NCBI RefSeq assembly: GCF_000172155.1
Contig: NZ_ABIZ01000001.1
Location: forward strand, 2,823,105 to 2,887,104
Length of the DNA stretch: 64,000 bases
Direction of reading: 5' to 3'
Source of the DNA: Verrucomicrobium spinosum DSM 4136 = JCM 18804
Lineage (GTDB): Bacteria; Verrucomicrobiota; Verrucomicrobiia; Verrucomicrobiales; Verrucomicrobiaceae
The notes beneath the pieces are model-generated. The model was not told the origin of the DNA. It made no database searches and was given only the letters and a program-made list of their open reading frames with translations. Shown here in pieces: positions 1-64,000 of this stretch; within the stretch, counting starts at the first letter, position 1; every line of letters starts with the position of its first letter. The translations under genes and the position numbers were made by a program.

Positions 1-1
1 T

Positions 2-232
2 GGCGATACCTGGAAACTGATTGATTGGTCGGCCATAACCTTTGCGGATGGGTCACAAGAAGCCTTTGTCATTGGGTCAAGCTTTGACTCAGTCCTAGTA
101 GGGAGCGGCTACTCCTGGGACCTCACCAAGCTTTATGCTGACGGGACGATTACCGTTGTGCCGGAGCCTGGCCGCATGATGCTGGTGCTGGTGGGCTTCT
201 GCTTCATGCTGGCACGCAGAAGGAGGAAGTAG
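2..232 (+). CDS. C-terminal end of a PEP-CTERM sorting-signal protein (5' end outside window)
   Basis: An open frame runs in from the window edge and stops at a TAG at 230-232. Its last residues carry the PEP-CTERM hallmark: V-P-E-P-G, then a short hydrophobic stretch (MMLVLVGFCFMLA), then a basic tail RRRRK. Proteins with this signal are secreted and processed by an exosortase-type enzyme in Gram-negative bacteria that make exopolysaccharide. The visible part upstream is rich in G, S, T, W and D, as is usual for the beta-rich passenger parts of these proteins. The function of the passenger is unknown. Confidence 0.75.
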   Translation, partial: GDTWKLIDWSAITFADGSQEAFVIGSSFDSVLVGSGYSWDLTKLYADGTITVVPEPGRMMLVLVGFCFMLARRRRK

Positions 233-254
233 CGGACGGTTCAACTCGACTCAA

Positions 255-2774
255 TCACTCCCGCGTGATCGTCTCGTCCAGATTCAATAAGAGCTGGCAC
301 AGGGCGGTCCACGCGGCGTGTTCGATTTCAGGAAGGCTCTTGTCGCGTGGGGACTCTCCCACGGCCAGCAGTTTTGCGGCATCTGCAGGGGTTTCCTGAA
401 ACTGCGTGCGCAGGTAGTCCAGTCGTCCCAGTAGGATGTCAAACTCCTCCGCTGTCGGCGCTCGCGCGGTTGCCCACTGGAAGGCGAGGCCTAGTTTGAC
501 GCGGTCGTCAGGAGGTGCCGGGGCCTGGAGTACCCTCTGCGCCATGGCCCGGGCGGCCTCTACGTAGGTGATGTCGTTCAGAGTGGTTAGAGCATGCAGG
601 GGCGTGTTGGTCCGGAGAGATCTCACATCACAGGTCTGCCTCGCGGCATTGTCGAAGAACATCGTAGGTCCGACGATGCGCCGCCAGAAGATATAGAGAC
701 TGCGCCGGTAGAGGGCATCGCCATGATCCTGCTTGTAGCTGATCTTGCCAAATGTGGCCTCCTCCCAGATGCCCTCTGGCTGGTAAGGGCGAACTGGCGG
801 ACCTCCCTGGGTTTCAGTGAGCAGCCCGGCCGCAAAGAGGGCCTGATCGCGGATCATCCAGGAGGGGAGCCGATGCCGTGAGGCGCGGGCCAGGAGGCGG
901 TTCTCGGGATCCCGCTCCTGCAACTCCGGCGTGACGCGGGAGGACTGCCGGTAGGTGCGGCTCATCACGATCTGTTTGCAGAGTGCCTTCACATCCCAGC
1001 CCGATTCGATGAAATCGACGGCCAGCCAGTCCAGCAACTCCGGGTGGGAGGGCTTGGCTCCCTGAACGCCAAAGTCCTCTGTGGACTTCACCAGGCCCAC
1101 GCCGAAGAAGCTCTGCCAGAAACGGTTCACTGTGACCCGGGCGGTGAGGGGATGGTCTGGGGAGACGAGCCATTTTGCCAGATCCAGCCGGGTGGGGCCG
1201 GTGCCTCCGGAGGTGAGCAGAGCAGGGAGGATGGCGGGGGTGCCCGCCTGGACCTGGTCGGTGGGTTTATCGTACGCGCCTTTTGCCAGGATGGAGGTCT
1301 GCCGGGGCTGCGCCAGCGTGTCCATGATCATCACCTTGGTCACGCCATTGGCGGCGGCGGTCCGTTCCCGGTTCGCGGAAAGGAGCTTCTCCAGTGCCTT
1401 CACATACTCCGGATCGGAGCCTTCATTTTTGAAGTGAGCCACCGCTTCGAGCAGGCCGTCCACGCCGCGTTTGACCGGGGGCACCTTCGCCAGCGTGGCG
1501 GGAAGATTCCCGGGCAGCTTGGCGGCATCGGTCTCGAGAAGCGGTGCGCCTTCAGCCCGGGGGAATTTCCTGAGCTCATGGGCCTCCACCTCCGCCGCAA
1601 CGGCAGAGACCCGAGCCTCCGCCTTCTTCACCCGTTCCAGCTCGGCGGGGGTGGACATGTCCATAGCTGGCGCGGCCTTGCCACCGCGGATCGCTCCATC
1701 CTCGGAGGTCTGATTGAAGAAGTCGTAGAGTGCGTAGTACTCCCGCTGGGTGAGGGGATCGAACTTGTGGTCGTGGCATTTCGCGCAGGCCAGAGTCAGC
1801 CCCAGCCAGACAGTGGCTGTAGTGTCCACGCGATCCATCACATTCTCCACCCGGGTCTCCTCTGGGATGCGGCCGCCTTCGCCATTCATCATATGATTCC
1901 GGTGGAACCCGGTGGCCAGCTTCTGCTCCGGGCTGGCCCCAGGCAACAAATCGCCCGCCATCTGCCAGACGGTGAACTGGTCGTACGGCATGTTGGCATT
2001 GAAGGCCTGCACCACCCAGTCCCTCCAGGGCCACATGGTGCGTTCGGGATCGCCCTGATAGCCATTGCTGTCCGCATACCGTGCCGCATCCATCCAGTCC
2101 CAGGCCATGCGCTCGCCAAACCGGGGCGACTTCAGCAGACGGTCCACCACACGCTCATAAGCTTGGGGGGAGGCGTTGGCGAGGTAGGCGGTCAATTCCT
2201 CTGTTGTGGGAGGCAGACCCGTGAGATCCAGCGTCACCCGGCGAATCAGGGTCTCCCTGCTGGCTTGAGTGCTGAGGGCAAGGTTCTCTCGTTTCAGTCG
2301 GTCGATGACGAAGGCATCAATGGTGTTTCCATAGGTAATGTCGGGGGGCAGCACAGGGACGGTAGCCTTCACGGGCTTCACAAAGGCCCAGTGCTTGCCC
2401 CAGGGGGCACCTTCCTCCACCCAGCGCTTCAGCAGGTCCTTCTGGGCCGTGGTGAGCTTCCGATTGCTCTTGGGCGTGGGCATGACCTCCTCAGGATCGT
2501 TGGAAAAGATCCGCTGGATCGCGGTGCTCTGACTGCTGTCGCCAGGGCGGATCGCAATGTGCCCATCCACCAGGGCCTTGGCGGCGGCTTCCTCGTCCAG
2601 TCGCAGGCCTCCCTTACGCTCTGCCTTGTCCGGCCCGTGGCAGTGGTAGCAGTTCTCCGAGAGGATTGGCTGGATGTCCCGGTTGAAGTCCAGGGGTGCC
2701 GCCGCCCACGATGAGGCGGCCGCGCAGAGCAGGGCTGGAATCAGGACGGGGTGGGGCTTGCGGAATCCAGGCAT
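255..2774 (-). CDS. DUF1549/DUF1553 planctomycete-type cytochrome protein
   Basis: 839 residues. A signal peptide (about residues 1-25) is followed by a PSCyt1-type cytochrome c domain with the heme motif CYHCH at residues 42-46, a DUF1549 domain (about 150-355, containing a second CAKCH motif) and a C-terminal DUF1553 domain (about 545-800, with TARVTVNRFW). This architecture is typical of Planctomycetes and Verrucomicrobia, where large paralogous sets are found; the enzymatic role is not established, but an extracytoplasmic redox function is usually inferred. Such genes are often followed by a DUF1501 gene; none is present here, so this copy stands alone. The ATG at 2774 gives a complete signal peptide. 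Confidence 0.93.
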   Translation of the reverse strand: MPGFRKPHPVLIPALLCAAASSWAAAPLDFNRDIQPILSENCYHCHGPDKAERKGGLRLDEEAAAKALVDGHIAIRPGDSSQSTAIQRIFSNDPEEVMPTPKSNRKLTTAQKDLLKRWVEEGAPWGKHWAFVKPVKATVPVLPPDITYGNTIDAFVIDRLKRENLALSTQASRETLIRRVTLDLTGLPPTTEELTAYLANASPQAYERVVDRLLKSPRFGERMAWDWMDAARYADSNGYQGDPERTMWPWRDWVVQAFNANMPYDQFTVWQMAGDLLPGASPEQKLATGFHRNHMMNGEGGRIPEETRVENVMDRVDTTATVWLGLTLACAKCHDHKFDPLTQREYYALYDFFNQTSEDGAIRGGKAAPAMDMSTPAELERVKKAEARVSAVAAEVEAHELRKFPRAEGAPLLETDAAKLPGNLPATLAKVPPVKRGVDGLLEAVAHFKNEGSDPEYVKALEKLLSANRERTAAANGVTKVMIMDTLAQPRQTSILAKGAYDKPTDQVQAGTPAILPALLTSGGTGPTRLDLAKWLVSPDHPLTARVTVNRFWQSFFGVGLVKSTEDFGVQGAKPSHPELLDWLAVDFIESGWDVKALCKQIVMSRTYRQSSRVTPELQERDPENRLLARASRHRLPSWMIRDQALFAAGLLTETQGGPPVRPYQPEGIWEEATFGKISYKQDHGDALYRRSLYIFWRRIVGPTMFFDNAARQTCDVRSLRTNTPLHALTTLNDITYVEAARAMAQRVLQAPAPPDDRVKLGLAFQWATARAPTAEEFDILLGRLDYLRTQFQETPADAAKLLAVGESPRDKSLPEIEHAAWTALCQLLLNLDETITRE

Positions 2775-2929
2775 AGTGAAGATGTCGGAAGCGTGCGGCG
2801 CTGGGGGCCAGCATGATGAGGAGCAACGGGATGTGGAAGGGTATTGTTGCGTGGGCTCCCAGGGAACTCCATGCCTGCCATGACCGGATTGCTGGAAAAT
2901 GTCGTCAGCTGAGCTAGGGTAGGGACTCT

Positions 2930-3829
2930 GTGAGCCCGTCCGTCCCCGATCTTCCCATCGCCCTGCCTCCCGTCGAGGATGCGGCAGGGGTGCGACAGAT
3001 CGTGGTGACTAGAGAGGTGTGGGAGGCCAAGACCCGACAGCATCGGGCCCGGGTCGCAGATCACGCTGAGGCTTTTGTCCAGCGGCGGAGCCAAAATGCG
3101 AAACACCCGGTGTGGGACTTCCTCTTCACCTACTACAGCTTCTCGCCGAACAAGCTCATGACCTGGGTGCCTGGATTTGCAGGTGGGTGTGTGTCTGCGG
3201 AGGGAGCCGAGACCGTGACTTGGGATGCTCCGCCGATGCCAGCCCGCGTGCAGCGCGAGGCCCGGTGGGTGGCTCAGCTCTGCCAGAACATCACGTCCCG
3301 CCCCGCCAGGTTTGCCTGCCATGGTCTGCACGAGTGGGCCATGGTGTACAAGCAGAGCGCTGAACAGGTGCGCCACTCGGGGTATGACCTCCGATTGTCA
3401 TCCGAGGAACTGGCGGCCTTTGTCGAAAGCCAGACGGTGTGTTGCACCCATTTCGACGCCTACCGTTTTTACACGCCGGAAGCCCGGCCGCTCAACACCT
3501 TCAATCCTACCTTCGAAACGCGGCAGGAAATGGAGCAGGGGGGCTGCCTCCATGCGAACATGGATCTCTATAAATGGGCCTACAAGCTCTGGCCTTGGAT
3601 CGGCAGCGATCTGGTGGCCGATGCCTTTGAGGTGGCGCTCATGGGCCGGGCCATGGACATGCGAGCCAGTCCTTATCAGTTGGCTGATCTGGGCTTCGAA
3701 CCTATCCGGATCGAAACCGAATCCGGTCGCGCTGATTATCGCGCCGCTCAGCAGAATCTTGCCAATGCCGCCCAGGCCGTCCGGTCGAAATTGGGCATGG
3801 CTGCCCAGGCACTTGCTGATTTGACCTAA
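2930..3829 (+). CDS. conserved protein of the family annotated as 3-methyladenine DNA glycosylase
   Basis: 299 residues from a GTG start. I recognise conserved blocks of a family found in Actinobacteria and Verrucomicrobia: KHPVWDFLFTYYSF near the N-terminus, CHGLHEWAMVYKQ in the middle, CTHFDAYRFYTPEARPLN, then CLHANMDLYKWAYKL. Databases usually name it 3-methyladenine DNA glycosylase, but it does not resemble the AlkA, Tag or AAG enzymes and I see no helix-hairpin-helix motif, so that name is weakly founded. The many conserved His, Cys and Asp residues would suit a metal-dependent enzyme. It is transcribed divergently from the DUF1549/1553 gene. Confidence 0.8.
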   Translation: MSPSVPDLPIALPPVEDAAGVRQIVVTREVWEAKTRQHRARVADHAEAFVQRRSQNAKHPVWDFLFTYYSFSPNKLMTWVPGFAGGCVSAEGAETVTWDAPPMPARVQREARWVAQLCQNITSRPARFACHGLHEWAMVYKQSAEQVRHSGYDLRLSSEELAAFVESQTVCCTHFDAYRFYTPEARPLNTFNPTFETRQEMEQGGCLHANMDLYKWAYKLWPWIGSDLVADAFEVALMGRAMDMRASPYQLADLGFEPIRIETESGRADYRAAQQNLANAAQAVRSKLGMAAQALADLT

Positions 3830-4555
3830 GCGGAATTAACTTCGTTCTTCTAAGAAGTTGACATGTCTAATTTATTAAGTTACCTTGAATATAAAGCTAA
3901 TATTTTTACTTTTTCAGTAGCGTAAGAGCGCTGAGGTTATTCACAAATAGCCTGTTAATGAGTTCAAATTTCAGACGGTTGAGCGGGTGGAAAAAGATTT
4001 AGACAGTCCTTCCGCTTGGTTAGATTGTGAATTTATGATGCACTATTTGTGCGTGTTAAAATAGGTTAAACCTATGATTTAGAGAGAAATAAATCTCTTA
4101 AACATGTAAAAACAATGATAAACAGGGCTGTGATCCTTTGCTCTGGGCGGACGGCAGCTTGGGGAGAAAGTTGCTCACATTGAGGCCGGGGATGTGTGAG
4201 CATGTGTTTGCACATAAAGTGCGTGTTAAGTCGTGTGAGGAATAAGTGAGGAACCTCTGGGAACTTCTGTGAACGACTTATTATTCACAGCCTCAATGCA
4301 CTTGGTCAGGGAAACGCTAGGGAGGGGAAGGCATCTCCTAATGGGTGTTTTTACAAAATGGGCGTGAAAATGAATTGACCCTTTGCCCTCGCCTTGAGCG
4401 GCTGGGTGGCGAGGGTTCCTTGAGAGTTTGCAGGGGCTGGGCAGACGGAACCGGTGGCCTCGAGTCCTTGCTTCCTTCTTGACCCCGCCCCCTTTTCTCT
4501 TATCCCTGTCATCCCCCTTTCTTCTCGTCCCTTACCCCTAGTCCCTCTCGCTCAC
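3830..4555. other. gene-free AT-rich spacer with inverted repeats and two DnaA-box-like sites
   Basis: No plausible gene lies between the stop at 3829 and the purB start. The first part (about 3835-4135) is clearly more AT-rich than the surroundings. It contains a near-perfect palindrome at 4061-4075 (ataggtt/aacctat), a hairpin aacttc/gaagtt at 3838-3859, two TTATTCACA sites at 3937-3945 and 4281-4289 that resemble DnaA boxes, and an 11-bp direct repeat gtgcgtgttaa at 4049-4059 and 4219-4229. From about 4475 the sequence becomes a C/T-rich leader to purB. See the separate entry for 4178-4298. Confidence 0.6.
4178..4298. other. nested inverted repeats: candidate structured RNA or cruciform element
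   Basis: An outer perfect 9-bp inverted repeat pairs 4178-4186 (cattgaggc) with 4290-4298 (gcctcaatg). Immediately inside its right arm is a 14-nt arm pair, 4234-4247 with 4276-4289, matching at 12 of 14 positions. A small hairpin (atgtg/cacat, 4202-4215) lies in the left interior, giving the outline of a three-way junction. The right arm of the long stem ends in the TTATTCACA site. I could not match this to RNase P RNA, tmRNA, SRP RNA or a known riboswitch. It could equally be a DNA element such as a replication or partition site. Confidence 0.4.
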
Positions 4556-5983
4556 ATGTCCGACGCCATCCCGAATGTCCTTGCCGAACGCTACGCTTCC
4601 TCCTCGATGTGCGCCATCTGGTCGGGAGAGGGGAAAGTGCGGCTCGAGCGTGAACTCTGGATCGCCGTGATGAAGGCCCAGCGGGACTTGGGCATTCTGG
4701 TTCCCGACGGCGTGATTGAGAGCTACGAGCGGGTGAAGGACCAGGTGAACCTGGACTCCATCATGCAGCGTGAGCGGGTGACCCGCCACGACGTGAAAGC
4801 TCGCATTGAAGAGTTCTGCGACCTTGCCGGTCACGAGCATATCCACAAGGGCATGACCAGCCGCGACCTCACGGAGAACGTGGAGCAGCTTCAGGTCTTC
4901 CGCAGTCTGCAGGTAGTGCAGCGCAAGAGCGTGGCCGCTCTCGTCAAGCTGGCCGCCCGCGCCAAAGAGACCCGGGACATCCCGCTGACGGCTCGCACCC
5001 ATAACGTTGCCGCCCAGGTCACCACGGTGGGCAAGCGCATCGCCATGTTCGGTGAGGAGATGCTCGGTGCCTACCATCAGCTTCAGAGCGTGCTGGGCAG
5101 CTACCCCGCCCGCGGCTTGAAAGGGGCCGTCGGTACTCGTTTGGACCAGATCAGTCTTTTTGAAGGGGACGCCGTCAAGGCCCGGGCGCTGGATGAGAAG
5201 GTGGTGGCCTACCTCGGCCTGCCGCTGGCCTTCGGTGCCGTGGGACAAGTTTATCCTCGCAGTCTCGATCTTCGCGTCGTGAGTTCCCTGGTGGATCTCG
5301 CCAGCGGTCCTGCCGACTTTGCCCGTACTTTGCGCCTGATGGCCGGGCAGGAACTGGCCAGTGAAGGCTTTGCCAAGGGGCAGGTCGGCTCCTCAGCGAT
5401 GCCGCACAAGATGAACAGCCGCTCCTGCGAGCGGGTGAATGGTCTGCATGTGGTACTAAAGGGCTACCTGACCATGGCCTCCGGCCTGGCGGGCGACCAG
5501 TGGAATGAGGGAGACGTCTCCTGTTCCGTGGTGCGTCGCGTCATGCTGCCCGATGCCTTTCTGGCCATGGACGGTCTGCTGGAGACCTTCCTCACTATCC
5601 TGAACCAGATGGAAGTGTTCGAGGCCGTAGTGGCCACCGAGCTCCAGCGCTATCTGCCCTTCCTCCTCACCACCACTGTCCTCATGGAGGCGGTCAAATC
5701 TGGCGCGGGTCGTGAAGGTGCCCATGAGGCGATCAAGGAGCATGCTGTGGCAGTGGCCAAGGATCTCCGCACTGGCAAGGTCCGGGCCAATGATCTCTTT
5801 GATCGTCTCGCCGCCGATGCCCGTCTGGGGCTCACGCCGGCGCAGTTCGAGGTGGTCTTTGAGCAGGGACGTGCCAACTCTGGCGACGCTGGCGCTCAGG
5901 TGGACGAGTTCGCTGCCCGGGTGGATGCCGTGGCTGCGAACTGCCCGGAAGGTGCTGCATATGAACCGGGTGCCATCCTCTAA
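4556..5983 (+). CDS. purB: adenylosuccinate lyase
   Basis: 475 residues. The enzyme cleaves SAICAR to AICAR and adenylosuccinate to AMP in purine synthesis, releasing fumarate. It carries the fumarase/aspartase superfamily signature GSSAMPHKMN around residues 278-287 (with the mobile-loop serine), the T-S-R-D segment of GMTSRDLTENVEQ, and the ARTHN histidine segment. The frame stays open upstream to a GTG at 4454, but the ATG at 4556 starts the recognisable family sequence and follows a C/T-rich leader that would encode an implausible Pro/Leu-rich extension. There is no Shine-Dalgarno sequence. The gene appears monocistronic. Confidence 0.93.
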   Translation: MSDAIPNVLAERYASSSMCAIWSGEGKVRLERELWIAVMKAQRDLGILVPDGVIESYERVKDQVNLDSIMQRERVTRHDVKARIEEFCDLAGHEHIHKGMTSRDLTENVEQLQVFRSLQVVQRKSVAALVKLAARAKETRDIPLTARTHNVAAQVTTVGKRIAMFGEEMLGAYHQLQSVLGSYPARGLKGAVGTRLDQISLFEGDAVKARALDEKVVAYLGLPLAFGAVGQVYPRSLDLRVVSSLVDLASGPADFARTLRLMAGQELASEGFAKGQVGSSAMPHKMNSRSCERVNGLHVVLKGYLTMASGLAGDQWNEGDVSCSVVRRVMLPDAFLAMDGLLETFLTILNQMEVFEAVVATELQRYLPFLLTTTVLMEAVKSGAGREGAHEAIKEHAVAVAKDLRTGKVRANDLFDRLAADARLGLTPAQFEVVFEQGRANSGDAGAQVDEFAARVDAVAANCPEGAAYEPGAIL

Positions 5984-6114
5984 GGGTCCGTCGAGCAATA
6001 TCTCTTTCGGCTAATTGAGAGTTTTTGGTTTTCAGTTGTCTTCCAAACGGGCAAAATAGCGGGCTCAATCCACGCAGCCCGCTGGCTCGACATCTGAAAT
6101 CAGTTCCTTCTTAC

Positions 6115-6792
6115 ATGAAATTCGTCGCTATTTTCATCACGCTCGTCCTCTTCGGGGGCATGGGTTATCTCATGATGGATGCCCGGAACCAAGCCAAAGG
6201 GGTGACCAATGAGCTGGAGTTGATTCGTCGTCAGCAGGCTGCAGCTCAGGCTGAGCGGGCCGCCGAGCAACAGGCTGGCGCGGCCCCCGCCACGGACCAG
6301 ATCCCGGGTGCCACTGGCAAAGGCAAACGTCCGGCCCCGACTCCGGAGCAGCTGGCTGCCGCCGCTCGTGAGAGCGAAGCCCTCGTGCAGGGTGCCTCCA
6401 CCAGCATCCCTACGATGCCCGCTGGCAGCTCACTCGGTACAGAGGCCCCCAGTGCCCCAGGTTTGGGTACGGTTCCCGGTGCCGCCCCGGCACCGGTGGC
6501 CCCGTTGCCACCGACCCCGCGTCAACGTCAGGTGATGTCCGCCCCGGCCATCGCCAAGGTGAGCGAGGTTCAGGTCGAGTCCGGCTTTGTGATCATCAGT
6601 TCCGGCTCCGGCCGCAAGATCGAAAAAGGCATGCCGTTCGCGATCCGTCGAGGTGACGCCATCGTCGGCAGGGTGAAGATTACTCTCGTGGAAGAGGGGA
6701 ACGCGGTGGCGGACATCGTGCGGGAAAGCGTCCCGGTGGGGGTGACCCTCCAGCAGGGGGATGACGTCATTCAGGATCTGCCTCCTCTTTGA
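6115..6792 (+). CDS. membrane-anchored protein with coiled-coil/Pro-Ala linker, function unknown
   Basis: 225 residues. The N-terminus MKFVAIFITLVLFGGMGYLMM is a single membrane segment or uncleaved signal. A short charged, Gln/Ala-rich coiled-coil-like stretch follows (about 25-55), then a low-complexity Pro/Ala/Gly linker (about 55-145), then a compact C-terminal domain (about 150-222) with SGFVIISSGSGRKIEKGMPF and DAIVGRVKITLVEEGNAVADIV. That last domain resembles the small beta-rich repeats of surface-associated proteins, as in MreC or FlgT-like C-termini, but I cannot assign it. A role at the periplasmic face of the inner membrane is inferred. The ATG at 6115 is chosen because the hydrophobic segment begins there. 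Confidence 0.75.
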   Translation: MKFVAIFITLVLFGGMGYLMMDARNQAKGVTNELELIRRQQAAAQAERAAEQQAGAAPATDQIPGATGKGKRPAPTPEQLAAAARESEALVQGASTSIPTMPAGSSLGTEAPSAPGLGTVPGAAPAPVAPLPPTPRQRQVMSAPAIAKVSEVQVESGFVIISSGSGRKIEKGMPFAIRRGDAIVGRVKITLVEEGNAVADIVRESVPVGVTLQQGDDVIQDLPPL

Positions 6793-6846
6793 TCTTCTCC
6801 CATAAAAAAGAGATCGTTTTTGTCTCCCCCAGTCTGATTCCGGCAA

Positions 6847-7584
6847 ATGGCAAAGCAGCGGCTTGATCACCTCCTGGTGGCACGTGGACTTTGTGCTTCC
6901 CGGGAGCAGGGGAAGCGTCTCATCCTCGCTGGCGATGTGCTCGTGAACGATGTGCCGGTTACGAAGGCGGGCCAGCTCGTGCCAGAGGATTCCGTCATTC
7001 GCGTCAAGGTGCCGCCCAAGTATGTCAGTCGGGGGGGATTCAAGATGGAAGGGGCCCTCGCCGCTTTCGGCGTTTCGCCTGAGGGGAAGGTATGCTTTGA
7101 TGTGGGGGCTTCCACGGGAGGCTTTACCGATTGCCTTCTCCAGCATGGTGCGGTCAAGATTTTCGCGTTTGACGTCGGGACCAATCAGCTGGTCTGGAAG
7201 CTCCGCAGCGATCCTCGAGTGGTCTCGCGGGAGAACTACAACGTCCGCCATCTGAAGGCTGAGGATGTGGGCGAGGAGGTGGACCTCATTGTCGCCGACG
7301 TCTCTTTCATCTCCCTCACGCTCGTCCTGTCCCCTGCGTTTCAGGTGTTGAAGGTGGGTGGAGAGGCCCTGGTGCTGATCAAGCCCCAGTTCGAGCTGAG
7401 TCGGGAGGAGATCGGCCGTGGCGGGATCGTTCGCGAAAAAGAGCTTCACGAGAAGGCCTGCCTGAAGATTGAGACCTTTGTGAAATGCCAGCCCGGCTGG
7501 GTCTGGAAGGGCCTCACTGATTCCCCGATTCAAGGCACCGATGGAAACCGCGAGTTCCTGGCCTGGATAGGAAAGGTGGCTTGA
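6847..7584 (+). CDS. tlyA: TlyA family rRNA 2'-O-methyltransferase (S4 + FtsJ domains)
   Basis: 245 residues. An N-terminal S4 RNA-binding domain (about 1-62, RLDHLLVARGLCASREQGKR) precedes an FtsJ-like Rossmann methyltransferase (about 63-245) with the SAM motif FDVGASTGGFTDCLL, the acidic motif LIVADVSFISL and the lysine block VLIKPQFEL. TlyA proteins, first named hemolysin A, methylate ribose 2'-OH of cytidines in 16S and 23S rRNA in mycobacteria and affect capreomycin sensitivity. The length matches the family. The gene follows the preceding membrane protein by 54 bp and may be co-transcribed with it. Confidence 0.92.
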   Translation: MAKQRLDHLLVARGLCASREQGKRLILAGDVLVNDVPVTKAGQLVPEDSVIRVKVPPKYVSRGGFKMEGALAAFGVSPEGKVCFDVGASTGGFTDCLLQHGAVKIFAFDVGTNQLVWKLRSDPRVVSRENYNVRHLKAEDVGEEVDLIVADVSFISLTLVLSPAFQVLKVGGEALVLIKPQFELSREEIGRGGIVREKELHEKACLKIETFVKCQPGWVWKGLTDSPIQGTDGNREFLAWIGKVA

Positions 7585-7643
7585 ATTGGGAGCTGTCGGC
7601 AAGCCTGGACAGCCGCCTCCTTCACGGGCACCGATTCAGAGAC

Positions 7644-7910
7644 ATGAACGTGTCTGAGTTTATTTCCAAGGTGGCTCCGCACATTGGGAGCGGACAATGG
7701 CGGCAACAGCACCCCGGTGCGACTCAGCTTGCGAGCGGGGCTGGAAAGCTGGCCTCACTGGCCACCGGTGTGGGTATGCTGCGAAGCGGTGCGGCGCAGA
7801 GGGGCTGGAAGCGGTGGGGGCTTTTCGTTCTCGGAGGCGTTCTGCTCTACCGCATGCTGGCTGGCAAAAAAGAAGAACAGAAAGACGAGGCTTGGTTCAG
7901 AAGGAGGTAG
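7644..7910 (+). CDS. small membrane protein, unknown
   Basis: 88 residues from ATG 7644. The N-terminal part is soluble and Gly/Ala-rich. One hydrophobic segment (GLFVLGGVLLYRMLAG, about residues 61-76) precedes a charged tail KKEEQKDEAWFRRR. It begins 59 bp after tlyA on the same strand and probably belongs to that transcript. I recognise no family. Confidence 0.55.
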   Translation: MNVSEFISKVAPHIGSGQWRQQHPGATQLASGAGKLASLATGVGMLRSGAAQRGWKRWGLFVLGGVLLYRMLAGKKEEQKDEAWFRRR

Positions 7911-7978
7911 GGATTGTGAATTCTGCGGTGAGTTGGCTCATGCCTGTGGATCCGGCGGGATCGATGGACGGGGACGGC

Positions 7979-8884
7979 TCACGGCACGTTTTGATCACCT
8001 TCGGTCACCAAGCGCTGTTTTTCCCTGTCCCTTTGGATCTGGATCGCCTTATGCTGCCGGGGTGGAGACTTGGCTTCGGTCCAGTCGCCATCCTGGCCCC
8101 GGTGGAACTGCCACATTCGGGTCGGGACATAGGTCTCGTCATTCCAAGTCCACGCTTGTACTTGCAGATGCTGTCGGTCACCCTCGATCACATGAAATCC
8201 ATTGGGCTCCCCTTTGAGCCGGTGGGAGGTGGCGGTGGAGGTGACGGAGAGCACGAAGTGACGGGGGTGCACCCCGGGCAGCTTCACGGGCACGGCGTAG
8301 CTGAGGTGAAAGTGACCGGAAAGGACGAGGTCAACGCCAGCCTCGTTGAGCGCGCCGAAGAGGGCCGGCCGTTTGTCGATCAGGTGCCGACGGGTGCCCT
8401 GGGGTGGTGCTGCTGGCGGGTGGTGGACCACGAGCACCCTCAGTGCCTCTGGGGTGGCTTCGAGGTACTGCTGGCGGAGGCGGATGAGTTGGCCTGCGGA
8501 CAGTCGCCCGCGAGACCAGTCCACGTAGAGCCCGCCAGGGCGGCTTGAATTCATGCCTGCCACTACCATGCCAGGGGCGTGCAGAGTGGGCTCCATCTCC
8601 TCGCCCATCACCTCACGGTAGGTGCGCCAGGGGTGCTCAAACCGGGCCCAAAGGTGGACCCCGTGGGGCATGTCGTGATTTCCTGGGACCACAAAGCGGG
8701 GGCCGGGCAACGTCTCAAGAAACTCCCGCGCTGCCACGAACTCGCGATGCCGGCCCTTCTGGGTCAGATCCCCGCTGATGACGGTGAGGTCTGCACCGAC
8801 TGCCTGGACGGCGTCGCGCAGGGCCTCAGGTCGTCCCATCGTGATGGCACCAAAGTGCAGGTCAGACAGGTGCACCAGCCTCAT
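7979..8884 (-). CDS. calcineurin-like metallophosphoesterase
   Basis: 301 residues from the ATG at 8884. All metallophosphoesterase motifs are visible in order: HLSDLHFG (D-x-H), VISGDLT (GD), PGNHDMPHG (GNHD), VVHHPPAAPP and LSGHFH (GH-x-H). These bind the dinuclear metal centre of phosphodiesterases, for example UDP-2,3-diacylglucosamine hydrolases and cyclic-nucleotide phosphodiesterases; the substrate here is unknown. The start at 8884 puts the first motif near the N-terminus and has a GGAG 10 nt upstream; ATGs at 8893 and 8920 are alternatives. It overlaps the end of the upstream lipid-kinase gene by 23 bp, so the two are translationally coupled and probably act on related phospholipid metabolites. 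Confidence 0.87.
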   Translation of the reverse strand: MRLVHLSDLHFGAITMGRPEALRDAVQAVGADLTVISGDLTQKGRHREFVAAREFLETLPGPRFVVPGNHDMPHGVHLWARFEHPWRTYREVMGEEMEPTLHAPGMVVAGMNSSRPGGLYVDWSRGRLSAGQLIRLRQQYLEATPEALRVLVVHHPPAAPPQGTRRHLIDKRPALFGALNEAGVDLVLSGHFHLSYAVPVKLPGVHPRHFVLSVTSTATSHRLKGEPNGFHVIEGDRQHLQVQAWTWNDETYVPTRMWQFHRGQDGDWTEAKSPPRQHKAIQIQRDREKQRLVTEGDQNVP

Positions 8885-9854
8885 GGTCGGCATGCTCCGG
8901 CTGGTTGTTTCCTGCGTCAACGACTTCCTCCAGTCGGGGGGCTATGACGTGCAGAGCTTTGGGCCGGATCCGGATGCGGAAAGGGACCCTCAGTTTGTCG
9001 ATCTCGCCATCGCGCATCACCGGGATCCTGGATTTGCGCCTTACTCGCACCTCCAGCTCGGTGGTGTGCAGCACCGTCAGTTCTTTGTCCTCCTTCCAAC
9101 GTCCCATCAGCCAGGCCAGGCTGGACTTCAGCAGCCCCCAGCGGCTGCGGTGCGTGGAGACATACACGGTGAAATAGCCCGCATCCAACGAGCGACGTCG
9201 TGGGATGATGCCGAACAGGTCCTCGTAGTCGTTGTTGGCCATGAGGGCGATGCGGGTGCGGCGGCGCACCTCCCGGCCGTCATCGTCTTTCAGCACCAGA
9301 TCCAGGGGCGGGAAGGTGGCGGCACTTTTGATGGACGCGGTAGCCGTACGCCAGGCTTTCACCAGCCAGTTGCCGTGATACTCTGGCTTGCCCAAGACCA
9401 GCGCTGGGTAGAAGCCCAGCACCACCACGCAGAAAAACAGGCTGCCATCCACGTCCAAGAGGTCCACGGCCCCTTCTGGAGCCTGGGTGAGCTGGCGGGC
9501 CGCCTCCTCCCAGTCCAAGTTCATCCCTACATCCCGTGCGGCGAGATTGAAGGTGCCCAGCGGCAGGATGCCAAGGGGCTTCTCATGCCCTGCCAGCACA
9601 CTTGCAGCCGTTGCAACCGAGCCGTCACCGCCGCCGATGATAACTGCGTCTGCGTCGCCGTCGCGGGCCTCAACCAGGGTGGGTTCGATTTCCGCTCCCC
9701 GGACGAGCCGGACATCTGCCTCAGCGCCCAGTTCCGCAAAGATCTCCCGCAGGCGCTCGGCGACATGCTCAGGCCCCAGTGAGGAGATGGTTCCCGATTC
9801 GCGGTTGAGGATCACTACTGGGCGGTTCCAACGGCAGGGGGAGGGGGAAGGCAT
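8862..9854 (-). CDS. diacylglycerol kinase-family lipid kinase
   Basis: 330 residues. The DAGK catalytic domain occupies the first ~140 residues: VVILNRESGTISS (nucleotide-binding N-terminus), IIGGGDGSVATAASVLAG (the GGDG glycine loop) and LGILPLGTFNLAARDVG. A C-terminal beta-sandwich domain follows, ending near residue 310. Enzymes of this fold (DgkB, YegS) phosphorylate diacylglycerol or related lipids. The gene overlaps the downstream metallophosphoesterase by 23 bp, which suggests a kinase/phosphatase pair in membrane lipid turnover. The exact lipid cannot be read from sequence. Confidence 0.88.
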   Translation of the reverse strand: MPSPSPCRWNRPVVILNRESGTISSLGPEHVAERLREIFAELGAEADVRLVRGAEIEPTLVEARDGDADAVIIGGGDGSVATAASVLAGHEKPLGILPLGTFNLAARDVGMNLDWEEAARQLTQAPEGAVDLLDVDGSLFFCVVVLGFYPALVLGKPEYHGNWLVKAWRTATASIKSAATFPPLDLVLKDDDGREVRRRTRIALMANNDYEDLFGIIPRRRSLDAGYFTVYVSTHRSRWGLLKSSLAWLMGRWKEDKELTVLHTTELEVRVRRKSRIPVMRDGEIDKLRVPFRIRIRPKALHVIAPRLEEVVDAGNNQPEHADHEAGAPV

Positions 9855-10026
9855 GGGTGGGTGGATGTTGCGACGTTCGCTGGGACCGTCTTTTCTGATT
9901 CGCCTGTAGTTTCAAGTCTGCGCTTCTCTGTACGGTGACGGGCTCAGTCTCAGACTCGGTAAAAAGGCGGATTGGGCATCTGACAAAACTGCTTTATTTC
10001 TATGGGAGTTAGGTGCTTAGTTACCA

Positions 10027-11625
10027 ATGACTCTCCACGGCCATTCCATCATCGCAGGCAAGGTTACCCGTTCCGAGTCGGGTGTGACGTTTCTTCCGGT
10101 CAACCCGTCCACTGGCGCTGATCTGGCCCCTCCCGTACACGAGGCCTCGTTGGAACTGGCTGATCAGGCTCTGGCGGCAGCGGATGAGGCGTTTGATGCC
10201 TTGCGGAGCAAGTCTCCAGCCGAGCGGGCTGCTTTTTTAGATGCCATCGCTGACGGCATTGAGGCCCTGGGTGACGCCTTGCTGGAGCGCGCCCAAGCGG
10301 AAACCGGCCTGCCTCTCGCGCGGCTTGCCGGGGAGCGGAGCCGGACCACGGGGCAGGCCCGCCTGTTCGCCCGCCTCATTCGAGAAGGGTCCTGGCAGGA
10401 GGCGCGGATTGATCGCGCCATCCCTGACCGCCAGCCTCTGGCCAAGCCGGATGTCCGCCGCTTCATGCAGCCGGTGGGGCCGGTGGTGGTCTTTGGTGCC
10501 AGTAACTTTCCCCTCGCCATCTCCGTGGCCGGTACGGATACCGTCAGTGCCCTCGCTGCGGGCTGCCCGGTAGTGGTCAAGGCCCACCCCGGCCACCCTG
10601 GCACTTGTGAGATGATCGCCCGGGTCATTTCCGAAGCCGCCGACCGTGCGGGCATGCCTTCCGGCACATTCTCCATGGTGCATGGCCGCGGTGTGGAGAT
10701 CGGCATGGCGCTGGTCAAGCATCCTCTCACCACCGCAGTGGCCTTTACTGGATCCCTCCGCGGCGGCAGGGCACTGTTTGACGCCGCCAGTGCCCGGCCC
10801 TCTCCCATCCCATTCTACGGTGAACTGGGCAGTGTGAACCCGGTGTTTCTCCTTCCCGGGGCACTTCAGCAGCGCGGCCCGCAGATCGCAGAGAGCTTCG
10901 TCGGCTCTCTCACCATGGGTGTCGGCCAGTTCTGCACGAACCCTGGCGTGGTCTTTGGGGTGAAGGGCGACGGGTTTCAGGACTTCACGGAAAAGACCGC
11001 CTCTCTGGTGCGCGCCTGGCCGCCGTCCACGATGCTGCACTTCGGTATCTCCCAGGCTTTCAAAGACGGGCTCAAGCGCATCAGCAGCGTGAAGGGGATC
11101 GATCTGCTGGGCATGTCCGAGGGTACGGCCCGTGGGAACTCTGCCCAGGCCTCAGCCATGGTGTTTTCCACAGATCTGGAGACCTACCGCGCCAACGAAG
11201 ATCTGCACGAAGAAGTGTTCGGCCCAGCCTCCATCGTCACCCAGTGTCAGAGCAGGGAAGAGCTGGAACAGGTGGCTGAGTCCCTGCAGGGGCAGCTCAC
11301 CGCCAGCATCCACGGCACAGCCGAGGATCTGCGAGAGCATGCCCGCCTCATCCGCATCCTGGAGCGGAAGGTTGGTCGCATCATCTTCAATGGCTTTGGC
11401 ACAGGCATTGAGGTCTGCCCGGCCATGCATCATGGCGGTCCGTACCCGTCTTCCACCCACAGCTTCTTTACCAGCATTGGCACCGCGGCGATCTATCGCT
11501 TCGTCCGTCCGGTGTGTTATCAGGGCTTCCCGGACGAGTGCCTCCCCGCCCCGCTGCAAAATGCCAATCCCGCTGGCATGTGGCGCATGGTGGATGGGGC
11601 TATGACCCAGGAATCACTGAACTAA
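10027..11625 (+). CDS. aldehyde dehydrogenase, alpha-ketoglutaric semialdehyde dehydrogenase type
   Basis: 532 residues. Full aldehyde dehydrogenase fold with the cofactor-binding VFGASNFPLA, the catalytic glutamate in FYGELGSVNPVF and the nucleophilic cysteine in GVGQFCTNPG. The length, the N-terminus (GxxxxxxFxxxNPSTG) and the C-terminal FPDECLPAPLQNANP match NADP-dependent 2,5-dioxovalerate (ketoglutarate semialdehyde) dehydrogenases, which finish oxidative degradation of pentoses, hexuronates and hydroxyproline. No partner dehydratases are nearby, so the pathway is uncertain. A strong hairpin follows the stop codon. Confidence 0.87.
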   Translation: MTLHGHSIIAGKVTRSESGVTFLPVNPSTGADLAPPVHEASLELADQALAAADEAFDALRSKSPAERAAFLDAIADGIEALGDALLERAQAETGLPLARLAGERSRTTGQARLFARLIREGSWQEARIDRAIPDRQPLAKPDVRRFMQPVGPVVVFGASNFPLAISVAGTDTVSALAAGCPVVVKAHPGHPGTCEMIARVISEAADRAGMPSGTFSMVHGRGVEIGMALVKHPLTTAVAFTGSLRGGRALFDAASARPSPIPFYGELGSVNPVFLLPGALQQRGPQIAESFVGSLTMGVGQFCTNPGVVFGVKGDGFQDFTEKTASLVRAWPPSTMLHFGISQAFKDGLKRISSVKGIDLLGMSEGTARGNSAQASAMVFSTDLETYRANEDLHEEVFGPASIVTQCQSREELEQVAESLQGQLTASIHGTAEDLREHARLIRILERKVGRIIFNGFGTGIEVCPAMHHGGPYPSSTHSFFTSIGTAAIYRFVRPVCYQGFPDECLPAPLQNANPAGMWRMVDGAMTQESLN

Positions 11626-11640
11626 GTGTGCCAGAGGTTG

Positions 11641-11669
11641 CAACGCCCCTCCCGCCTGGAGGGGCGTTG
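11641..11669 (+). terminator. hairpin terminator after the aldehyde dehydrogenase gene
   Basis: A perfect 11-bp GC-rich stem (caacgcccctc with gaggggcgttg) and a 7-nt loop lie 15 bp after the stop codon. There is no good T-run, so termination may be bidirectional or weak; it sits between convergent genes. Confidence 0.65.
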
Positions 11670-11704
11670 GAATTGGCTCATGAACCCATCCCAAGGGGTG
11701 GGGC

Positions 11705-12079
11705 TCATTCCGCCGGATGGATCGCCAGGTGGGTGATGAGCCATCCGTCATGTTCCAGCTGGTGCTGTAGCATCACCGGGCTGCCATCAAAGGAGCCGGA
11801 GACCAGTCCCGTGATGTTGATCCGGCCATCGTCGCCCGTGACCTCCCGCACCTCGATCCTCGGATGATACTTCTCAAACGCCTCTGCGATCCATGCGTGA
11901 ATCTGGATGGTGCCCGTGTGGAGGCGTTGCTCGTCCTCGACTTGGGCATCAGGCCCGAAACAGCGGGCCACTGCGTCCGGATTCTGGGAGTTCATGGCCG
12001 CCACATATTTGTTGGCCAGCAGTTCAGCGGGGGAGTGGGAGGGCAGGGGATGGGAGGCTTCACAGGCAGTTGCATTCAT
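11705..12079 (-). CDS. SnoaL/NTF2-like domain protein
   Basis: 124 residues. The pattern LANKYVAAMNSQNPDAVARCF, followed by a polar stretch and three beta-strands ending in LQHQLEHDGWLITHLAIHPAE, fits the cone-shaped NTF2-like fold (SnoaL-like domain-containing proteins). Members are small-molecule isomerases, cyclases, or simple ligand-binding proteins; nothing here specifies which. It is convergent with the dehydrogenase gene and stands alone. Confidence 0.75.
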   Translation of the reverse strand: MNATACEASHPLPSHSPAELLANKYVAAMNSQNPDAVARCFGPDAQVEDEQRLHTGTIQIHAWIAEAFEKYHPRIEVREVTGDDGRINITGLVSGSFDGSPVMLQHQLEHDGWLITHLAIHPAE

Positions 12080-12227
12080 GGGACCAGTCTATGACAGGGC
12101 ACTGACAGCCTTATGTCAGCAGGGGACGGCGAATGCGTAAAATGATCTCCCGTGACGGACTCTGGTAGATTCGTGACTGGCGCTGGCCCGTGATGAAATC
12201 TCCGGGCTGCCCCGCCGTATCGCCTGC

Positions 12228-13610
12228 ATGATCGAGACCGCATCTTTTTTATACCGCTTCGTTTGTGCCTTTACCCGGTTGGGGCTGGTTGCTTTGCTCA
12301 TCCCCTGTGCTGCACCCTGCCAGACCTTCGAGTGGGTGGCATCTGGGGGTGGGGCGCAGTCTGACAAGACGCGGGCCGTGAATGTGGACCGCCAGGGCAA
12401 TGTCTTGCTGGTGGGCGAGGTCAATGGGGACGCGAGGTTCGGGGAGATCGTCGTGTCCGGTGCGGGCAATACGGACTGCTTGGTTGCCAAGGTGTCGCCG
12501 GAGGGGGAATTCCTGTGGGCGAAGTCTCTGGGCGGCAGTCTGGTAGATCGCGGCTACGGCGTCGCGGCGGATGCGGAGGGCAATCTCTATGTCACGGGGC
12601 ATCATCAGAGCACAGACGCCAAAGCGCTCGGCCAGCCTCTGCCCAATGCCGGGGACTATGACCTCTTTGTGGCCAAGTACAGCCCGGTGGGAGAGCTGCT
12701 CTGGGTACGTACCGCGGGAGGCAGCGGCTATGACTATGGTCACGGGATCGCGGTGGATAGCGAGGGGGACATTGTGGTGACGGGGGCGGTGGTAGGGCCT
12801 GCCAAGTTTGGCGAGACCGAACTGACCGGCACGCGTCCCATTTTCTGTGCCAAGTACGATGCCAGCGGCCGATTGCTCTGGGTGAGGGGCACAGAAGGCA
12901 AGGCGGCATGCAGCGGTCACGGAGTGGCGCTGGATGCCGCGGACAACATTTATCTGGGCGGTCTGGTCTCCGGCACAGGCAACTTTGCCGGTCGGGAGTT
13001 GAACACTGGTCGTGAGACTCACGCACTCGTGGCCAAGCTCAATTCGCAGGGAGAGGTGCAATGGATCAGCACCGTTCCAGGAGCTCCGAGTGCGGTGGTT
13101 CATGAAATCACGGCTGACGCTGTGGGCACGGTCTGGGTGGCGGGCATTTTTAAAGGACGCCTTCAGGCTGGCAACAAAAGCTGGACCACCACCGGTGAGA
13201 AGGACAGCGATGGCTGGGTGGCGCAGTTTGGCACCGACGGAAAGCTCAAGTGGTGCCAGACCTTGCAGGGGGCGGGCACAGACTATCTGCTGGGGGTGGC
13301 TCCCAATGGCTCTGGCGGCGTGCTGGTGGCGGGTGAGGCCAGCCCTGGTGCCATCCTGGCGGGCGGGCAGAAGCTGGAGGGGGCCGCGCGAACGAGCGTG
13401 CTGGCGGCGTCCCTGGATGGCTCAGGCGCGTTGCAGTGGCATCAGGTGGCCACTGGGGACAAGGCGGGCAACGCGTACACGATTGTGGTGGATGGCAAAG
13501 GCACGGCCGTTCTGGGCGGGGCGGCGATGGCTCCCACCGACTTCGGTCAGGTGCCTATGAGTGCCACTCAGGGGGCAGATGCCTACGCGGTGAAGGTGAG
13601 GCTGAAGTAG
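12228..13610 (+). CDS. secreted beta-propeller protein with SBBP-type repeats
   Basis: 460 residues. A hydrophobic N-terminal leader (about 1-32, ending near APCQ) is followed by 8-9 repeats of about 45 residues with the pattern G-V-A-x-D-x-x-G-N-x-Y-V-T-G then F-V-A-K-Y-x-x-x-G-x-L-L-W, for example AADAEGNLYVTGHH and VDSEGDIVVTGAV. These are seven-bladed-propeller-like SBBP repeats found in extracellular proteins. The ligand or function is unknown. The gene ends 82 bp before the next one on the same strand. Confidence 0.8.
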   Translation: MIETASFLYRFVCAFTRLGLVALLIPCAAPCQTFEWVASGGGAQSDKTRAVNVDRQGNVLLVGEVNGDARFGEIVVSGAGNTDCLVAKVSPEGEFLWAKSLGGSLVDRGYGVAADAEGNLYVTGHHQSTDAKALGQPLPNAGDYDLFVAKYSPVGELLWVRTAGGSGYDYGHGIAVDSEGDIVVTGAVVGPAKFGETELTGTRPIFCAKYDASGRLLWVRGTEGKAACSGHGVALDAADNIYLGGLVSGTGNFAGRELNTGRETHALVAKLNSQGEVQWISTVPGAPSAVVHEITADAVGTVWVAGIFKGRLQAGNKSWTTTGEKDSDGWVAQFGTDGKLKWCQTLQGAGTDYLLGVAPNGSGGVLVAGEASPGAILAGGQKLEGAARTSVLAASLDGSGALQWHQVATGDKAGNAYTIVVDGKGTAVLGGAAMAPTDFGQVPMSATQGADAYAVKVRLK

Positions 13611-13692
13611 CCCGCTCTGGTGCGGGTAAAGTAACGCTGTTCAGAAGGGGGCGGGTTTCGTAGAATCAGGGCAAAACCCCTGCCATTCTGCC

Positions 13693-15195
13693 ATGAAACG
13701 TCGCACCTTCCTGGGCCACAGCGCCGCCCTGACTGCGCTCGGGGAGCTGGGCTTTCTTTCCCGGTTGCCTGTTGTCTCTGCCCAGGAGGCGACCCTGCCC
13801 ACTCACATGGTGCGGTTCGATCCCGAGATCGAGCCGCTGGTACGCCTGCTGGAGGACACGCCCAGAGAGCCTGTGCTGGAGGAGTTTGGTTCGCGGATCC
13901 AACGCGGCCTTAGCTATCGGGAGGTGCTCGCCGCGCTCATGCTGGCTGGCGTGCGCAGTGTGCAGCCCCGTCCGGTGGGGTTCAAGTTTCACGCGGTGCT
14001 CGTGGTGAACTCCGCGCATCTGGCCAGTCTGGCCTCGCCGGACTCGGATCGATGGCTGCCCATCTTTTGGGCACTGGACCAGTTCAAGTCCTCCCAGGCT
14101 GCGAATGTGCGGGAGGGCAACTGGGTGATGGAGCCGGTGGAGGAATCCAAGCTCCCTCCGGCCCATGCTGCCCGCAAGGCATTCATCGAGGCGATGGACA
14201 ACTGGGATGAATCCGCAGCGGATGTGGCCATCGTCAGCCTCGTGCGCCACAGCAGTGCGCATGATCTCTTTGAGCTCTTCACCCGCTACGGGGTGCGGGA
14301 CTTTCGCGATATCGGGCACAAGGCCATCTATGTGGCCAACAGCTTCCGCACGCTGGAGGTGATCGGCTGGCAGCATGCCGAGCCGGTGCTGCGTTCGCTC
14401 GCCTATGCATTGCTGGATCGCTCGGGAGCAAATGTGAATCCCGCCCAGGCGGATCTCCAGGCGGATCGGCCGTTCCGGGAGAATCAAGAGCGACTCGCCA
14501 AGGTGAGGGAGGGGTGGACGGCGGGCAAAATGGATGACGGAGCCACGCGTGAAGTGCTGCAAACGCTGCGCGTGGGATCTTCATCGGATGTCAGCCAATT
14601 GACCCTGGACCTGCTCAATCGCGGTGTGGCACCGCAGTCGCTGTTTGAAGGCTGCTTTGATGGAGCTGGGGAGTATCTGATCCAGGCTCCAGGCATTGTG
14701 TCTCTGCATGCCATGACCTTCACCAACGCGGTTCACTACGCCTGGCAGCGGGTGCGGAGCGATGAAACAAGGCGATTGCTGCTGCTGCAGAATGCGGCCT
14801 TTCTCCCGCTGTATCGCGGAGGCCGGGCGGACAATGGCGTGCACATTGACCAGCTGGAGCCCGTGTCTCCCTCTGCCAGGGGAGATGAAGCGGTGGCGGA
14901 GATCTTTGCGGAGATCGGCAAGGACCGGCTCACGGCGGCGAGGAAGGTTCTAGGGTATTTGAAAGACCGTCCTGATGCCCGGGCCTTCTCCGATGCAGCC
15001 CGCAGGCTGGTGTTCATGAAGGGCACAAACTCGCACGACTACAAGTTCAGCTCTGCGGTGCTGGAGGACTACGGCCAGCTCAGCCGCCCGTGGCGGGATC
15101 AGTTGCTGGCCTCGAGCGTGTTTTATTTTCGCGGATCGGGAGAGCGGGACAATGAGCTGGTGGAGCGCGTGCGCAGCGCGGTGGGAGGGAGTTGA
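13693..15195 (+). CDS. Tat-exported helical protein of unknown function
   Basis: 500 residues. The N-terminus MKRRTFLGHSAALTALGELG is a twin-arginine leader (RRTFLG), so the protein is probably exported folded, often with a cofactor. The rest is mostly alpha-helical, with two HIS-containing motifs (LVRHSSAHDLFELFTRYG and RDFRDIGHKAIYVANSF) that could be metal or cofactor ligands. I associate the pattern with an uncharacterised family in Planctomycetes and Verrucomicrobia. The region before the ATG is identical over 17 nt to the one before the gene at 18134. Confidence 0.72.
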   Translation: MKRRTFLGHSAALTALGELGFLSRLPVVSAQEATLPTHMVRFDPEIEPLVRLLEDTPREPVLEEFGSRIQRGLSYREVLAALMLAGVRSVQPRPVGFKFHAVLVVNSAHLASLASPDSDRWLPIFWALDQFKSSQAANVREGNWVMEPVEESKLPPAHAARKAFIEAMDNWDESAADVAIVSLVRHSSAHDLFELFTRYGVRDFRDIGHKAIYVANSFRTLEVIGWQHAEPVLRSLAYALLDRSGANVNPAQADLQADRPFRENQERLAKVREGWTAGKMDDGATREVLQTLRVGSSSDVSQLTLDLLNRGVAPQSLFEGCFDGAGEYLIQAPGIVSLHAMTFTNAVHYAWQRVRSDETRRLLLLQNAAFLPLYRGGRADNGVHIDQLEPVSPSARGDEAVAEIFAEIGKDRLTAARKVLGYLKDRPDARAFSDAARRLVFMKGTNSHDYKFSSAVLEDYGQLSRPWRDQLLASSVFYFRGSGERDNELVERVRSAVGGS

Positions 15196-15617
15196 TGGGG
15201 AGAGAGGGAGGCGGGGCGCAATTGTGATGGCCCACCGCTCCGCGGTAGATTTACCACGGTGTGATACCATGGGTAAGGCTCGCTAAACTCGCCCTCCATC
15301 GTAGCGTCTATGCATGGTGCCCCTCCGGGTTCTGGAATGATCCTTTCCGCCACCTGGCCGTCCATGGTCACGACCACGTCGTCTGGCTCAGGGGGGGGCA
15401 GGGCCCGGCTTTTGATGGACCATGGACCAACTTTGCGGAGGGAGGAGAGAGACTCCATGTAGTAGAAGCCGATGGAGTTCCGCTGAGCATCCGTGGTGCC
15501 GACGCTCTTCACCAGCACTGGATCAGGTGGCAGGGCATGAAGGTGCGTCCCGGCAAGCGGGACCAGCAGGAGCGCCTTATGAAGATAACGCCTTGCAGAA
15601 GAAAACATAGGCGGCAT
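15123..15617 (-). pseudogene. exported protein gene with its 3' end overwritten by a repeat element
   Basis: The first ~105 codons look real: a signal peptide (KALLLVPLAGTHLHA) and a plausible mature part ending near ERIIPEPGGAPCIDATMEGEF. From about 15300 downward the frame reads through a palindromic element (15227-15300) that has a second copy at the right end of the window, and then antisense to the end of the gene at 13693. The last ~60 residues are therefore low-complexity Pro/Ser/Arg without protein character. I read this as a gene truncated by insertion or recombination of the repeat. The function of the original protein is unknown. Confidence 0.45.
15227..15300. repeat. degenerate copy of a REP-like palindromic element (family shared with 63837-63960)
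   Basis: The block accgctccgcggta (15234-15247), followed by a diverged stretch and ccatgggta then ctcgct, matches the reverse complement of 63881-63940 in order and spacing. The core accgctccgcggt is itself a hairpin. It overlaps the 3' end of the truncated gene at 15123-15617. Confidence 0.6.
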
Positions 15618-15715
15618 TAGCGTTGGAAATCAAAAGGAGACACCAGCCCATCCGCAAACACCGGGACGGGCACATGGGCCAATTGTCGAAGAGGAATGCA
15701 GTTCAGGGGGGCTTT

Positions 15716-16114
15716 CTAAGTCGCCAGTTTCATAGACGCGGCATCCTTCGTGGTGAACCAGAAGATCCTGCCTGCTGCGGGTCGCGCAGTGGCATCTTTC
15801 CAGGACTTTGGCTGGTCGGATGAGTCGGGATACTGCCACGAGTTGAACTCTTGCACGCTGTTGAGTTCCCAGTGTTTAAGGTCTCCAAGCTTCTCTTCCG
15901 TGAACGCGCGGGCGCTGGTCAGAGATACCTCAAAGCTGGTGGGCTCCCTGAGTTCGGTAAGGGCTCGGTCGGGCGGCACGTGAGCTCGAAACGTCCACCT
16001 CCCCTCAGGGCATCCATGAAAATGGGTGAAGTGCGAGCATGACGGGGCTATTTTTGCTTCTAGCAAGCGAACATGTGCATGCAAGTCTTCGCGGGATGAA
16101 GTCTCGCCACGCAA
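15716..16114 (-). CDS. possible small protein or gene remnant, unknown
   Basis: The frame is open for 132 codons from a TTG at 16114. The C-terminal ~85 residues, with FEVSLTSARAFTEEKLGDL and W-rich segments such as FNSWQY and GRIFWFTTKD, look like real protein, whereas the N-terminal third does not. The TTG falls inside the terminator of the upstream gene, so a later GTG start (near 15980) or a truncated gene is more likely. It lies on the same strand as the disrupted gene at 15123-15617, and both may be decayed parts of one locus. Confidence 0.35.
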   Translation of the reverse strand: MRGETSSREDLHAHVRLLEAKIAPSCSHFTHFHGCPEGRWTFRAHVPPDRALTELREPTSFEVSLTSARAFTEEKLGDLKHWELNSVQEFNSWQYPDSSDQPKSWKDATARPAAGRIFWFTTKDAASMKLAT

Positions 16115-16151
16115 AAAAGACCTGGAGCGGGCATGCAGCTCACTCCAGGTC
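16111..16151 (-). terminator. rho-independent terminator of the gene at 16177-16953
   Basis: Read on the minus strand, a 9-bp stem (gacctggag with ctccaggtc) is followed at once by six T residues. It begins 26 bp after the stop codon of the gene at 16177. Confidence 0.85.
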
Positions 16152-16176
16152 CCGGTTTTTGGGGTGGGGAAAGGGA

Positions 16177-16953
16177 TCAGTTCGCTGCTTCCAGTGAGTA
16201 GCTCAGGGCAATGTGCGTTTTGCCATCCAGAGTTTGGATCATCACGGTTTGCGTGCGTTTGCCTTCGTCCTTCGTGGCATTGATGATGGTCATGTCTCCG
16301 TCAGCTGTGCTGGTCGCCGTGACGTTGGTTTCATAGCCAGCGGCCTTCAGTTGATCACCGTAGTACTTGCTGACGATCTCATTGTTTTGCGTCGTCTCCA
16401 TGGCGTAGCTGCCATTGACCGAGCCGCCTTTTTCATTGCGCATGCCACCGGTGTTCGTGGCACCGGGATAGAGTTGCACCCAATCCGGAGGCGCACTCTG
16501 GCTGCCGCCGATGACAGTCTGCCCTTCCGGACCTGTCACCACCACGCCTTGTTTCTCCGCATTGGAGGCATCCATGGTGACGGTTTCGCCCTTGGCATTC
16601 TTGATGGTGAACTTGCCCTGCGCAATATCATCAAACGACATCGTAATGGTATCTCCAGACTTCTTCTCCTTCACCGTCACTTCGCCGGTAGCGTCGTTGA
16701 CGGTGATGACTTCTAAATCGGGATTCATTCGCAAGGCGATCATCGCCGCCGCCTTGGTCGGATTCTTCTCGAAGTCGAGATCTCCCGCCACTTCCTTGAT
16801 TTTCTGGCATGCCTTCATCCCCAGGAGCCCTCCCGCGACCATCGTGAGCAGGAGGAGTGCCCCGCAACCCATGCCCGCCACGGCGAGGCCGGACATGCCT
16901 TTTTTCTTCGGGGACTGGGGAGGGGAGGACGACTGGTTTGGATCCTGGTACAT
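16177..16953 (-). CDS. single-pass membrane protein with large extracytoplasmic domain, unknown
   Basis: 258 residues. A Pro/Ser/Gln-rich N-terminal tail with KKKG precedes one transmembrane segment (about 21-47, GLAVAGMGCGALLLLTMVAGG). The remaining ~210 residues are soluble, with repeated short beta-strand patterns (DATGEVTVKEKKSGDTITM, NAKGETVTMDASN) and a C-terminal domain ending THIALSYSLEAAN. N-in, C-out topology is expected from the lysines before the membrane segment. I recognise no family. A clear terminator follows. Confidence 0.75.
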   Translation of the reverse strand: MYQDPNQSSSPPQSPKKKGMSGLAVAGMGCGALLLLTMVAGGLLGMKACQKIKEVAGDLDFEKNPTKAAAMIALRMNPDLEVITVNDATGEVTVKEKKSGDTITMSFDDIAQGKFTIKNAKGETVTMDASNAEKQGVVVTGPEGQTVIGGSQSAPPDWVQLYPGATNTGGMRNEKGGSVNGSYAMETTQNNEIVSKYYGDQLKAAGYETNVTATSTADGDMTIINATKDEGKRTQTVMIQTLDGKTHIALSYSLEAAN

Positions 16954-17181
16954 GAACGGCTGGGAGGTGGTTGGTGGTTTGGTTGTAAGGCTGAAGTGTA
17001 GAGGGGGTTTTGCCGTTTGTATGTAAACTGGCGAACTCGTGTGACGGGCAGGGGGTGGAATTCTTCCTCACCGCCATCCTGACCATGGGGCATGGCTGTG
17101 AGTTATTCGGTGGACCTGTCAAGCAGTGGACTGATGGAGTTGCAGGAAATAGGCCCCCGCGCCCCAGGCAACAGGCTCACC

Positions 17182-17209
17182 AAGCACTAAGCACTAAGCA
17201 CTAAGCACC
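17182..17209. repeat. heptamer tandem repeat (aagcact x4) across a stop codon
   Basis: Three exact copies of aagcact and a fourth with one change lie at 17182-17209. On the minus strand the repeat supplies the last codons and the TAG stop of the methyltransferase gene ending at 17194, with further in-register copies after it. Confidence 0.9.
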
Positions 17210-17871
17210 CTCTCTGCCACCAACCGATACGCTCCCAGCTGGGACGTGCTCTCCCGCACGGTCCAAATCGTTTGATCCAGGTGCAGCAGCTTGGGCAGTT
17301 CCCCGACTCTGAATCCCGCCTGGATGCTGCGGGCCATGTCGAACATGGTCACATGGTTGAAGCCCAGCACGGCATTCAGCAGGCGTCCCTTCCACAGATG
17401 AATCGAATGTCGGGCGGGTTCGCTGACAATCAGCAACCGGGCGCGGTGCAGCCGACGGCCCAGGATTGCGAGCTGATCGTCCTGGAAATGGTGTAGAATA
17501 AGATTGGCCACCACGATGTCTGCCTCGCGCAGAGCATTGGCGGCGGGTCCTTCTGCCAAGAAGTCTCCTTGAAGCCAGCCAGTCCCACTGGGAAGGCTGT
17601 GGAGCGGGGGAGGGGCGAGATCCAGTCCGGTCCAGCGGCTGGCCAGATCTGGGTGCGCTGGAGCCAGGTAGCGAACCAGGGCACCGTCACCAGCACCCAG
17701 TTCCACGGCCTTCTCACCGGCTCTGGCGTTTCGACCCAGCTCCTTCCGGATCCAGCGGAAGCTGCCCATGATGGTGTTTAAAAAACGGATGTCTGCTCGG
17801 CTGAGCAGGGCATCAGGATGATCGTGAGGCAGGGAATCCAGAATTTCGGGCTCAACCAGACGTGCTCGCAT
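17194..17871 (-). CDS. class I SAM-dependent methyltransferase
   Basis: 225 residues. The SAM-binding motif I is AVELGAGDGALVRYL (about 53-67), followed by WTGLDLAPPP (motif II acidic residue) and ADIVVANLILHHFQDD (motif IV, typical of small-molecule methyltransferases). The N-terminus VEPEILDSLPHDHPDALLSRADIRFLNTIMG is a block I associate with methyltransferases found beside type III polyketide synthases and FAD-dependent oxidoreductases, but no such partners are nearby. The substrate is unknown. The 3' end is formed by a heptamer repeat. Confidence 0.8.
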   Translation of the reverse strand: MRARLVEPEILDSLPHDHPDALLSRADIRFLNTIMGSFRWIRKELGRNARAGEKAVELGAGDGALVRYLAPAHPDLASRWTGLDLAPPPLHSLPSGTGWLQGDFLAEGPAANALREADIVVANLILHHFQDDQLAILGRRLHRARLLIVSEPARHSIHLWKGRLLNAVLGFNHVTMFDMARSIQAGFRVGELPKLLHLDQTIWTVRESTSQLGAYRLVAERVLSA

Positions 17872-18090
17872 GCGGGAAAAAGGAATGGCATTCTGCCTTC
17901 AGGTCAACTTTGCTGCCAAAATCAGGATGCAATATGTCCAAATGAGGATGTCATGAGGGTGTGACTTCTTGGAGTAGGCTGGCCCGCAAGGTCTGGACTT
18001 TTCCACACGTTTTCCTCGTCCCCGTTTCCACAACCTGATTTGGATCCGTCCGGGTTGCGGTTGTTCGCAGGGTTTTGCATTCCCAAGGAT

Positions 18091-18121
18091 CCTCCTCCTC
18101 CTCCTCTTCTTCTTCTTCCTC
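18091..18121. repeat. CCT/CTT microsatellite in a 5' leader
   Basis: A pure pyrimidine run made of about five cct and four ctt triplets ends 12 bp before the ATG of the gene at 18134. There is no Shine-Dalgarno sequence between them. Slippage here would change leader length without changing the protein. Confidence 0.85.
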
Positions 18122-18133
18122 ATCCATTCTGCC

Positions 18134-18778
18134 ATGAAACACCACTGGACCACCCGCACGTCTGCTCTGATTGCATCCCTCTTGCTGCCCTTGACCTTGT
18201 CGGCTGAACCCAAGAAGTTCGTCTTCGACAGCGAAGCCTGGGACGAAGGGGAACCGCCCGCAGAAGTTTTTGTGGTAGAAGGCAAGTTCAGCATTGTCGC
18301 GAAAGACGGCAACAAAGGCATTCAGATCGGGGTGGGAGAACTCGTGGAGGCCAATGCACTGCTGGGTGATTCCGCCCGTGGCAGCGCCACCATTGAAGCT
18401 AAAGTCTTTGCCACCAAGCAAGGAAGGAGCTTTCCCCGTTTTGCCATCGGCGTGCACGGGCAGAGCGGTTATCGCCTGACGGTGTTTCCTGCCAAGAAGG
18501 AACTTCAACTCATCAAACAAGAAGAGGTTGTGAAGTCCATCCCTTACACTTGGACCAGCGACGCCTGGCTGAAGATGAAACTGGAAGCCAGAAAAGTTGC
18601 AGAAGGCGAATGGACAGTGACGGGCAAGGTGTGGCCTGCGACGGAGGCAGAGCCTGCAGAAGCTCAATTTACGGTGGAAGACACCACTCTCAAAGGGCAG
18701 GGCAAATGCTCCATCTGGGGCACGCCATTCTCCAACACACCGATCCTCTTTGATGACGTGAAAGTCGAGGTGGAGTAG
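18134..18778 (+). CDS. secreted LamG/ConA-like (DUF1080-related) protein
   Basis: 214 residues. A signal peptide (about 1-24, LIASLLLPLTLSA) precedes a single beta-rich domain of ~185 residues. Blocks such as ATIEAKVFATKQGRSFPRFA, GYRLTVFPAKKELQL and the closing FSNTPILFDDVKVEVE resemble the concanavalin-like jelly roll of 3-keto-disaccharide hydrolase (DUF1080) proteins common in this phylum. Those often bind or cleave glycans, but catalytic residues cannot be assigned here. It is monocistronic, with a terminator 24 bp after the stop. Confidence 0.75.
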   Translation: MKHHWTTRTSALIASLLLPLTLSAEPKKFVFDSEAWDEGEPPAEVFVVEGKFSIVAKDGNKGIQIGVGELVEANALLGDSARGSATIEAKVFATKQGRSFPRFAIGVHGQSGYRLTVFPAKKELQLIKQEEVVKSIPYTWTSDAWLKMKLEARKVAEGEWTVTGKVWPATEAEPAEAQFTVEDTTLKGQGKCSIWGTPFSNTPILFDDVKVEVE

Positions 18779-18801
18779 GCCTTGCAACAACCTTGCTTGG
18801 G

Positions 18802-18842
18802 ACACCTTCGGGCGCGGATCTCCATCCGCCCGAAGGTGTTTT
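18802..18842 (+). terminator. rho-independent terminator after the gene at 18134
   Basis: A long stem pairs acaccttcgggc with gcccgaaggtgt (extended by ggat/atcc with a small bulge) and is followed by tttt. Confidence 0.85.
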
Positions 18843-18973
18843 CGTTCAGGCTCGTAGAGATGAAATAGGGGGGCGGGAAAAAATGTCGAAAAAGATGCAT
18901 TTTGAGTTTGCACAAATCAGGAGTTCATGTACTCTTTTGACCTTCCCGAACGGCAACGAACGGGGCGAAGGTT

Positions 18974-19050
18974 GGAGCGGTAGCTCAATTGGTTAGAGCG
19001 CTGCCCTGTCACGGCAGAGGTTGCGGGTTCGAGTCCCGTCCGTTCCGCCA
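18974..19050 (+). tRNA. tRNA-Asp (anticodon GTC)
   Basis: A complete cloverleaf of 77 nt. The acceptor stem pairs ggagcgg with ccgttcc (one G-T pair), the D-arm is tagctcaattggttagagc, the anticodon stem ctgcc/ggcag encloses the loop ctgtcac with anticodon GTC at 19008-19010, and the T-arm is gcgggttcgagtcccgt. The 3' CCA is encoded. Confidence 0.97.
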
Positions 19051-19211
19051 ATCTTCGCAACTGAGGGGGGCAGATAAGTCCTCAAACCGGAACAAAACAG
19101 GTCCGGCATTCCAATCGGTATTTCCTAGAATCCCGGGTTCCTGCTTTGCCTTCGTGCGCGGGGGAGAAATTTTCTGAAGCGCAGTTTCCGGGTTGTCGGC
19201 GAATAACCGAC

Positions 19212-19940
19212 ATGCAACCTCACACTGATCTCCCCCGGGCAAGTCACGTCCCGGTCATTCCGGAACGGATGACCTCGCTGGATCTCATGTGTTGCCGGCA
19301 GGTGACAGAGCTCCCCGCTGGTCCTGACTGGATCTATGAGATGAAGTTGCGGGGTTTCAGAGTCACGGCCTTGAAATCAGCAGAGGAGGCGTGGCTGGTT
19401 TCCCGGAACCACTTGTCCTTGGGGGAGCAGTTTCCGGAGATCATCAAGGCGTTGCAGGCTCTTCCTTGCGACCAGGCGCTGGTGGATGGTCAGTTGGTGG
19501 CCTTGGATGAGTCTGGTTGCGTGTGTGGTTGCCCGGTTGAGATGTCGGGCAGAGGGCAGCGTCCGGCGGCGGTTGGCCTGGTGGTGTTTGATCTGCTGGA
19601 ACTGGATGGCCGCTACATGCAGGGCCTCCCACTGGGCGTAAGGAAACAACGCATGTCGGCCCTGCTCGCTGGCGCGCCCCAGGGCGTGGTTGCCGCAGTT
19701 GACCTCGCGGGCACCCCTCAGGATCTTCTGGAGCAGGCCAGGATGGCTGGGCAGCCGGGTATCGTCGCCAAACGTCGGGACTCCACCTATGAGGAGGGGC
19801 GCCGTACGATGGAGTGGCTGAAATGTCTGGTCCCCGCCGAGGCGGGCCAGGCAAGGAGCGGATTCATCACCCATTTCTGTGTTGGTCAGGTGAAGGATGT
19901 GATGCCGCTGAAAGATGAATCCGTGCGCCGCGCGGCCTGA
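19212..19940 (+). CDS. degenerate LigD-like ATP-dependent DNA ligase adenylation domain
   Basis: 242 residues from ATG 19212. The order of motifs follows the adenylation domain of LigD-type ligases: GPDWIYEMKLRGFR (motif I region, residues 38-50), SRNHLSLGEQFPEI, VDGQLVALDESG, VVFDLLELDG and GIVAKRRDSTYEEGRR (motif IV). The motif I lysine (K45) is kept, but the expected aspartate after it is R47, the acidic residue of DGE is Q94, and the motif IV glutamate is missing (PG instead of EG). There is no OB-fold and no polymerase or nuclease domain. The protein is probably not an active ligase; it may be a decaying paralogue or a repurposed nucleotide- or DNA-binding protein. Confidence 0.72.
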   Translation: MQPHTDLPRASHVPVIPERMTSLDLMCCRQVTELPAGPDWIYEMKLRGFRVTALKSAEEAWLVSRNHLSLGEQFPEIIKALQALPCDQALVDGQLVALDESGCVCGCPVEMSGRGQRPAAVGLVVFDLLELDGRYMQGLPLGVRKQRMSALLAGAPQGVVAAVDLAGTPQDLLEQARMAGQPGIVAKRRDSTYEEGRRTMEWLKCLVPAEAGQARSGFITHFCVGQVKDVMPLKDESVRRAA

Positions 19941-19942
19941 AT

Positions 19943-20021
19943 GCTCCGCTTAAGCAGTGGCCCCCCCCCCCTTGTCCTCAGGGCCTGGATATCGTGGCTG
20001 CCCCGCAGGCTTAAGTGGAGC
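19943..20021. repeat. 12-bp inverted repeat with a C11 run in the loop
   Basis: gctccgcttaag (19943-19954) pairs with cttaagtggagc (20010-20021), with one G-T pair. The loop contains a run of eleven C (19961-19971). It starts right after the stop of the ligase-like gene, so it may act in 3'-end formation. The remainder up to 20236 is AT-rich with no gene visible. Confidence 0.5.
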
Positions 20022-20236
20022 AATGGGCTCATTGATGCCCCGGATTCTTCGTCCTCATGAAGCTTGCAGCGGTCATTACCTGCGTTTTTTTCGTCTGGAT
20101 AATGGTCTTATTTTGCGCATGATCTTTATCATTCATGCAAAAACTGCTTGTATCTCACCATGAATGGGGGCTAAGGGGGAGTCTTATATTGAGTAAGTAG
20201 TGCGTTTTTTGTCATGCCAACTAGAATAAGAATTGT

Positions 20237-20491
20237 ATGATCTCATCCAAGCAACCATCCGTGGAACAACTTAAGAAGGCGGTCGCAATCGCCGAGAAAA
20301 TCAAAGAACTCGAAACCCAGCTCTCCGAGTTGCTCGGTGGCGGAGCTCCTGCTCCCGTCGTTGCCCGTGGTCGCAAGCCCAAGGCAGTCAAGGTTGAAAG
20401 CGGTCGGAAGGCCCGCAACATCTCCCCTGAAGGTCGCGCTCGCATCGCAGCTGCGCAGAAGGCCCGCTGGGCCAAGGCCAGAAAGGGCTGA
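20237..20491 (+). CDS. small basic coiled-coil protein, unknown
   Basis: 84 residues. The N-terminal half (KAVAIAEKIKELETQLSELL) is a short amphipathic coiled coil. The C-terminal half is basic and ends in SPEGRARIAAAQKARWAKAR, a motif I associate with many small proteins of Verrucomicrobia and Planctomycetes. The charge pattern suggests nucleic-acid binding, but that is inference. The upstream 200 bp are AT-rich and could hold the promoter; a strong hairpin follows. Confidence 0.72.
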   Translation: MISSKQPSVEQLKKAVAIAEKIKELETQLSELLGGGAPAPVVARGRKPKAVKVESGRKARNISPEGRARIAAAQKARWAKARKG

Positions 20492-20514
20492 TCCGCCAGC
20501 TAAAAAGCCCCGTT

Positions 20515-20539
20515 GGGCTGGAGGTTCACCCTCCAGCCC
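20515..20539. terminator. bidirectional hairpin between convergent genes
   Basis: A perfect 10-bp stem (gggctggagg with cctccagccc) and a 5-nt loop lie between the convergent genes at 20237 and 20576. An aaaaa run before the stem would serve as the U-tract for the minus-strand gene. Confidence 0.7.
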
Positions 20540-20575
20540 GGCTTCCCGCCTTGGGACTTTGGCCCTGGCTGGATG

Positions 20576-21292
20576 TTACATTTTAAAATCCAGCACAAAC
20601 ACCTGTGCCGGACGCTTGGCTTGAAGTCTCAAGCAGGGCTCGTCATGCGCGAGAGCCGCATCTCCCGCAGCCAGTAGCTTCCCGCAGCACCAAACATCTC
20701 CTGAGGTTAGTTTGATCCAGGCATGGTGCCCTGCGCCATGAGATCTCCGCCACCGTTGGCCGTGGTGCAGTGTTGCGTGCCACAGTGCTATGCCTGGGGG
20801 GCTGCGCAGATGGTCGGGACCTCCGCTGGGGCAGGCCAGCCATCTGGGGGTATAGGCGTCACCTAAAGGTGGGGAGTGATGTGCCTGAGTTTTGGTCTTC
20901 CGAGCCGGACCGCAGCCAGCTATCCAGAACCGCAACAGGTGGCTGACTTCAACGGGCGAAGGATTGTGCCATCGGTCCCCTCCAAAGGAGGCGGAATCTC
21001 GTGCGGCCAGCGGTTCCATCAGACTGGACCCAGGGGTTAGGTGAGACCGGGCCGGCGGCGGGGGAGTTAAGTGCTCTGCGACACCCTCAAGCACAAAGGT
21101 GAGTACTGTATTGGCTGTGGGTGGGGGCGTGGGTTCTACAAATGTTTCGCCAGGCAGGAGGATTGCATCCGTGATGCCAGCCAGAATCGAGGAGGGGAAG
21201 TTCGCGTCTTGGCAGGGGACTGAGGTAGTGCAGACGTGGACGCCGCCCAGATGATGGCGTTTCCGATCCGCCGCCTTGAGAATATGGATCAC
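20576..21292 (-). CDS. pirin-like bicupin that has lost its metal-binding residues
   Basis: 238 residues from a GTG at 21292 (GGAGGG upstream); this start matches the ~233-residue length and N-terminal pattern of YhaK-type pirins. In-register matches include TVLTFVLEGVAEHL (pirin: T-Y-V-L-E-G), NPSPVEVSHLLRFWIAG, HAWIKLTSGDVW and LAAGDAALAHDEP, ending VLDF. The HPHR ligand block before the V-L-E-G motif reads TPPPT, and the second His/Glu pair is also gone. Pirins need these ligands for iron binding and quercetinase activity. It is therefore either an inactive paralogue or an early pseudogene without frame disruption; Pro/His-rich stretches favour decay. Confidence 0.6.
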   Translation of the reverse strand: MIHILKAADRKRHHLGGVHVCTTSVPCQDANFPSSILAGITDAILLPGETFVEPTPPPTANTVLTFVLEGVAEHLTPPPPARSHLTPGSSLMEPLAARDSASFGGDRWHNPSPVEVSHLLRFWIAGCGPARKTKTQAHHSPPLGDAYTPRWLACPSGGPDHLRSPPGIALWHATLHHGQRWRRSHGAGHHAWIKLTSGDVWCCGKLLAAGDAALAHDEPCLRLQAKRPAQVFVLDFKM

Positions 21293-21481
21293 GGGCGAGC
21301 ATGGCCCTCCCGACCCGGTCTGGGAAAGACCTTCTCGGCACTGTGAGCATAGTCTTGACGTATGCTCCACAGGCATGGCTTCTGCTTGGCTGAAAAGGAA
21401 TGGGCAGAGTCAGCGTGGACAAATTCGGGAGGTGTGTTAATTTTGTGACTTGTTTTTGAGAAGGGTTACCCATCTCGCTAG

Positions 21482-22453
21482 ATGTCGCAGCGACTTTACA
21501 AGGCAGTGGTTGGCGGGCTCGATCCGGTCTTGACCGGAAGTGGGGAAATGTCTGCACGCTGGACCGCCGAGTTGCTCCTTTCTCTGGACTGGTGCCGCAT
21601 TGTGGAGCTGGCACGGGCGATGGCCCTTTTCGGCGGATTTGAGCTAGGCTCTACGACCGTGCGAATGGATGGCGCGGCGGACTTTACCATGACGCGCGGC
21701 AAGGGTGCGCACGCGCGGCGTTACCGTGTGCGGCTGGCGGAGTGGAACCAGTGGCAGGCGACGGTGGCCGGTGTGGAGGAGTTCGCCCAGACGCTCAAGA
21801 AGGAGAAGCACCGCAATACCCGCGGTGTGTTGCTGGCCCCGGGTGGCTTTTCGGCCTCTGCCCTCCACCTTGCGAGGCAGCGCCAGATCGAGACCGTGGA
21901 TGCCGATGTACTCGCGGCCCGGCTCAATGAGCTGCCGGAGACGCACAGCGTCTTCTTTTATGAAACTGGAACCCTGGGGGACTATGGCAGTCCCACGTGT
22001 CCCGCCTGCATGAAGCGCATGGAACTCCTGCCGGAGCCTCGGCCGCAAACGCCGGGTCGGGTTTCCGCCCTCCCGGACCTCAGCTATCGCACGAGTGACA
22101 TCGTGGCCGAAGTGGTGGCCGCCCGGAGAATCGAAATCCACCGCAACTGCGAAGTGTATTTCCTTCGTGAGGTGCATGCGCGGGACGTGATCGTCCACGG
22201 GCACGCGGTGGGCAACTTTGTGTGCGATGGGTGTTTGCTCCTCAATCCAGGCAGCGTGGCCGAGGGCACCGTCGCCGCCCGCTCGGTGATGGTCCGGCCT
22301 GGGGCAGTGTTGAACGGTGAGGCCCGCATCCTGCAGGGCGCACCCGAATCCCTTGCCCAGGAATCCCCTTCCTTGACTTGGCGCTGCGCCAACCGGTCAC
22401 CCAATGCCAAGCTGCGTGCGAAGTGCGAGCAGGTGATGTTTAGGATGCATTGA
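21482..22453 (+). CDS. fusion of an Mrr-type nuclease fold with a bactofilin domain
   Basis: 323 residues. Residues ~35-150 follow the Mrr restriction endonuclease-like fold: DGAADF (D67) for the catalytic aspartate strand, RVRLAEW (82-88) where active enzymes read V-Q-C-K-R-W, and GVLLAPGGFSASALHLA then IETVDADVLAARLNEL for the final strands and helices. The lysine of the Q-x-K motif is absent, so cleavage activity is doubtful. A CPAC knuckle (173-176) follows. Residues ~215-285 (VHARDVIVHGHAVGNFVC, GTVAARSVMVRPGAVLNG) are a short run of bactofilin beta-helix repeats, a polymer-forming cytoskeletal domain. The gene is monocistronic. A DNA-tethering cytoskeletal role is speculation. Confidence 0.7.
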   Translation: MSQRLYKAVVGGLDPVLTGSGEMSARWTAELLLSLDWCRIVELARAMALFGGFELGSTTVRMDGAADFTMTRGKGAHARRYRVRLAEWNQWQATVAGVEEFAQTLKKEKHRNTRGVLLAPGGFSASALHLARQRQIETVDADVLAARLNELPETHSVFFYETGTLGDYGSPTCPACMKRMELLPEPRPQTPGRVSALPDLSYRTSDIVAEVVAARRIEIHRNCEVYFLREVHARDVIVHGHAVGNFVCDGCLLLNPGSVAEGTVAARSVMVRPGAVLNGEARILQGAPESLAQESPSLTWRCANRSPNAKLRAKCEQVMFRMH

Positions 22454-22463
22454 GGGAGGTGAC

Positions 22464-23246
22464 CTACTTGAAGTAAGTGGTGTCGCCTTTTGCGGCTATC
22501 CGACCTACCGTCTCACCCTTGATTCGAGTGTCGGTGCTACCCGGATAAGGCTTGAAGGATTCGACATGGCCATCCACGAACAGCATGTTGGCAGAGCCGT
22601 TGTGCCGGAAATGGGCGGTGTTCTCGGTTTCACTGAGGATGTAGAACTCCTCAATCATGGGCTTGCTTGGAGAGGCCGGTTGCTGGAAGGTGTTTACCTG
22701 TCCGCAGTCGCCGAACAAGATGACCTTCGCTGCGCTACGCACTTGACTCACATGCATGGGCGCACCGCCGCTGCGACCGCCCAGCAGCCAGTTGTAGCCG
22801 TAGCCGTAGCTGGCTCCTTTGAACTTCTCTTTCCACAAGGCTCCTTCATAATTGAAGCCCTGGCACACTTCGATTTTGCCCACTTCTTGAATGTAGGGGT
22901 AGAGCGGTCCCGCCGTCTTATCCAAATCGCGATCACCTTCCGCTGTCCCCGCCTTTGTGCTTTCATGGCCGAAGAACCAGGTTCGTTGACCCTTTTTGTC
23001 ACCTTTGCCATTGACCACGTAAGGCGGGAAGTACCCGTTGTTGTCATTGACGTACATGTTCACCGCAGCCGATAGCTGGCGGAGGTTGCTCGAACAATTG
23101 GCTCCGGTGGCAAAACCCCGGTAGGCGCGCCAGCCTGACATGGTGATAGTGACGAGGATGGCGATGATCGTCACCGTCACTAGCAACTCAACCAGCGTGA
23201 AGGCCGCTAGATTACGGTGGTTACCCCGGGATAGGCGATGCGTCAT
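22464..23246 (-). CDS. prepilin-type N-terminal cleavage/methylation domain protein (type II pseudopilin-like)
   Basis: 260 residues. The N-terminus has the class III leader of pilins and pseudopilins, AAFTLVELLVTVTIIAIL, with cleavage before the phenylalanine and the conserved glutamate at +5. The C-terminal ANMLFVDGHVESFKP is the H-x-G-x-x-x motif typical of the abundant pseudopilin-like proteins in Planctomycetes and Verrucomicrobia. These may assemble in the type II secretion apparatus or act as surface proteins. The ATG at 23246 overlaps the upstream stop codon by ATGA, so translation is coupled to the PEP-CTERM gene. Confidence 0.87.
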   Translation of the reverse strand: MTHRLSRGNHRNLAAFTLVELLVTVTIIAILVTITMSGWRAYRGFATGANCSSNLRQLSAAVNMYVNDNNGYFPPYVVNGKGDKKGQRTWFFGHESTKAGTAEGDRDLDKTAGPLYPYIQEVGKIEVCQGFNYEGALWKEKFKGASYGYGYNWLLGGRSGGAPMHVSQVRSAAKVILFGDCGQVNTFQQPASPSKPMIEEFYILSETENTAHFRHNGSANMLFVDGHVESFKPYPGSTDTRIKGETVGRIAAKGDTTYFK

Positions 23247-24016
23247 CGAAGGTGATTTGATGCTCTTTTGCGGCGGCGCAAGGCAAGCATGCCCGACAAG
23301 CCAGCAAAGAGAAGAAGCGCTCGTTGAGGCTCGGGAACTGCCGAATAGGAATAGACGCTCACCCCATTGCCATACTGTTGAATGAGGGTGTTGTTTCCAG
23401 TGAAGTTGGCGACAGTAGGAGTATTCTCGCTGCCCTGGATGGTGGCCATGGGCTGGTCCCATCCGTCTCCGCCGTACACCCAAGCGTCGAAAGTTACCTC
23501 GTCAATGCCGCCGTCTAAGAGGCTGCGTCCTGTGGTTCCGACTCGTCCGCTTGTCCATCCGGTGTCGGCGTAGGTACCGCTGTTCGGAGCATCGAAGGCA
23601 CCCGAGTAGCTTCCGCCCGTGTTGTAGTAGTTCCAGCCAAGAGAGTCCTCTGAGTTGGCTTCGAGGGTTTTGTCATCGGCAGAGCCAGGCAGGCCCAACC
23701 ATGTGAAAGCCGTATAGTAGTACGATGGCGGATTGAAGGTGCCGTAGTATGTAGCGTCAAGCTGGAATCCCGCTCCGACGGTGGATACCGGTCCGCTCGT
23801 GGTGCTCATCGTGCCGAAGATTGCATTCATGACGTCCTGGCCCGTTTGGAGCACATTGTTGGGATCATCAACGACCCATTTAAAAGTCTCTGCCCCTGCC
23901 GTGCTGGTATCGAAGTTCCCCTGAATCAGAAAGTAGTGCGTTGCTGCATTGCTTTGGGGGCATAGTGCAGCGGCTGCCACGACGGCTAACAGTGGGACAA
24001 GTAATCTCGATGCCAT
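23243..24016 (-). CDS. PEP-CTERM sorting-domain protein
   Basis: 257 residues from ATG 24016. A signal peptide (LLVPLLAVVAAAALC) precedes a beta-rich passenger rich in G, S, T, Y and N. It ends with SAVPEPQRALLLFAGLSGMLALRRRKRA, a textbook PEP-CTERM signal: V-P-E-P, hydrophobic segment, basic cluster. The sorting signal sends the protein to the cell surface through exosortase. It is coupled to the downstream pseudopilin-like gene by a 4-bp overlap. An in-frame TTG at 24037 is an alternative start. Confidence 0.86.
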   Translation of the reverse strand: MASRLLVPLLAVVAAAALCPQSNAATHYFLIQGNFDTSTAGAETFKWVVDDPNNVLQTGQDVMNAIFGTMSTTSGPVSTVGAGFQLDATYYGTFNPPSYYYTAFTWLGLPGSADDKTLEANSEDSLGWNYYNTGGSYSGAFDAPNSGTYADTGWTSGRVGTTGRSLLDGGIDEVTFDAWVYGGDGWDQPMATIQGSENTPTVANFTGNNTLIQQYGNGVSVYSYSAVPEPQRALLLFAGLSGMLALRRRKRASNHLR

Positions 24017-24154
24017 GGATAGAATAGGGGAGGGCAAACTGAGGTGTCTAATGTGATGCTAGACGTCGCGTTACCCTGATTTTGCCTCGCTGTCTACATT
24101 CGATTTAGACAACATTGCCCTTGTTCATCCGCGCACTTGGAGCTTCATTCCCGC

Positions 24155-24799
24155 ATGTCTCGTTCTGCTCGTTCCCAAGGTCTTTCCGCCTATGTTTGGC
24201 TGCCGCTCGTGCTGATGGTTGCGGCTCTGATCTGGCGGGTGCTTTACCAGCAGGGGATCGTTGCAGCCAACTTGGGGAATCTGAGCCCGCTCATGGCTTT
24301 TGCCTTCGCCGGGGCCATCGCCTTTCCGCGTTCGCTGCCTTGGTGGAGCTGGGCGGGGCTTTTGATTTTGGTGGACTGGGTCAGCATGGGCTCGCAGTGG
24401 TGGTCCACGGCACATGGCCGTGAGGCGGTGCTGCTCAGCTACGGCCTGTATGTGCTGGCTGCTTGGTGGGGGTCCCGACTTCGTGGCAAGGCCGGTATGG
24501 TCGATACCGTGCTGGGCACGCTAGGTTGCAGTGTTGGTTTCTATCTCGTGACGAATTCCCTGTCGTGGGCTGTCGAGTCCTACTACGCAAAGACGTGGGC
24601 TGGCTGGGTGCAGGCCTTGACGACGGGCAAGGAAGGCCTGCCGCCGACGCTGATGTTCTTCCGCAACTCTCTGATCGCCGATCTGTTGGGGGCCACGGCC
24701 ATTGTGGTGGTTTACAATTTTGAAGCCTTGGTGAGAAAGCTGCGCGTCATGCCGGTGATTGGTTGGGGGCGTCAGTCCCAGGCCGCGGTGGCGGCGTAG
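24155..24799 (+). CDS. DUF6580-type integral membrane protein
   Basis: 214 residues with five or six hydrophobic helices. The segment LGNLSPLMAFAFAGAIAFPR and the later LGTLGCSVGFYLVTNSLSW match my recollection of DUF6580, a putative transporter family resembling substrate-binding (S) components of ECF-type vitamin transporters. No ECF ATPase or T component is nearby, so a shared module or a stand-alone role is possible. The ATG at 24155 was preferred over the in-frame TTG at 24137. Confidence 0.7.
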   Translation: MSRSARSQGLSAYVWLPLVLMVAALIWRVLYQQGIVAANLGNLSPLMAFAFAGAIAFPRSLPWWSWAGLLILVDWVSMGSQWWSTAHGREAVLLSYGLYVLAAWWGSRLRGKAGMVDTVLGTLGCSVGFYLVTNSLSWAVESYYAKTWAGWVQALTTGKEGLPPTLMFFRNSLIADLLGATAIVVVYNFEALVRKLRVMPVIGWGRQSQAAVAA

Positions 24800-24895
24800 A
24801 ATGAATGACGGTAGCTGTCCAATCGGTCGCCGGGCTTGGCCAGAATGCCCCGAGGCGATGGCGAGAGGCGAATGTATCGCCATGCCATCGATTCT

Positions 24896-25924
24896 TCACG
24901 GAGCCGCCGCATTGCCAGCCGGTGTTGGTCCAAATCCCGGGCGGCCTTCCCGGATGAGTTTCGAGAAGTCCGGTGATTTGTCGGCCGCCTGCGCTGCTGA
25001 GTTGATATGAGCCTTTTCCCGGAGTTCGGGGAAGGGGAGGCCGTCGGTCACGAGGGCATTTCTCTCGTAGAGCATCTCGTCCCCCTTGCCATTTACCAGT
25101 ATTCGCCAGTCCCAAGGGGCGCGTTTCGAGTTGGGGCGTTGGGTGCGGATGGCCGTGGTGCAGTTGGTGGTCGCAGCGTTGTACCAGCGCGGCTGGTCAC
25201 GCAGTCCGTTCATGGTGGCGACGTATTCCATGAACCGTTCGCGAGCCCGTTCGGGCGAGACGGGGATGCGGTATAGATAGGAGTCTTCTCCGGTGCGGTA
25301 GTTGGTGCGCAATCGCACGATGTCGCGTTCGTCCGCCGCAATGTAGATCAGTTCATATTGCCGGTAGAAGCCTCCGATGGCTGAGTACTTCTCGCCCACT
25401 TCCTTCCGGGTCTCGATGGAGAAGCAAATGGGGGGCGCATCCTTGAACTGAAAGCTGGCAATGGGATGGGCCATCCAAGGGGATCCCCAGTAGTTGATAA
25501 AGAGGTCAATGCCGGTGAGTTGGGAGAGTCGCACTTTGCGGGTTTCCCAGGCCGGGGTGAAGTCGGTGGTCGTGCGGTAGTCAAAGTTCCGCACGTTGTG
25601 AATGGTCACTTCATCCCCAGCCACCTCCGCCCAAGGAAGTTGGGCCACCTCGGGCTGCCATTCGCGGTTCGCCTGGGGCTGGAGTTTCAGCCACCAGCTC
25701 AAGACGCCCACAAAGGCCAGTCCGATGAAGAGCGACTTCCGCCAAGGCTGGCGAATAAATAGCAGCATGGTGGCGGCGGAGCCGAGCCAAAGCCAGGCTG
25801 TGGCCCGGTTGAGAAAGGGCATGTCGTAATAAAGGGCTCCAAAAGTCCAGGCTACCAGCCCAAGGAGGATCAAGGAGAGTGCCAGGCGGAGCACGAATCT
25901 GAGGGACCAGAGAAGGAATCGCAT
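24896..25924 (-). CDS. DUF4105 domain membrane protein
   Basis: 342 residues from ATG 25924. Two or three N-terminal membrane helices (residues ~1-95) are followed by a soluble domain of ~235 residues. Typical DUF4105 features are the segment VHNVRNFDYR-like (TIHNVRNFDYRTTTDF), the strand VRLSQLTGIDLFINYW and the conserved NCTTAIRTQ, which carries a cysteine and histidine/threonine context suggesting a thiol-protease-like fold. The role is unknown. It is convergent with the DUF6580 gene. Confidence 0.82.
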   Translation of the reverse strand: MRFLLWSLRFVLRLALSLILLGLVAWTFGALYYDMPFLNRATAWLWLGSAATMLLFIRQPWRKSLFIGLAFVGVLSWWLKLQPQANREWQPEVAQLPWAEVAGDEVTIHNVRNFDYRTTTDFTPAWETRKVRLSQLTGIDLFINYWGSPWMAHPIASFQFKDAPPICFSIETRKEVGEKYSAIGGFYRQYELIYIAADERDIVRLRTNYRTGEDSYLYRIPVSPERARERFMEYVATMNGLRDQPRWYNAATTNCTTAIRTQRPNSKRAPWDWRILVNGKGDEMLYERNALVTDGLPFPELREKAHINSAAQAADKSPDFSKLIREGRPGFGPTPAGNAAAP

Positions 25925-26650
25925 AATTGAAGTGGGTGGGGGTGCCTGGCGCAGCTTAGCGTTTTGCCATGCCGTCTGTCGAACGGTTTTTGGGGGTGTT
26001 GATGGCTGTGTGGATGTGGAAGCTGTGAGGCGACCGTGTTGGTGGATTGGTTCCTCAGGAAACACTCGCGTCACCCGGGGCGCTCGCCCTGCAAGATGTC
26101 TGGGACGAGAAGCAAAAGGGAGATTTGGCACGTTGGTCCCCGTTAAGACTCCTTCAGGTCAATGCCAGCAGGGGGAAGTGGCGAGGCCGACTATCTTCCT
26201 TTTGTGACCGAATTGAGGCGCTAGTTTAGGTTTAGATGATGATGGCCATTGGCCCGGCACCATTCCGGGGTGCTCGTCATGGGCGGGTTTGATGACGCCG
26301 GGCCCACAGCCCTTTGGAGTTAGTTGGTCATCGACTCCTCGGGCGTCGCCCGAGGCTGGTATGAAGCCGGACCTTCGGCCCTTCTGAAGGGGCATTCTTG
26401 CTGCCGCCACGGCGGATGCTTCATTGAGACTTCGAGGTCATCGTGGCAGAGCTGCAATCTGGACTGCGAACAGGGCTTCGCTGGCAACGCGGAGGGCGAC
26501 TGCAACACCTCACACATTCAGATAACCTGGGTTGTGGGGCGACCGCTTCGGTTGCCTTGTCAGGGGTGGCGCGTGGCAAGCGGGGCCCTTGCTCTACAGC
26601 GTCTCTGGGGGAGGAGGTTAGGGCAGTTCCGGTTCGTGGAATCGACTCCT
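25925..26650. other. gene-free spacer containing palindromic repeats
   Basis: About 725 bp without a credible gene on either strand. 25925-26220 looks featureless. 26240-26400 holds REP-like palindromes described separately. The remainder (26400-26650) is GC-rich without obvious coding character. Confidence 0.6.
26246..26390. repeat. REP-like palindromic element (family shared with 60290-60475)
   Basis: Contains the hairpin cctcgggcg/gcccgagg (26337-26355), followed by ggctggtatgaagccgg and cttcggccctt. The element at 60426-60475 has the same order: hairpin around a G-G-G-C core, ggctgcaataaagccgg, then ctttcagccctt. An earlier inverted pair ggcccggc/gccgggcc (about 26247 and 26296) flanks a small gcacc/ggtgc hairpin. 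Confidence 0.65.
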
Positions 26651-27424
26651 CTAAGCTCCCTTCACACCCGCGATCCACTCTCGTGCAGCGCGAGTGGTCT
26701 CCATGGCCTCATTCGCCAGCGCGGTGGCAAACGGGGGCTTGAACCACGGGAAGGCACCGAGAAGGTCGGGGGTCACGAGCACTTGGCCGTCGCAGTTCGG
26801 GCCGGCGCCGATCCCGATCGTGGGGATCTGGATGGCCTTGCTGATGCGTTCTGCCACCTCAGGGACCATGCTCTCCAGGACGATGCCTGCTGCGCCTGCT
26901 TCTTCGAGTGCACGGGCATCAGCCAAAAGTCGGTTGGCGTCGTCGTCGGTCTTGCCCTTTTTCTTGTAGCCGCCTTCGTGTTTCACGCTCTGCGGCAGCA
27001 TGCCGATGTGTCCGATGTAGGCGATGCCAGCTTGTGTGATGGCTCGAACTTGGTCGGCCACATCCACGCCGCCCTCAAGCTTGACGGCATCGGCACCTGC
27101 TTCTACGAGGCGGCGTGCGTTGTGCACTGCCATATCTGGCATGCCATAGCTGCCGGAGGGAAGGTCCACAATGATCGTGGCGCGTTGCACCCCACGGCGG
27201 ACGGCGGCGGCATGATGCAGCATCATCTGCATGGTCACGCCCGTGGTGTCTGGCATGCCTAGCACGACCATGCCCAGGGAGTCTCCTACGAGGATGAGAT
27301 CCACGCCGGCTTCATCAAGCAGCCGGGCGGTGGGGTAGTCATAAGCGGTGAGGACGGCGAGCTTTTCACCGGCGGCTTTCCGGTCGCTAAGCTGCTGGGC
27401 GAGGAGGGCGGGGGAGACGGCCAT
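26651..27424 (-). CDS. panB: 3-methyl-2-oxobutanoate hydroxymethyltransferase
   Basis: 257 residues. PanB transfers a hydroxymethyl group from methylene-tetrahydrofolate to ketoisovalerate, the first step of pantothenate synthesis. Signature blocks are LTAYDYPTARLLDEAGVD, ILVGDSLGMVVLGM (Mg-binding Asp), DLPSGSYGM, ADAVKLEGG and GIGAGPNCDGQVLV. The ATG at 27424 matches the usual N-terminus; an in-frame GTG at 27487 overlaps the folK stop (GTGA) and would add 21 unusual residues. It is last in the minus-strand run from trpA; its use of a folate cofactor fits the folK neighbour. Confidence 0.94.
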   Translation of the reverse strand: MAVSPALLAQQLSDRKAAGEKLAVLTAYDYPTARLLDEAGVDLILVGDSLGMVVLGMPDTTGVTMQMMLHHAAAVRRGVQRATIIVDLPSGSYGMPDMAVHNARRLVEAGADAVKLEGGVDVADQVRAITQAGIAYIGHIGMLPQSVKHEGGYKKKGKTDDDANRLLADARALEEAGAAGIVLESMVPEVAERISKAIQIPTIGIGAGPNCDGQVLVTPDLLGAFPWFKPPFATALANEAMETTRAAREWIAGVKGA

Positions 27425-27483
27425 TGCAGGGGAGGGAGAGGAAGGGGGCGTCGAGCGAAACTTACGATACGACGGAGAGGAGG

Positions 27484-28008
27484 TCACGGACTGCCGAGGT
27501 CGAGCCAGTCCAGTGAATACACCCGAGGTGGAGGCTCGTCCGAGATGGGCAGGGTATCGAGGATCTCCTGCACCGACCGGTCTTCGCCGGGAAGGCGCAG
27601 GTCCGCGCGGATGTCTGCGAGCGGTTGCAGCACGAACCGACGCTGCGTCATGCGCGGGTGGGGGAGCGTGAGGTCCGGGTGATCCACCACGGCGGCATCG
27701 GCATAGAGCAGATCCAGGTCCACGGTGCGTGGCGCATGGTGCTCGTGCTCATTCGGGCGGCCAAGTGCGGCCTCGATGGCCCGGGTGTGCTGGAGCAGAT
27801 CCAGAGGCTGGAGTTCTGCTTCCAGCTCGATCACCGCATTCAAAAATCCCGGTGAACCCGGAGGGCAATCCACGGGATCCGTTTCATAAACCGCGGAGGT
27901 GGCGATCACTCTACTCCCTGGAACGCTCTGGAGAAGAGCGACCACGGCCTGACGAAGATTCTCAAGCCGGTCCCCCAAATTCGAACCGAGAGCGATGCCG
28001 TATTTCAT
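27484..28008 (-). CDS. folK: 2-amino-4-hydroxy-6-hydroxymethyldihydropteridine diphosphokinase
   Basis: 174 residues. FolK transfers pyrophosphate from ATP to 6-hydroxymethyl-dihydropterin in folate synthesis. The N-terminal GIALGSNLGDRLENLRQAV and the Mg/ATP-binding signature APRTVDLDLLYAD are both intact, as is LPHPRMTQRRFVLQPL. Length matches the single-domain enzyme. It lies 49 bp downstream of dapB. Confidence 0.94.
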   Translation of the reverse strand: MKYGIALGSNLGDRLENLRQAVVALLQSVPGSRVIATSAVYETDPVDCPPGSPGFLNAVIELEAELQPLDLLQHTRAIEAALGRPNEHEHHAPRTVDLDLLYADAAVVDHPDLTLPHPRMTQRRFVLQPLADIRADLRLPGEDRSVQEILDTLPISDEPPPRVYSLDWLDLGSP

Positions 28009-28057
28009 CGACTCCCGGTTGCGAAGGTGGGTAGGGGCAAAGAATCGAGATCTGGAG

Positions 28058-28798
28058 CTATTTCAGCCCCAGTACGTCCTGCATGTCATAGATGCCCGCG
28101 GGCTGGCTCACGAGCCACTTGGCGGCGCGCACGGCTCCGTTGGAGAAGGTGTCGCGGCTGGAGGCCTTGTGTGTGAGTTCCACGCGCTCGCCCACGTTGG
28201 CGAAGACGACGGTGTGATCTCCGACCACATCGCCACCGCGCAGGGCATGGACGCCGATTTCCTTCTTCGTCCGGGCACCCACATCGCCCTTGCGGCCGTG
28301 GCGGGTGTCCGTTTCGTAGCTGACCTCAGTCTCTTCGCACAGGATCTCCACCAGACGACGGGCGGTGCCGCTCGGGGAGTCCGTCTTCATGCGGTGGTGC
28401 ATTTCCACCACTTCGAGATCAAAGGGTTCGCCGAGGATGCGCACAGCCTGACGGGTCAGCCAGAAGAGGGTGTTCACCCCCACGCTGAAGTTGGGTGCCA
28501 GCACGACCGGCAGCGTCTTGGACGCTTCACGGATTGCGGCGAGTTCCTCCGGCGTGTGGCCGGTGGTACCCATAACGAAAGGCTTTTTGTGCTTCACACA
28601 GGCGGCCACCAGCTCATTGCTGAAGTGGTGGGAGGTGAAGTCGATCACTGCATCGCACTTGGAGAGGGCCTCATCCAGGGAGTCACCCATGTCCACAGTC
28701 GCGCCGACGGCACAGTCGGCATCGCTTTCCACGGAATGAATGACAGCCTGGCCCATGCGGCCTTTGGCACCGGTGACGAGAATTTTGAGCTGAGCCAT
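28058..28798 (-). CDS. dapB: 4-hydroxy-tetrahydrodipicolinate reductase
   Basis: 246 residues. DapB reduces the DapA product with NAD(P)H in the diaminopimelate/lysine pathway. The Rossmann motif VTGAKGRMGQAV, the GTTGHT loop, the substrate-binding block HHRMKTDSPSGTA (catalytic His and Lys) and the C-terminal GERVELTHKASSRDTF are all present. The ATG at 28798 places the nucleotide-binding loop at residue ~8 as usual. It follows dapA by 22 bp. Confidence 0.95.
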   Translation of the reverse strand: MAQLKILVTGAKGRMGQAVIHSVESDADCAVGATVDMGDSLDEALSKCDAVIDFTSHHFSNELVAACVKHKKPFVMGTTGHTPEELAAIREASKTLPVVLAPNFSVGVNTLFWLTRQAVRILGEPFDLEVVEMHHRMKTDSPSGTARRLVEILCEETEVSYETDTRHGRKGDVGARTKKEIGVHALRGGDVVGDHTVVFANVGERVELTHKASSRDTFSNGAVRAAKWLVSQPAGIYDMQDVLGLK

Positions 28799-28820
28799 GA
28801 TGGTCGGTTTGCAGTGAATA

Positions 28821-29705
28821 TTACTCAGCAAGGATGCCCACGTTGATCATGGTCTGGCGCAGTTCATTGACCTGGGCTTCCCCCAGCTCGCACATCGGCA
28901 GACGCAGCTCGGCATCGCAGATGCCTTTGAGTGCCAGCGCTGTCTTGATGGGGATCGGGTTCGTGGAAAGCTTCAGGAAAGCGGAGAACAGCGGGTTGAA
29001 CTGCGCATGAATGCTCTGAGCCTCGGCCCAGCGGCCAGCCAGAGCGGCCTGCACCATCCTGTTCATCTCTGCCGGGATGAGGTTGCCCGCCACGCTGACC
29101 ACGCCCACGCCACCCACGCTCATGAAGGGCAGGGTGAGGGAGTCGTCACCGGAGAGGATATCAAACTCTGCCGGGAGGAGCATTTTCATCTGGCTCACAC
29201 GGTCGGCATTGCCACCGGCTTCCTTGATGGCGCGGATGTTTGGGCAGGCCTCGGCAAGGCGCACCACGGTGTCCACGCCGATCTCGATGCCACAGCGGCC
29301 GGGGATGCTGTACAGCATGATTGGCAGCTTGGTGTTGTCGGCGATGGCCTTGAAGTGGCGGAAGAGCCCCTCCTGGGTGGGCTTGTTGTAATAGGGTGCG
29401 ACCAGCAGGGCGGCATTGGCACCGGCGGCCTCGGCTTCCTGGGTCATTTCCACGGCTTCACGCGTGGAGTTGCTGCCGGTGCCAGCCATGACGATGCCAC
29501 GGCCTGCGGTGTACTCCACGGTCAACTGGATGACGCGCTCGTGCTCATCGTAGTCCAGGGTGGGGGATTCACCCGTGGTTCCGCAGGGCACGACGCCCTG
29601 CACGCCGCCGGCAAACTGGTAGTCCACCAACTTTCGCAGGGCGGCTTCATCGATCTGGCCGTTGCGAAAGGGGGTGACAATGGCGGTGTGGGTACCGGCG
29701 AACAT
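28821..29705 (-). CDS. dapA: 4-hydroxy-tetrahydrodipicolinate synthase
   Basis: 294 residues. DapA condenses aspartate semialdehyde with pyruvate. Present are the N-terminal TAIVTPF, CGTTGESPTLDYDEH (Thr pair of the proton relay), APYYNKPTQEG (Tyr), YSIPGRCG (catalytic tyrosine segment and Arg) and IRAIKEAGGN, which carries the Schiff-base lysine. Length matches the TIM-barrel family. It lies 108 bp after dapF, the largest gap of the run, and that gap holds a short agaactg tandem pair at 29731-29744. Confidence 0.95.
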   Translation of the reverse strand: MFAGTHTAIVTPFRNGQIDEAALRKLVDYQFAGGVQGVVPCGTTGESPTLDYDEHERVIQLTVEYTAGRGIVMAGTGSNSTREAVEMTQEAEAAGANAALLVAPYYNKPTQEGLFRHFKAIADNTKLPIMLYSIPGRCGIEIGVDTVVRLAEACPNIRAIKEAGGNADRVSQMKMLLPAEFDILSGDDSLTLPFMSVGGVGVVSVAGNLIPAEMNRMVQAALAGRWAEAQSIHAQFNPLFSAFLKLSTNPIPIKTALALKGICDAELRLPMCELGEAQVNELRQTMINVGILAE

Positions 29706-29813
29706 GACGTTTTAGGTGTTAATGATGATGAGAACTGAGAACTGAAAAGAGGAAAGGGGGAGCCAGTTCATCTGCGGCTGTGAGGGCCGGCAGAGGGGGC
29801 TCCCAGTGGGCGC

Positions 29814-30638
29814 TTAGACTTCGAGCTTGCCCTGAAAGACGAAGTCGGCGGGGCCGTGCAGGGTGACGTCAGAATAGACGTCGCCAGCCTGGTTGAAGCC
29901 GACCTTCAGGGTGTCGCCACCCTTGACCTTCACGGAGACGGGAGCGGCTGCTCCATGGAGCTCATGGTGAATGAGCGCGCAGGCCACCATGCCGGTGCCG
30001 CAGGCCAGGGTCTCATCTTCCACGCCGCGCTCGTAGGTGCGGATCACAATGGAGCCGGGGGAGATGACGGTGGCAAAATTGGCGTTGGTGCCCTTCGGCG
30101 CGAAGGCCTCATGGTAGCGCAGGCACGCGCCCAGACGGCGGATTTCGGCCGTGGAGAGGGCATTCACATCGTCCACAAAAACGACGGCGTGCGGGACACC
30201 GGTGTTCACGCTGTGCACTTCCAGCGGGGTGCCATCCACCACCAACCCCTGATTCAGCTTCAGGCTGTGGGGCTGGCTCATGTTGATTTCGACCTGATCG
30301 CCGAAGAACTCCGCGGAGATCATCCCGGCCTGGGTCTCGAACTTCAGCGCCGCCAGGCTGTTGTCGTGCAGCTTGTTCACGAAGCGGGCAAAGCACCGGG
30401 CACCGTTGCCGCACATCTCGGCCTCGCCGCCGTCCGCATTGTAGTAGCGCATGCGGAAGTCACCGCCTTCGGTGGCTGGTTCCACGGCCAGGAGGCCGTC
30501 TGCACCCACGCCACGATGACGATCGCAGAGCTGGGCGATGGATTCACCGGAGAGTTGCAGGGACAAATCGCGGTTGTCGAGCATGACGAAGTCATTGCCC
30601 GCGCCGTTCATTTTCCAGAAGCTGAGAAGATTGGCCAT
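29814..30638 (-). CDS. dapF: diaminopimelate epimerase
   Basis: 274 residues. DapF interconverts LL- and meso-diaminopimelate with two cysteines acting as base and acid. Both are visible: the first in EMCGNGARCF and the second in ETLACGTGMVAC. The N-terminal FWKMNGAGNDFVMLD is the usual family start. It follows trpA by 19 bp and leads into dapA and dapB, so three steps of the lysine/peptidoglycan branch are together. Confidence 0.95.
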   Translation of the reverse strand: MANLLSFWKMNGAGNDFVMLDNRDLSLQLSGESIAQLCDRHRGVGADGLLAVEPATEGGDFRMRYYNADGGEAEMCGNGARCFARFVNKLHDNSLAALKFETQAGMISAEFFGDQVEINMSQPHSLKLNQGLVVDGTPLEVHSVNTGVPHAVVFVDDVNALSTAEIRRLGACLRYHEAFAPKGTNANFATVISPGSIVIRTYERGVEDETLACGTGMVACALIHHELHGAAAPVSVKVKGGDTLKVGFNQAGDVYSDVTLHGPADFVFQGKLEV

Positions 30639-30657
30639 GGGATAAGGGGCGGAGAAG

Positions 30658-31458
30658 CTAGACGGCTTTCACTGCGTCCACAAGAGGTTTAACGAATGCC
30701 GTGAGCCGGTCGGACAAGTCGGAATGCGTGCCGTGTTCCTCGATCAGCTTCACAATGGCGCTGCCCACGACCACGCCATCGGCCATGCAGGCGACGGTGC
30801 TGGCCTGGATGGGGGTGGAGATGCCAAACCCCACGGCAATGGGGGTGTTGGTTGCGGCTTGGATCTTCTGGAGCTGGTCGGAGATGCCGGTGGCCAGGGA
30901 GGTCTGGGCTCCCGTCACGCCCTCGCGGGAGACGTAGTAGATGAAGCCCTCTGCCTGCTGGGTGATGAGTTTGATGCGCGACTCCGGGGTGGTCGGTGCG
31001 ATGAGGCGGATGCGTTTGAGGCCGTCGCCGACTGTCAATTCGTCGTTCAGCGGCGCTTCGTCTGGCGGCAAATCCAGAATGAGCACGCCATCGGCTCCGG
31101 CCGCGGCGGCATCGCGATGGAAGGCCTCAAACCCGTAGGTATAGACGGGGTTCAGGTAAGTGAAGAGCACCAGGGGCACCTGGGTCTCCTGGCGCAACTC
31201 CTTGATGAACGCCAGCACCTTGGGCAGTGTGGTCCCAGCCTTCAGAGCCCGCTCGGCGGCCATTTGGTTCACAATGCCATCGGCCTGGGGGTCGCTGAAG
31301 GGCACACCCAGCTCGATCACATCGGCTCCGCAGCGGGCCAGAGTCAGTACGATCTCCCGGGTCGTGGGCAGGTCGGGGTCTCCTGCGGCGATGTAGGCCA
31401 CAAAACCTTTCTTTCCGGCAGCACGCAGCCCGGCAAAACATTCGTCAATCCGATTCAT
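30658..31458 (-). CDS. trpA: tryptophan synthase alpha chain
   Basis: 266 residues. TrpA cleaves indole-glycerol phosphate and passes indole to TrpB. The catalytic glutamate is in VIELGVPFSDPQADG and the aspartate in LILDLPPDEAPL; VGFGIS and VVVGSAIVKLI form the phosphate-binding end. The ATG at 31458 gives the standard length. No other trp genes are in the window; trpA instead heads a mixed run with dapF, dapA, dapB, folK and panB. The divergent cardiolipin synthase gene starts about 180 bp away, and the promoter probably lies between. Confidence 0.94.
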   Translation of the reverse strand: MNRIDECFAGLRAAGKKGFVAYIAAGDPDLPTTREIVLTLARCGADVIELGVPFSDPQADGIVNQMAAERALKAGTTLPKVLAFIKELRQETQVPLVLFTYLNPVYTYGFEAFHRDAAAAGADGVLILDLPPDEAPLNDELTVGDGLKRIRLIAPTTPESRIKLITQQAEGFIYYVSREGVTGAQTSLATGISDQLQKIQAATNTPIAVGFGISTPIQASTVACMADGVVVGSAIVKLIEEHGTHSDLSDRLTAFVKPLVDAVKAV

Positions 31459-31635
31459 GAGAACGGGACGGATAGTCCGAAGCCGCCCGCGGTGCAAAGC
31501 GCAATGTCGTCAGCCAGGGGGTTTTTTGGTGGGAAGGGGTGGCGATTCAACGGATAGGGGAGACGGTGTTTGTGTTCGCGGCATTGCATCGCAGATCATT
31601 CGGGGCTATCGGTGCCCAGTGGTTGCGCGACGAGC

Positions 31636-33093
31636 ATGATATCATTCCTTTCTGAGATCCTGCCGGTGGTGAAGCCCGTCTGGCACCTGTGTGTTATTGC
31701 GCTGAACCTGGTGGTGGTGGGATACGCGCTGAGTCACGTGCTGCTGAGGAACCGGGACTACCGGAGTGCGGCATTTTGGGCGGTGCTCATTGCATTTGTC
31801 CCCTTTCTGGGTGCTTGCTTCTACGCGCTATTTGGGATCAACCGCCTGCGACGTCGCGGGGCCAGATATCGTCACAGTCTGGAACTCGCGGCGGTGGGGG
31901 AGGTCTGCCCCGTCAATCCGTGGCAGACAGTGCCGGAACTCAAAGAATTGCGGGCGCTCTCGACCTCCCTGGGGATGCTCTCCCGATTTGGCTTTACAGT
32001 GGGAAATCACGTCACGTTGTTGCGCAATGGGGAGGAGGCGATGCCGGCCATGCTGGAGGCGATCCGTGGTGCTCAAAAGTCCATCTCTCTGTGCTCTTAC
32101 ATCTTTGAGGCCCACGGTATCGGCATGAAGTTCGTGGAGGAGTTGGTCCTTGCCAAAGACCGCGGGGTGGAAGTGCGGGTTCTGGTGGATGACGCAGGGA
32201 CCCGCTACTCCTGGCCGCCCATCACCCATCTGCTGCGGAGCCGGGGTGTGATGGCCAAGCGCTTCATGCCTATCCGCTTCGTCCTGCGCATCCTCACCAT
32301 GAACCTGCGGAATCACCGCAAGGTGATGGTGGTGGACGGGACAACTGGTTTCACCGGGGGCATGAACATCCGCCAGGGCAATATGCTGGAGGCAGATCCC
32401 AGCCATCCCGTGCAGGACATGCATTTCAAGGTGGAAGGCCCGGTGGTGCAGCAGCTTCAGCGGGTCTTTGCGGAGGACTGGGCCTTTTGCTCTGGGGAAG
32501 TGCTTTCCGGTCCTCTCTGGTATCCCACCCTGGCACCCGCAGGTGAGGTGGCTGCCATCGGCGTGCCGGACGGTCCGGATGAAGACCTTGAACTCATGCC
32601 CAAGGCGATTTTCGCCGCGATCTCCGAGGCGCGGCACTCGGTCCGCATCATGACGCCCTACTTCCTCCCGCCGCCGACCCTTATCTGGGCGCTGAACCTT
32701 GCGGCGCTCCGCGGTGTGGATGTGAAAGTGCTCACGCCAAGGCGCAACAACATCCCCTTTGTGCGCTGGGCCGCGCGTACCCTCTACCCGGAGATGCTGG
32801 AAAAGGGCGTAAAGATCTACGAGGCGGACGGGCACTTCGACCACTCCAAGTTCATGACGGTGGACGGGTTGTGGTCGTTGGTGGGATCTACGAACTGGGA
32901 CCCCCGCAGCCTGCGGTTGAACTTTGAGTTCAATCTGGCGTGCTTCGATGACCTGCTGGCCCAGGAGCTGGATCGGGAGTTTGAGAAAAAGGTGCGAAAC
33001 GGCACCCTGGAGTCTCTCGCCGCCCTTCGCAGTGCCACATTGGCCGAACGGCTGCGGGATGGCTTTGCCCGTTTGTTCATGCCGTTCTTGTGA
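31636..33093 (+). CDS. cls: cardiolipin synthase (phospholipase D family)
   Basis: 485 residues. Two N-terminal membrane helices (LCVIALNLVVVGYALSHVLL; AAFWAVLIAFVPFLGACFYALFG) are followed by two phospholipase D domains. The HKD motifs are NHRKVMVVDG with GFTGGMNI in the first and DHSKFMTVDG with VGSTNWDPRS in the second. This is the layout of ClsA-type enzymes that make cardiolipin from phosphatidylglycerol at the inner membrane. The ATG at 31636 places the first helix correctly; a TTG at 31570 is open upstream. A 20-bp tandem repeat follows the gene. Confidence 0.92.
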   Translation: MISFLSEILPVVKPVWHLCVIALNLVVVGYALSHVLLRNRDYRSAAFWAVLIAFVPFLGACFYALFGINRLRRRGARYRHSLELAAVGEVCPVNPWQTVPELKELRALSTSLGMLSRFGFTVGNHVTLLRNGEEAMPAMLEAIRGAQKSISLCSYIFEAHGIGMKFVEELVLAKDRGVEVRVLVDDAGTRYSWPPITHLLRSRGVMAKRFMPIRFVLRILTMNLRNHRKVMVVDGTTGFTGGMNIRQGNMLEADPSHPVQDMHFKVEGPVVQQLQRVFAEDWAFCSGEVLSGPLWYPTLAPAGEVAAIGVPDGPDEDLELMPKAIFAAISEARHSVRIMTPYFLPPPTLIWALNLAALRGVDVKVLTPRRNNIPFVRWAARTLYPEMLEKGVKIYEADGHFDHSKFMTVDGLWSLVGSTNWDPRSLRLNFEFNLACFDDLLAQELDREFEKKVRNGTLESLAALRSATLAERLRDGFARLFMPFL

Positions 33094-33104
33094 CGTCCTT
33101 TCGA

Positions 33105-33162
33105 GACAGGATTAACAAGATTTCTGAAGGATTAACAAGATTTCTGAAGGATTAACAAGATG
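33105..33162. repeat. 20-bp tandem repeat after the cardiolipin synthase gene
   Basis: Nearly three copies of aggattaacaagatttctga stand in tandem, starting 11 bp after the stop codon and preceded by gac. The opening gacaggattaa recurs directly after the stop of the ABC-F gene at 63784. The remaining bases to 33413 show no gene. Confidence 0.9.
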
Positions 33163-33413
33163 GGGAATGGATGCAAATCCAGGGGGCAATGATGCGGGGG
33201 TAGTCTGACGGTCCCCGTCGGTTCGTGAGCGGAGGATCCTGTGGGAATGGTTGAGCATATGTTGGGCTTCCTGATTGCTCCAAAGCGGGGCACTCGCCTG
33301 CGCTCCTCGCACATTTCTCCGCAACTTCCTGACCGTCTGGGCATTCAATGTTGGGAGATGACGCTCCTCCGAATTGCATTGCACAATGGCTCCGCAACCC
33401 ACACGGTGATCCT

Positions 33414-34100
33414 GTGAGAACCGCACTTCTGGTTGTCCTGGCGTTTCTGGTGGCACTGGCCATCGGCTGGTACGGGGGCGCTCGTCGTCCCTCCCTTGGT
33501 CTTGAGGGTCTGACTGGCGAGCCCATGGCGTCTGCTCAGTCGGCTCCGCGGGAGTTGCCTGCTGCCCGCGCTCCCTTTGTAGCACCCAAGAGCGTTGACG
33601 AAGATCTTGAGGATCTTTTGAAGCCAACCGTGGAGGCGGCTCCGGCAGTCGCGGAGCCCCAGCCTGCGGTACCCATCCCGGGTATGCCGGGAGTCCGAGG
33701 TCAACGCATGGCTCAGATCGATCAACTGGTGGAAGCGGGATCTACGCTGGTGACGGACCCGTACGAGGTGGAGCCGGGCGTGTACAACTACTCCATACTC
33801 ACCCCCCGGTTGAACGCTCTTAATGACGGCAGCGCAGGGGTGAAGATGGAGGTGAAGCGTTATCAGTTCGATGTGAGCGGCGGCTACTATGTGGATTTTG
33901 ACCAGTCGGTGCCGATGACTCCGGGGATCGACTCGGGGATGAACTTCCAGGAAGGCAATCAAGGCTTTGCCAGCATCCTCAGGGTGGAGTTACAACCGGG
34001 TACGGGGCAGGTGCGGGTCATGTCCAGCGATTACAAGACAGAGGGGGCGTCACCCGCGCCCTCTGGTGCAGGCGACAGTGCTCCTGGCGAGGTGCCTTGA
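33414..34100 (+). CDS. single-pass membrane protein, unknown
   Basis: 228 residues from a GTG at 33414, chosen because the membrane segment LLVVLAFLVALAIGWYGG starts there; a TTG at 33348 would add 22 residues. After an Ala/Pro-rich linker (about 30-90) comes a soluble domain with DPYEVEPGVYNYSILTP, VKMEVKRYQFDVSGGYYVDF and a C-terminal strand rich segment. The mature part is probably periplasmic. I recognise no family. It is convergent with the M56 peptidase gene. Confidence 0.6.
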   Translation: MRTALLVVLAFLVALAIGWYGGARRPSLGLEGLTGEPMASAQSAPRELPAARAPFVAPKSVDEDLEDLLKPTVEAAPAVAEPQPAVPIPGMPGVRGQRMAQIDQLVEAGSTLVTDPYEVEPGVYNYSILTPRLNALNDGSAGVKMEVKRYQFDVSGGYYVDFDQSVPMTPGIDSGMNFQEGNQGFASILRVELQPGTGQVRVMSSDYKTEGASPAPSGAGDSAPGEVP

Positions 34101-34127
34101 TGCTCCGGTCAGGGGTCCAATCAATCA

Positions 34128-37100
34128 TCAAAGTCGCTTCACAACCACAAAGCTGTCGGAGGAAGAGATCGGGATGGTTCCCGCCTTCTTCCCATCTGGA
34201 TTGTTGATGTGTATGGAATAGGAGCCTTCCACATCGAAGTTCATGCCTTCCAGAGTGAAGCTTCCGTCCTGGGTGCTGGCGAAGGTGGTGTACCAGTAGT
34301 TCCAGTCCCTCAGATGGTACACCAGGGTGAGGCTCGCCTGCGAGGCGGGAGTTCCATCTGCTTCGAGTACCCTGCCAGAGATGGTGAGCCCTTTGGGGAA
34401 GGTAAGAGGAGTATCTGGAAGAGGGTTCCTCTCGTCTAGTTTGACCCAGGGTGACTCCACCAGGCGGCAACCAGAGCGGAAGAGGAGGCGGTAGTCCCCA
34501 TGCAGAGGTAGCCCGGTCACCGCATACTTGTCTGAGCCGGATGGGAGTTGGATATCATGCTCCAGGCTCATGGCACGTGAGCCCTCATCATGGAGGCGCA
34601 AAATCGTTCCCATAGTTCTTCGGTAGTCAAGACCAGCCCCGGCGGCGGCCAGTCGTCCCGTGATGCCGCCTGATGGGATCAGGTGGATGTCGAGCTCCAC
34701 ATCTCCCTCGCCGTGGGTGAGTTTGAGCTCCTTCAGACTCTCCGGGCGTGAGTAGCCAGCGATGCCGTGACGCATGAAGTCGATGTAGTCGCCCACTTGA
34801 AAGCGCCCCGTCGCTTCGCCGTTGTTGATCGGCAGCGGGCGCTCCCGTCCTCGCACTTGCACGACGAAGTTTCCTTGAGCCGGTGGCTGATCTGCGGGGG
34901 GATGCAGCCGGAATCTCACCGTTCGTTCCTGGGGAGGGGTGGGCGGGGCTTGGTTGGGGCCTTCCGCAGTGAGGCCATTTTTTGAGAGATAGAGGTGCAG
35001 GTCGGACTGGTTGCCTGTGACCCGTGTCTTCCATTCCCGACCATCGCAATTGAGTTCAATCTCTCCTGGGTTGAGTAGGCCAATCGAGAAATGGACATCG
35101 GTTCCCTGGAGGTGACCTTCAGTTTCAAACGCCATGTTGAAGTTGGCCAGATTCCAGGAGTTGCCGCTGTTCGAGTCCAGGTAGTACCGAACAATCGGCG
35201 GATTCCCTCTTCTGGAGAGCAACTTCTCCGGATCATGAATGATGCCTCCCAGCCTTAGCTCAGGGAAGAGCCGAACGGGTTCGAGGGGGCGCCTGGGCAC
35301 CACCGGGGCGATCGCTGAGGCATATCCCGGAGCCTCGATGAGTGCGAGGAAATGGCGGTTGGGAGACCAAAGGTCCAGTTTCAGATGCCCGTCGTTGCCT
35401 GATGGCTGGCGGCTCATGCTGGCAAGGAAGGACCGTGAGCCGTAAAACATCGATTCGTTCGCGATTCCCCAGGAACAACAGTAAGCCCTGGCGCTGGGAA
35501 CAGCGGTTCCCGTATTGGCATCGACGATTTGCAAATCCAGTGGCTCAATCTTGCGGACGCTGATCGTGGTGGGAATGCCATTGGCAAAACGGACGCCATT
35601 AAACTGCGACCATTCATGGCCGTAAGCTCGCACCTCGATGTCAAATGCGCTGTCCGTCTCAGCATTTCCGATGGTGGCTTCCCCGGCTGCGGAAGTCTGC
35701 AAGCTTCCCTGACGATGGGCCTTTTCGCTATTGAGCATGATCGATTTGACGTGGAGTTCTGCCCCGGGTATGGCCACCCCAATCTCATCCACGAGTTTCA
35801 AGATCGCGGGATAACCTTTCCTGACGACGAGGGAGAATGCAGCCGGTTCATCCGCGTTCTTGGGGGCCTGGACAATCGTGGAGGCGGGGGCGTGCCCTTC
35901 AAGCCACAGGCCCACCACCATGGACTTCCCAAAGCCCTCACAGGTAAACCTGGCGGCGTTTCGCACGCTGGCGGTGAACGATCTTCGCTCTGACCAACCG
36001 CTAATCGTGAAAACGTGGCTTGTGGTGATGACCTTGCCGGTTTCGTCCACCAGCTTGCCAACCGCCTTCCACTCAATTATCGGGTCCATCGTTTGCGTCT
36101 CTTCCACCATCGCCAGCGCGGCAATCCTCTCCTCCGGCGTAAAAGCCCGTGCCAAGGGGGGCACGGCGAGCGCACACATGAGAATGAAGCCAGTGATGGA
36201 AGTCAGGGTGGCAAGGCCAAGGGTCTGGGAAACAAACGGACGGCCCTGGGTTGGGACGGTTCCCAGAATGCGCTGGATGCGTTGCAACAGACCGCTGCCG
36301 CCGGTGGCGGCGAGGGAGAAGGGGAGAGAGTCGGGTCTGGCTGCTTCCAGGTCCGCAAGGGCGCGGGCATAGGTGGGGCGATCTCCCCCCCAGGCGAGAA
36401 CCTGATCGTCACAGGCGCATTCCGCTTCATCCCGGGCAGCACGGGCCATCGCGCGGACAGGCGGGTTGAAAAAAAGCAGTGTTTCCACCGTGGTGATCCA
36501 GAGGTTGATGATGGGATCCCGCCGACGCAGATGGGCCAGTTCATGCAGCACGACCGTTTCCGCGGCGGCAAGGGTCATCCTGCCGAAGATCGCAGCGGGC
36601 AGGTAGATGACGGGACGGAACCAGCCAACCACCATCGGTACCTGCAGGCGTGCCGAGCACAGCACCCGGGCGGCGGGGAGGGCGGTGCGCTCCAGCAGGC
36701 CCGGCAACCAGGGCGCGGTGCAACGTGAGGCATCATGACGCAACCGTTGCAGGAGCCACCAACCTGCTGCGAGTCGCAGGCAGATCAGGGCGACTCCAGC
36801 CGCCCAAATAACCGCTACGAGAGACTGCCAAGCCATCGGGGCAGGCTCCGGCTTGGGGAGGGGGCGGGGGGGGATTGGCGCCGATTTGGGTCCCGGTGAG
36901 ACAACGGGTGCCTGATCCGAGATCGGAGTGGGGTTCGGCGCAATAACATACGCTGAGGGGCGGGAAAGTTCCGCCGCCTCCCTAAGATCACGGCTCAGCC
37001 ACACCATGGTGCCCACTGGGAGCAACAAGGTGAAGGTCAGGGCACTCAAGACCAGGCGATGTCTCGCTGCTGCCGACACGTTGCGCATGGCCACCAGAAC

Positions 37101-37202
37101 GACACTGAGCAGCAGCCAAACAGCCGCCGCCTGCCAGAGGCTGTGCAGGAGACTGGCTCCCAGTTGAGAGAGCCAGGGGGAATGAAGAAGGTGAAGGCTC
37201 AT
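34128..37202 (-). CDS. M56 family metallopeptidase (BlaR1/MecR1-like) with long extracytoplasmic region
   Basis: 1024 residues. An N-terminal membrane domain (helices near 15-38, 48-68 and 125-155) contains the zinc motif HELAHLRRRD at 220-224 and the downstream DEAECACDDQVL, followed by a further helix near 365-390 (LATLTSITGFILMCALAVPP). This is the BlaR1/MecR1 sensor-protease layout. Instead of a penicillin-binding sensor, the ~630 C-terminal residues are beta-rich and include at least one carboxypeptidase-regulatory-like domain (LTISGRVLEADGTPASQASLTLVY). The start lies 13 bp after the BlaI-type gene. It probably senses an extracellular ligand and cleaves the repressor; the ligand is unknown. 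Confidence 0.88.
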   Translation of the reverse strand: MSLHLLHSPWLSQLGASLLHSLWQAAAVWLLLSVVLVAMRNVSAAARHRLVLSALTFTLLLPVGTMVWLSRDLREAAELSRPSAYVIAPNPTPISDQAPVVSPGPKSAPIPPRPLPKPEPAPMAWQSLVAVIWAAGVALICLRLAAGWWLLQRLRHDASRCTAPWLPGLLERTALPAARVLCSARLQVPMVVGWFRPVIYLPAAIFGRMTLAAAETVVLHELAHLRRRDPIINLWITTVETLLFFNPPVRAMARAARDEAECACDDQVLAWGGDRPTYARALADLEAARPDSLPFSLAATGGSGLLQRIQRILGTVPTQGRPFVSQTLGLATLTSITGFILMCALAVPPLARAFTPEERIAALAMVEETQTMDPIIEWKAVGKLVDETGKVITTSHVFTISGWSERRSFTASVRNAARFTCEGFGKSMVVGLWLEGHAPASTIVQAPKNADEPAAFSLVVRKGYPAILKLVDEIGVAIPGAELHVKSIMLNSEKAHRQGSLQTSAAGEATIGNAETDSAFDIEVRAYGHEWSQFNGVRFANGIPTTISVRKIEPLDLQIVDANTGTAVPSARAYCCSWGIANESMFYGSRSFLASMSRQPSGNDGHLKLDLWSPNRHFLALIEAPGYASAIAPVVPRRPLEPVRLFPELRLGGIIHDPEKLLSRRGNPPIVRYYLDSNSGNSWNLANFNMAFETEGHLQGTDVHFSIGLLNPGEIELNCDGREWKTRVTGNQSDLHLYLSKNGLTAEGPNQAPPTPPQERTVRFRLHPPADQPPAQGNFVVQVRGRERPLPINNGEATGRFQVGDYIDFMRHGIAGYSRPESLKELKLTHGEGDVELDIHLIPSGGITGRLAAAGAGLDYRRTMGTILRLHDEGSRAMSLEHDIQLPSGSDKYAVTGLPLHGDYRLLFRSGCRLVESPWVKLDERNPLPDTPLTFPKGLTISGRVLEADGTPASQASLTLVYHLRDWNYWYTTFASTQDGSFTLEGMNFDVEGSYSIHINNPDGKKAGTIPISSSDSFVVVKRL

Positions 37203-37215
37203 GGCGGGAAGGGGC

Positions 37216-37623
37216 TCAATCGTTGCCGTCTTTGCGATCCAGTTCGTCCAGCAGCTTGCGGATCTCCGCCCGCTCTTCTGCCGAGACTTTGCGTGTGGAG
37301 AGTGCGCCAAGTGCCAGTTGGGCGGCAGAACCCTCAAACATCTGCGTCATGAGTCGGCCGAGCAGGGACCTCTTCACCTTCTGCTCCGGGACTGCCGCGG
37401 CAAAGATGTGCACCTTGGCCGAGTCATCGCGGGTCAGGAGCCCCTTCTCGTGCATGACCTGAAACTGCTTCAGCACCGTGGTGTAGCTGCCTTTGCTGCC
37501 GGTTTCCTCCCAGACCTGACGCACGCTGGAGGGGCCGTTCTTCCAGAGGACGCGCAGGAGCAGCAGTTCAGCCTCGGTAGGTTCAGGTTGGGATGGGTCC
37601 CGGTCTTTGATCGGTCTGGCCAT
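37216..37623 (-). CDS. BlaI/MecI/CopY family transcriptional repressor
   Basis: 135 residues. A winged-helix domain opens with PTEAELLLLRVLWKNGPSSV, followed by the recognition region GSYTTVLKQFQVMHEKGLL and a C-terminal dimerisation region (KRSLLGRLMTQMF). BlaI-type repressors are inactivated by proteolysis through their partner M56 membrane peptidase, which is encoded 13 bp downstream. Two inverted repeats upstream (37636-37651 and 37680-37695) are the likely operators, so the pair is probably autoregulated. Confidence 0.93.
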   Translation of the reverse strand: MARPIKDRDPSQPEPTEAELLLLRVLWKNGPSSVRQVWEETGSKGSYTTVLKQFQVMHEKGLLTRDDSAKVHIFAAAVPEQKVKRSLLGRLMTQMFEGSAAQLALGALSTRKVSAEERAEIRKLLDELDRKDGND

Positions 37624-37635
37624 GGTAGTGTGATA

Positions 37636-37695
37636 TACGAATATCGTCGTAGATGATGGAAAATCGGGAGCGGTTCGTCAACGATTATTGTCGTA
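37636..37695. promoter_or_regulatory. two BlaI-type operator dyads
   Basis: The first dyad, TACGA-N6-TCGTA, occupies 37636-37651; the second, AACGA-N6-TCGTA, occupies 37680-37695 with one arm mismatch. Their centres are 44 bp apart, about four helical turns. The first begins 13 bp before the repressor start codon. BlaI/MecI operators are similar short dyads (T-A-C-A/T-G-T-A type), but the exact sequence varies by organism. Confidence 0.75.
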
Positions 37696-37700
37696 GATGC

Positions 37701-37738
37701 AAAAAGCCCCCGATCCTGCGATGCAGGGGCGGGGGCTG
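37701..37738 (-). terminator. rho-independent terminator of the gene at 37766
   Basis: On the minus strand, agcccccg pairs with cgggggct (an inner cctgc/gcagg pair extends it) and ttttt follows. It lies immediately beside the second operator dyad of the blaI-type gene, insulating the two units. Confidence 0.85.
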
Positions 37739-37765
37739 AAACGGGGAGCGGGTAGTGACTTGGGG

Positions 37766-39013
37766 TTACGCCTTGGCGGTGGCCTTGCTCAAGGAGTCGG
37801 CCAGCACACCCATGTGTTCCTTCTGCAGCTTGAGCACCACTTCTCGTGCCTGGGCGGCCTTGGCTTTGGCTGCGTCAGGATCCTTGGCGATCGCCAATAT
37901 CGTGGGTGCGATCTTGGGCATCTCATCTTCGTTGTCCAGTGTGAAGAGCCAGTCATTCAGGCCGATATCCCGCCACATGTAGCCCTTCGTGGTCTGTTCC
38001 TGCCAGCGGCAGACCACGGCAGGGATGCCATTGGCGATGCACATGATGGGGCTGTGCATCTCATTGCCAAAGAGGCCGAGTGACTTGGTGTACACGCTCA
38101 GGGCTTCATCGGTGAGCCAGTACTTGTCGCGCCACACCACCTTCTCCTTCACATCATCTGGCAGGGGATCCACCAGGATCTCTTTGCCCAGAGAGATCTG
38201 GGTCTGGTCTTCGCAGCACACCAGCACCTTGCAATCGGTCTCCCGGGTGATGCGAATGATCGCCTCCCGCAACTGGGCGTGGTCATGCTCCTTCATCTCC
38301 TGGTTGCGGGCATTCTTCACCGCATCGAACTCGCGCCCCTTTTTCACCGTCCAGAAGGGGGTCCAGCGATACCGGGGAATACAGCACAGGAACTTGCCTT
38401 CTTCCAGGTTGTTGGCCTTGAGGAAAGCGTTGGCGGCTTCATCATTGCGCAGCTTTACGATGCCAAAGGCGGCATCCGGACCAAAGGCCATGATGGGGCA
38501 TTTCACCCCGGCATCCTGGGCGACCTTGAGGGACACGGATTCACGGAAATAAACGAAGTTCGCATGCGTGAGGGTCTCGATGCCTTCCTGGTTGGGGGTG
38601 AAGTACGAGATGCCGTACACACCATAGGGTTTGCCCGTCTTCTTGCGCCACTCTGCCACATGCTTTTGGGCCACAAAGCCGGAACCAGATCCATGCAGGA
38701 GGAAGTCACATTCCTGGAACGCCTTGTCGATATCGGCCTGTCCTTTGAGGATGATGACGTCCGGGAATTGTTTCAGGACCAGTGCATCCGCCCCGTTTTC
38801 CAGGTTGCTGGCCCAAAAGCGGATCTCCGCCTTGATGCCGTGTTTCTGGAGCAGCTCCAGAATGCCCAGTTGGTGGGCGATATCTCCAATGTTGATGCTT
38901 TGCCACCCGTTGCGCAGGAGGATACGGGGCAGTCGGCCGGTCTCCGCGTAGGCGGGCAGAGCGGCAGCCAGGGCGGTGACAAGGGTGTTCCGAAGAAGCG
39001 TGCGGCGGTTCAT
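37766..39013 (-). CDS. exported polysaccharide pyruvyl transferase-like protein
   Basis: 415 residues. The N-terminus MNRRTLLRNTLVTALAAALPAYA resembles a twin-arginine leader. The mature part follows the polysaccharide pyruvyl transferase (CsaB/WcaK) pattern: WQSINIGDIAHQLGILELL, FLLHGSGSGFV, a middle FGPDAAFG, and the C-terminal GNEMHSPIMCIANGIPAV where cytoplasmic members have a conserved His in R-x-H-x-x-I-A. Known members add pyruvate ketals to glycans from cytoplasmic PEP, so an exported version is unusual and may be a glycosyltransferase-fold protein with another role. A strong terminator follows. Confidence 0.78.
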   Translation of the reverse strand: MNRRTLLRNTLVTALAAALPAYAETGRLPRILLRNGWQSINIGDIAHQLGILELLQKHGIKAEIRFWASNLENGADALVLKQFPDVIILKGQADIDKAFQECDFLLHGSGSGFVAQKHVAEWRKKTGKPYGVYGISYFTPNQEGIETLTHANFVYFRESVSLKVAQDAGVKCPIMAFGPDAAFGIVKLRNDEAANAFLKANNLEEGKFLCCIPRYRWTPFWTVKKGREFDAVKNARNQEMKEHDHAQLREAIIRITRETDCKVLVCCEDQTQISLGKEILVDPLPDDVKEKVVWRDKYWLTDEALSVYTKSLGLFGNEMHSPIMCIANGIPAVVCRWQEQTTKGYMWRDIGLNDWLFTLDNEDEMPKIAPTILAIAKDPDAAKAKAAQAREVVLKLQKEHMGVLADSLSKATAKA

Positions 39014-39176
39014 GTGGGGTAGGTGAGGCATTCAGGAGTCCGGTAAACCGGGGTGAGGTCCCGGGTGTCGCTTCAACTAGGCAAGTTGGGACACGTTTGG
39101 ACGGTCGGAATTTCTGAATCGCACGGAAAGGGTCTTGTTCCCGGACCGTGCAAAAGGCCTGTCCACCCCAAAGAGC

Positions 39177-39199
39177 GGCGGTTGGTGTGCACAACCGCC
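39177..39199. repeat. REP-like hairpin (family shared with 49385-49415)
   Basis: ggcggttg pairs with caaccgcc around a 7-nt loop. The sequence agcggcggtt...cacaaccgcc followed by gaagcg-like sequence recurs at 49385-49430. Confidence 0.65.
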
Positions 39200-39453
39200 T
39201 AGGGGAAGCGGAGCGATGAACCAGCGAATTCCCGTCGTTGTGGGGGGGCTGATGGTTCTGGAGTGGGAAGTTGTTTTGCCGGCTTCCTCACCTGATCCAT
39301 GCCGCGTGATGTTCCCAAGGCTAGCTCGCTTGACGCTCAGCCAACCTTGGGCTGTGGTAGATATTCCTTTCGGGGGTGAGTCTCAAAATCCTGAGTCCCC
39401 TCGGTCTCTCGGTTCTCCTCATGTCTTTGGTCTTCTGTCTCCTCGCAGAGGCA

Positions 39454-39506
39454 CAAAAAACCCTCCGTGAGGAGGCGCTGTTGCCAGCAGCCGGATCACG
39501 GAGGGT
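39454..39506 (-). terminator. rho-independent terminator of urtA
   Basis: On the minus strand, accctccgtga pairs perfectly with tcacggagggt (39460-39470 with 39496-39506) and is followed by tttttt then gtgcctc. The same tttttt-gtgcctc tail follows the terminator at 52560. Confidence 0.88.
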
Positions 39507-39551
39507 ATGCAATCCCCGGTTTAGGCCGGGTACTCACCAAACAACAACAAA

Positions 39552-40814
39552 CTATTCCTTGGGCTTGAAGGTGCCTTTGAGGAAGGGCTCGCCGACCACG
39601 CCTTCATAAGACTTGAGGATCTTGAACTGTCCGTCGGCCTTGGTTTCGCCGATGTACACGTTCTTGGTCAGGTGGCGGTTTTTCTGGGTGGTGACTTTGC
39701 CGCCAGGGCCTTCGAAGGAGATGCCCTTCTCAAGTTCAGCGTTCACTTTGTCCACGTCGAAGGAGCCAGCCTTTTCCACAGCGGCTTTCCAGAGGTACAC
39801 GCCATCATAGCTGAGTACCATGGGGGAGCAGGTCACGCGGCCTTCTTTAACGATGCCGGGGATGTCAGACTTGGCAAGCCAGGCCTTGAAGTCCTTGACG
39901 AACTTGGCGTTGGTCTTGGACTTGATGGACTGGAAGTAAGTCCAGCAGCCGAGCTGGCCGACGAGCTGCTTGGCAGGGAGGCCGCGGAACTCATCTTCCG
40001 ACACGGAGAAGCTCACCACCGGGCAGGTTTCTGCCGTGAGGCCAGCAGCAGCGTACTCCTTGAAGAAGGGCACGTTGGTATCGCCGTTCAGGGTGTTGAT
40101 GATGCAAGCGCTGCCACCGGCGGCGAACTGCTTGATCTCAGCCACGATTTGCTGGTAATCGGTATGACCGAAGGGGGTGTACTTGCCAGCGGAGATGATC
40201 TTGCCGGAAGCGTCCTTCGTGAAGCCGCCGCCGATGTTTTCAAGCGGCACGCCCTTGCTCAAGAGATACTCCAGGAGCACGAGGTTCGTGGTCTGGGGAT
40301 AGACATAGTCAGAACCCAGGAGATAGAATTTCTTCTTACCCTGCTCCAGCATGTAGTCCACTGCCGGGGTTGCCTGCTGGTTCACCGCCTCAGCGGTGTA
40401 GAAAATGTTGGGGGACATTTCTTCACCCTCATACTGCACGGGGTAGAAGAGGAGGCCCTTCTTCTCTTCGAACACGGGGAGCACGGACTTGCGGCTCACG
40501 GAGGTCCAGCAGCCGAAGGTGACGGCGACTTTGTCCACTTCGAGGAGCTGCTTGGCCTTCTCAGCAAAGAGGGGCCAGTTGGAAGCACCGTCCACGACGA
40601 CGGGTTCGATCTTCTTGCCGAGCACGCCACCCTTGGCGTTGATTTCGTCAAACGTGAAGAGGAGGACATCGCGGAGGGAGGTCTCGCTGATGGCCATGGT
40701 GCCGCTCAGAGAGTGCAACACGCCCACTTTGACGGTCTCTGCCGCCATGGCGGGTGTGGCGATGGTGGTGGCCAGCGCAGCGGCGATGATTGCCTGAAAG
40801 TACCTTCTGTTCAT
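39552..40814 (-). CDS. urtA: urea ABC transporter substrate-binding protein
   Basis: 420 residues from ATG 40814; a second in-frame ATG at 40847 would add 11 residues. The leader [24 protein letters not shown] has a twin-arginine-like start. The mature part carries the UrtA hallmarks [56 protein letters not shown] and [14 protein letters not shown]. UrtA is the periplasmic receptor for urea or short amides. The usual partners urtBCDE and urease are not next to it; instead a putative porin gene lies upstream on the same strand. Confidence 0.93.
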
Positions 40815-40919
40815 ACTTGGTTGGTGCTTGTCGATGTGTGTTTTCATTGAAAGCGCGCACCGCCAAGGGTGACGATGCGCGCTGGTGAGAGGAATCTGAA
40901 CCTTCTGAAAAGGGACGGA

Positions 40920-41750
40920 TTAGAATGTGAACACGATGCCGGCGGAGCCCACGACGAAGTCGCTGTCAGCGTTCGGGATCACGTCGTCCTGGGTGTGGTA
41001 ATAAGTCACACCAAGAGCGAGGGAGATCTGCTTGTGCAGCGGGATCGAGGCGCCAACACCGGCGGAGACATAGGCGAAGCCGCCGTCACCAGCGTGGAAG
41101 CCGTCCGTGTCAAAGGAGACCGTGATCGGGAAGGAGAGGCTGACAGGGCCCAGCGAGGTGGCGGGGGCGATACCAACCTGGGTCACAAGACCTTCATCAT
41201 AGCCGGGGATCTCAATGCCAACGCGGCCGTGAAGGGCAACGAAGGGATTGATGAGTCCGTCGAGGTAGGAGATCTTGCCGTCGATGATGTGCTCCGTCTG
41301 GGAAGCGTAGTTCCAGGAACCGTAGCCGAGCTGGAACTTGAACTTGTCCACGGTGTAGTAGATACCGACGTTCACGTCGATTTCCTGCACGTAGTCGCCG
41401 ATGTCGCCTTCGACCTGGTCGTTGACGTCAGCCCAGGTGTTCACATAAATCTGAAGTCCGGGAGCGACGTTGAAGTCGAGTTCGAAGGAAGGGTGGAAGA
41501 ACCACTCGCCCCAATCATTGCCCACGCCCCAGACATCCTGGCCGTAGGAGATGAAGTGGGTGTCATACATCAGGGACAGGTTCCCGGTGATGAACGGGGT
41601 GGGAGCGGGGGGCTCAACCGGGGGTACGACTGTCTTGCCGGACACGGTGCCAGCCTGAGCGACGACGGGCGAAAGCATGGCAGCAGCGGCCAGCATCGCC
41701 CCCTTGTGGGAGAGCAGTTTTCTGAGGTTTCCAATCAAGGATGGTTTCAT
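40920..41750 (-). CDS. putative outer-membrane porin-like protein
   Basis: 276 residues. A signal peptide (about 1-32, ending VVAQAG) precedes a region of alternating hydrophobic/polar beta-strands: FITGNLSLMYDTHFIS, FELDFNVAPGLQIYVNTWADV, YYTVDKFKFQLGYGSW and the final SDFVVGSAGIVFTF, which ends in an aromatic residue as outer-membrane barrels do. It resembles the TorF/Gcw_chp type of putative porins, but I cannot confirm membership. It lies 105 bp upstream of urtA on the same strand, which suggests joint use in uptake of small nitrogen compounds. Confidence 0.75.
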   Translation of the reverse strand: MKPSLIGNLRKLLSHKGAMLAAAAMLSPVVAQAGTVSGKTVVPPVEPPAPTPFITGNLSLMYDTHFISYGQDVWGVGNDWGEWFFHPSFELDFNVAPGLQIYVNTWADVNDQVEGDIGDYVQEIDVNVGIYYTVDKFKFQLGYGSWNYASQTEHIIDGKISYLDGLINPFVALHGRVGIEIPGYDEGLVTQVGIAPATSLGPVSLSFPITVSFDTDGFHAGDGGFAYVSAGVGASIPLHKQISLALGVTYYHTQDDVIPNADSDFVVGSAGIVFTF

Positions 41751-42028
41751 GCGTCTGTTCTTTCTAGGTTGTTGTTGGTTGTCACGACTTGCCGGTCGCA
41801 ACACGTTCGTAAGCAGCGGCGATGCCATCTTTGAATGTATTTGGGATAAATCTTTTGACTGAACATTATCCTTTGTTGCACGGGGCGGGATGGCGGCGCG
41901 CCTGATCAGGAAAACAAGGTGACTGCGTGTCGAAAAACCATTCTGGCCCGTGTTGGCATTGTGTGGTCAACCTGCCTGTGGCCACAGTCGCCACTGGAAT
42001 AAAGGCCTTCATATGGCATGTTAGGTTC

Positions 42029-42763
42029 ATGGAACCGCTGATCATTGCCCACCGCGGGGCTTCAGCTGATGCTCCAGAAAACACCCTGGCGGCTTTTCGT
42101 CTGGCGTGGGAGCAGCGTGCGGATGCTGTGGAGATGGATTTGCGCCTGACTCGCGACCATCAAGTTGCCGTGATACATGATGCGGACCTCCGTCGGGTGG
42201 CGGGCGATTCGCACAAGGTGGCTGCAATGGATGCCGTAGATCTGGTGCAGATTCAGACGGGGCAGGGGGCGGGCATTGGCAGAGCCACGATGGTGCCGCT
42301 GCTGGCCCAAGTCTTGAGGGAGGTTCCCCAGGGGCGGAGGGTCTTTCTGGAACTGAAAGCGGGGGCTGGCTTGGTGGAAGCTGTGCGAAAGGTTCTGGAG
42401 GACAGCTCTCTGGCCCCGGAGCAGGTGGTGATCATTGGGTTCGACCATGCCCTGGTGCAGCAGGCGCGGGAGGCGATGCCCGTGGTGGAGACTGCGTGGG
42501 TGGTGGACTACCCCTCGATCTGGAATTTGACCCACCTCATCAAGCTAGCCGCAAGTCATCGAATCAGTGGGCTCGATCTGCGGGTGGACTGGCCATTGAC
42601 CGGGGCGGACGTGGCCCGCGCTCACGAGGCAGGGCTCAAGCTTTATATCTGGACGGTGGATGACCCGGCGCGGGCCAGAGAGTTGGCGGCGATGGGGGTG
42701 GACGGTTTGACGACGAATATCCCGCAAAGGCTGCGTCGGGCTGTCTTTCCTCCACCGCGGTGA
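42029..42763 (+). CDS. glycerophosphodiester phosphodiesterase
   Basis: 244 residues. GDPD TIM-barrel enzymes hydrolyse deacylated phospholipids to glycerol-3-phosphate and an alcohol. The motifs are IIAHRGASADAPENT (catalytic His-Arg), AVEMDLRLTRDHQVAVIHD (metal-binding Glu/Asp and second His), VFLELKAG and the closing GVDGLTTNIP. No signal peptide is present, so it is cytoplasmic. The ATG at 42029 begins directly with the first strand. Confidence 0.92.
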   Translation: MEPLIIAHRGASADAPENTLAAFRLAWEQRADAVEMDLRLTRDHQVAVIHDADLRRVAGDSHKVAAMDAVDLVQIQTGQGAGIGRATMVPLLAQVLREVPQGRRVFLELKAGAGLVEAVRKVLEDSSLAPEQVVIIGFDHALVQQAREAMPVVETAWVVDYPSIWNLTHLIKLAASHRISGLDLRVDWPLTGADVARAHEAGLKLYIWTVDDPARARELAAMGVDGLTTNIPQRLRRAVFPPPR

Positions 42764-42837
42764 GCAGGGAAGTTTCCGTGGTTGCATCCATGCGCAGGGT
42801 GGCGAGAATCTTCGCTGCACGCATTCCTGATCTTCTC

Positions 42838-43782
42838 ATGAAACCCCTGTCCCTGTTGTCCACTGTCTTTGTCGGCGCTTTGCTGGCATCCTGCACCCCG
42901 GAGCAGAAGGCTCCAGACAGTTCCAAATCATCGGAAATGACCCCACCGGCCAGCACGCATGGTCGCATCGTGGTGTATGTCGCCAACTATCCCCTGGCTT
43001 ACTTCGCAGAACGCATCGGCGGTCCGGAGGTGGAGGTGAAGTTTCCTGCCCCTCCCGATGTGGACCCCGCCTTCTGGGAGCCCAGCGAGTCAGAAGTGGA
43101 GGCCTTCCAGTCGGCCGATATCATCCTGCTCAACGGAGCAAGTTACTCGCACTGGCTGGATACGGTGACCCTCCCTGACTCCAAGACGGTGAACACATCC
43201 GCCTCCTTTTCCGACAAGTTTATCGTCGTGAAGGATGCCGTCACCCACAGCCATGGAGGTGAGGGGGAGCATTCCCACAGCGGGACGGTCTTCACGACCT
43301 GGATCGACTTCGACCAGGCCATCCAGCAGGCTGATGCCGTCCGCGAGGCGTTGCAAACTTTTCGCCCCGGTCAGGTGGAACTCTTTGCCTTGAACTTTGA
43401 CCAGCTGAAGGCGGATCTTCTGGCCCTGGACATGGCGATGAAGAGCGAGGGTAAACGGCTTGCCGGGCAGCCGCTCGTGGTGTCCCATCCGATTTACCAG
43501 TACTGGGCGCGGCGGTACGGGCTGAATGTCCAGTCTGTGCTATGGGAGCCGGACACTGTCCCTGATGAATCTCAGATCGAGGCGTTCAAGAAAATCCTCG
43601 CCACCCATCCGGCGAAGTGGATGGTATGGGAGGGCGCTCCCGCGGCTGCAGCGGTGGAGAAACTAAGGGATCTAGGAGTTAACGGTGTGGTCTTTGACCC
43701 CTCGGCCAACGTGCCGGAGAAGGGCACGTGGCTGGATGTCATGAAGGCGAACGTTCAGGAGATCAAGAAGATCACTCCCTGA
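42838..43782 (+). CDS. ZnuA-type metal-binding lipoprotein lacking standard histidine ligands
   Basis: 314 residues. A lipobox (LLASC, cysteine near residue 19) marks a lipoprotein. The fold follows cluster A-1 zinc/manganese binding proteins: YVANYPLAYFAERIGG, PSESEVEAFQSADIILLNG, VVSHPIYQYWARRYGL. Of the usual ligands, the P-H-x-x-E-P-S histidine reads PAFWEPS and the D-P-H-x-W histidine is missing (TTWIDF); the S-H-x-x-x-x-Y histidine is kept. A His-rich loop with HSHGGEGEHSHSG lies where ZnuA proteins carry their metal-capture loop. No permease or ATPase genes are nearby. Confidence 0.82.
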   Translation: MKPLSLLSTVFVGALLASCTPEQKAPDSSKSSEMTPPASTHGRIVVYVANYPLAYFAERIGGPEVEVKFPAPPDVDPAFWEPSESEVEAFQSADIILLNGASYSHWLDTVTLPDSKTVNTSASFSDKFIVVKDAVTHSHGGEGEHSHSGTVFTTWIDFDQAIQQADAVREALQTFRPGQVELFALNFDQLKADLLALDMAMKSEGKRLAGQPLVVSHPIYQYWARRYGLNVQSVLWEPDTVPDESQIEAFKKILATHPAKWMVWEGAPAAAAVEKLRDLGVNGVVFDPSANVPEKGTWLDVMKANVQEIKKITP

Positions 43783-43798
43783 CGGCGGTTGTGTAGTT

Positions 43799-44524
43799 TC
43801 ATTGACCCCCGGTGCTCCGCGCCGGGCGCCAGCGGTAGTGGCCGGTGAGTGGGTAGGTGAACAGATTGTCTTCGAGCTGCGGGCCGCGGCCGATGTTGTG
43901 CACCACCCAGGGGCGGGAGCCTCCGTCCGGGGCGGGCACGACCATCATGATGTGGGGGAGATGGGGCGGCACCGTGCAGGTGACGATATCGCCCGGGTGG
44001 TAGTCTTCAGCATTTGAGGTCACCGGCAGCTCTGCGCCCTGCCGTTTCAGAAATGTCTGCAGATTGGGAACTCGTCGATGGTCAATATTTCGATCCGGCC
44101 GGCTCAGGCCCCAGTTTTTGGGGTACTTGCTGAAATTGGCCTTCATATCCTCATGAACCAGTTTTTGGAGGTCCAGGCCCAGCGCACGGCAGGCGCGGAT
44201 GATTTCATCTGTGCAGACGCCCGTGGCGGGATCAACGTCGCCCCCCGGGTAGGCCAGCTTCACATAGGCGGGCTCATAGCGCACGTCATGGCGGGTGCGG
44301 TCCAGGGCGGCGTGGGCGAGCTTGATGCCAAAGGAGCCGCTATTTGCTGGCAGTTGTGCCCGGGACTGGGGGGTGAGGCCCTGGTCCGCAAGGGCAGACT
44401 TGGGCTCTGAGAGCGCGGGGGTGCCCTCTGGCGCGGGGGCTGCGACGGCGAGGCCACAGGAAAAAATCAGTCTGGCCAGGGCAGGGATAAGGATGGGAGA
44501 GGGGAGTGCGAGGCGTGTTTTCAT
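43799..44524 (-). CDS. DUF1287 domain protein (YiiX-like NlpC/P60 relative)
   Basis: 241 residues from ATG 44524. A signal peptide (LIFSCGLAVAA) and an Ala/Pro-rich linker precede the DUF1287 domain (about 70-235). Its blocks are GVCTDEIIRACRALGLDLQ with the conserved cysteine, LVHEDMKANFSKYPKNWGL, RNIDHRRVPNLQTF and PHLPHIMMVV with a conserved histidine. The Cys/His arrangement suits a papain-like peptidase or amidase in the periplasm; activity is unproven. It is divergent from the sulfatase gene with only 37 bp between the start codons. Confidence 0.85.
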   Translation of the reverse strand: MKTRLALPSPILIPALARLIFSCGLAVAAPAPEGTPALSEPKSALADQGLTPQSRAQLPANSGSFGIKLAHAALDRTRHDVRYEPAYVKLAYPGGDVDPATGVCTDEIIRACRALGLDLQKLVHEDMKANFSKYPKNWGLSRPDRNIDHRRVPNLQTFLKRQGAELPVTSNAEDYHPGDIVTCTVPPHLPHIMMVVPAPDGGSRPWVVHNIGRGPQLEDNLFTYPLTGHYRWRPARSTGGQ

Positions 44525-44561
44525 TGTCTGGAGACGCGTTCTGGGTACACTGCGCCACTTC

Positions 44562-46634
44562 ATGCAAGGCAGGTTCTCCAGGCATTATTTTCTGCGCGGC
44601 GCGATGTTGGCGGTCGGTTTGACGCTGGGGCATGCCCTCGCGTTCAGCGCTCCCAAAGTGACCGTGAAGCCGGCTATCGTGCCCAAGGCACAAGCGGCCC
44701 GCGCTGGCTCCCCCAATGTGCTCTTCATCATTGCAGACGACCTCAATGACTGGATCGGCTGGATGGGGGGGCATCCTCAGGCGCGGACGCCGAACATGGA
44801 CCGCCTGGCCCGTATGGGCATGCGCTTCATGAACGCGCACTGTAGCTATGCCCTGTGCAATCCCTCCCGCACCTCCATGCTGACCGGCATCCAGCCCTGG
44901 AACAGCGGGGTGGCAGGGAACGAGCAGGACTGGCGCAATGCAGAGCCCTTGCAGGGCAAGCCGACGCTGCCCGAGTACTTCCGCCAGCAGGGCTACACCA
45001 CGGCAGCCGGCGGGAAGGTGTTTCACGCCAGCCATGGCGGGCCCGAGGGCCGCCTTACGGGCTGGCATGGCGGGCGTCGGGGTTTTGAGCAGGACTCAGC
45101 CTGGGATGTGCGCTTCCCGGGGAACGGAGTGCAGATCCCTGATCTGCCCGTTCATACGGGGCAGAACTTTAATGGGCTGGATATTTGGCACTGGGACTGG
45201 GGGACTGTCGATGTGAAGCCTGAGGCCACCGATGACGGGCAGGTGGTGAACTGGGCCGCCCAGTATCTCCAGCGCAAGCAGCCCCGGCCGTTCTTCCTCA
45301 CGGTTGGCCTGTACCGGCCCCATGCCCCTTGGTATGTGCCCCGCCAGTACTTTGCCGAGCGTCCACTCTCCGAGGTACGTCTGCCTGAGGTGAAGGAGGA
45401 CGACCTGGCTGATGTGCCCGCCGCTGCCAAGGCCTACCTTAATGGAGGGCTGCATCGTAAGATGCTGGACCGGCAGCTCTGGGGCTCAGCCGTGCGTGCC
45501 TATCTTGCCAGCATCTCCTTCTGTGATGCCATGGTAGGCAGGGTGCTGGACGCTCTGGAGAGCAGTCCCAACAAGACGAACACGGTGATCGTTTTCACAA
45601 GTGATCATGGGCTGTATCTGGGTGAAAAACAGCGCTGGCACAAGGGCGGGCTCTGGGAGCGCGTCACTCATGTACCTCTGGTGGTGGTTGCCCCAGGCGT
45701 GACCCAGCCTGACACGCAGAGCAGCCAGGCGGTGAGCCTCGTGGATCTTTACCCCACGCTGTGCGAGCTGACGGGCCTGCCCAAGCCTCAATCTCTGGAC
45801 GGCATCTCTCTGGTGCCGCTGCTGCGTGATCCCAATGCCTCCCGCACCACTCCTGCTGTCACCGCCATGGGTGAGGGGGACAAGGCCAGTTACGCGGTCC
45901 GGACGGATCGCTGGCGCTACATCCGCTACGCCAACGGGAGCGAGGAACTCTACGATCACCAGTCAGACCCGCATGAGTGGACGAATCTTGCAGGGCGGAC
46001 GAATCTGGCTGCAGTGCAAAAGGATCTGGCAGCCCAGATTCCCCAGAAGTGGGTCTCCGCATTCAGGACAGTGGATCAGATGAAGGTGGATTCCTCGCCT
46101 GATGGGATGGTGAGCTACTTCTTCCAATCCGGGGACCGACTCGGCGCGGACGCCTCTCCGGACATTCTGGAGAGGGCCTTCGATATCGAGGTGATCTTTG
46201 ACTACAACCCCGCTACAAACGGGGACAGTACTCTCCTCAGTCAAGGGGATGCCCGCCTGGGATTCGCTCTGCACCTAGTGGACGGTCACCCGGCGCTCAC
46301 GGTGAATTACGATGGCCTGCGATCCACACTCAAGTCCGAGGAACAGCTCGCTCCCGGCCAGATTCGCGTGCGCTGCCTGGTCTCGCTGGACGGCTCCATG
46401 TCCCTCGCTGCCACCGGCCTGACCAAGGAAGTGCGCGGCTACGCTCCTTTTGAAGGCGGCTTTCCCCGTCTCCCCACTGAGGGGCTCTCCGCCGGAGCCA
46501 GCTTCGGCCCGTTGCCTGCGGGACTTTTCCCCAACAGCGCCCCCTTCGACGGCCCGTTCCGTCTTCTCCGCATGACCATCCTCCCCGGCGTCACCGAAGA
46601 TCGCCGCGCCGCCCGCGCCGTGCCAGTGGAGTGA
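44562..46634 (+). CDS. sulfatase, iduronate-2-sulfatase-like, with C-terminal extension
   Basis: 690 residues. A signal-like leader (residues 1-30) precedes NVLFIIADDLNDW, the metal-binding Asp pair. The sulfatase signature is CNPSRTS with C99, a cysteine-type active site that needs conversion to formylglycine. HGLYLGEKQRWHKGGLWE and the GDKASYAVRTDRWRYIRY strand end the catalytic part near residue 500. A further ~190 residues form a beta-rich extension that resembles a LamG-type module (GFALHLVDGHPALTVNYD). Sulfatases of this class desulfate polysaccharides, a common trait in the phylum. No formylglycine-generating enzyme is in the window. Confidence 0.92.
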   Translation: MQGRFSRHYFLRGAMLAVGLTLGHALAFSAPKVTVKPAIVPKAQAARAGSPNVLFIIADDLNDWIGWMGGHPQARTPNMDRLARMGMRFMNAHCSYALCNPSRTSMLTGIQPWNSGVAGNEQDWRNAEPLQGKPTLPEYFRQQGYTTAAGGKVFHASHGGPEGRLTGWHGGRRGFEQDSAWDVRFPGNGVQIPDLPVHTGQNFNGLDIWHWDWGTVDVKPEATDDGQVVNWAAQYLQRKQPRPFFLTVGLYRPHAPWYVPRQYFAERPLSEVRLPEVKEDDLADVPAAAKAYLNGGLHRKMLDRQLWGSAVRAYLASISFCDAMVGRVLDALESSPNKTNTVIVFTSDHGLYLGEKQRWHKGGLWERVTHVPLVVVAPGVTQPDTQSSQAVSLVDLYPTLCELTGLPKPQSLDGISLVPLLRDPNASRTTPAVTAMGEGDKASYAVRTDRWRYIRYANGSEELYDHQSDPHEWTNLAGRTNLAAVQKDLAAQIPQKWVSAFRTVDQMKVDSSPDGMVSYFFQSGDRLGADASPDILERAFDIEVIFDYNPATNGDSTLLSQGDARLGFALHLVDGHPALTVNYDGLRSTLKSEEQLAPGQIRVRCLVSLDGSMSLAATGLTKEVRGYAPFEGGFPRLPTEGLSAGASFGPLPAGLFPNSAPFDGPFRLLRMTILPGVTEDRRAARAVPVE

Positions 46635-46689
46635 GCTTTGTTGCTTTTCACTTGTCCCTTACCCTTCTTCCCTTTTCCCTCTCTCAGCC

Positions 46690-47055
46690 ATGATTTGCCG
46701 CCTCGTTAAGGACTATCGTTTTGAAGCCGCCCAGACCCTGCCTTCCCTGCCCGGAGATCACAAGTGCAAGCGCATGCATGGGCACAGCTTCAAGATCGAG
46801 ATTGCCGTCGAGGGCGAGGTGGACCCGAAGATCGGCTGGGTCTATGACCACGCCCAGATCAGCAAGGCGATGAATCCGCTGATGGATCTTCTAGATCACT
46901 CTTACCTGAACGAGATCGAGGGGCTGGAGAATCCCACCATTGAGAACATGGCCGCCTGGTTCTGGGTGCGTTTGAGCCCGCAACTGCCTGGCCTGTGCGA
47001 AATCGTGATCCACGAGACGCCCACGGCGCGGTGCGTATTCCGCGGGCAGTTTTAG
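46690..47055 (+). CDS. queD: 6-carboxy-5,6,7,8-tetrahydropterin synthase
   Basis: 121 residues. QueD converts dihydroneopterin triphosphate to 6-carboxytetrahydropterin on the way to queuosine. Zinc ligands are visible in FEAAQTLPS (modified first site: the usual histidine of F-x-A-A-H reads Gln) and CKRMHGHSFKIEI; the late VIHETPTARCVF carries the catalytic His/Glu. The leader is a C/T-rich stretch without a Shine-Dalgarno sequence. Confidence 0.88.
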   Translation: MICRLVKDYRFEAAQTLPSLPGDHKCKRMHGHSFKIEIAVEGEVDPKIGWVYDHAQISKAMNPLMDLLDHSYLNEIEGLENPTIENMAAWFWVRLSPQLPGLCEIVIHETPTARCVFRGQF

Positions 47056-47407
47056 GGGGCAAATTCCTGAGTTGCTGAGAGAATGTGCCGCCTGACTTTG
47101 ACGATGCACTGGAATGCTCGGGGGCTGCCAAAACGCATCACCAGGCGGATTCCAAACTGTGACGCTTATGTTTTAGTTAAGGGGATGAGTGGTGTTCTCG
47201 TGAACATTGCATGTCGAGCCTTCCGTCGATTGCGTTGAGAACATTTTTGGACTCAATCGAGGTTCCATATCGCTTTTTGGCCCTCCGCCCCAACCTCGCT
47301 ACGCCATCGGTCATTTTGTCGTACCCCCGTTTCACCGTTTCCGCCTTGCGCGGACGGGTTTGACCGCTAGTGTGGGCGGGACAGTCCGACAGATTGACCT
47401 GCCAAGC
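47056..47407. other. spacer with no recognisable feature
   Basis: About 350 bp between queD and the small lipoprotein gene. I see no gene, strong hairpin or repeat; frames open here lack protein-like composition. Confidence 0.5.
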
Positions 47408-47623
47408 ATGAAGACCACGTTCGTTGCCGCCACTCTCGCTCTCGCCGCCCTTTTCACGACCTCCTGTGAACAGCACAAGTGGTCCGAGACCAGCAAACTC
47501 TTCAAGGCTCATGGTGGGGAAAAAGGTGAGCATGGTGCCCACGGCGATGCCAAAGGTCACGGCGATGACCATGGCAAGGCCGACTCCCATGGCGAGAAGA
47601 AGGAAGGCGAAGCCAAGCACTAA
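47408..47623 (+). CDS. small histidine-rich lipoprotein
   Basis: 71 residues. The leader MKTTFVAATLALAALFTTSC ends in a lipobox cysteine. The mature part is very polar, with repeated His, Gly, Asp and Glu (GEKGEHGAHGD, KGHGDDHGK), a composition common in metal-chelating tails. It may buffer Zn, Cu or Ni at the membrane, which is inference only. It is shorter than most annotated genes but has a clear signal and stop. Confidence 0.7.
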   Translation: MKTTFVAATLALAALFTTSCEQHKWSETSKLFKAHGGEKGEHGAHGDAKGHGDDHGKADSHGEKKEGEAKH

Positions 47624-47742
47624 GCTGGGCCGGGCTTCGTTTCAGTCTAGATTTTCGTGAGAGTGGTGGCTGAAATTAAGCCCCCACCCGCCCTGACCGG
47701 GTGATATATTGTTTAAGCGGTGACTCAACCGTCCTTCCAGCT

Positions 47743-48249
47743 ATGCGTGCTCCCCTCGGTCCACTCGCCCTGCTGACACTGCTGGGGCTCTTTCTGCTCC
47801 CGTTTGTGGAGTTCTCCTGCAAGGGACAGAAGGTGATGACCGCCACGGGCTACGAGGTCGCCTTTGGCAAGAACATGACGGCAGACCTGCCGATCAGCGA
47901 TTGGCTCAAGGGTGAGCGGGAGCCTGGAGAACTGGGGAGGTCCCGTTCCCGTGACGGTTTTGACCTCACCATCAGCCAGAAAGAGCGTACGCAGGGGCGT
48001 CCGCTCGTGGCGGCGGCCCTGATTGTAGCCGTGGTGGGTGGGGTGGTGGGGTTCCTCTGGCCCAGCTTGGGCGGTTTTGCGGGCATGGCAGCGTGCGCGC
48101 TGCTATTGGTCTCCCAGAGTGACATGAACAAGGAGATTCAGGAGCAGCAGATCCCTCTTTTGGTGCTGAATTTCCTTCCGGGGTTTTGGGCATCCTTCTG
48201 CGCGGCAGCGGTCGGAGCGGTGTTGTGTTTCCTGGGCGGCAAAAAGTAG
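47743..48249 (+). CDS. integral membrane protein, unknown
   Basis: 168 residues. A first membrane helix (GPLALLTLLGLFLLPFVEF) is followed by a soluble segment of ~65 residues (about 25-90) and three further helices (LVAAALIVAVVGGVVGFLW; GGFAGMAACALLLV; LPGFWASFCAAAVGAVLCFLG). The last two flank the polar loop SDMNKEIQEQQIP. No family recognised. It precedes the hydrolase gene by 80 bp on the same strand. Confidence 0.65.
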   Translation: MRAPLGPLALLTLLGLFLLPFVEFSCKGQKVMTATGYEVAFGKNMTADLPISDWLKGEREPGELGRSRSRDGFDLTISQKERTQGRPLVAAALIVAVVGGVVGFLWPSLGGFAGMAACALLLVSQSDMNKEIQEQQIPLLVLNFLPGFWASFCAAAVGAVLCFLGGKK

Positions 48250-48329
48250 AAGCGTCGATTGGATAGCAGAGGGGCCTGTTTGGAGCATCGGAGAACAATC
48301 TCCTGACAAATTCACCTCTATAATGTCAG

Positions 48330-49286
48330 ATGGGGATCTCCCTGGATCCCCGACTCGTGAAGACCCGTACAGCCATCATCCTGCTCATTGCTCTGGTGCT
48401 TGCACCGGTGCTGTTGCTGGCGGGGTTGCTCTACGCGTCGAAACAGCGGGTGCCGCCTCCCGACACTGTTCATTTTCAGGAGGGTGTCGTTTATGGCAAA
48501 GGAGGGGATCAGGAGTTGAAGTTGGATTTGGCCCGGCCCAAAATCGCTCCATCTGGCAGGCTCCCCGCGATGGTGATGATTCACGGGGGTGGATGGACCG
48601 CAGGAGACCGAAGCGATTTTCACGGGTTGCAGTTTCATCTCGCTCAGGCAGGTGTGGTGTGTGTGACGGTGCAATACCGACTGGCTCCGAAGAGCAAATT
48701 TCCAGCCCAGGTGGAAGACGTGAAGTGCGCCGTGAGATGGCTCCGGGCTCACGCAGATGAGTACGGGGTCGATCCGGAGCGGATCGCCGCCTTGGGAGCC
48801 TCCGCAGGGGCTCATCTGGCCATGATGCTGGCCGTCACCTCGGATCAGTCGCAACTGGAAGGCATCGGGGGGAGTGCGGGGTTCTCGTCCAAGGTCGTGG
48901 CCGCCGTAGGGTTGGCGGGCCCTTACGACCTCACCCTGGCGTATGCCAATAGTTCCCGTCAACGGGCTCAGGAAGGGCAGGCGGTGCGGGGAATGCTGGA
49001 AGGCTTTCTAGGCGGCACTCCAGCTCAAGTGGCGGAGGCTTACCAAGCTGCCAGCCCGGTGAGTTATGTGCGGAAGGAGGTTGCTCCGTTGTTTCTCTGT
49101 CACGGCGAGCAGGATCCCCTGGTACCGGTGGAGCAGGCGGATGTGATGGTGGCGAAACTCCGCGAGGCGGGGGCTGAAGTGGAGTATGTGAAGATCCCGG
49201 ATGGTTCGCACGACAGTTTCGGCAAGGACCAGGAGAAGCACCTGTTGAAGATGGTGGCTTTTTTGCGGCGGAATTTGAAGATGTAG
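48330..49286 (+). CDS. alpha/beta hydrolase, HSL/BD-FAE-type esterase
   Basis: 318 residues. An N-terminal membrane anchor or signal (TAIILLIALVLAPVLLLAGLLY) precedes an alpha/beta hydrolase. The oxyanion motif VMIHGGGWTAGDRSDF, the nucleophile elbow LGASAGAHLAM, the acid in CHGEQDPLVPVEQ and the histidine in IPDGSHDSFG are all in order. This family includes carbohydrate esterases and carboxylesterases; the substrate is unknown. Confidence 0.87.
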   Translation: MGISLDPRLVKTRTAIILLIALVLAPVLLLAGLLYASKQRVPPPDTVHFQEGVVYGKGGDQELKLDLARPKIAPSGRLPAMVMIHGGGWTAGDRSDFHGLQFHLAQAGVVCVTVQYRLAPKSKFPAQVEDVKCAVRWLRAHADEYGVDPERIAALGASAGAHLAMMLAVTSDQSQLEGIGGSAGFSSKVVAAVGLAGPYDLTLAYANSSRQRAQEGQAVRGMLEGFLGGTPAQVAEAYQAASPVSYVRKEVAPLFLCHGEQDPLVPVEQADVMVAKLREAGAEVEYVKIPDGSHDSFGKDQEKHLLKMVAFLRRNLKM

Positions 49287-49375
49287 AGCGGGTGTGGAGG
49301 TGGTGAATGTGTCATGAGCCCTCCCGGTTCGAGGCAATTGCACAAGCGGAATAAGGTTGCTTGTCAAAATGCGGG

Positions 49376-49580
49376 GAGCCAAGGAGCGGCGGTTTGTGCC
49401 CAAAACACAACCGCCGATGGTGAGCGAAGCGGGCAATGTCCTATTGGAGTTGGCGGCTCTGGGCGGGCCCGGGGACCCTTCGCTCCTTGGATGACGAATG
49501 CCGCTGGCGGCGATCCGGGGGAAAGGGGATATATCCCCGGCAGGCGAAAGCGGCGTCGAGCCGCCAGCACTCCAAAACGC
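49376..49580. repeat. REP-like nested palindromes (family shared with 39177)
   Basis: An outer inverted pair ccaaggagcg (49379-49388) / cgctccttgg (49481-49490) encloses a hairpin ggcggtttgtg/cacaaccgcc. A second pair ggagttggcggct (about 49446-49458) / agccgcca...ctcc (about 49559-49573) encloses a perfect 14-bp palindrome ggggatatatcccc (49525-49538). Confidence 0.65.
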
Positions 49581-49625
49581 TTCGCGACACCTGTGCGCGT
49601 TGGTGGCAAAGGTGATTAATCTGGC

Positions 49626-49853
49626 ATGCTCCCCCATCGCGGCAGCGTCTTGGAGTTGTGTAGCCGGAGCACGTTACCTCAGTGTTGCTTCACGATACTC
49701 ACGCGGAAGGCGGCCTTCTTCATTATCCAGGAAGCGGGGCGCAAGCTCAATGACCACGGGAAGATCGTGCCCACGGTCCTCCACTTGGTGTCGGACGGCT
49801 GGTGGATCACCGGTCAGACGATCTTTTCCAACGGTGGCTACACGACGAGGTAG
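49626..49853 (+). pseudogene. remnant of a short-chain dehydrogenase/reductase gene
   Basis: Two fragments of an SDR C-terminal half are in one frame: KAAFFIIQEAGRKLNDHGKIV (helix and strand after the catalytic region) and then, after a deletion of the segment holding the Ser-Tyr-Lys residues, SDGWWITGQTIFSNGGYTTR, the usual SDR ending. The Rossmann nucleotide-binding half is missing. It sits beside a REP-like element, which may have promoted the deletion. Confidence 0.65.
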
Positions 49854-49975
49854 CCTGTTGGGTAAAGGCTGGTGATGGCAGGGGAGAACCATTCGGAGAT
49901 TGACTCTGGCATGGTTTTCCCTTCCATCGTTACCTGTGGAGGGCGAGCGTGGCTCTCCGGTTCATCTTGTCGTTT

Positions 49976-51256
49976 ATGAGCGATTCCGAGTCTCTGTCGT
50001 CGTCTGCTTCTGTTGCCTCCTCTCCTTCCGGCCATGGTCATGGGCATTCCCATGGGGCCGCCTTGGGAAAGTTTCGAGTTCCCGGCAGCCTCTTGCGAGT
50101 GCGGGACGGGCATGGGGCGCGGGTTTCGTTCGTCGAGCTCTTCTTCGACCTCATCTACGTCTTTGCGGTCACCCAGCTCTCCCACCATCTGCTCCACGAT
50201 CTGTCGCTGTTTGGAGCGCTGGAGACGCTGGTGCTGATGTTCGGAGTATGGCTGGCCTGGCAGTACTCCTGCTGGATCACCAACTGGTTTGACCCTGAAA
50301 CCAAGCCGGTCCGGCTCATGCTCTTTGGCATCATGCTGGCGGGTCTGGTGATGGCGGCCGCCATCCCACATGCCTTCAAAAACGGTGGGCTGGCCTTTGC
50401 CATCAGTTATGTGCTCATCCAGGTGGGGCGCACCCTCTTCTGTCTGGCGCATCTGAAGAAGGGCCATGATTTGACGCCCAACTTTCAGCGCATGCTGGGC
50501 TGGCTGCTGATCTCGGCCGTGTTCTGGTTGAGTGGCGCCTTTGTAATTGGCGGTGCCCGTCTCGCTTTGTGGGCGGTTGCGGTCTGCTGTGAGTACTTCT
50601 CGCCCATGTTTGGCTTCTGGTTGCCCAAGCTGGGCCGATCACGCACTTCTGAATGGACGGTGGAAGGCGGTCACATCGCCGAACGGTGTCAGTTGTTTGT
50701 CATTGTGGCGCTGGGCGAATGTCTCCTTATTACCGGGGCCACGCTGAGCACGGCGAATCACTTTGATTCATCTTTGGTGATCGCCTTCCTGGCGGCCTTC
50801 ATAGGCAGTCTGGCCATGTGGTGGATTTACTTTGACACCAGTAGCAAGGATGGCTCCGAGGCGATCGTGCACTCCAGTGATCCGGGGCGCATCGCGGCGT
50901 ACTATCACTACACGCACGTCACCATGGTGGCGGGCATCATCCTCAATGCGGTGGCCAGTGAATTGGTCGTGGCGCATCCCCATGGGCGCACCAACTTGTC
51001 TGCGGCGCTGGTGCTGGGATTGGCCACTGTCTTCTACCTGGGAGGCAATGCGCTTTACAAGAGCGTGGTGTATGGCCGGGTGCCGCGGTCTCACGTGGTA
51101 GCGGTACTGGTGCAGCTGGCACTGATTCCCGTGTTTATGAAGTGGCATCTGGCCACGGCCGGCGCGGTGGCGACGGGGTTATTGTTGGTGGTCGCGGTGT
51201 GGGAGGGATTGTGCGTGAAGCGGGTGGTGGGGGATGCGGTGAAAATTAGGAATTAG
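49976..51256 (+). CDS. low temperature requirement protein A (LtrA) family membrane protein
   Basis: 426 residues from ATG 49976; a GTG at 49949 is an alternative. After a Ser/His-rich N-terminal tail (GHGHGHSHG) come about ten membrane helices. The family pattern is clear: VSFVELFFDLIYVFAVTQLSHHLL, the central HIAERCQLFVIVALGECLL and YHYTHVTMVAGIILNAVASEL. LtrA was named from a Listeria mutant unable to grow in the cold; its biochemical role is unknown. The last codons and stop are made of a heptamer repeat. Confidence 0.9.
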   Translation: MSDSESLSSSASVASSPSGHGHGHSHGAALGKFRVPGSLLRVRDGHGARVSFVELFFDLIYVFAVTQLSHHLLHDLSLFGALETLVLMFGVWLAWQYSCWITNWFDPETKPVRLMLFGIMLAGLVMAAAIPHAFKNGGLAFAISYVLIQVGRTLFCLAHLKKGHDLTPNFQRMLGWLLISAVFWLSGAFVIGGARLALWAVAVCCEYFSPMFGFWLPKLGRSRTSEWTVEGGHIAERCQLFVIVALGECLLITGATLSTANHFDSSLVIAFLAAFIGSLAMWWIYFDTSSKDGSEAIVHSSDPGRIAAYYHYTHVTMVAGIILNAVASELVVAHPHGRTNLSAALVLGLATVFYLGGNALYKSVVYGRVPRSHVVAVLVQLALIPVFMKWHLATAGAVATGLLLVVAVWEGLCVKRVVGDAVKIRN

Positions 51257-51278
51257 GAATGATGAATTAGGAATTGGG
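51244..51278. repeat. heptamer tandem repeat (aattagg) across the ltrA-like stop codon
   Basis: Five heptamers in register: aattagg, aattagg, aatgatg, aattagg, aattggg. The TAG stop of the preceding gene is inside the second copy. Confidence 0.9.
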
Positions 51279-51333
51279 CTGGCGATGTCGGAGGTGGGAA
51301 TCGTGATCTTCTCACCTGTGACATTCTCCACCG

Positions 51334-51586
51334 GATCCTGCGCAGCAGGATTTTGGGAGTGCGTGCGGGAACCGCCGCTTTGGCAGGGCCTTGTGAGGGA
51401 CTGGTGCCAGTTGGCGGATGCTACGTGCCTGACGGGCTGGGTGAGCGCTCCGGTGGCGGGGTGGGATGACTTGCTTCACACAGGACTCCCGAAAGCGGTG
51501 ATTCTCACCGCAGTCCCAAAGCGGCTGCGCCGCAAGGTGTTGGGTGATTGGGTTAGTTTGGGCGTTGGATGAGCTTGCGACGTCGG
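51334..51586. repeat. left direct repeat flanking the RAYT gene
   Basis: Begins with the hairpin gatcctgc/gcaggat and ends near ggatgagcttgc...gtcgg. It aligns end to end with 52302-52548. Its 29-nt right palindrome arm (51492-51520) is identical to 52455-52483; its left arm (about 51352-51381) has diverged. Confidence 0.85.
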
Positions 51587-51661
51587 TGGTGGTACGTTTT
51601 TGCCATTGCCATGGTGTAGCGGAGCGCGAATGGTTGTTTCACGTGAAGTAAAAGCGCCTCT

Positions 51662-52246
51662 ATGGAACTCTCTCCGGATTCTGCCACTCCGACCCCCTGG
51701 CCGCATGCGCCACCGCATCACTTCGATGCGACCAGCATCTTCTTTGTCACCGCTAGCACTTACCTGAAAGCCCGACTGTTTCATGACTCGGCGCGGCTCA
51801 ACCTGCTGCAAGGAGCACTTCTGGATCATGCCAGCCGCTTTGGATGGCAGCTTGAAGCCTGGGCGGTATTCGCCAATCACTATCACTTTATTGCGAGGCC
51901 GGTTTCAGGCGGGGTGACGGGGACTGCTGCCGGCAAAGTAGGCTCGCTGCGGGAGTTGCTAACTCAGCTTCATCGAACCACTGCCACCGCGTTGAATTCT
52001 CTGGATCAGGCGCCGGGCAGAAAAGTGTGGCACAACTTCTGGGACAAGCGCCTTACGTTTGAGAAGTCCTACATGGCACGTCTCAACTACGTGCATCAGA
52101 ATCCGGTTAAGCATGGGCTGGTGCCCGTCGCGAGTCAGTATCCTTGGTGTTCAGCGGCGTGGTTCGAACGCATGGCTGCTCCGGCTTGGATCAAGAGCGT
52201 GTACGCTTTCAAGACGGACAGGTTGAACATTGAGGATGACTATTGA
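51662..52246 (+). CDS. REP-associated tyrosine transposase (RAYT, Y1-type HUH)
   Basis: 194 residues. The Y1 transposase fold is recognisable: FDATSIFFVTASTY (first strand), the HUH metal motif as HYH at residues 73-75 in VFANHYHFIARP, and the nucleophilic tyrosine helix LNYVHQNPVKHGLVP with Y143. The WDKRLTFEKSYM segment before it is typical of the TnpA_REP subfamily. Such enzymes nick single-stranded DNA at REP hairpins. The catalytic residues are intact, so it could be active. It is framed by two long repeats. Confidence 0.92.
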   Translation: MELSPDSATPTPWPHAPPHHFDATSIFFVTASTYLKARLFHDSARLNLLQGALLDHASRFGWQLEAWAVFANHYHFIARPVSGGVTGTAAGKVGSLRELLTQLHRTTATALNSLDQAPGRKVWHNFWDKRLTFEKSYMARLNYVHQNPVKHGLVPVASQYPWCSAAWFERMAAPAWIKSVYAFKTDRLNIEDDY

Positions 52247-52301
52247 GCATGTGATGTTGGAGGCGGGGAAGGCGAACTCTTTTCCAGAGCGTCCAACACC
52301 T

Positions 52302-52548
52302 GATCCTGCGCAGCAGGATTTTGGGACTGCGGTGAGAATCACCGCTTTGGCGGGGCCTCGTGAGGGGCTGGTTTCGGTTGGCGGACATTGCGTGCCTGAC
52401 TGGCTGAGCGCTCCGGTGGCGGGATGAGGTGACTTGCGTCACACAGGACTCCCGAAAGCGGTGATTCTCACCGCAGTCCCAAAGCGGCTTCGCCGCCAGG
52501 TGTTGGGTGTTGGGGTGGTTTGGGAGTTGGATGAGCTTGCAATGTCGG
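52302..52548. repeat. right direct repeat flanking the RAYT gene, with a perfect 29-bp inverted repeat
   Basis: Same order of blocks as 51334-51586: the gatcctgc/gcaggat hairpin, then a 29-nt arm (52320-52348), a spacer, the complementary arm (52455-52483), and a tail ending ggatgagcttgc...gtcgg. Confidence 0.87.
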
Positions 52549-52550
52549 AG

Positions 52551-52590
52551 GCACAAAAAACGGCCGGTCTCGCGACCGGCCGTTTTTGTA
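52551..52590. terminator. bidirectional rho-independent terminator
   Basis: acggccggtc (52560-52569) pairs perfectly with gaccggccgt (52574-52583), flanked by a six-A run and a five-T run. It ends transcription of the large minus-strand gene at 52618 and isolates the RAYT unit. Confidence 0.9.
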
Positions 52591-52617
52591 GTTTACATCA
52601 ATTTCCGGGATCCCTGC

Positions 52618-55600
52618 CTACTTCTTCGACAGCGCTTGCAGGTAGTCCAGCAGGCTGGCGAATTCCTTCACCGTCAGGTTCATGACGAGACCGGGAGGCA
52701 TCATGGACATGGGCAGCTTTTCACGCTTGGCGATGTCCTTCACCTTGTAAGTGAATTCCTGGGCCGTGATGGTGCGGATCTTCACCTGGTCAGCGGACTC
52801 AAGAGTCACAAAACCAAGCTGCTGGGTGCCGTCTTTGAGAGCGAACATCTCCGTGGCGAAACCTTGGGCGATGGTCTTGTTGGGATCCAGGATGGCCGTG
52901 GCCAGCTCTTCGCGCTTGTAGGTCTGGGCGATGTTGCCAAGGTAAGGGCCCTTTTGAGCTTCGTCCTCACGGGTGGTGTGACAGGCCACGCAGGTCTGAC
53001 GGGTGAAGAGCTGCTCACCCAGTTCGGCATCGCCTTTGGTCTTGAGAACTTGGGCGATGACTTCTGCGGGCTGGAGGGTGCTGATGAGCGGGCCGGTTTC
53101 CTTGGTCTTCTTCTCCAGCTTCATGGTCTTGGCCGCAGTGGATGCGGCGGCTGCCACTGCCTTGTCGGAGTCGTCGAGGGCGGCCAGCACTTTGTCCGCG
53201 TACGGATTGTGCTTGAGCAGGGTCACCGCATTGAGGATCTGCACACGACGCTGGGTGTTTTCCCAGCCGTGATCCAGGGCCTTGCCAGAGAGTTCACGAG
53301 ATTCAGGGCTGCCGGTCTTGCGGGAACTGAGGTTCAGCAGGGCCGCATCTGCCCAGAGGGCAGTGGGTGTACCGACTTTCTCAGCTTCCACTTCCAGGAG
53401 CTGGTGGTGGTTTTCCAGCTTGGCTGAGGTGAGGAAGGCATTGCGGGCGGTTTCCTGCTCCTTGCCAACGCCCTTGATGGCGTTCAGTGCGACCAGTCCG
53501 GCAAGACTAGCGCGAACGCCGTCAGCGCTGTCGGTCTTCGTCAGAGCAGCAATGGCCTGGGAGAGCACGCCTGCCGAGATGGGCGGGTTCGAGGAAGCGG
53601 CGCTGATGAGCAGCGGGATGCCTGCGGCCGGAATGGTGTCGGCGTTGGCGAGCTGGCCCACCGCGTCGGGAAGCAGCTTCTTGTCCTTGGCAGCGAGGGT
53701 GACGATGCGGTCCAGGGCTTCGTTGAACTGAATGCGATTGCGGTTCAGTTCGCTGACCAAGTAGGCAGCATCCTCAGAGGAGGCCTTCGCGAGAACGCTT
53801 TTGAGCGCAGTAGCGATCTTTTGGGATTCCCCCCAGGCTTCAGGCTGGTAGTAGGGTCCGCGGGTGTCGGGACGGGTGCCCCAGGAGTCGCCCTTCCATT
53901 CACCTTCTGTGAAATGAAGGCGGGCCAGGGCGGAGAGGATGCCTTTGCGTAGAGCGGGGTCATTGGACTTTTCCACACGGGTAATGAGGCCGTTCACCAC
54001 TTCAGGTTTATGGATCATGGCGAGGGCGCGCAGTGCACTTATGCGGGCCGTGTCATCAATGACTTTCTCCACAGCACTGTCGGTAGGGTTCGCGTCAATG
54101 ATGCCGAAAAGATCCTTGCTCGCACCGGACATGCCGAGGGCTCGGATGGCCACATGGCGGGCGTAGTCGTCCTGTTTGGCATTGAGAAAACGGGCAATAT
54201 TCAGCGGGCCACGGGGAGCCTGGTCCGAGAGAGCCAGGAGTGTGCGGGCCATCTGCACCGTCAGGCGTGGGTCTTCGTAGATGGAGGAAGTCTTGGTTGA
54301 GGCTGCGATGTTCACCGTGCCGAAGGGCACTGATGTCTCATGCAGCTCTGCGCGATAGGCATTGGCCACCACCTGCCAGTCGGCCTCAGTCTCGGGGGAG
54401 GCCAGGCTGACGACGAAGTCGGACGGCTGCTTGGCACCCAGGCGCATTGTGTAGATGGCAGCGATGCGGGCAGCAGGGGACAGGTCCTTGTTGCGGAAGA
54501 TGCCAGCAAGATCGACTGCGACCTCCTTAGTGGCCTTGCGACGCACCAGTTCGCGCTCAGCCTCGATGCGGCGACGGTAGCTGGGGGAGGACAGTTCCTT
54601 CACCAGTTCACTATTGGAGGCCTTCGCATAGTTCAGGAGGGGGGCGGCCTTGAAGTCCTTGGGCTTAACCCGCACCACGTAGCCTACGTTCGGACCTGCC
54701 CAGTTGAAGGTCGCTCCTTTCCAGCTTGCACAATACACGTTGCTGTTGGCGTCCACATCCGCATCCGTCGGACGCGTCATTTTGATGAAGGGCTGCGGGG
54801 CGCTGGTCTCCTCATAGGTGGAGCCTTTGACCTTCACACTGTGATGCCAGAGCGCTCCGGTGCCCCAGTCAGCAGTGAAAGGTGCATTGTTCCATTTGCC
54901 AAAGCCGGGCTCGTCGATGTACACCGCACCGCAACCGGAGCCGCCGCCGTAGTCAGCCAGGGGCGTGATGGCTTCGTCTGCGAAGTTCTTGTAAAGGCGG
55001 GGATAGCCGTGGTTCTCAAGACCGGTGAAGTGATGGAAGCGCACGTTCCAGCCGCCGCCGTCGTTCGTATTGTCACGGGCAAAGATGTCCATGGTGGGGC
55101 TTACGGCCACTTCCAGGATGTTCCGGGTGCCAGTGGAGTAGATCTCCAGGCCAGTACCATCGGGGCGCACGCGAATGACGCCACCGCCACGATGCTGCAC
55201 CTTGCGGCCATCCGTGCCTTCCGCTTGCATGAAGCCGAAGTCACCGCCAGCGATGTAGAGCCAGCCGTCCACACCCAGGCTCAGGCCGTTGGTGGTGTGG
55301 TCGGCGGGGCGGTCTTTGAAGCCAAATGCGAGGTCTTTGACGAGGATCTTCTGCTCATCAGAAACACCGTCGCCATCCTTGTCGATGAAGACAGAGAGGT
55401 GCGGTGGGTGCACGAGATAGAGGCGGTCGTGATCCCAAACCAAACCGCGGGGGGAGTCCACGTCTTTGACGAACTCCTTCACTTCATCGGCACGTCCGTC
55501 GCCATCCACATCCTTGAGGCGAATGATTCGACCCCGCTTTGGGCTTCGGCCCAGAGATCCGTTGCCATCACTTGAGACATAAAGGGTGCCGTCTGGAGCG

Positions 55601-57120
55601 GCGGCAACATAGACAGGGTAGTTGACGGCGGGAGGGGTGGCGAAAACTGTTGCCTCGAACCCATCTGGAACTTTCACGTCCTTGAGCACTTCGGCTTCCT
55701 GCTCGGCGGTGAGTTTGACGATCTTGGGGGTGATGTCATCTTCATTGGAGGTCTCATCGGCCTTCTTGCCTCCATCTTTTTTCTCCACCGCATTTTCCTT
55801 GGCGGTGCCTTTGGCCGCGATGGACTTGATGCCGTCACCCGTGACGGAGATTTCGCGGACGCTCACCCAGCCGGTGCCGGGCGTGCCGCCCACGGTCAGT
55901 TTCAGGTACTTCGCATCTTTGGCGGTGAAGCTGTGCGTGGTATCTCCACCCTTGGGGGAGTTGGTCGTGTCGGCCACCACCGTCCACTTTTTGCCATCGG
56001 TGGAGGTCTCAAGTTTGTGTGGGTAGATGGGGGCGTTGCTTTCCCAGACGATTTTTGCGCCGGTCAGCGACTGGGGCTTGTCGAACTCAAGCTGCAGCCA
56101 CTGCGGTCTTCCTCCGCCATTGGCGCACCACCGGCTATCTTTGCTGCCGTCCACGGCTTTCCACGCATAGTTGGCGTTGCCTGATTCCTCGCTCGAGGCG
56201 GTAGCCTTCACGGGAGTGGCGTCCCCGGCAGATACAGGCGGAGCCTGAGGCACCGCAGCCGACTGGCTTTTAGCTTTGCCTTCCGTTTTGGCGTTGGCCT
56301 TGACGAAAGTCACCTTGTTTTCTCCGGTGAAGGGGATCAGGTAGGCAGGATCAAGCTTGCCGCAGGCCCAGAGGATGCCGCGGGTGAGGAGATCCAGATA
56401 GCGGGCGTCGGCGACGGTGTCGTTGTTGTGGCCAATGGTGGTGCTGAAGCTTCTGGCACCAGCCTTCTCATTGGTCCAGGCCACGATGTACTCAACATCC
56501 TTCACGCTGCCGTCCTTTTGCTTGATGGACTGTTTGCCCATCGCCAGGGGGTGAGCGTCGAAGATGTTGACGTTATTATAGAGCTCTTCCTTGATCGTCG
56601 TCCAGTCCTGGAGTGGCTTGGTGATCGGGTGCGCAGAGTCCACGTACCGGATCGCGATGGGTTCCTGCGGGCCATGGCCGGTGGACTGCAAGCCCAGGTG
56701 TTTGAACCAGGCGTCCGATCCCGTGCGGAAGCTGTGCATGGCGCAGTGGAGGTGCACGGAAGGGATGGTCTTGTGCGCGTCCAGGATGCGCTGGAGCACG
56801 GCGGGATCCTTCTCTCCGGCTGCGCACTCATCGTGGATGATGATGTCGTAGCCCTTGGCCCAATCTGGGCTGGCATACAACGGCAGAGGCGGGGCGGTTC
56901 CCTTGTCATCAGTCCAGATCACATCGACCTGGACGTTTGCGCGCGACTGGATGCCCTTGCTCAGGATCTCCTGTTGCTTGGCGTAGTCATGGCAGCAGCC
57001 CCCTGCAATCAGGAGGGCCTTCAGGGGCTTGGGTTTGGCATCGCCCGACTGCGCGGGCAGCATGTGGTAGGAGCTGACCGCAGCCAGCGCGAGAGGTATC
57101 AGGAACAGTAGGCGTCGCAT
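52618..57120 (-). CDS. ThuA + discoidin + PVC-type dehydrogenase + HEAT + heme-binding protein
   Basis: 1500 residues from ATG 57120. Order: signal peptide (1-24); ThuA-like domain (about 33-265, LKALLIAGGCCHDYAKQ, with a glutamine-amidotransferase-like fold); F5/8 type C discoidin domain (about 310-420, DGSKDSRWCANGGGRPQW); PVC-type membrane-bound dehydrogenase beta-propeller (about 495-840, PDGFEATVFATPPAVNYPV and DVDGDGRADEVKEF); HEAT-like helical repeats (about 840-1350); and a C-terminal cytochrome c with CVACH at 1377-1381. Such proteins are frequent in Planctomycetes and Verrucomicrobia and are thought to oxidise sugars or sulfated glycans outside the cytoplasm. Substrate and electron acceptor are unknown. 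A bidirectional terminator follows. Confidence 0.92.
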   Translation of the reverse strand: MRRLLFLIPLALAAVSSYHMLPAQSGDAKPKPLKALLIAGGCCHDYAKQQEILSKGIQSRANVQVDVIWTDDKGTAPPLPLYASPDWAKGYDIIIHDECAAGEKDPAVLQRILDAHKTIPSVHLHCAMHSFRTGSDAWFKHLGLQSTGHGPQEPIAIRYVDSAHPITKPLQDWTTIKEELYNNVNIFDAHPLAMGKQSIKQKDGSVKDVEYIVAWTNEKAGARSFSTTIGHNNDTVADARYLDLLTRGILWACGKLDPAYLIPFTGENKVTFVKANAKTEGKAKSQSAAVPQAPPVSAGDATPVKATASSEESGNANYAWKAVDGSKDSRWCANGGGRPQWLQLEFDKPQSLTGAKIVWESNAPIYPHKLETSTDGKKWTVVADTTNSPKGGDTTHSFTAKDAKYLKLTVGGTPGTGWVSVREISVTGDGIKSIAAKGTAKENAVEKKDGGKKADETSNEDDITPKIVKLTAEQEAEVLKDVKVPDGFEATVFATPPAVNYPVYVAAAPDGTLYVSSDGNGSLGRSPKRGRIIRLKDVDGDGRADEVKEFVKDVDSPRGLVWDHDRLYLVHPPHLSVFIDKDGDGVSDEQKILVKDLAFGFKDRPADHTTNGLSLGVDGWLYIAGGDFGFMQAEGTDGRKVQHRGGGVIRVRPDGTGLEIYSTGTRNILEVAVSPTMDIFARDNTNDGGGWNVRFHHFTGLENHGYPRLYKNFADEAITPLADYGGGSGCGAVYIDEPGFGKWNNAPFTADWGTGALWHHSVKVKGSTYEETSAPQPFIKMTRPTDADVDANSNVYCASWKGATFNWAGPNVGYVVRVKPKDFKAAPLLNYAKASNSELVKELSSPSYRRRIEAERELVRRKATKEVAVDLAGIFRNKDLSPAARIAAIYTMRLGAKQPSDFVVSLASPETEADWQVVANAYRAELHETSVPFGTVNIAASTKTSSIYEDPRLTVQMARTLLALSDQAPRGPLNIARFLNAKQDDYARHVAIRALGMSGASKDLFGIIDANPTDSAVEKVIDDTARISALRALAMIHKPEVVNGLITRVEKSNDPALRKGILSALARLHFTEGEWKGDSWGTRPDTRGPYYQPEAWGESQKIATALKSVLAKASSEDAAYLVSELNRNRIQFNEALDRIVTLAAKDKKLLPDAVGQLANADTIPAAGIPLLISAASSNPPISAGVLSQAIAALTKTDSADGVRASLAGLVALNAIKGVGKEQETARNAFLTSAKLENHHQLLEVEAEKVGTPTALWADAALLNLSSRKTGSPESRELSGKALDHGWENTQRRVQILNAVTLLKHNPYADKVLAALDDSDKAVAAAASTAAKTMKLEKKTKETGPLISTLQPAEVIAQVLKTKGDAELGEQLFTRQTCVACHTTREDEAQKGPYLGNIAQTYKREELATAILDPNKTIAQGFATEMFALKDGTQQLGFVTLESADQVKIRTITAQEFTYKVKDIAKREKLPMSMMPPGLVMNLTVKEFASLLDYLQALSKK

Positions 57121-57412
57121 AAAAAGCGGAGAATGGGACAGAAAAGTACGGTTGTGAATGTCGGATTTTGCTGGTCTTGCCATCTTTACCGTGAATTTGG
57201 CAAAACCAGACGCGTGCTTGTAACCTTTGGTCGCGAAAAAGGGCGATCTGGAGTGAATGACGCTGTCAGAGGAAGTGGGACCTGCATCAGAGACAGGAGA
57301 TCTTTCCTGCCGGGGGATTGCTGTTTGATCCTGAGAAGGTTGAGCGAATCGGCAAGTGGGAGTACCAAGGGTGCTCGACGTTTTTTGCTTTTTTGCCCAG
57401 TCCTGATTGCCG

Positions 57413-60178
57413 ATGCCATTCCCTCCGGTCGCTGATTCTGCTCTGCCTTCGCGCTGTGCTCGTTGTGGCACGCCGGAGGTGCAGTGGGAAGAGATGACCT
57501 TTTGCCCGAGGTGCATCCGGGAGTTTTCCGGGTCAGACCGGTTGGGGAAAGTCGGCCCCTATTCACTCGAGACCCTGCTTGGACAGGGGGGCATGGGCTA
57601 TGTCTATCTTGCCTGCCATGAGAGCACGGGAAGGGCGGTGGCGCTGAAAACACCCCGGCTGGAAGGGCGGGATCGCGAGTTGTTCTACCGGCGCTTCCTC
57701 CAGGAGGCGAAGGCACTGTCCGCCCTGGATCACCCCGGCATCCTGCCGATCTACGAGGTGGGGGAGGAGAATGGCGAGCCGTGGTTTGCCATGAAGCTTG
57801 CGGAGAGTGGCACCCTGGCAGATCTGATGGCCAGCGGGAAGGGGCGGCTTGATCAGCGGGAGGCCTCCTCCATGCTGGCGGACATAGCCAATGCCGTGCA
57901 GTACGCGCATGACCGGGGTGTTCTGCACCGGGATCTCAAGCCCCACAACATCCTTCTGGATGAGCGCGGGCAGGCCATGGTGGGAGACTTTGGGCTGGCC
58001 CGTTGGGAGGGGCAGGAATCAACGATGAGCGTAACTCTGCTTGCCCTGGGGACGCCAGAGTACGCCGCCCCTGAGCTCGCTCTTGGCCGGGCTCCTTCAG
58101 CAGCGGCGGATATCTACTCTCTTGGCGCGGTCTTTTACCACACGCTGGCAGGGCATCCTCCCTATCGAGGTGCCAACCCGGCAGGCACACTCACGTTGGC
58201 GGTGGAAGGCCGGGTGGAACCCTTGACCCAGCACGGGATCGCTGAAGATCTGTGGCAGGTCTGTCGCAAGTGTCTGGAGCCAGATCCCACAGACCGCTAC
58301 AACACGGCGAGCGAGCTGGAATTGGACCTCCGCTCGTGGCTCGCGGGGGCGGCGGTCAGCGTGCGGCGACTCTCGCCCACCGAAAAACTAAGGCGGGTGG
58401 TACGGCGCAATCCCATGGTGACCGCGCTCTCTCTGACCACTGCGCTGGCTCTCGTGCTGGCCCTGGCGGCGGTGGTGGTGGCAGATCGTCGGGTGCTTGG
58501 CTACGAACGGGAACGCGGCCAGATGGCGGGACGACTGGCTGAGGAGAGGTTGCATACCGCCCGCCTCGCTCAGGTGGAGTTATTGCTGTCGAGTCGTCGG
58601 GCGGGGCAGCGTACCCGGGCGCTGGAGATCGTGAGAGAATCGTGGCACCGCAAACCCGAGCCTGGGTTGCGGGAACTGGCGGTGCGTGCTCTTGCGCTCG
58701 GAGACTTTGTTCAACGGGAGGGGCCCACTGTCCTGCCGAGGCGGTTCAGCCTCCCACCGGGCACCACGGAGGCGATGTCACGGAGCAGCCAGCGCCGGGC
58801 CAGACTTCTGCCCTCTGATGACGACGGAGACATGGTGCAAATCGTGAGTCCCGCTGGGAATGAGGAAACCGTGCTCAAGCTCGATGGAAAACTGATGGCA
58901 ATGGCATGGAATGCAGAGGGGGATCAACTCGTGCTCGCCTGCACTGCCATGCGCACCTATCGCTGGAGGGCGGGGACAAAAGAGATGGAAAACCGCCTCC
59001 GGCCCCGAGACAGTGCGACGATCGGATTCGTCTGGCACCCTGGAGGCAGGCACATTGCATGTGTGGCGGCGGATGGGGTGTTGTGGATCTGGGATCTGGA
59101 TCGTGCGGATGAGGTGATCGCCGAGTCTCTGGGCGCGGTGGTGGACCCGTTGCCTGAATGGAAAAATGAGGGGCGAGAACTCGCGTGGCAGGATGCCAAT
59201 GGCACGCGCCGGCAGATGGTGGTGGTCCTCCCCACAGGCGTGCGCATCTTGCGGCGTCAGAGTGACGGGCTGCGGAGGGAGAATTTCTCCACCATAGCGG
59301 TCGATGCCCGGCGGGAGCAGGTGCTGTGGTCCACGGCAAATGGCATCCAGATATGGGAGCCTGTGGTGGGGAGGCAACGGCAAGTGGCCCTCAAGAGCGG
59401 GCGCGAATGGATGGGCGTGCGCTTCACCGGGGCTGGTATTCAGACCTGTGGATGGAACTCAGGCTTGCGCGGTCTGACGGATGCGCAGCTTGCGAGCGGC
59501 GAAGTTTTGCCGGATCGGCCCGGGGTGTCGCCGTATGTTGGGGCCGTGCTCATGGGCGGCTCCGGAAACGGCTGGCTGGCCCTGTTGCAGGGGCCGCTGC
59601 AGCGCTTTGTCGTGGTGAAACCCGGAGTCAAAGGGGCCCGCACCCTGCCTCATCCGCTGCCATACTCTGTCACCTTGAATCATGATGGCAGCCGTGCAGC
59701 CACGAGTAGTTTTCAAAATCCCGGCGTCTTGATCTGGGATCTCTCCGGCCCCGGCATGAGCGCGCGCCAGGGACGGGAGCTGGCCGAGGTGGAGCCTGCC
59801 GCCTCCCTGGCGTTTTCACCAGATGGAGGGCGCCTGCTTACTGTGAGCAATCATCGGGGTGCGGTATGGGATGTGACTTCAGGGGCGCTTCTCGCCAACC
59901 TCGGGGCCGGCGAATCTTTCAGCTTCGGGGCATGGCTGCCAGATGGTCGCACCGTGTTGGTGCAGAATGGGCGTGGCTCGCAACTCTACTCCGCAGAGGG
60001 GGGCGAACTTCAGGCCCGGTTGCCACATCCTGCGCCTCTGGCCGGGGATGAACATGTGGCGCTGGCGGTGGATGTGAGGGAAAACTGGATCGCGGAGCAG
60101 CTGGAAGACAGCTCAGTGATTCTCTGGGACTGGGACGAGGTGCAGCGTGAACTGACCCAGCTTGGCATGTGGGAGTGA
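57413..60178 (+). CDS. serine/threonine protein kinase with zinc ribbon and WD-like repeats
   Basis: 921 residues. A zinc ribbon (C15, C18, C31, C34) precedes a Hanks-type kinase domain (about 50-320): GQGGMGYVY loop, K79 in VALKTPR, HRDLKPHN (D174, N179), DFG (192-194) and GTPEYAAPE. One transmembrane segment (about 343-363, TALSLTTALALVLALAAVVVA) puts the C-terminal ~550 residues outside the cytoplasm. That part has WD40-like propeller repeats (VLWIWDLDRA, VLIWDLSGPG, GAVWDVTSG, VILWDWDEV). It probably relays an extracytoplasmic signal to cytoplasmic substrates. It is divergent from the ThuA gene, with 292 bp between starts. Confidence 0.92.
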   Translation: MPFPPVADSALPSRCARCGTPEVQWEEMTFCPRCIREFSGSDRLGKVGPYSLETLLGQGGMGYVYLACHESTGRAVALKTPRLEGRDRELFYRRFLQEAKALSALDHPGILPIYEVGEENGEPWFAMKLAESGTLADLMASGKGRLDQREASSMLADIANAVQYAHDRGVLHRDLKPHNILLDERGQAMVGDFGLARWEGQESTMSVTLLALGTPEYAAPELALGRAPSAAADIYSLGAVFYHTLAGHPPYRGANPAGTLTLAVEGRVEPLTQHGIAEDLWQVCRKCLEPDPTDRYNTASELELDLRSWLAGAAVSVRRLSPTEKLRRVVRRNPMVTALSLTTALALVLALAAVVVADRRVLGYERERGQMAGRLAEERLHTARLAQVELLLSSRRAGQRTRALEIVRESWHRKPEPGLRELAVRALALGDFVQREGPTVLPRRFSLPPGTTEAMSRSSQRRARLLPSDDDGDMVQIVSPAGNEETVLKLDGKLMAMAWNAEGDQLVLACTAMRTYRWRAGTKEMENRLRPRDSATIGFVWHPGGRHIACVAADGVLWIWDLDRADEVIAESLGAVVDPLPEWKNEGRELAWQDANGTRRQMVVVLPTGVRILRRQSDGLRRENFSTIAVDARREQVLWSTANGIQIWEPVVGRQRQVALKSGREWMGVRFTGAGIQTCGWNSGLRGLTDAQLASGEVLPDRPGVSPYVGAVLMGGSGNGWLALLQGPLQRFVVVKPGVKGARTLPHPLPYSVTLNHDGSRAATSSFQNPGVLIWDLSGPGMSARQGRELAEVEPAASLAFSPDGGRLLTVSNHRGAVWDVTSGALLANLGAGESFSFGAWLPDGRTVLVQNGRGSQLYSAEGGELQARLPHPAPLAGDEHVALAVDVRENWIAEQLEDSSVILWDWDEVQRELTQLGMWE

Positions 60179-60289
60179 TGGCGGGGAGCGGTTGTTGAAT
60201 CTGGCATTCAACGATCAAATGCCCACTTTATCAGGGAAAAGGTCCGGGTTGGCGCTCTGCCTCAAGAGGACCTAAGGTCCGGCATCATC

Positions 60290-60475
60290 GCAGCCTTGGG
60301 CAACGCCCAAGGTTTGAGTTCTGAAAATTCATAGAGGGCTGAAGGCCCGGTCTCATCAAGCCTGCCCCGATAAGCTTCCCGGAATGACTCCGGGCCTTCA
60401 GCCCTCATTCTCTTCAAATACCTGTAACCTTGGGCGCTGCCCAAGGCTGCAATAAAGCCGGGCTTTCAGCCCTTA
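60290..60475. repeat. nested REP-like palindromes (family shared with 26246-26390)
   Basis: Outer arms 60290-60314 and 60426-60450 are complementary at 24 of 25 positions, and each arm is itself a hairpin (ccttgggc/gcccaagg). Inner arms 60334-60350 and 60390-60406 are a perfect 17-bp inverted repeat (gagggctgaaggcccgg). The tail ataaagccgg...ctttcagccctt matches 26360-26385. Confidence 0.85.
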
Positions 60476-60576
60476 GCTCGCCTGCGAATTCGGCATGATC
60501 GGACCTGCCACCTTTTCCTTGATGGCATTGGTCCCGCATGCGGGACGGACAGGCCACGAATATCCAGCGAGATGGT

Positions 60577-60599
60577 CCCTGCCGACGCGCTCGGCAGGG
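60577..60599 (-). terminator. hairpin downstream of thrC
   Basis: ccctgccga pairs perfectly with tcggcaggg around a 5-nt loop, 22 bp after the thrC stop. No T-run follows, so its strength as a terminator is uncertain. Confidence 0.5.
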
Positions 60600-60620
60600 G
60601 CTGCTCTTTGTGCACCAGCG

Positions 60621-61979
60621 CTATTCCGCGTGATGCGCTGTGATGAACGCCTTCAGTGCTTCCACATCGGCGGGCAGGGGATTGGTGACCAGGGGCAGCG
60701 CCTTCAGCATCTCCAGAGTGGGGTGCAGCGGTTCTTGGCCCGTGGACTGGGTCACTACCTCGGGGAATTTGGCCGGGCTGGCGGTGGCCAGCACGACGCT
60801 GGTGCGATCCGCGGCCATGTCGGTAAAGGCGCAGGCGGTATGGGGGTCGGCCACATATTGATACTGCTGCCAGATGCGGGTGATCGTCTGTGCGATGCCG
60901 TGATCCGCCATGCGGGAGGCGCGGAAGGTGCCTTCAGGGGAGGGAAGGAGGACCGGAGCCCCGGACTTCATCGCGCCCATGACATCACGAACGCTTTCCG
61001 GGTCTTCATCCAGAAGGAAGTAGAGGAAGCGTTCGAAGTTCGACGCCGCCTGGATGTCCATGCTCGGAGCATAGCTGGGCTGGACCTCACCGGGCACGTA
61101 TTCGCCCTTGGTGAAGAAGCGGTACAGAATGTCGTTGTGATTTGTCGCCACGCGGAAGCCCACGTCCGGCAGACCCATGCGGTGGGCCATCCAGCCTGCA
61201 AGCACGTTGCCAAAGTTGCCCGTGGGCACCACGAACTCCACGTTTTTGCGGTTTTCCTCGGGCAGGCGAAGCCAGGCCCAAATGTAATACACGCACTGTG
61301 CGAGCACGCGGGCGATGTTGATGGAATTGACCGCTGAGAGGTGCTGGGATGCGGCAAAAGCGGTGTCGCCAAAGGTCTCTTTTACCATGCGCTGGGCGTC
61401 ATCAAAGGTGCCCGGCACCGGAATGGCGAAGACGTTGGCTGCGCCGGTGCAGGCCATCTGGCGCTCTTGAAGAGGGGCCACCCGGCCTTGAGGATAGAGG
61501 ATGAAAATGTTGATGCCTTCCTGCCCCATGCAGCCGTGAATGGCGGCGGAACCTGTGTCCCCAGAGGTGGCACCCAGCACCGCCAGACGGTGGCCCGTGT
61601 GCGCGACCTGGCGCTTGTAGAGCAACCCCAGCAACTGTAGGGCAAAGTCCTTGAACGCCAGGGTCGGGCCGTGGAAGAGCTCCAGAACAAAGGTACGATC
61701 ATCCAGCTTCTTAAGCGGAGCCACGTCTGGGGAGTCGAACCGTGCATAGGCCTGAGTGGTCAGGCCCAGCCATTCCTCATGCGGGATGTCGGGCGCAAAA
61801 AGAGTGAAAAACTCTGCGGCCAGTTCGGCATAGGAAAGCGTGGCCCACCCGGCCAGTTTGGTGCTGATGTCCGGCCAGGATTCGGGCAGGAACAGGCCGC
61901 CATCAGGTGCCAGTCCGGCTTCAACGGCTTCAGCAAAGGTGTGCGGGCGAGTTTGGCCGCGGGTGGAAATGTAATGCAT
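60621..61979 (-). CDS. thrC: threonine synthase
   Basis: 452 residues. ThrC converts O-phosphohomoserine to threonine with pyridoxal phosphate. The N-terminal STRGQTRPHTFAEAV and GGLFLPESWP are typical; the PLP lysine is in GPTLAFKDFALQLLG, and GATSGDTGSAAIHG is the phosphate-binding loop. FVVPTGNFGNVLAG-like sequence (FVVPTGNFGNVLAGWMAHRMG) confirms the long bacterial/yeast-type subgroup. It is monocistronic and divergent from the ABC-F gene. Confidence 0.95.
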   Translation of the reverse strand: MHYISTRGQTRPHTFAEAVEAGLAPDGGLFLPESWPDISTKLAGWATLSYAELAAEFFTLFAPDIPHEEWLGLTTQAYARFDSPDVAPLKKLDDRTFVLELFHGPTLAFKDFALQLLGLLYKRQVAHTGHRLAVLGATSGDTGSAAIHGCMGQEGINIFILYPQGRVAPLQERQMACTGAANVFAIPVPGTFDDAQRMVKETFGDTAFAASQHLSAVNSINIARVLAQCVYYIWAWLRLPEENRKNVEFVVPTGNFGNVLAGWMAHRMGLPDVGFRVATNHNDILYRFFTKGEYVPGEVQPSYAPSMDIQAASNFERFLYFLLDEDPESVRDVMGAMKSGAPVLLPSPEGTFRASRMADHGIAQTITRIWQQYQYVADPHTACAFTDMAADRTSVVLATASPAKFPEVVTQSTGQEPLHPTLEMLKALPLVTNPLPADVEALKAFITAHHAE

Positions 61980-62178
61980 GAGGTGGGCGTGCAGAGGGGC
62001 TGGAAAGGTGCCTCAGAATGGGAAAATTCAAACTTCAAATACCAAACTTCAAGAGCGAACGGGTGCCGCTAGGCAGCTGGGAGCCAGCTTGAAGTTTGAT
62101 TTTTGGGATTTGAAGTTTCCCCGCCGGGGCGTTCGGCATTTGCTTTTCGGCTATTTTGACGGACATAGACGGTCCGCC

Positions 62179-63786
62179 ATGCTGACCCTGCGCAACGTTA
62201 CCAAGTCCTTCAACAATCGTGTCCTGTTCAAGGATGCCTCCATGACCATCAACTATGCCGAGCGTGTGGCATTGGTGGGGCCGAACGGGGCGGGGAAGTC
62301 CACGTTGTTCTCCCTAATCCTGAAAAATGATACGCCGGATGCAGGTGAGATTGAGCGTGATGAGTGGACGACGATTGGCTACCTGCGCCAGGAAGCGGAG
62401 CCGACCGGGAATGAAACCATCCTCGACGTCGCTACCGGCAAAGCCGGGGAGATGGAGCGTCTGGAAGCGATTCTGAAGAAGTGCGAGGCGTCAGGCGACG
62501 TGAGCTCCATGGAGTATCTGGAGGCTCACTCCCAGCATGAGGCACTGCACAACCCCCAGGCGGAGGCCAAGGCGAAGAAAATTCTGAAGGGCTTTGGGTT
62601 TAAGGACGTCGATCAAGACCGCCCAGCCAGGGAACTGTCCGGCGGCTGGATCATGCGCGCCCACCTGACCCGCCTGCTGGTGATCGAGCCCGATCTCCTG
62701 CTCCTGGACGAACCTACGAACCACCTCGATCTCATGTCGCTCTTGTGGTTCCGCAATTACCTGAAGAACTATCCCGGCGCGATCCTCCTGATTTCCCACG
62801 ACCGGGATTTCATGGATGAGATCATCGAGACCACGTATGACATCGATGAGGGCAAGCTGATCGCGTACACGGGGAACTACTCCGACCACGTGAAGCAAAA
62901 GGAGGAAGCCTGGGAACGGGCGACCCAGGCGTACCGCAATCAGCAGAAGGAGATTGAACACATTCAGGAGTTCATTGACAAGTTCCGCTCCGTGGCCTCC
63001 AAGGCGTCCCAGGCGCAGAGCCGTGAGAAGCAACTTGCGAAGATGGAAAAGCTCGAGAAGCCCAAGCCGCTTCGCAAGGCCTTCCGTTTCAACTTCCCCC
63101 AACCCACCCGTATCGGCCAGCGCGCCATCGGGCTGGAAGGCATCCACCAGGCCTACGGTGAGAAGAAAGTGTACAATGGCCTTGATCTCGACATTGAGCG
63201 TGGTGAGCGCACCGTGCTGGTGGGGCCGAACGGCGCAGGTAAATCCACGCTGCTGAAGATCATGGCCGGAGTGGTGCCATTCCAAAAGGGCGAGCGCCGT
63301 TTGGGGGCCAACGCCAAGCTGGGCTATTTCTCCCAGCACCGCGCTGATACACTGGACCCGGAGAAGACCATTCTCGACGAGGTGCGTGACTCTGCCGCGG
63401 ATCTGAGGGATGACGACATTCGAGCCATTTTGGGCAGTTTCCTCTTCAAGCGTGAGGATGTGTTCAAGAAGACCAAGGTACTGAGCGGGGGCGAAAAGAG
63501 CCGTCTGAATCTGGTGAAGTTCCTCGTGAACCCGCCCAACCTCCTGCTCATGGACGAGCCCACGACGCACTTGGACATCTGGAGCATCGAGGGTCTGATT
63601 CTCGCCCTTCAGCGGTTCGAGGGAACGCTCGTCTTCATCAGCCATGACGTGCACTTCATCCGCACTTTGGCGACGAAGGTGCTGCACATCAACGCCGGCC
63701 AAGTCACCGCCTTTGCGGGTGATTATGACTACTACCTGGAGAAGAGCGGCATGGAGGAAGATGCGAGGGCCGCGGCCGTTCTATAG
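62179..63786 (+). CDS. ABC-F family ATP-binding protein
   Basis: 535 residues from ATG 62179; the frame is open upstream but that part lacks protein character. Two ATPase domains with Walker A GPNGAGKST in both, signatures LSGGW (first) and LSGGEKSR (second), Walker B LLLLDEPTNHLD and LLLMDEPTTHLD, joined by a charged linker helix (about 240-310, QKEEAWERATQAYRNQQKEI), the P-site tRNA interaction motif. There are no membrane domains. ABC-F proteins act on the ribosome as translation factors (EttA, Uup, YbiT) or antibiotic-protection proteins; YbiT/Uup-like housekeeping is more likely here. Confidence 0.93.
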   Translation: MLTLRNVTKSFNNRVLFKDASMTINYAERVALVGPNGAGKSTLFSLILKNDTPDAGEIERDEWTTIGYLRQEAEPTGNETILDVATGKAGEMERLEAILKKCEASGDVSSMEYLEAHSQHEALHNPQAEAKAKKILKGFGFKDVDQDRPARELSGGWIMRAHLTRLLVIEPDLLLLDEPTNHLDLMSLLWFRNYLKNYPGAILLISHDRDFMDEIIETTYDIDEGKLIAYTGNYSDHVKQKEEAWERATQAYRNQQKEIEHIQEFIDKFRSVASKASQAQSREKQLAKMEKLEKPKPLRKAFRFNFPQPTRIGQRAIGLEGIHQAYGEKKVYNGLDLDIERGERTVLVGPNGAGKSTLLKIMAGVVPFQKGERRLGANAKLGYFSQHRADTLDPEKTILDEVRDSAADLRDDDIRAILGSFLFKREDVFKKTKVLSGGEKSRLNLVKFLVNPPNLLLMDEPTTHLDIWSIEGLILALQRFEGTLVFISHDVHFIRTLATKVLHINAGQVTAFAGDYDYYLEKSGMEEDARAAAVL

Positions 63787-64000
63787 ACAGGATTAAAAAG
63801 ATTGGGTCTTGGGTCTTGGGTGGCGCGTTATCTCATGAACCCGGAGGGTTCGCCATGCGTAGCCATGGGTCGGCCGAGCGTAGCGAGGACTACCCATGGA
63901 ATACTGGACGAGGTATTCTACCGCGGAGCGGTAGGCCCATAGCGGCCAAGAGACGAACTGGGTCCATCGCGGATTGACCTTGGCGGTCGGCAACACGATG
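63787..64000. repeat. post-stop repeat and REP-like hairpin cluster at the window end
   Basis: Right after the ABC-F stop comes gacaggattaaaaagatt, then two copies of gggtctt. From 63837 four hairpins follow in a row: gaaccc/gggttc (63837-63851), ccatgggt/acccatgg (63863-63899), gaatac/gtattc (63899-63918) and taccgc/gcggta (63919-63933). The block matches a degenerate copy at 15227-15300. No gene is visible. Confidence 0.75.

Follow-up and report, generated by a model that had tools for sequence, protein, structure and literature searches.

The 323-residue protein encoded by an ATG-start open reading frame at positions 21482–22453 (+) of the window, the 64,000-nucleotide stretch of the Verrucomicrobium spinosum DSM 4136 genome analysed here (2.82–2.89 Mb of an 8,220,857-bp single-contig genome), appears to be a pseudo-Mrr protein whose zinc ribbon is split by a bactofilin domain. 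The order of its parts, as read from the sequence, is a dead Mrr nuclease fold, half a ribbon, the bactofilin and the other half of the ribbon. It is plausible, at a probability of roughly 40%, that this fusion tethers DNA to a bactofilin scaffold, and a role as a protein adaptor is nearly as likely.

The Mrr-type restriction-endonuclease-like domain, which seems catalytically degenerate, spans approximately residues 24–165 (21551–21976, +). In Pfam, residues 34–146 of the window protein matched Mrr_cat (PF04471) with 31.1 bits against a cut-off of 21 (E 2.8e-7), and residues 208–280 matched Bactofilin (PF04519) with 29.7 bits against a cut-off of 27.9 (E 7.7e-7). An AlphaFold2 model built from an alignment of 30 sequences had a mean pLDDT of 85.5 and a pTM of 0.62, with pLDDT below 50 solely at residues 1–23 and 189–192. 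Structural comparison of the model by VIA-align returned AF1548 (Z 12.5, residues 36–162), EndoMS (Z 10.9) and MspJI (Z 10.1, residues 26–166) as matches, and also two bactofilins, the T. thermophilus protein 6rib_A (Z 12.7, rmsd 1.9 over 86 residues, span 196–284) and BacA 2n3d (Z 11.2, rmsd 2.1 over 86 residues, span 196–286). The bactofilin β-helix was accordingly placed between the ribbon halves at approximately residues 196–286 (22067–22339, +), an assignment also supported by the tree described below. An earlier reading of this DNA from the sequence alone (the sequence-only reading) had proposed an Mrr-like fold in the N-terminal part and bactofilin-like repeats at about residues 215–285. 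Both proposals are borne out by Pfam matches above cut-off and by the fold searches, with an Mrr fold and a C-terminal β-helix both present in the predicted structure.

The Mrr fold is followed by a CPAC motif, which had been regarded as a knuckle. The cysteine pair is present as claimed, but alignment indicates that CPAC is no self-contained knuckle: it supplies the first half of a Topoisomerase-I-type C4 zinc ribbon, and W.C...C near the C-terminus supplies the second. The first half consists of C173, C176 and a predicted strand at residues 179–184 (21992–22033, +), and the second of W300, C302 and C315 together with the C-terminal H323 (22373–22450, +); in this four-Cys pattern, CPxC ... 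W.C...C, C176 and C302 are about 125 residues apart. As this second half follows the bactofilin, the bactofilin sits inside the ribbon. C173, C176, W300, C302, C315 and H323 are invariant in all 30 aligned family members. Class-wide searches recovered other proteins in which the same Mrr domain leads to CPxC and then directly to W.C...C, without a bactofilin between them. When 11 fusions were aligned by MAFFT with these intact or insert-free relatives, P171, C173, P174, C176, W300, C302 and C315 were invariant across the insert, and W300, C302 and C315 fell on the second knuckle of the intact ribbons. The predicted strands of the fusion at residues 179–184, 298–302 and 319–321 correspond to strands 154–157, 167–170 and 180–182 of the intact relative L038. 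A simple end-to-end fusion was considered and rejected, because in the alignment the conserved C-terminal W.C...C completes the ribbon begun at CPAC.

Excision of the insert, with cut points picked by eye, raised the score against an HMM of 15 Mrr-ribbon proteins in all 31 fusions, by 3.4 to 14.6 bits; shuffled tails on their own added a mean of 0.3 to 3.2 bits. The spliced score was reached by none of 100 tail shuffles in 11 of the 31 fusions and by at most five in 29, the remaining two being L016 and L023 (12 and 7 of 100, respectively). The window protein gave a weaker result, with 3 of 100 shuffles reaching its score against the full profile and 15 of 100 against a ribbon-only profile. Pfam assigned the intact ribbon of L038 to Zn_ribbon_Top1 (PF01396) with 41.2 bits, above the cut-off of 32, and gave no match to this family for the window protein with E values of up to 10 admitted. 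In the unspliced fusion L175, positions 23–36 (of 39) of the Zn_ribbon_Top1 profile aligned with residues 306–319, past its bactofilin (residues 206–285), with an E of 1.7e-4 and 21.7 bits, under the curated cut-off of 32. Joining the halves of L175 gave an E of 9.7e-6 and 25.7 bits (cut-off 32), through the second half only; joined L176 (E 0.052) and the uninterrupted ribbon of L177 (E 0.16) were likewise sub-cut-off, and joined L079 had no match. Among five joined fusion ribbons searched against Pfam the best match was to DNA_ligase_ZBD (L006, E 0.002, under its cut-off), and the window's own joined ribbon had no Pfam match under E 0.2. Because Pfam alone gives sub-cut-off matches, the case for a split ribbon rests on the alignment, the profile and the structure of the relatives.

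C248, within the bactofilin (22223–22225), and the C-terminal H323 (22448–22450) are both invariant in the 30 aligned members. Of the relatives in other families, L176 has no cysteine at the position of C248, and L079 and L175 are without the histidine.

Nuclease activity has probably been lost in the fusions, as suggested by a residue comparison of 31 fusions, 18 plain Mrr proteins from the relatives' genomes (the 18 best-scoring fetched loci of a PF04471 genome search) and 15 Mrr-zinc-ribbon proteins, a set from which L138 (irregular past the first knuckle) and L144 (truncated) were left out. The lysine of the QxK motif is present in none of the fusions, the glutamine in one and the catalytic aspartate in five; the same alignment columns hold lysine in 12, glutamine in 14 and aspartate in 12 of the 15 Mrr-ribbon relatives. 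All 18 plain Mrr proteins have both lysine and aspartate, with glutamine in 15 and glutamate in 3. The window protein keeps the aspartate, D67 (21680–21682, +), and has lost glutamine and lysine, with R84-L85-A86 (21731–21739, +) where active-type relatives read Q-C-K in the alignments. The sequence-only reading was right about the positions of D67 and of RVRLAEW, the counterpart of the VQCK strand; its assignment of GVLLAPGGFSASALHLA as the final strand does not hold, as AlphaFold2 predicts a strand plus a helix there and a further strand follows at residues 136–139. The old glutamine position is occupied by lysine or arginine in 29 of the 31 fusions (21 K, 8 R), and the QxK site reads G-C-A in L175 and Q-C-A in L079. 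A glutamate in helix 1 is present in 15/15 Mrr-ribbon proteins, 16/18 plain Mrr proteins and 0/31 fusions at the aligned column; this residue carries no weight in the argument, since a glutamate sits one position further along in 27 of 30 fusions. The alignment also reveals a family signature: invariant W37, R39, R45, W88 and W91 in 29/30.

L041, L052 and L059 retain CPxC and lack the catalytic aspartate and lysine, in contrast to L038, L039 and L133, and may represent a second set of dead Mrr proteins in the class. Several Mrr-zinc-ribbon proteins have, by eye, hydrophobic N-terminal segments resembling membrane anchors.

A search of the window's family (f1) for the same fusion showed that the Mrr fold without catalytic residues joined to a bactofilin is a family-wide feature. 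The full-length fusion is present in 55 of 68 genomes; in one other (G344) it is split over two frames, and 12 have none. Of the 47 genomes with a completeness of 90% or more and no more than 5% contamination, 41 contain it. The fusion thus looks dispensable, as six of the 12 genomes without it are of this quality, and remnants with two stops (G031) or a 59-residue frame (G030) indicate that the gene can be lost. An order-wide search of 386 genomes added near-full-length copies in two other families (G054 and G455) together with an incomplete copy, in G378, that lies at the edge of its contig. In a sample of 387 genomes of the phylum, six matched with E values of 1e-25 or below, each of them a member of the window's family. 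Absences in these searches are soft, because few candidates were scored per genome (five at most in the order search) and because the PF04471 genome search missed the window's own gene despite its 31.1 bits in Pfam. Other phyla were covered by a pattern scan that finds close relatives, and absence outside the phylum is not claimed. The nearest named relatives, Verrucomicrobium sp. BvORR034 and BvORR106, encode proteins 93 and 89% identical to that of the window.

Thirty of the 55 full-length fusions were aligned, the window protein included; at E up to 1, Pfam detected Bactofilin in all 30 and Mrr_cat in 29. The gene is under purifying selection, with a whole-gene dN/dS of 0.05–0.10 in three pairwise comparisons among three Verrucomicrobium genomes. 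By part, dN/dS is 0.03–0.04 for the bactofilin, 0.05–0.11 for the Mrr domain and 0.08–0.16 for the tail, the first ribbon half being too short for an estimate. These values, together with the family-wide occurrence of the domains, show that the fusion is not a chance product. A pseudogene or a chance open reading frame is ruled out by the dN/dS within the genus and the conservation across the family.

The origin of the fusion was examined in trees of both domains. In an Mrr-domain tree of 51 domains, 18 of the 31 fusions were used and formed one group (99/96) within a clade that includes Mrr proteins with intact ribbons (98/96); L176 (partial), L178 and L179 are in no tree. A later tree without the plain Mrr proteins placed the fusions and L177 on one side of a branch and the 15 Mrr-ribbon proteins on the other (99/98), and the nesting of the fusions therefore rests on the 51-domain tree. 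In a bactofilin tree of 97 domains, the 31 fusions formed one group (97/67) lying among 33 domains of bac2, a long stand-alone bactofilin of the class; their precise position there is weakly supported (81/40, 82/69), and the alignment had few columns. Against a profile of the fusion bactofilins, bac2 domains scored 47.7–75.4 bits and those of the shorter neighbouring bac3 20.6–32.0 bits. From these sequence comparisons the insert appears most like bac2.

L177 (contig of G392, 2447–3154, +) encodes a dead Mrr domain and a ribbon without interruption, lacks the bactofilin, and groups as sister to the fusion L175 (100/98). The topology holding the fusions apart from L177 was rejected (p-AU 0.02), for a group named after the tree was seen. 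Most simply, the bactofilin would have been inserted once and later lost once, the alternative being two separate insertions. The genome of L175 (G455) is 89% complete with 7% contamination and that of L177 is 85% complete, and either contig could be misassigned. In L177 the loop that joins the two ribbon halves is possibly a scar left by deletion.

Tandem bactofilins, a short bac3 and a long bac2, were seen in 33 of 33 loci picked for a bactofilin match. In the pair of L159 (3202–3753 and 3757–5046, +) the Pfam match is Bactofilin only. In L040 and L058 the pair lies beside a gene read as nadA, and bac2 carries, by eye, CxxC pairs near its N-terminus.

We propose that the two ribbon halves still close over the bactofilin insert, and that the closed ribbon and the dead nuclease fold would form a binding head able to hold chromosomal DNA, perhaps modified or branched, uncut. 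The bactofilin domain would polymerise or co-assemble with the other bactofilins of the cell, and the fusion would tie its ligand to the cytoskeletal scaffold, a single chain doing approximately what a bactofilin and a DNA-associating adaptor do elsewhere. DNA binding is favoured by the relationship to Mrr proteins with a Top1-type ribbon by the basic residue at the old glutamine position (residue 84 in the window protein) and, for the window protein itself, by a basic pI. A linker from DNA to scaffold would have a setting: the Myxococcus bactofilin scaffold BacNOP is described as organising chromosomes via PadC-ParA (PMC5703909), and V. spinosum is reported to have a condensed nucleoid within an internal membrane compartment (PMC2647929).

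The same anatomy could instead serve protein binding, and it is quite possible that the dead nuclease and the ribbon make up an adaptor recruiting a client, such as an envelope or division factor, with no contact to nucleic acid. The loss of catalytic residues and the family signature of tryptophans and arginines are in line with such a role, and the clients described for bactofilins, PbpC (PMC12448750) and LmdC (PMC10945521), are proteins. The whole-protein pI is acidic in 27 of the 31 fusions (4.9–6.3), with a net charge of the Mrr domain between −8 and +1, which speaks for an adaptor and mildly against DNA binding; the window protein is basic (pI 8.8; 8.4–9.0 across it, L004, L005 and L079). 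Charge decides little here, as acidity (pI up to 6.3) is shared by 10 of the 16 Mrr-ribbon relatives measured. Further points against the tether are the sub-cut-off ribbon scores, the genomes without the fusion and the lack of a recognised neighbour with a chromosome or cell-shape function. Against the adaptor, Pfam describes the ribbon family as a DNA-binding C4 zinc finger, and a basic residue occupies the old glutamine position in 29 of 31 fusions.

A more elaborate form of the tether, which we think somewhat unlikely, is that a domesticated restriction enzyme has become a nucleoid-tethering cytoskeletal protein, with polymerisation and DNA grip mechanically coupled or with ribbon halves shared between subunits. 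The coupling would arise because the filament domain lies inside the DNA-gripping ribbon.

All 30 fusions examined have a hydrophobic residue (L, M, I or F) at the position equivalent to BacA F130, which speaks for polymerisation; exchange of F130 for arginine is reported to stop polymer formation by BacA (PMC12448750). It is unlikely, more so than the readings above, that the insert is only a rigid spacer or a small oligomerisation module, giving defined dimers or short oligomers and never entering filaments. Attachment of both its ends to the ribbon could prevent stacking end to end, L177 does without a bactofilin domain altogether, and by eye the alignment has no conserved membrane-targeting-like N-terminus. 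Yet a spacer would not readily account for the retained hydrophobic residue, nor for a dN/dS lower in the bactofilin than in the Mrr domain and the tail. An N-terminal membrane-targeting peptide is common, though not universal, among bactofilins. The window protein begins with MSQRLYK, placing R4 and K7 at the positions of K4 and K7 of BacA, whose N-terminus is described as a membrane-targeting peptide (PMC12448750); this feature occurs only in the three Verrucomicrobium sequences aligned.

The surroundings of the gene were compared across 20 regions, with neighbours read by eye. Of 18 regions outside the genus, only L099 has a neighbour in common with the window, a single gene that is 34% identical and lies about 9 kb away in the window; the other 17 have none. 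A divergent upstream gene, read as MetX-like, is present in at least 8 of the 20 regions, in other genera. No operon partner was recognised in these regions, nor any conserved neighbour hinting at a chromosome or cell-shape function. Very improbable, finally, is a defence component, a sensor of foreign or modified DNA that signals or sequesters at the scaffold: its Mrr relatives are restriction enzymes, and 21 of the 30 members, though not the window protein, match the NACHT-associated inactive restriction endonuclease family PF22722 (NA-iREase1) with E no higher than 1 and 3.1e-5 at best. Yet neither the window protein nor L175 matched any PADLOC family with an E of 0.1 or less, no defence neighbours or island were recognised in the 20 regions (five window neighbours being also run through Pfam), none of 36 pattern-matching stretches in viral contigs encoded a relative, plasmids yielded no full-length relative and one match of 28% identity over residues 15–180, to an annotated restriction endonuclease, and the fusion occurs throughout the genera of the family, whereas defence genes are typically patchy in distribution.

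Two genes upstream of the fusion in the window deserve mention. The frame at 19146–19940 (+) encodes an ATP-dependent DNA ligase domain (PF01068, E 5.4e-19). The motif expected of such ligases is KxDG; here the site seems to read KLRG, and the ligase is possibly degenerate. Between it and the fusion gene, an 84-residue protein with an Ala/Lys/Arg-rich C-terminus (20237–20491, +) matches nothing in Pfam with an E of 0.01 or lower and, among the 20 regions, is present in two congeneric ones only.

Both domains are of known kinds. A search of the open-licence literature, by titles and abstract openings, did not reveal the arrangement seen here, in which a bactofilin is placed within the zinc ribbon of a dead restriction-enzyme fold. 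The evolutionary path is unusually legible, with Mrr-ribbon proteins with and without catalytic residues, the insertion into the ribbon and one insert-free relative. The protein would offer a clear example of the recruitment of a restriction-enzyme fold for another use, and of a large domain tolerated in a tiny metal site. The cargo specificity of bactofilins and their connection to the chromosome are understood in few species, and a natural single-chain fusion of a dead nuclease and a bactofilin makes the question of how scaffold, cargo and chromosome are connected testable with one purified protein. If the domesticated-enzyme form of the tether were true, the protein would be a one-chain DNA-to-bactofilin linker, a kind likewise not found in that literature.

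The insert resembles other bactofilins (PF04519), such as BacA, the T. thermophilus bactofilin and the class's bac2 and bac3, in being a β-helix of about 90 residues, and it groups with bac2; it differs in lying inside another domain of a larger protein and in having no conserved N-terminal membrane-targeting-like peptide. The fusions share the Mrr fold and the CPxC ... W.C...C pattern with Mrr restriction endonucleases that carry a Top1-type ribbon, among which they nest, but they lack the catalytic residues and their ribbon is split by the bactofilin. Like the NACHT-associated proteins of PF22722 they have an inactive restriction-endonuclease fold, which is joined here to a cytoskeletal domain, with no NACHT among the Pfam matches. 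The closest functional counterpart may be the BacNOP-PadC-ParABS system of Myxococcus xanthus, described as a bactofilin scaffold tied to chromosome handling by a DNA-associating adaptor (PMC5703909). This likeness would be one of function only: the adaptor described there is a separate ParB-like protein (PMC5703909), whereas the candidate DNA-binding head of the fusion has another fold and belongs to the same chain as the bactofilin.
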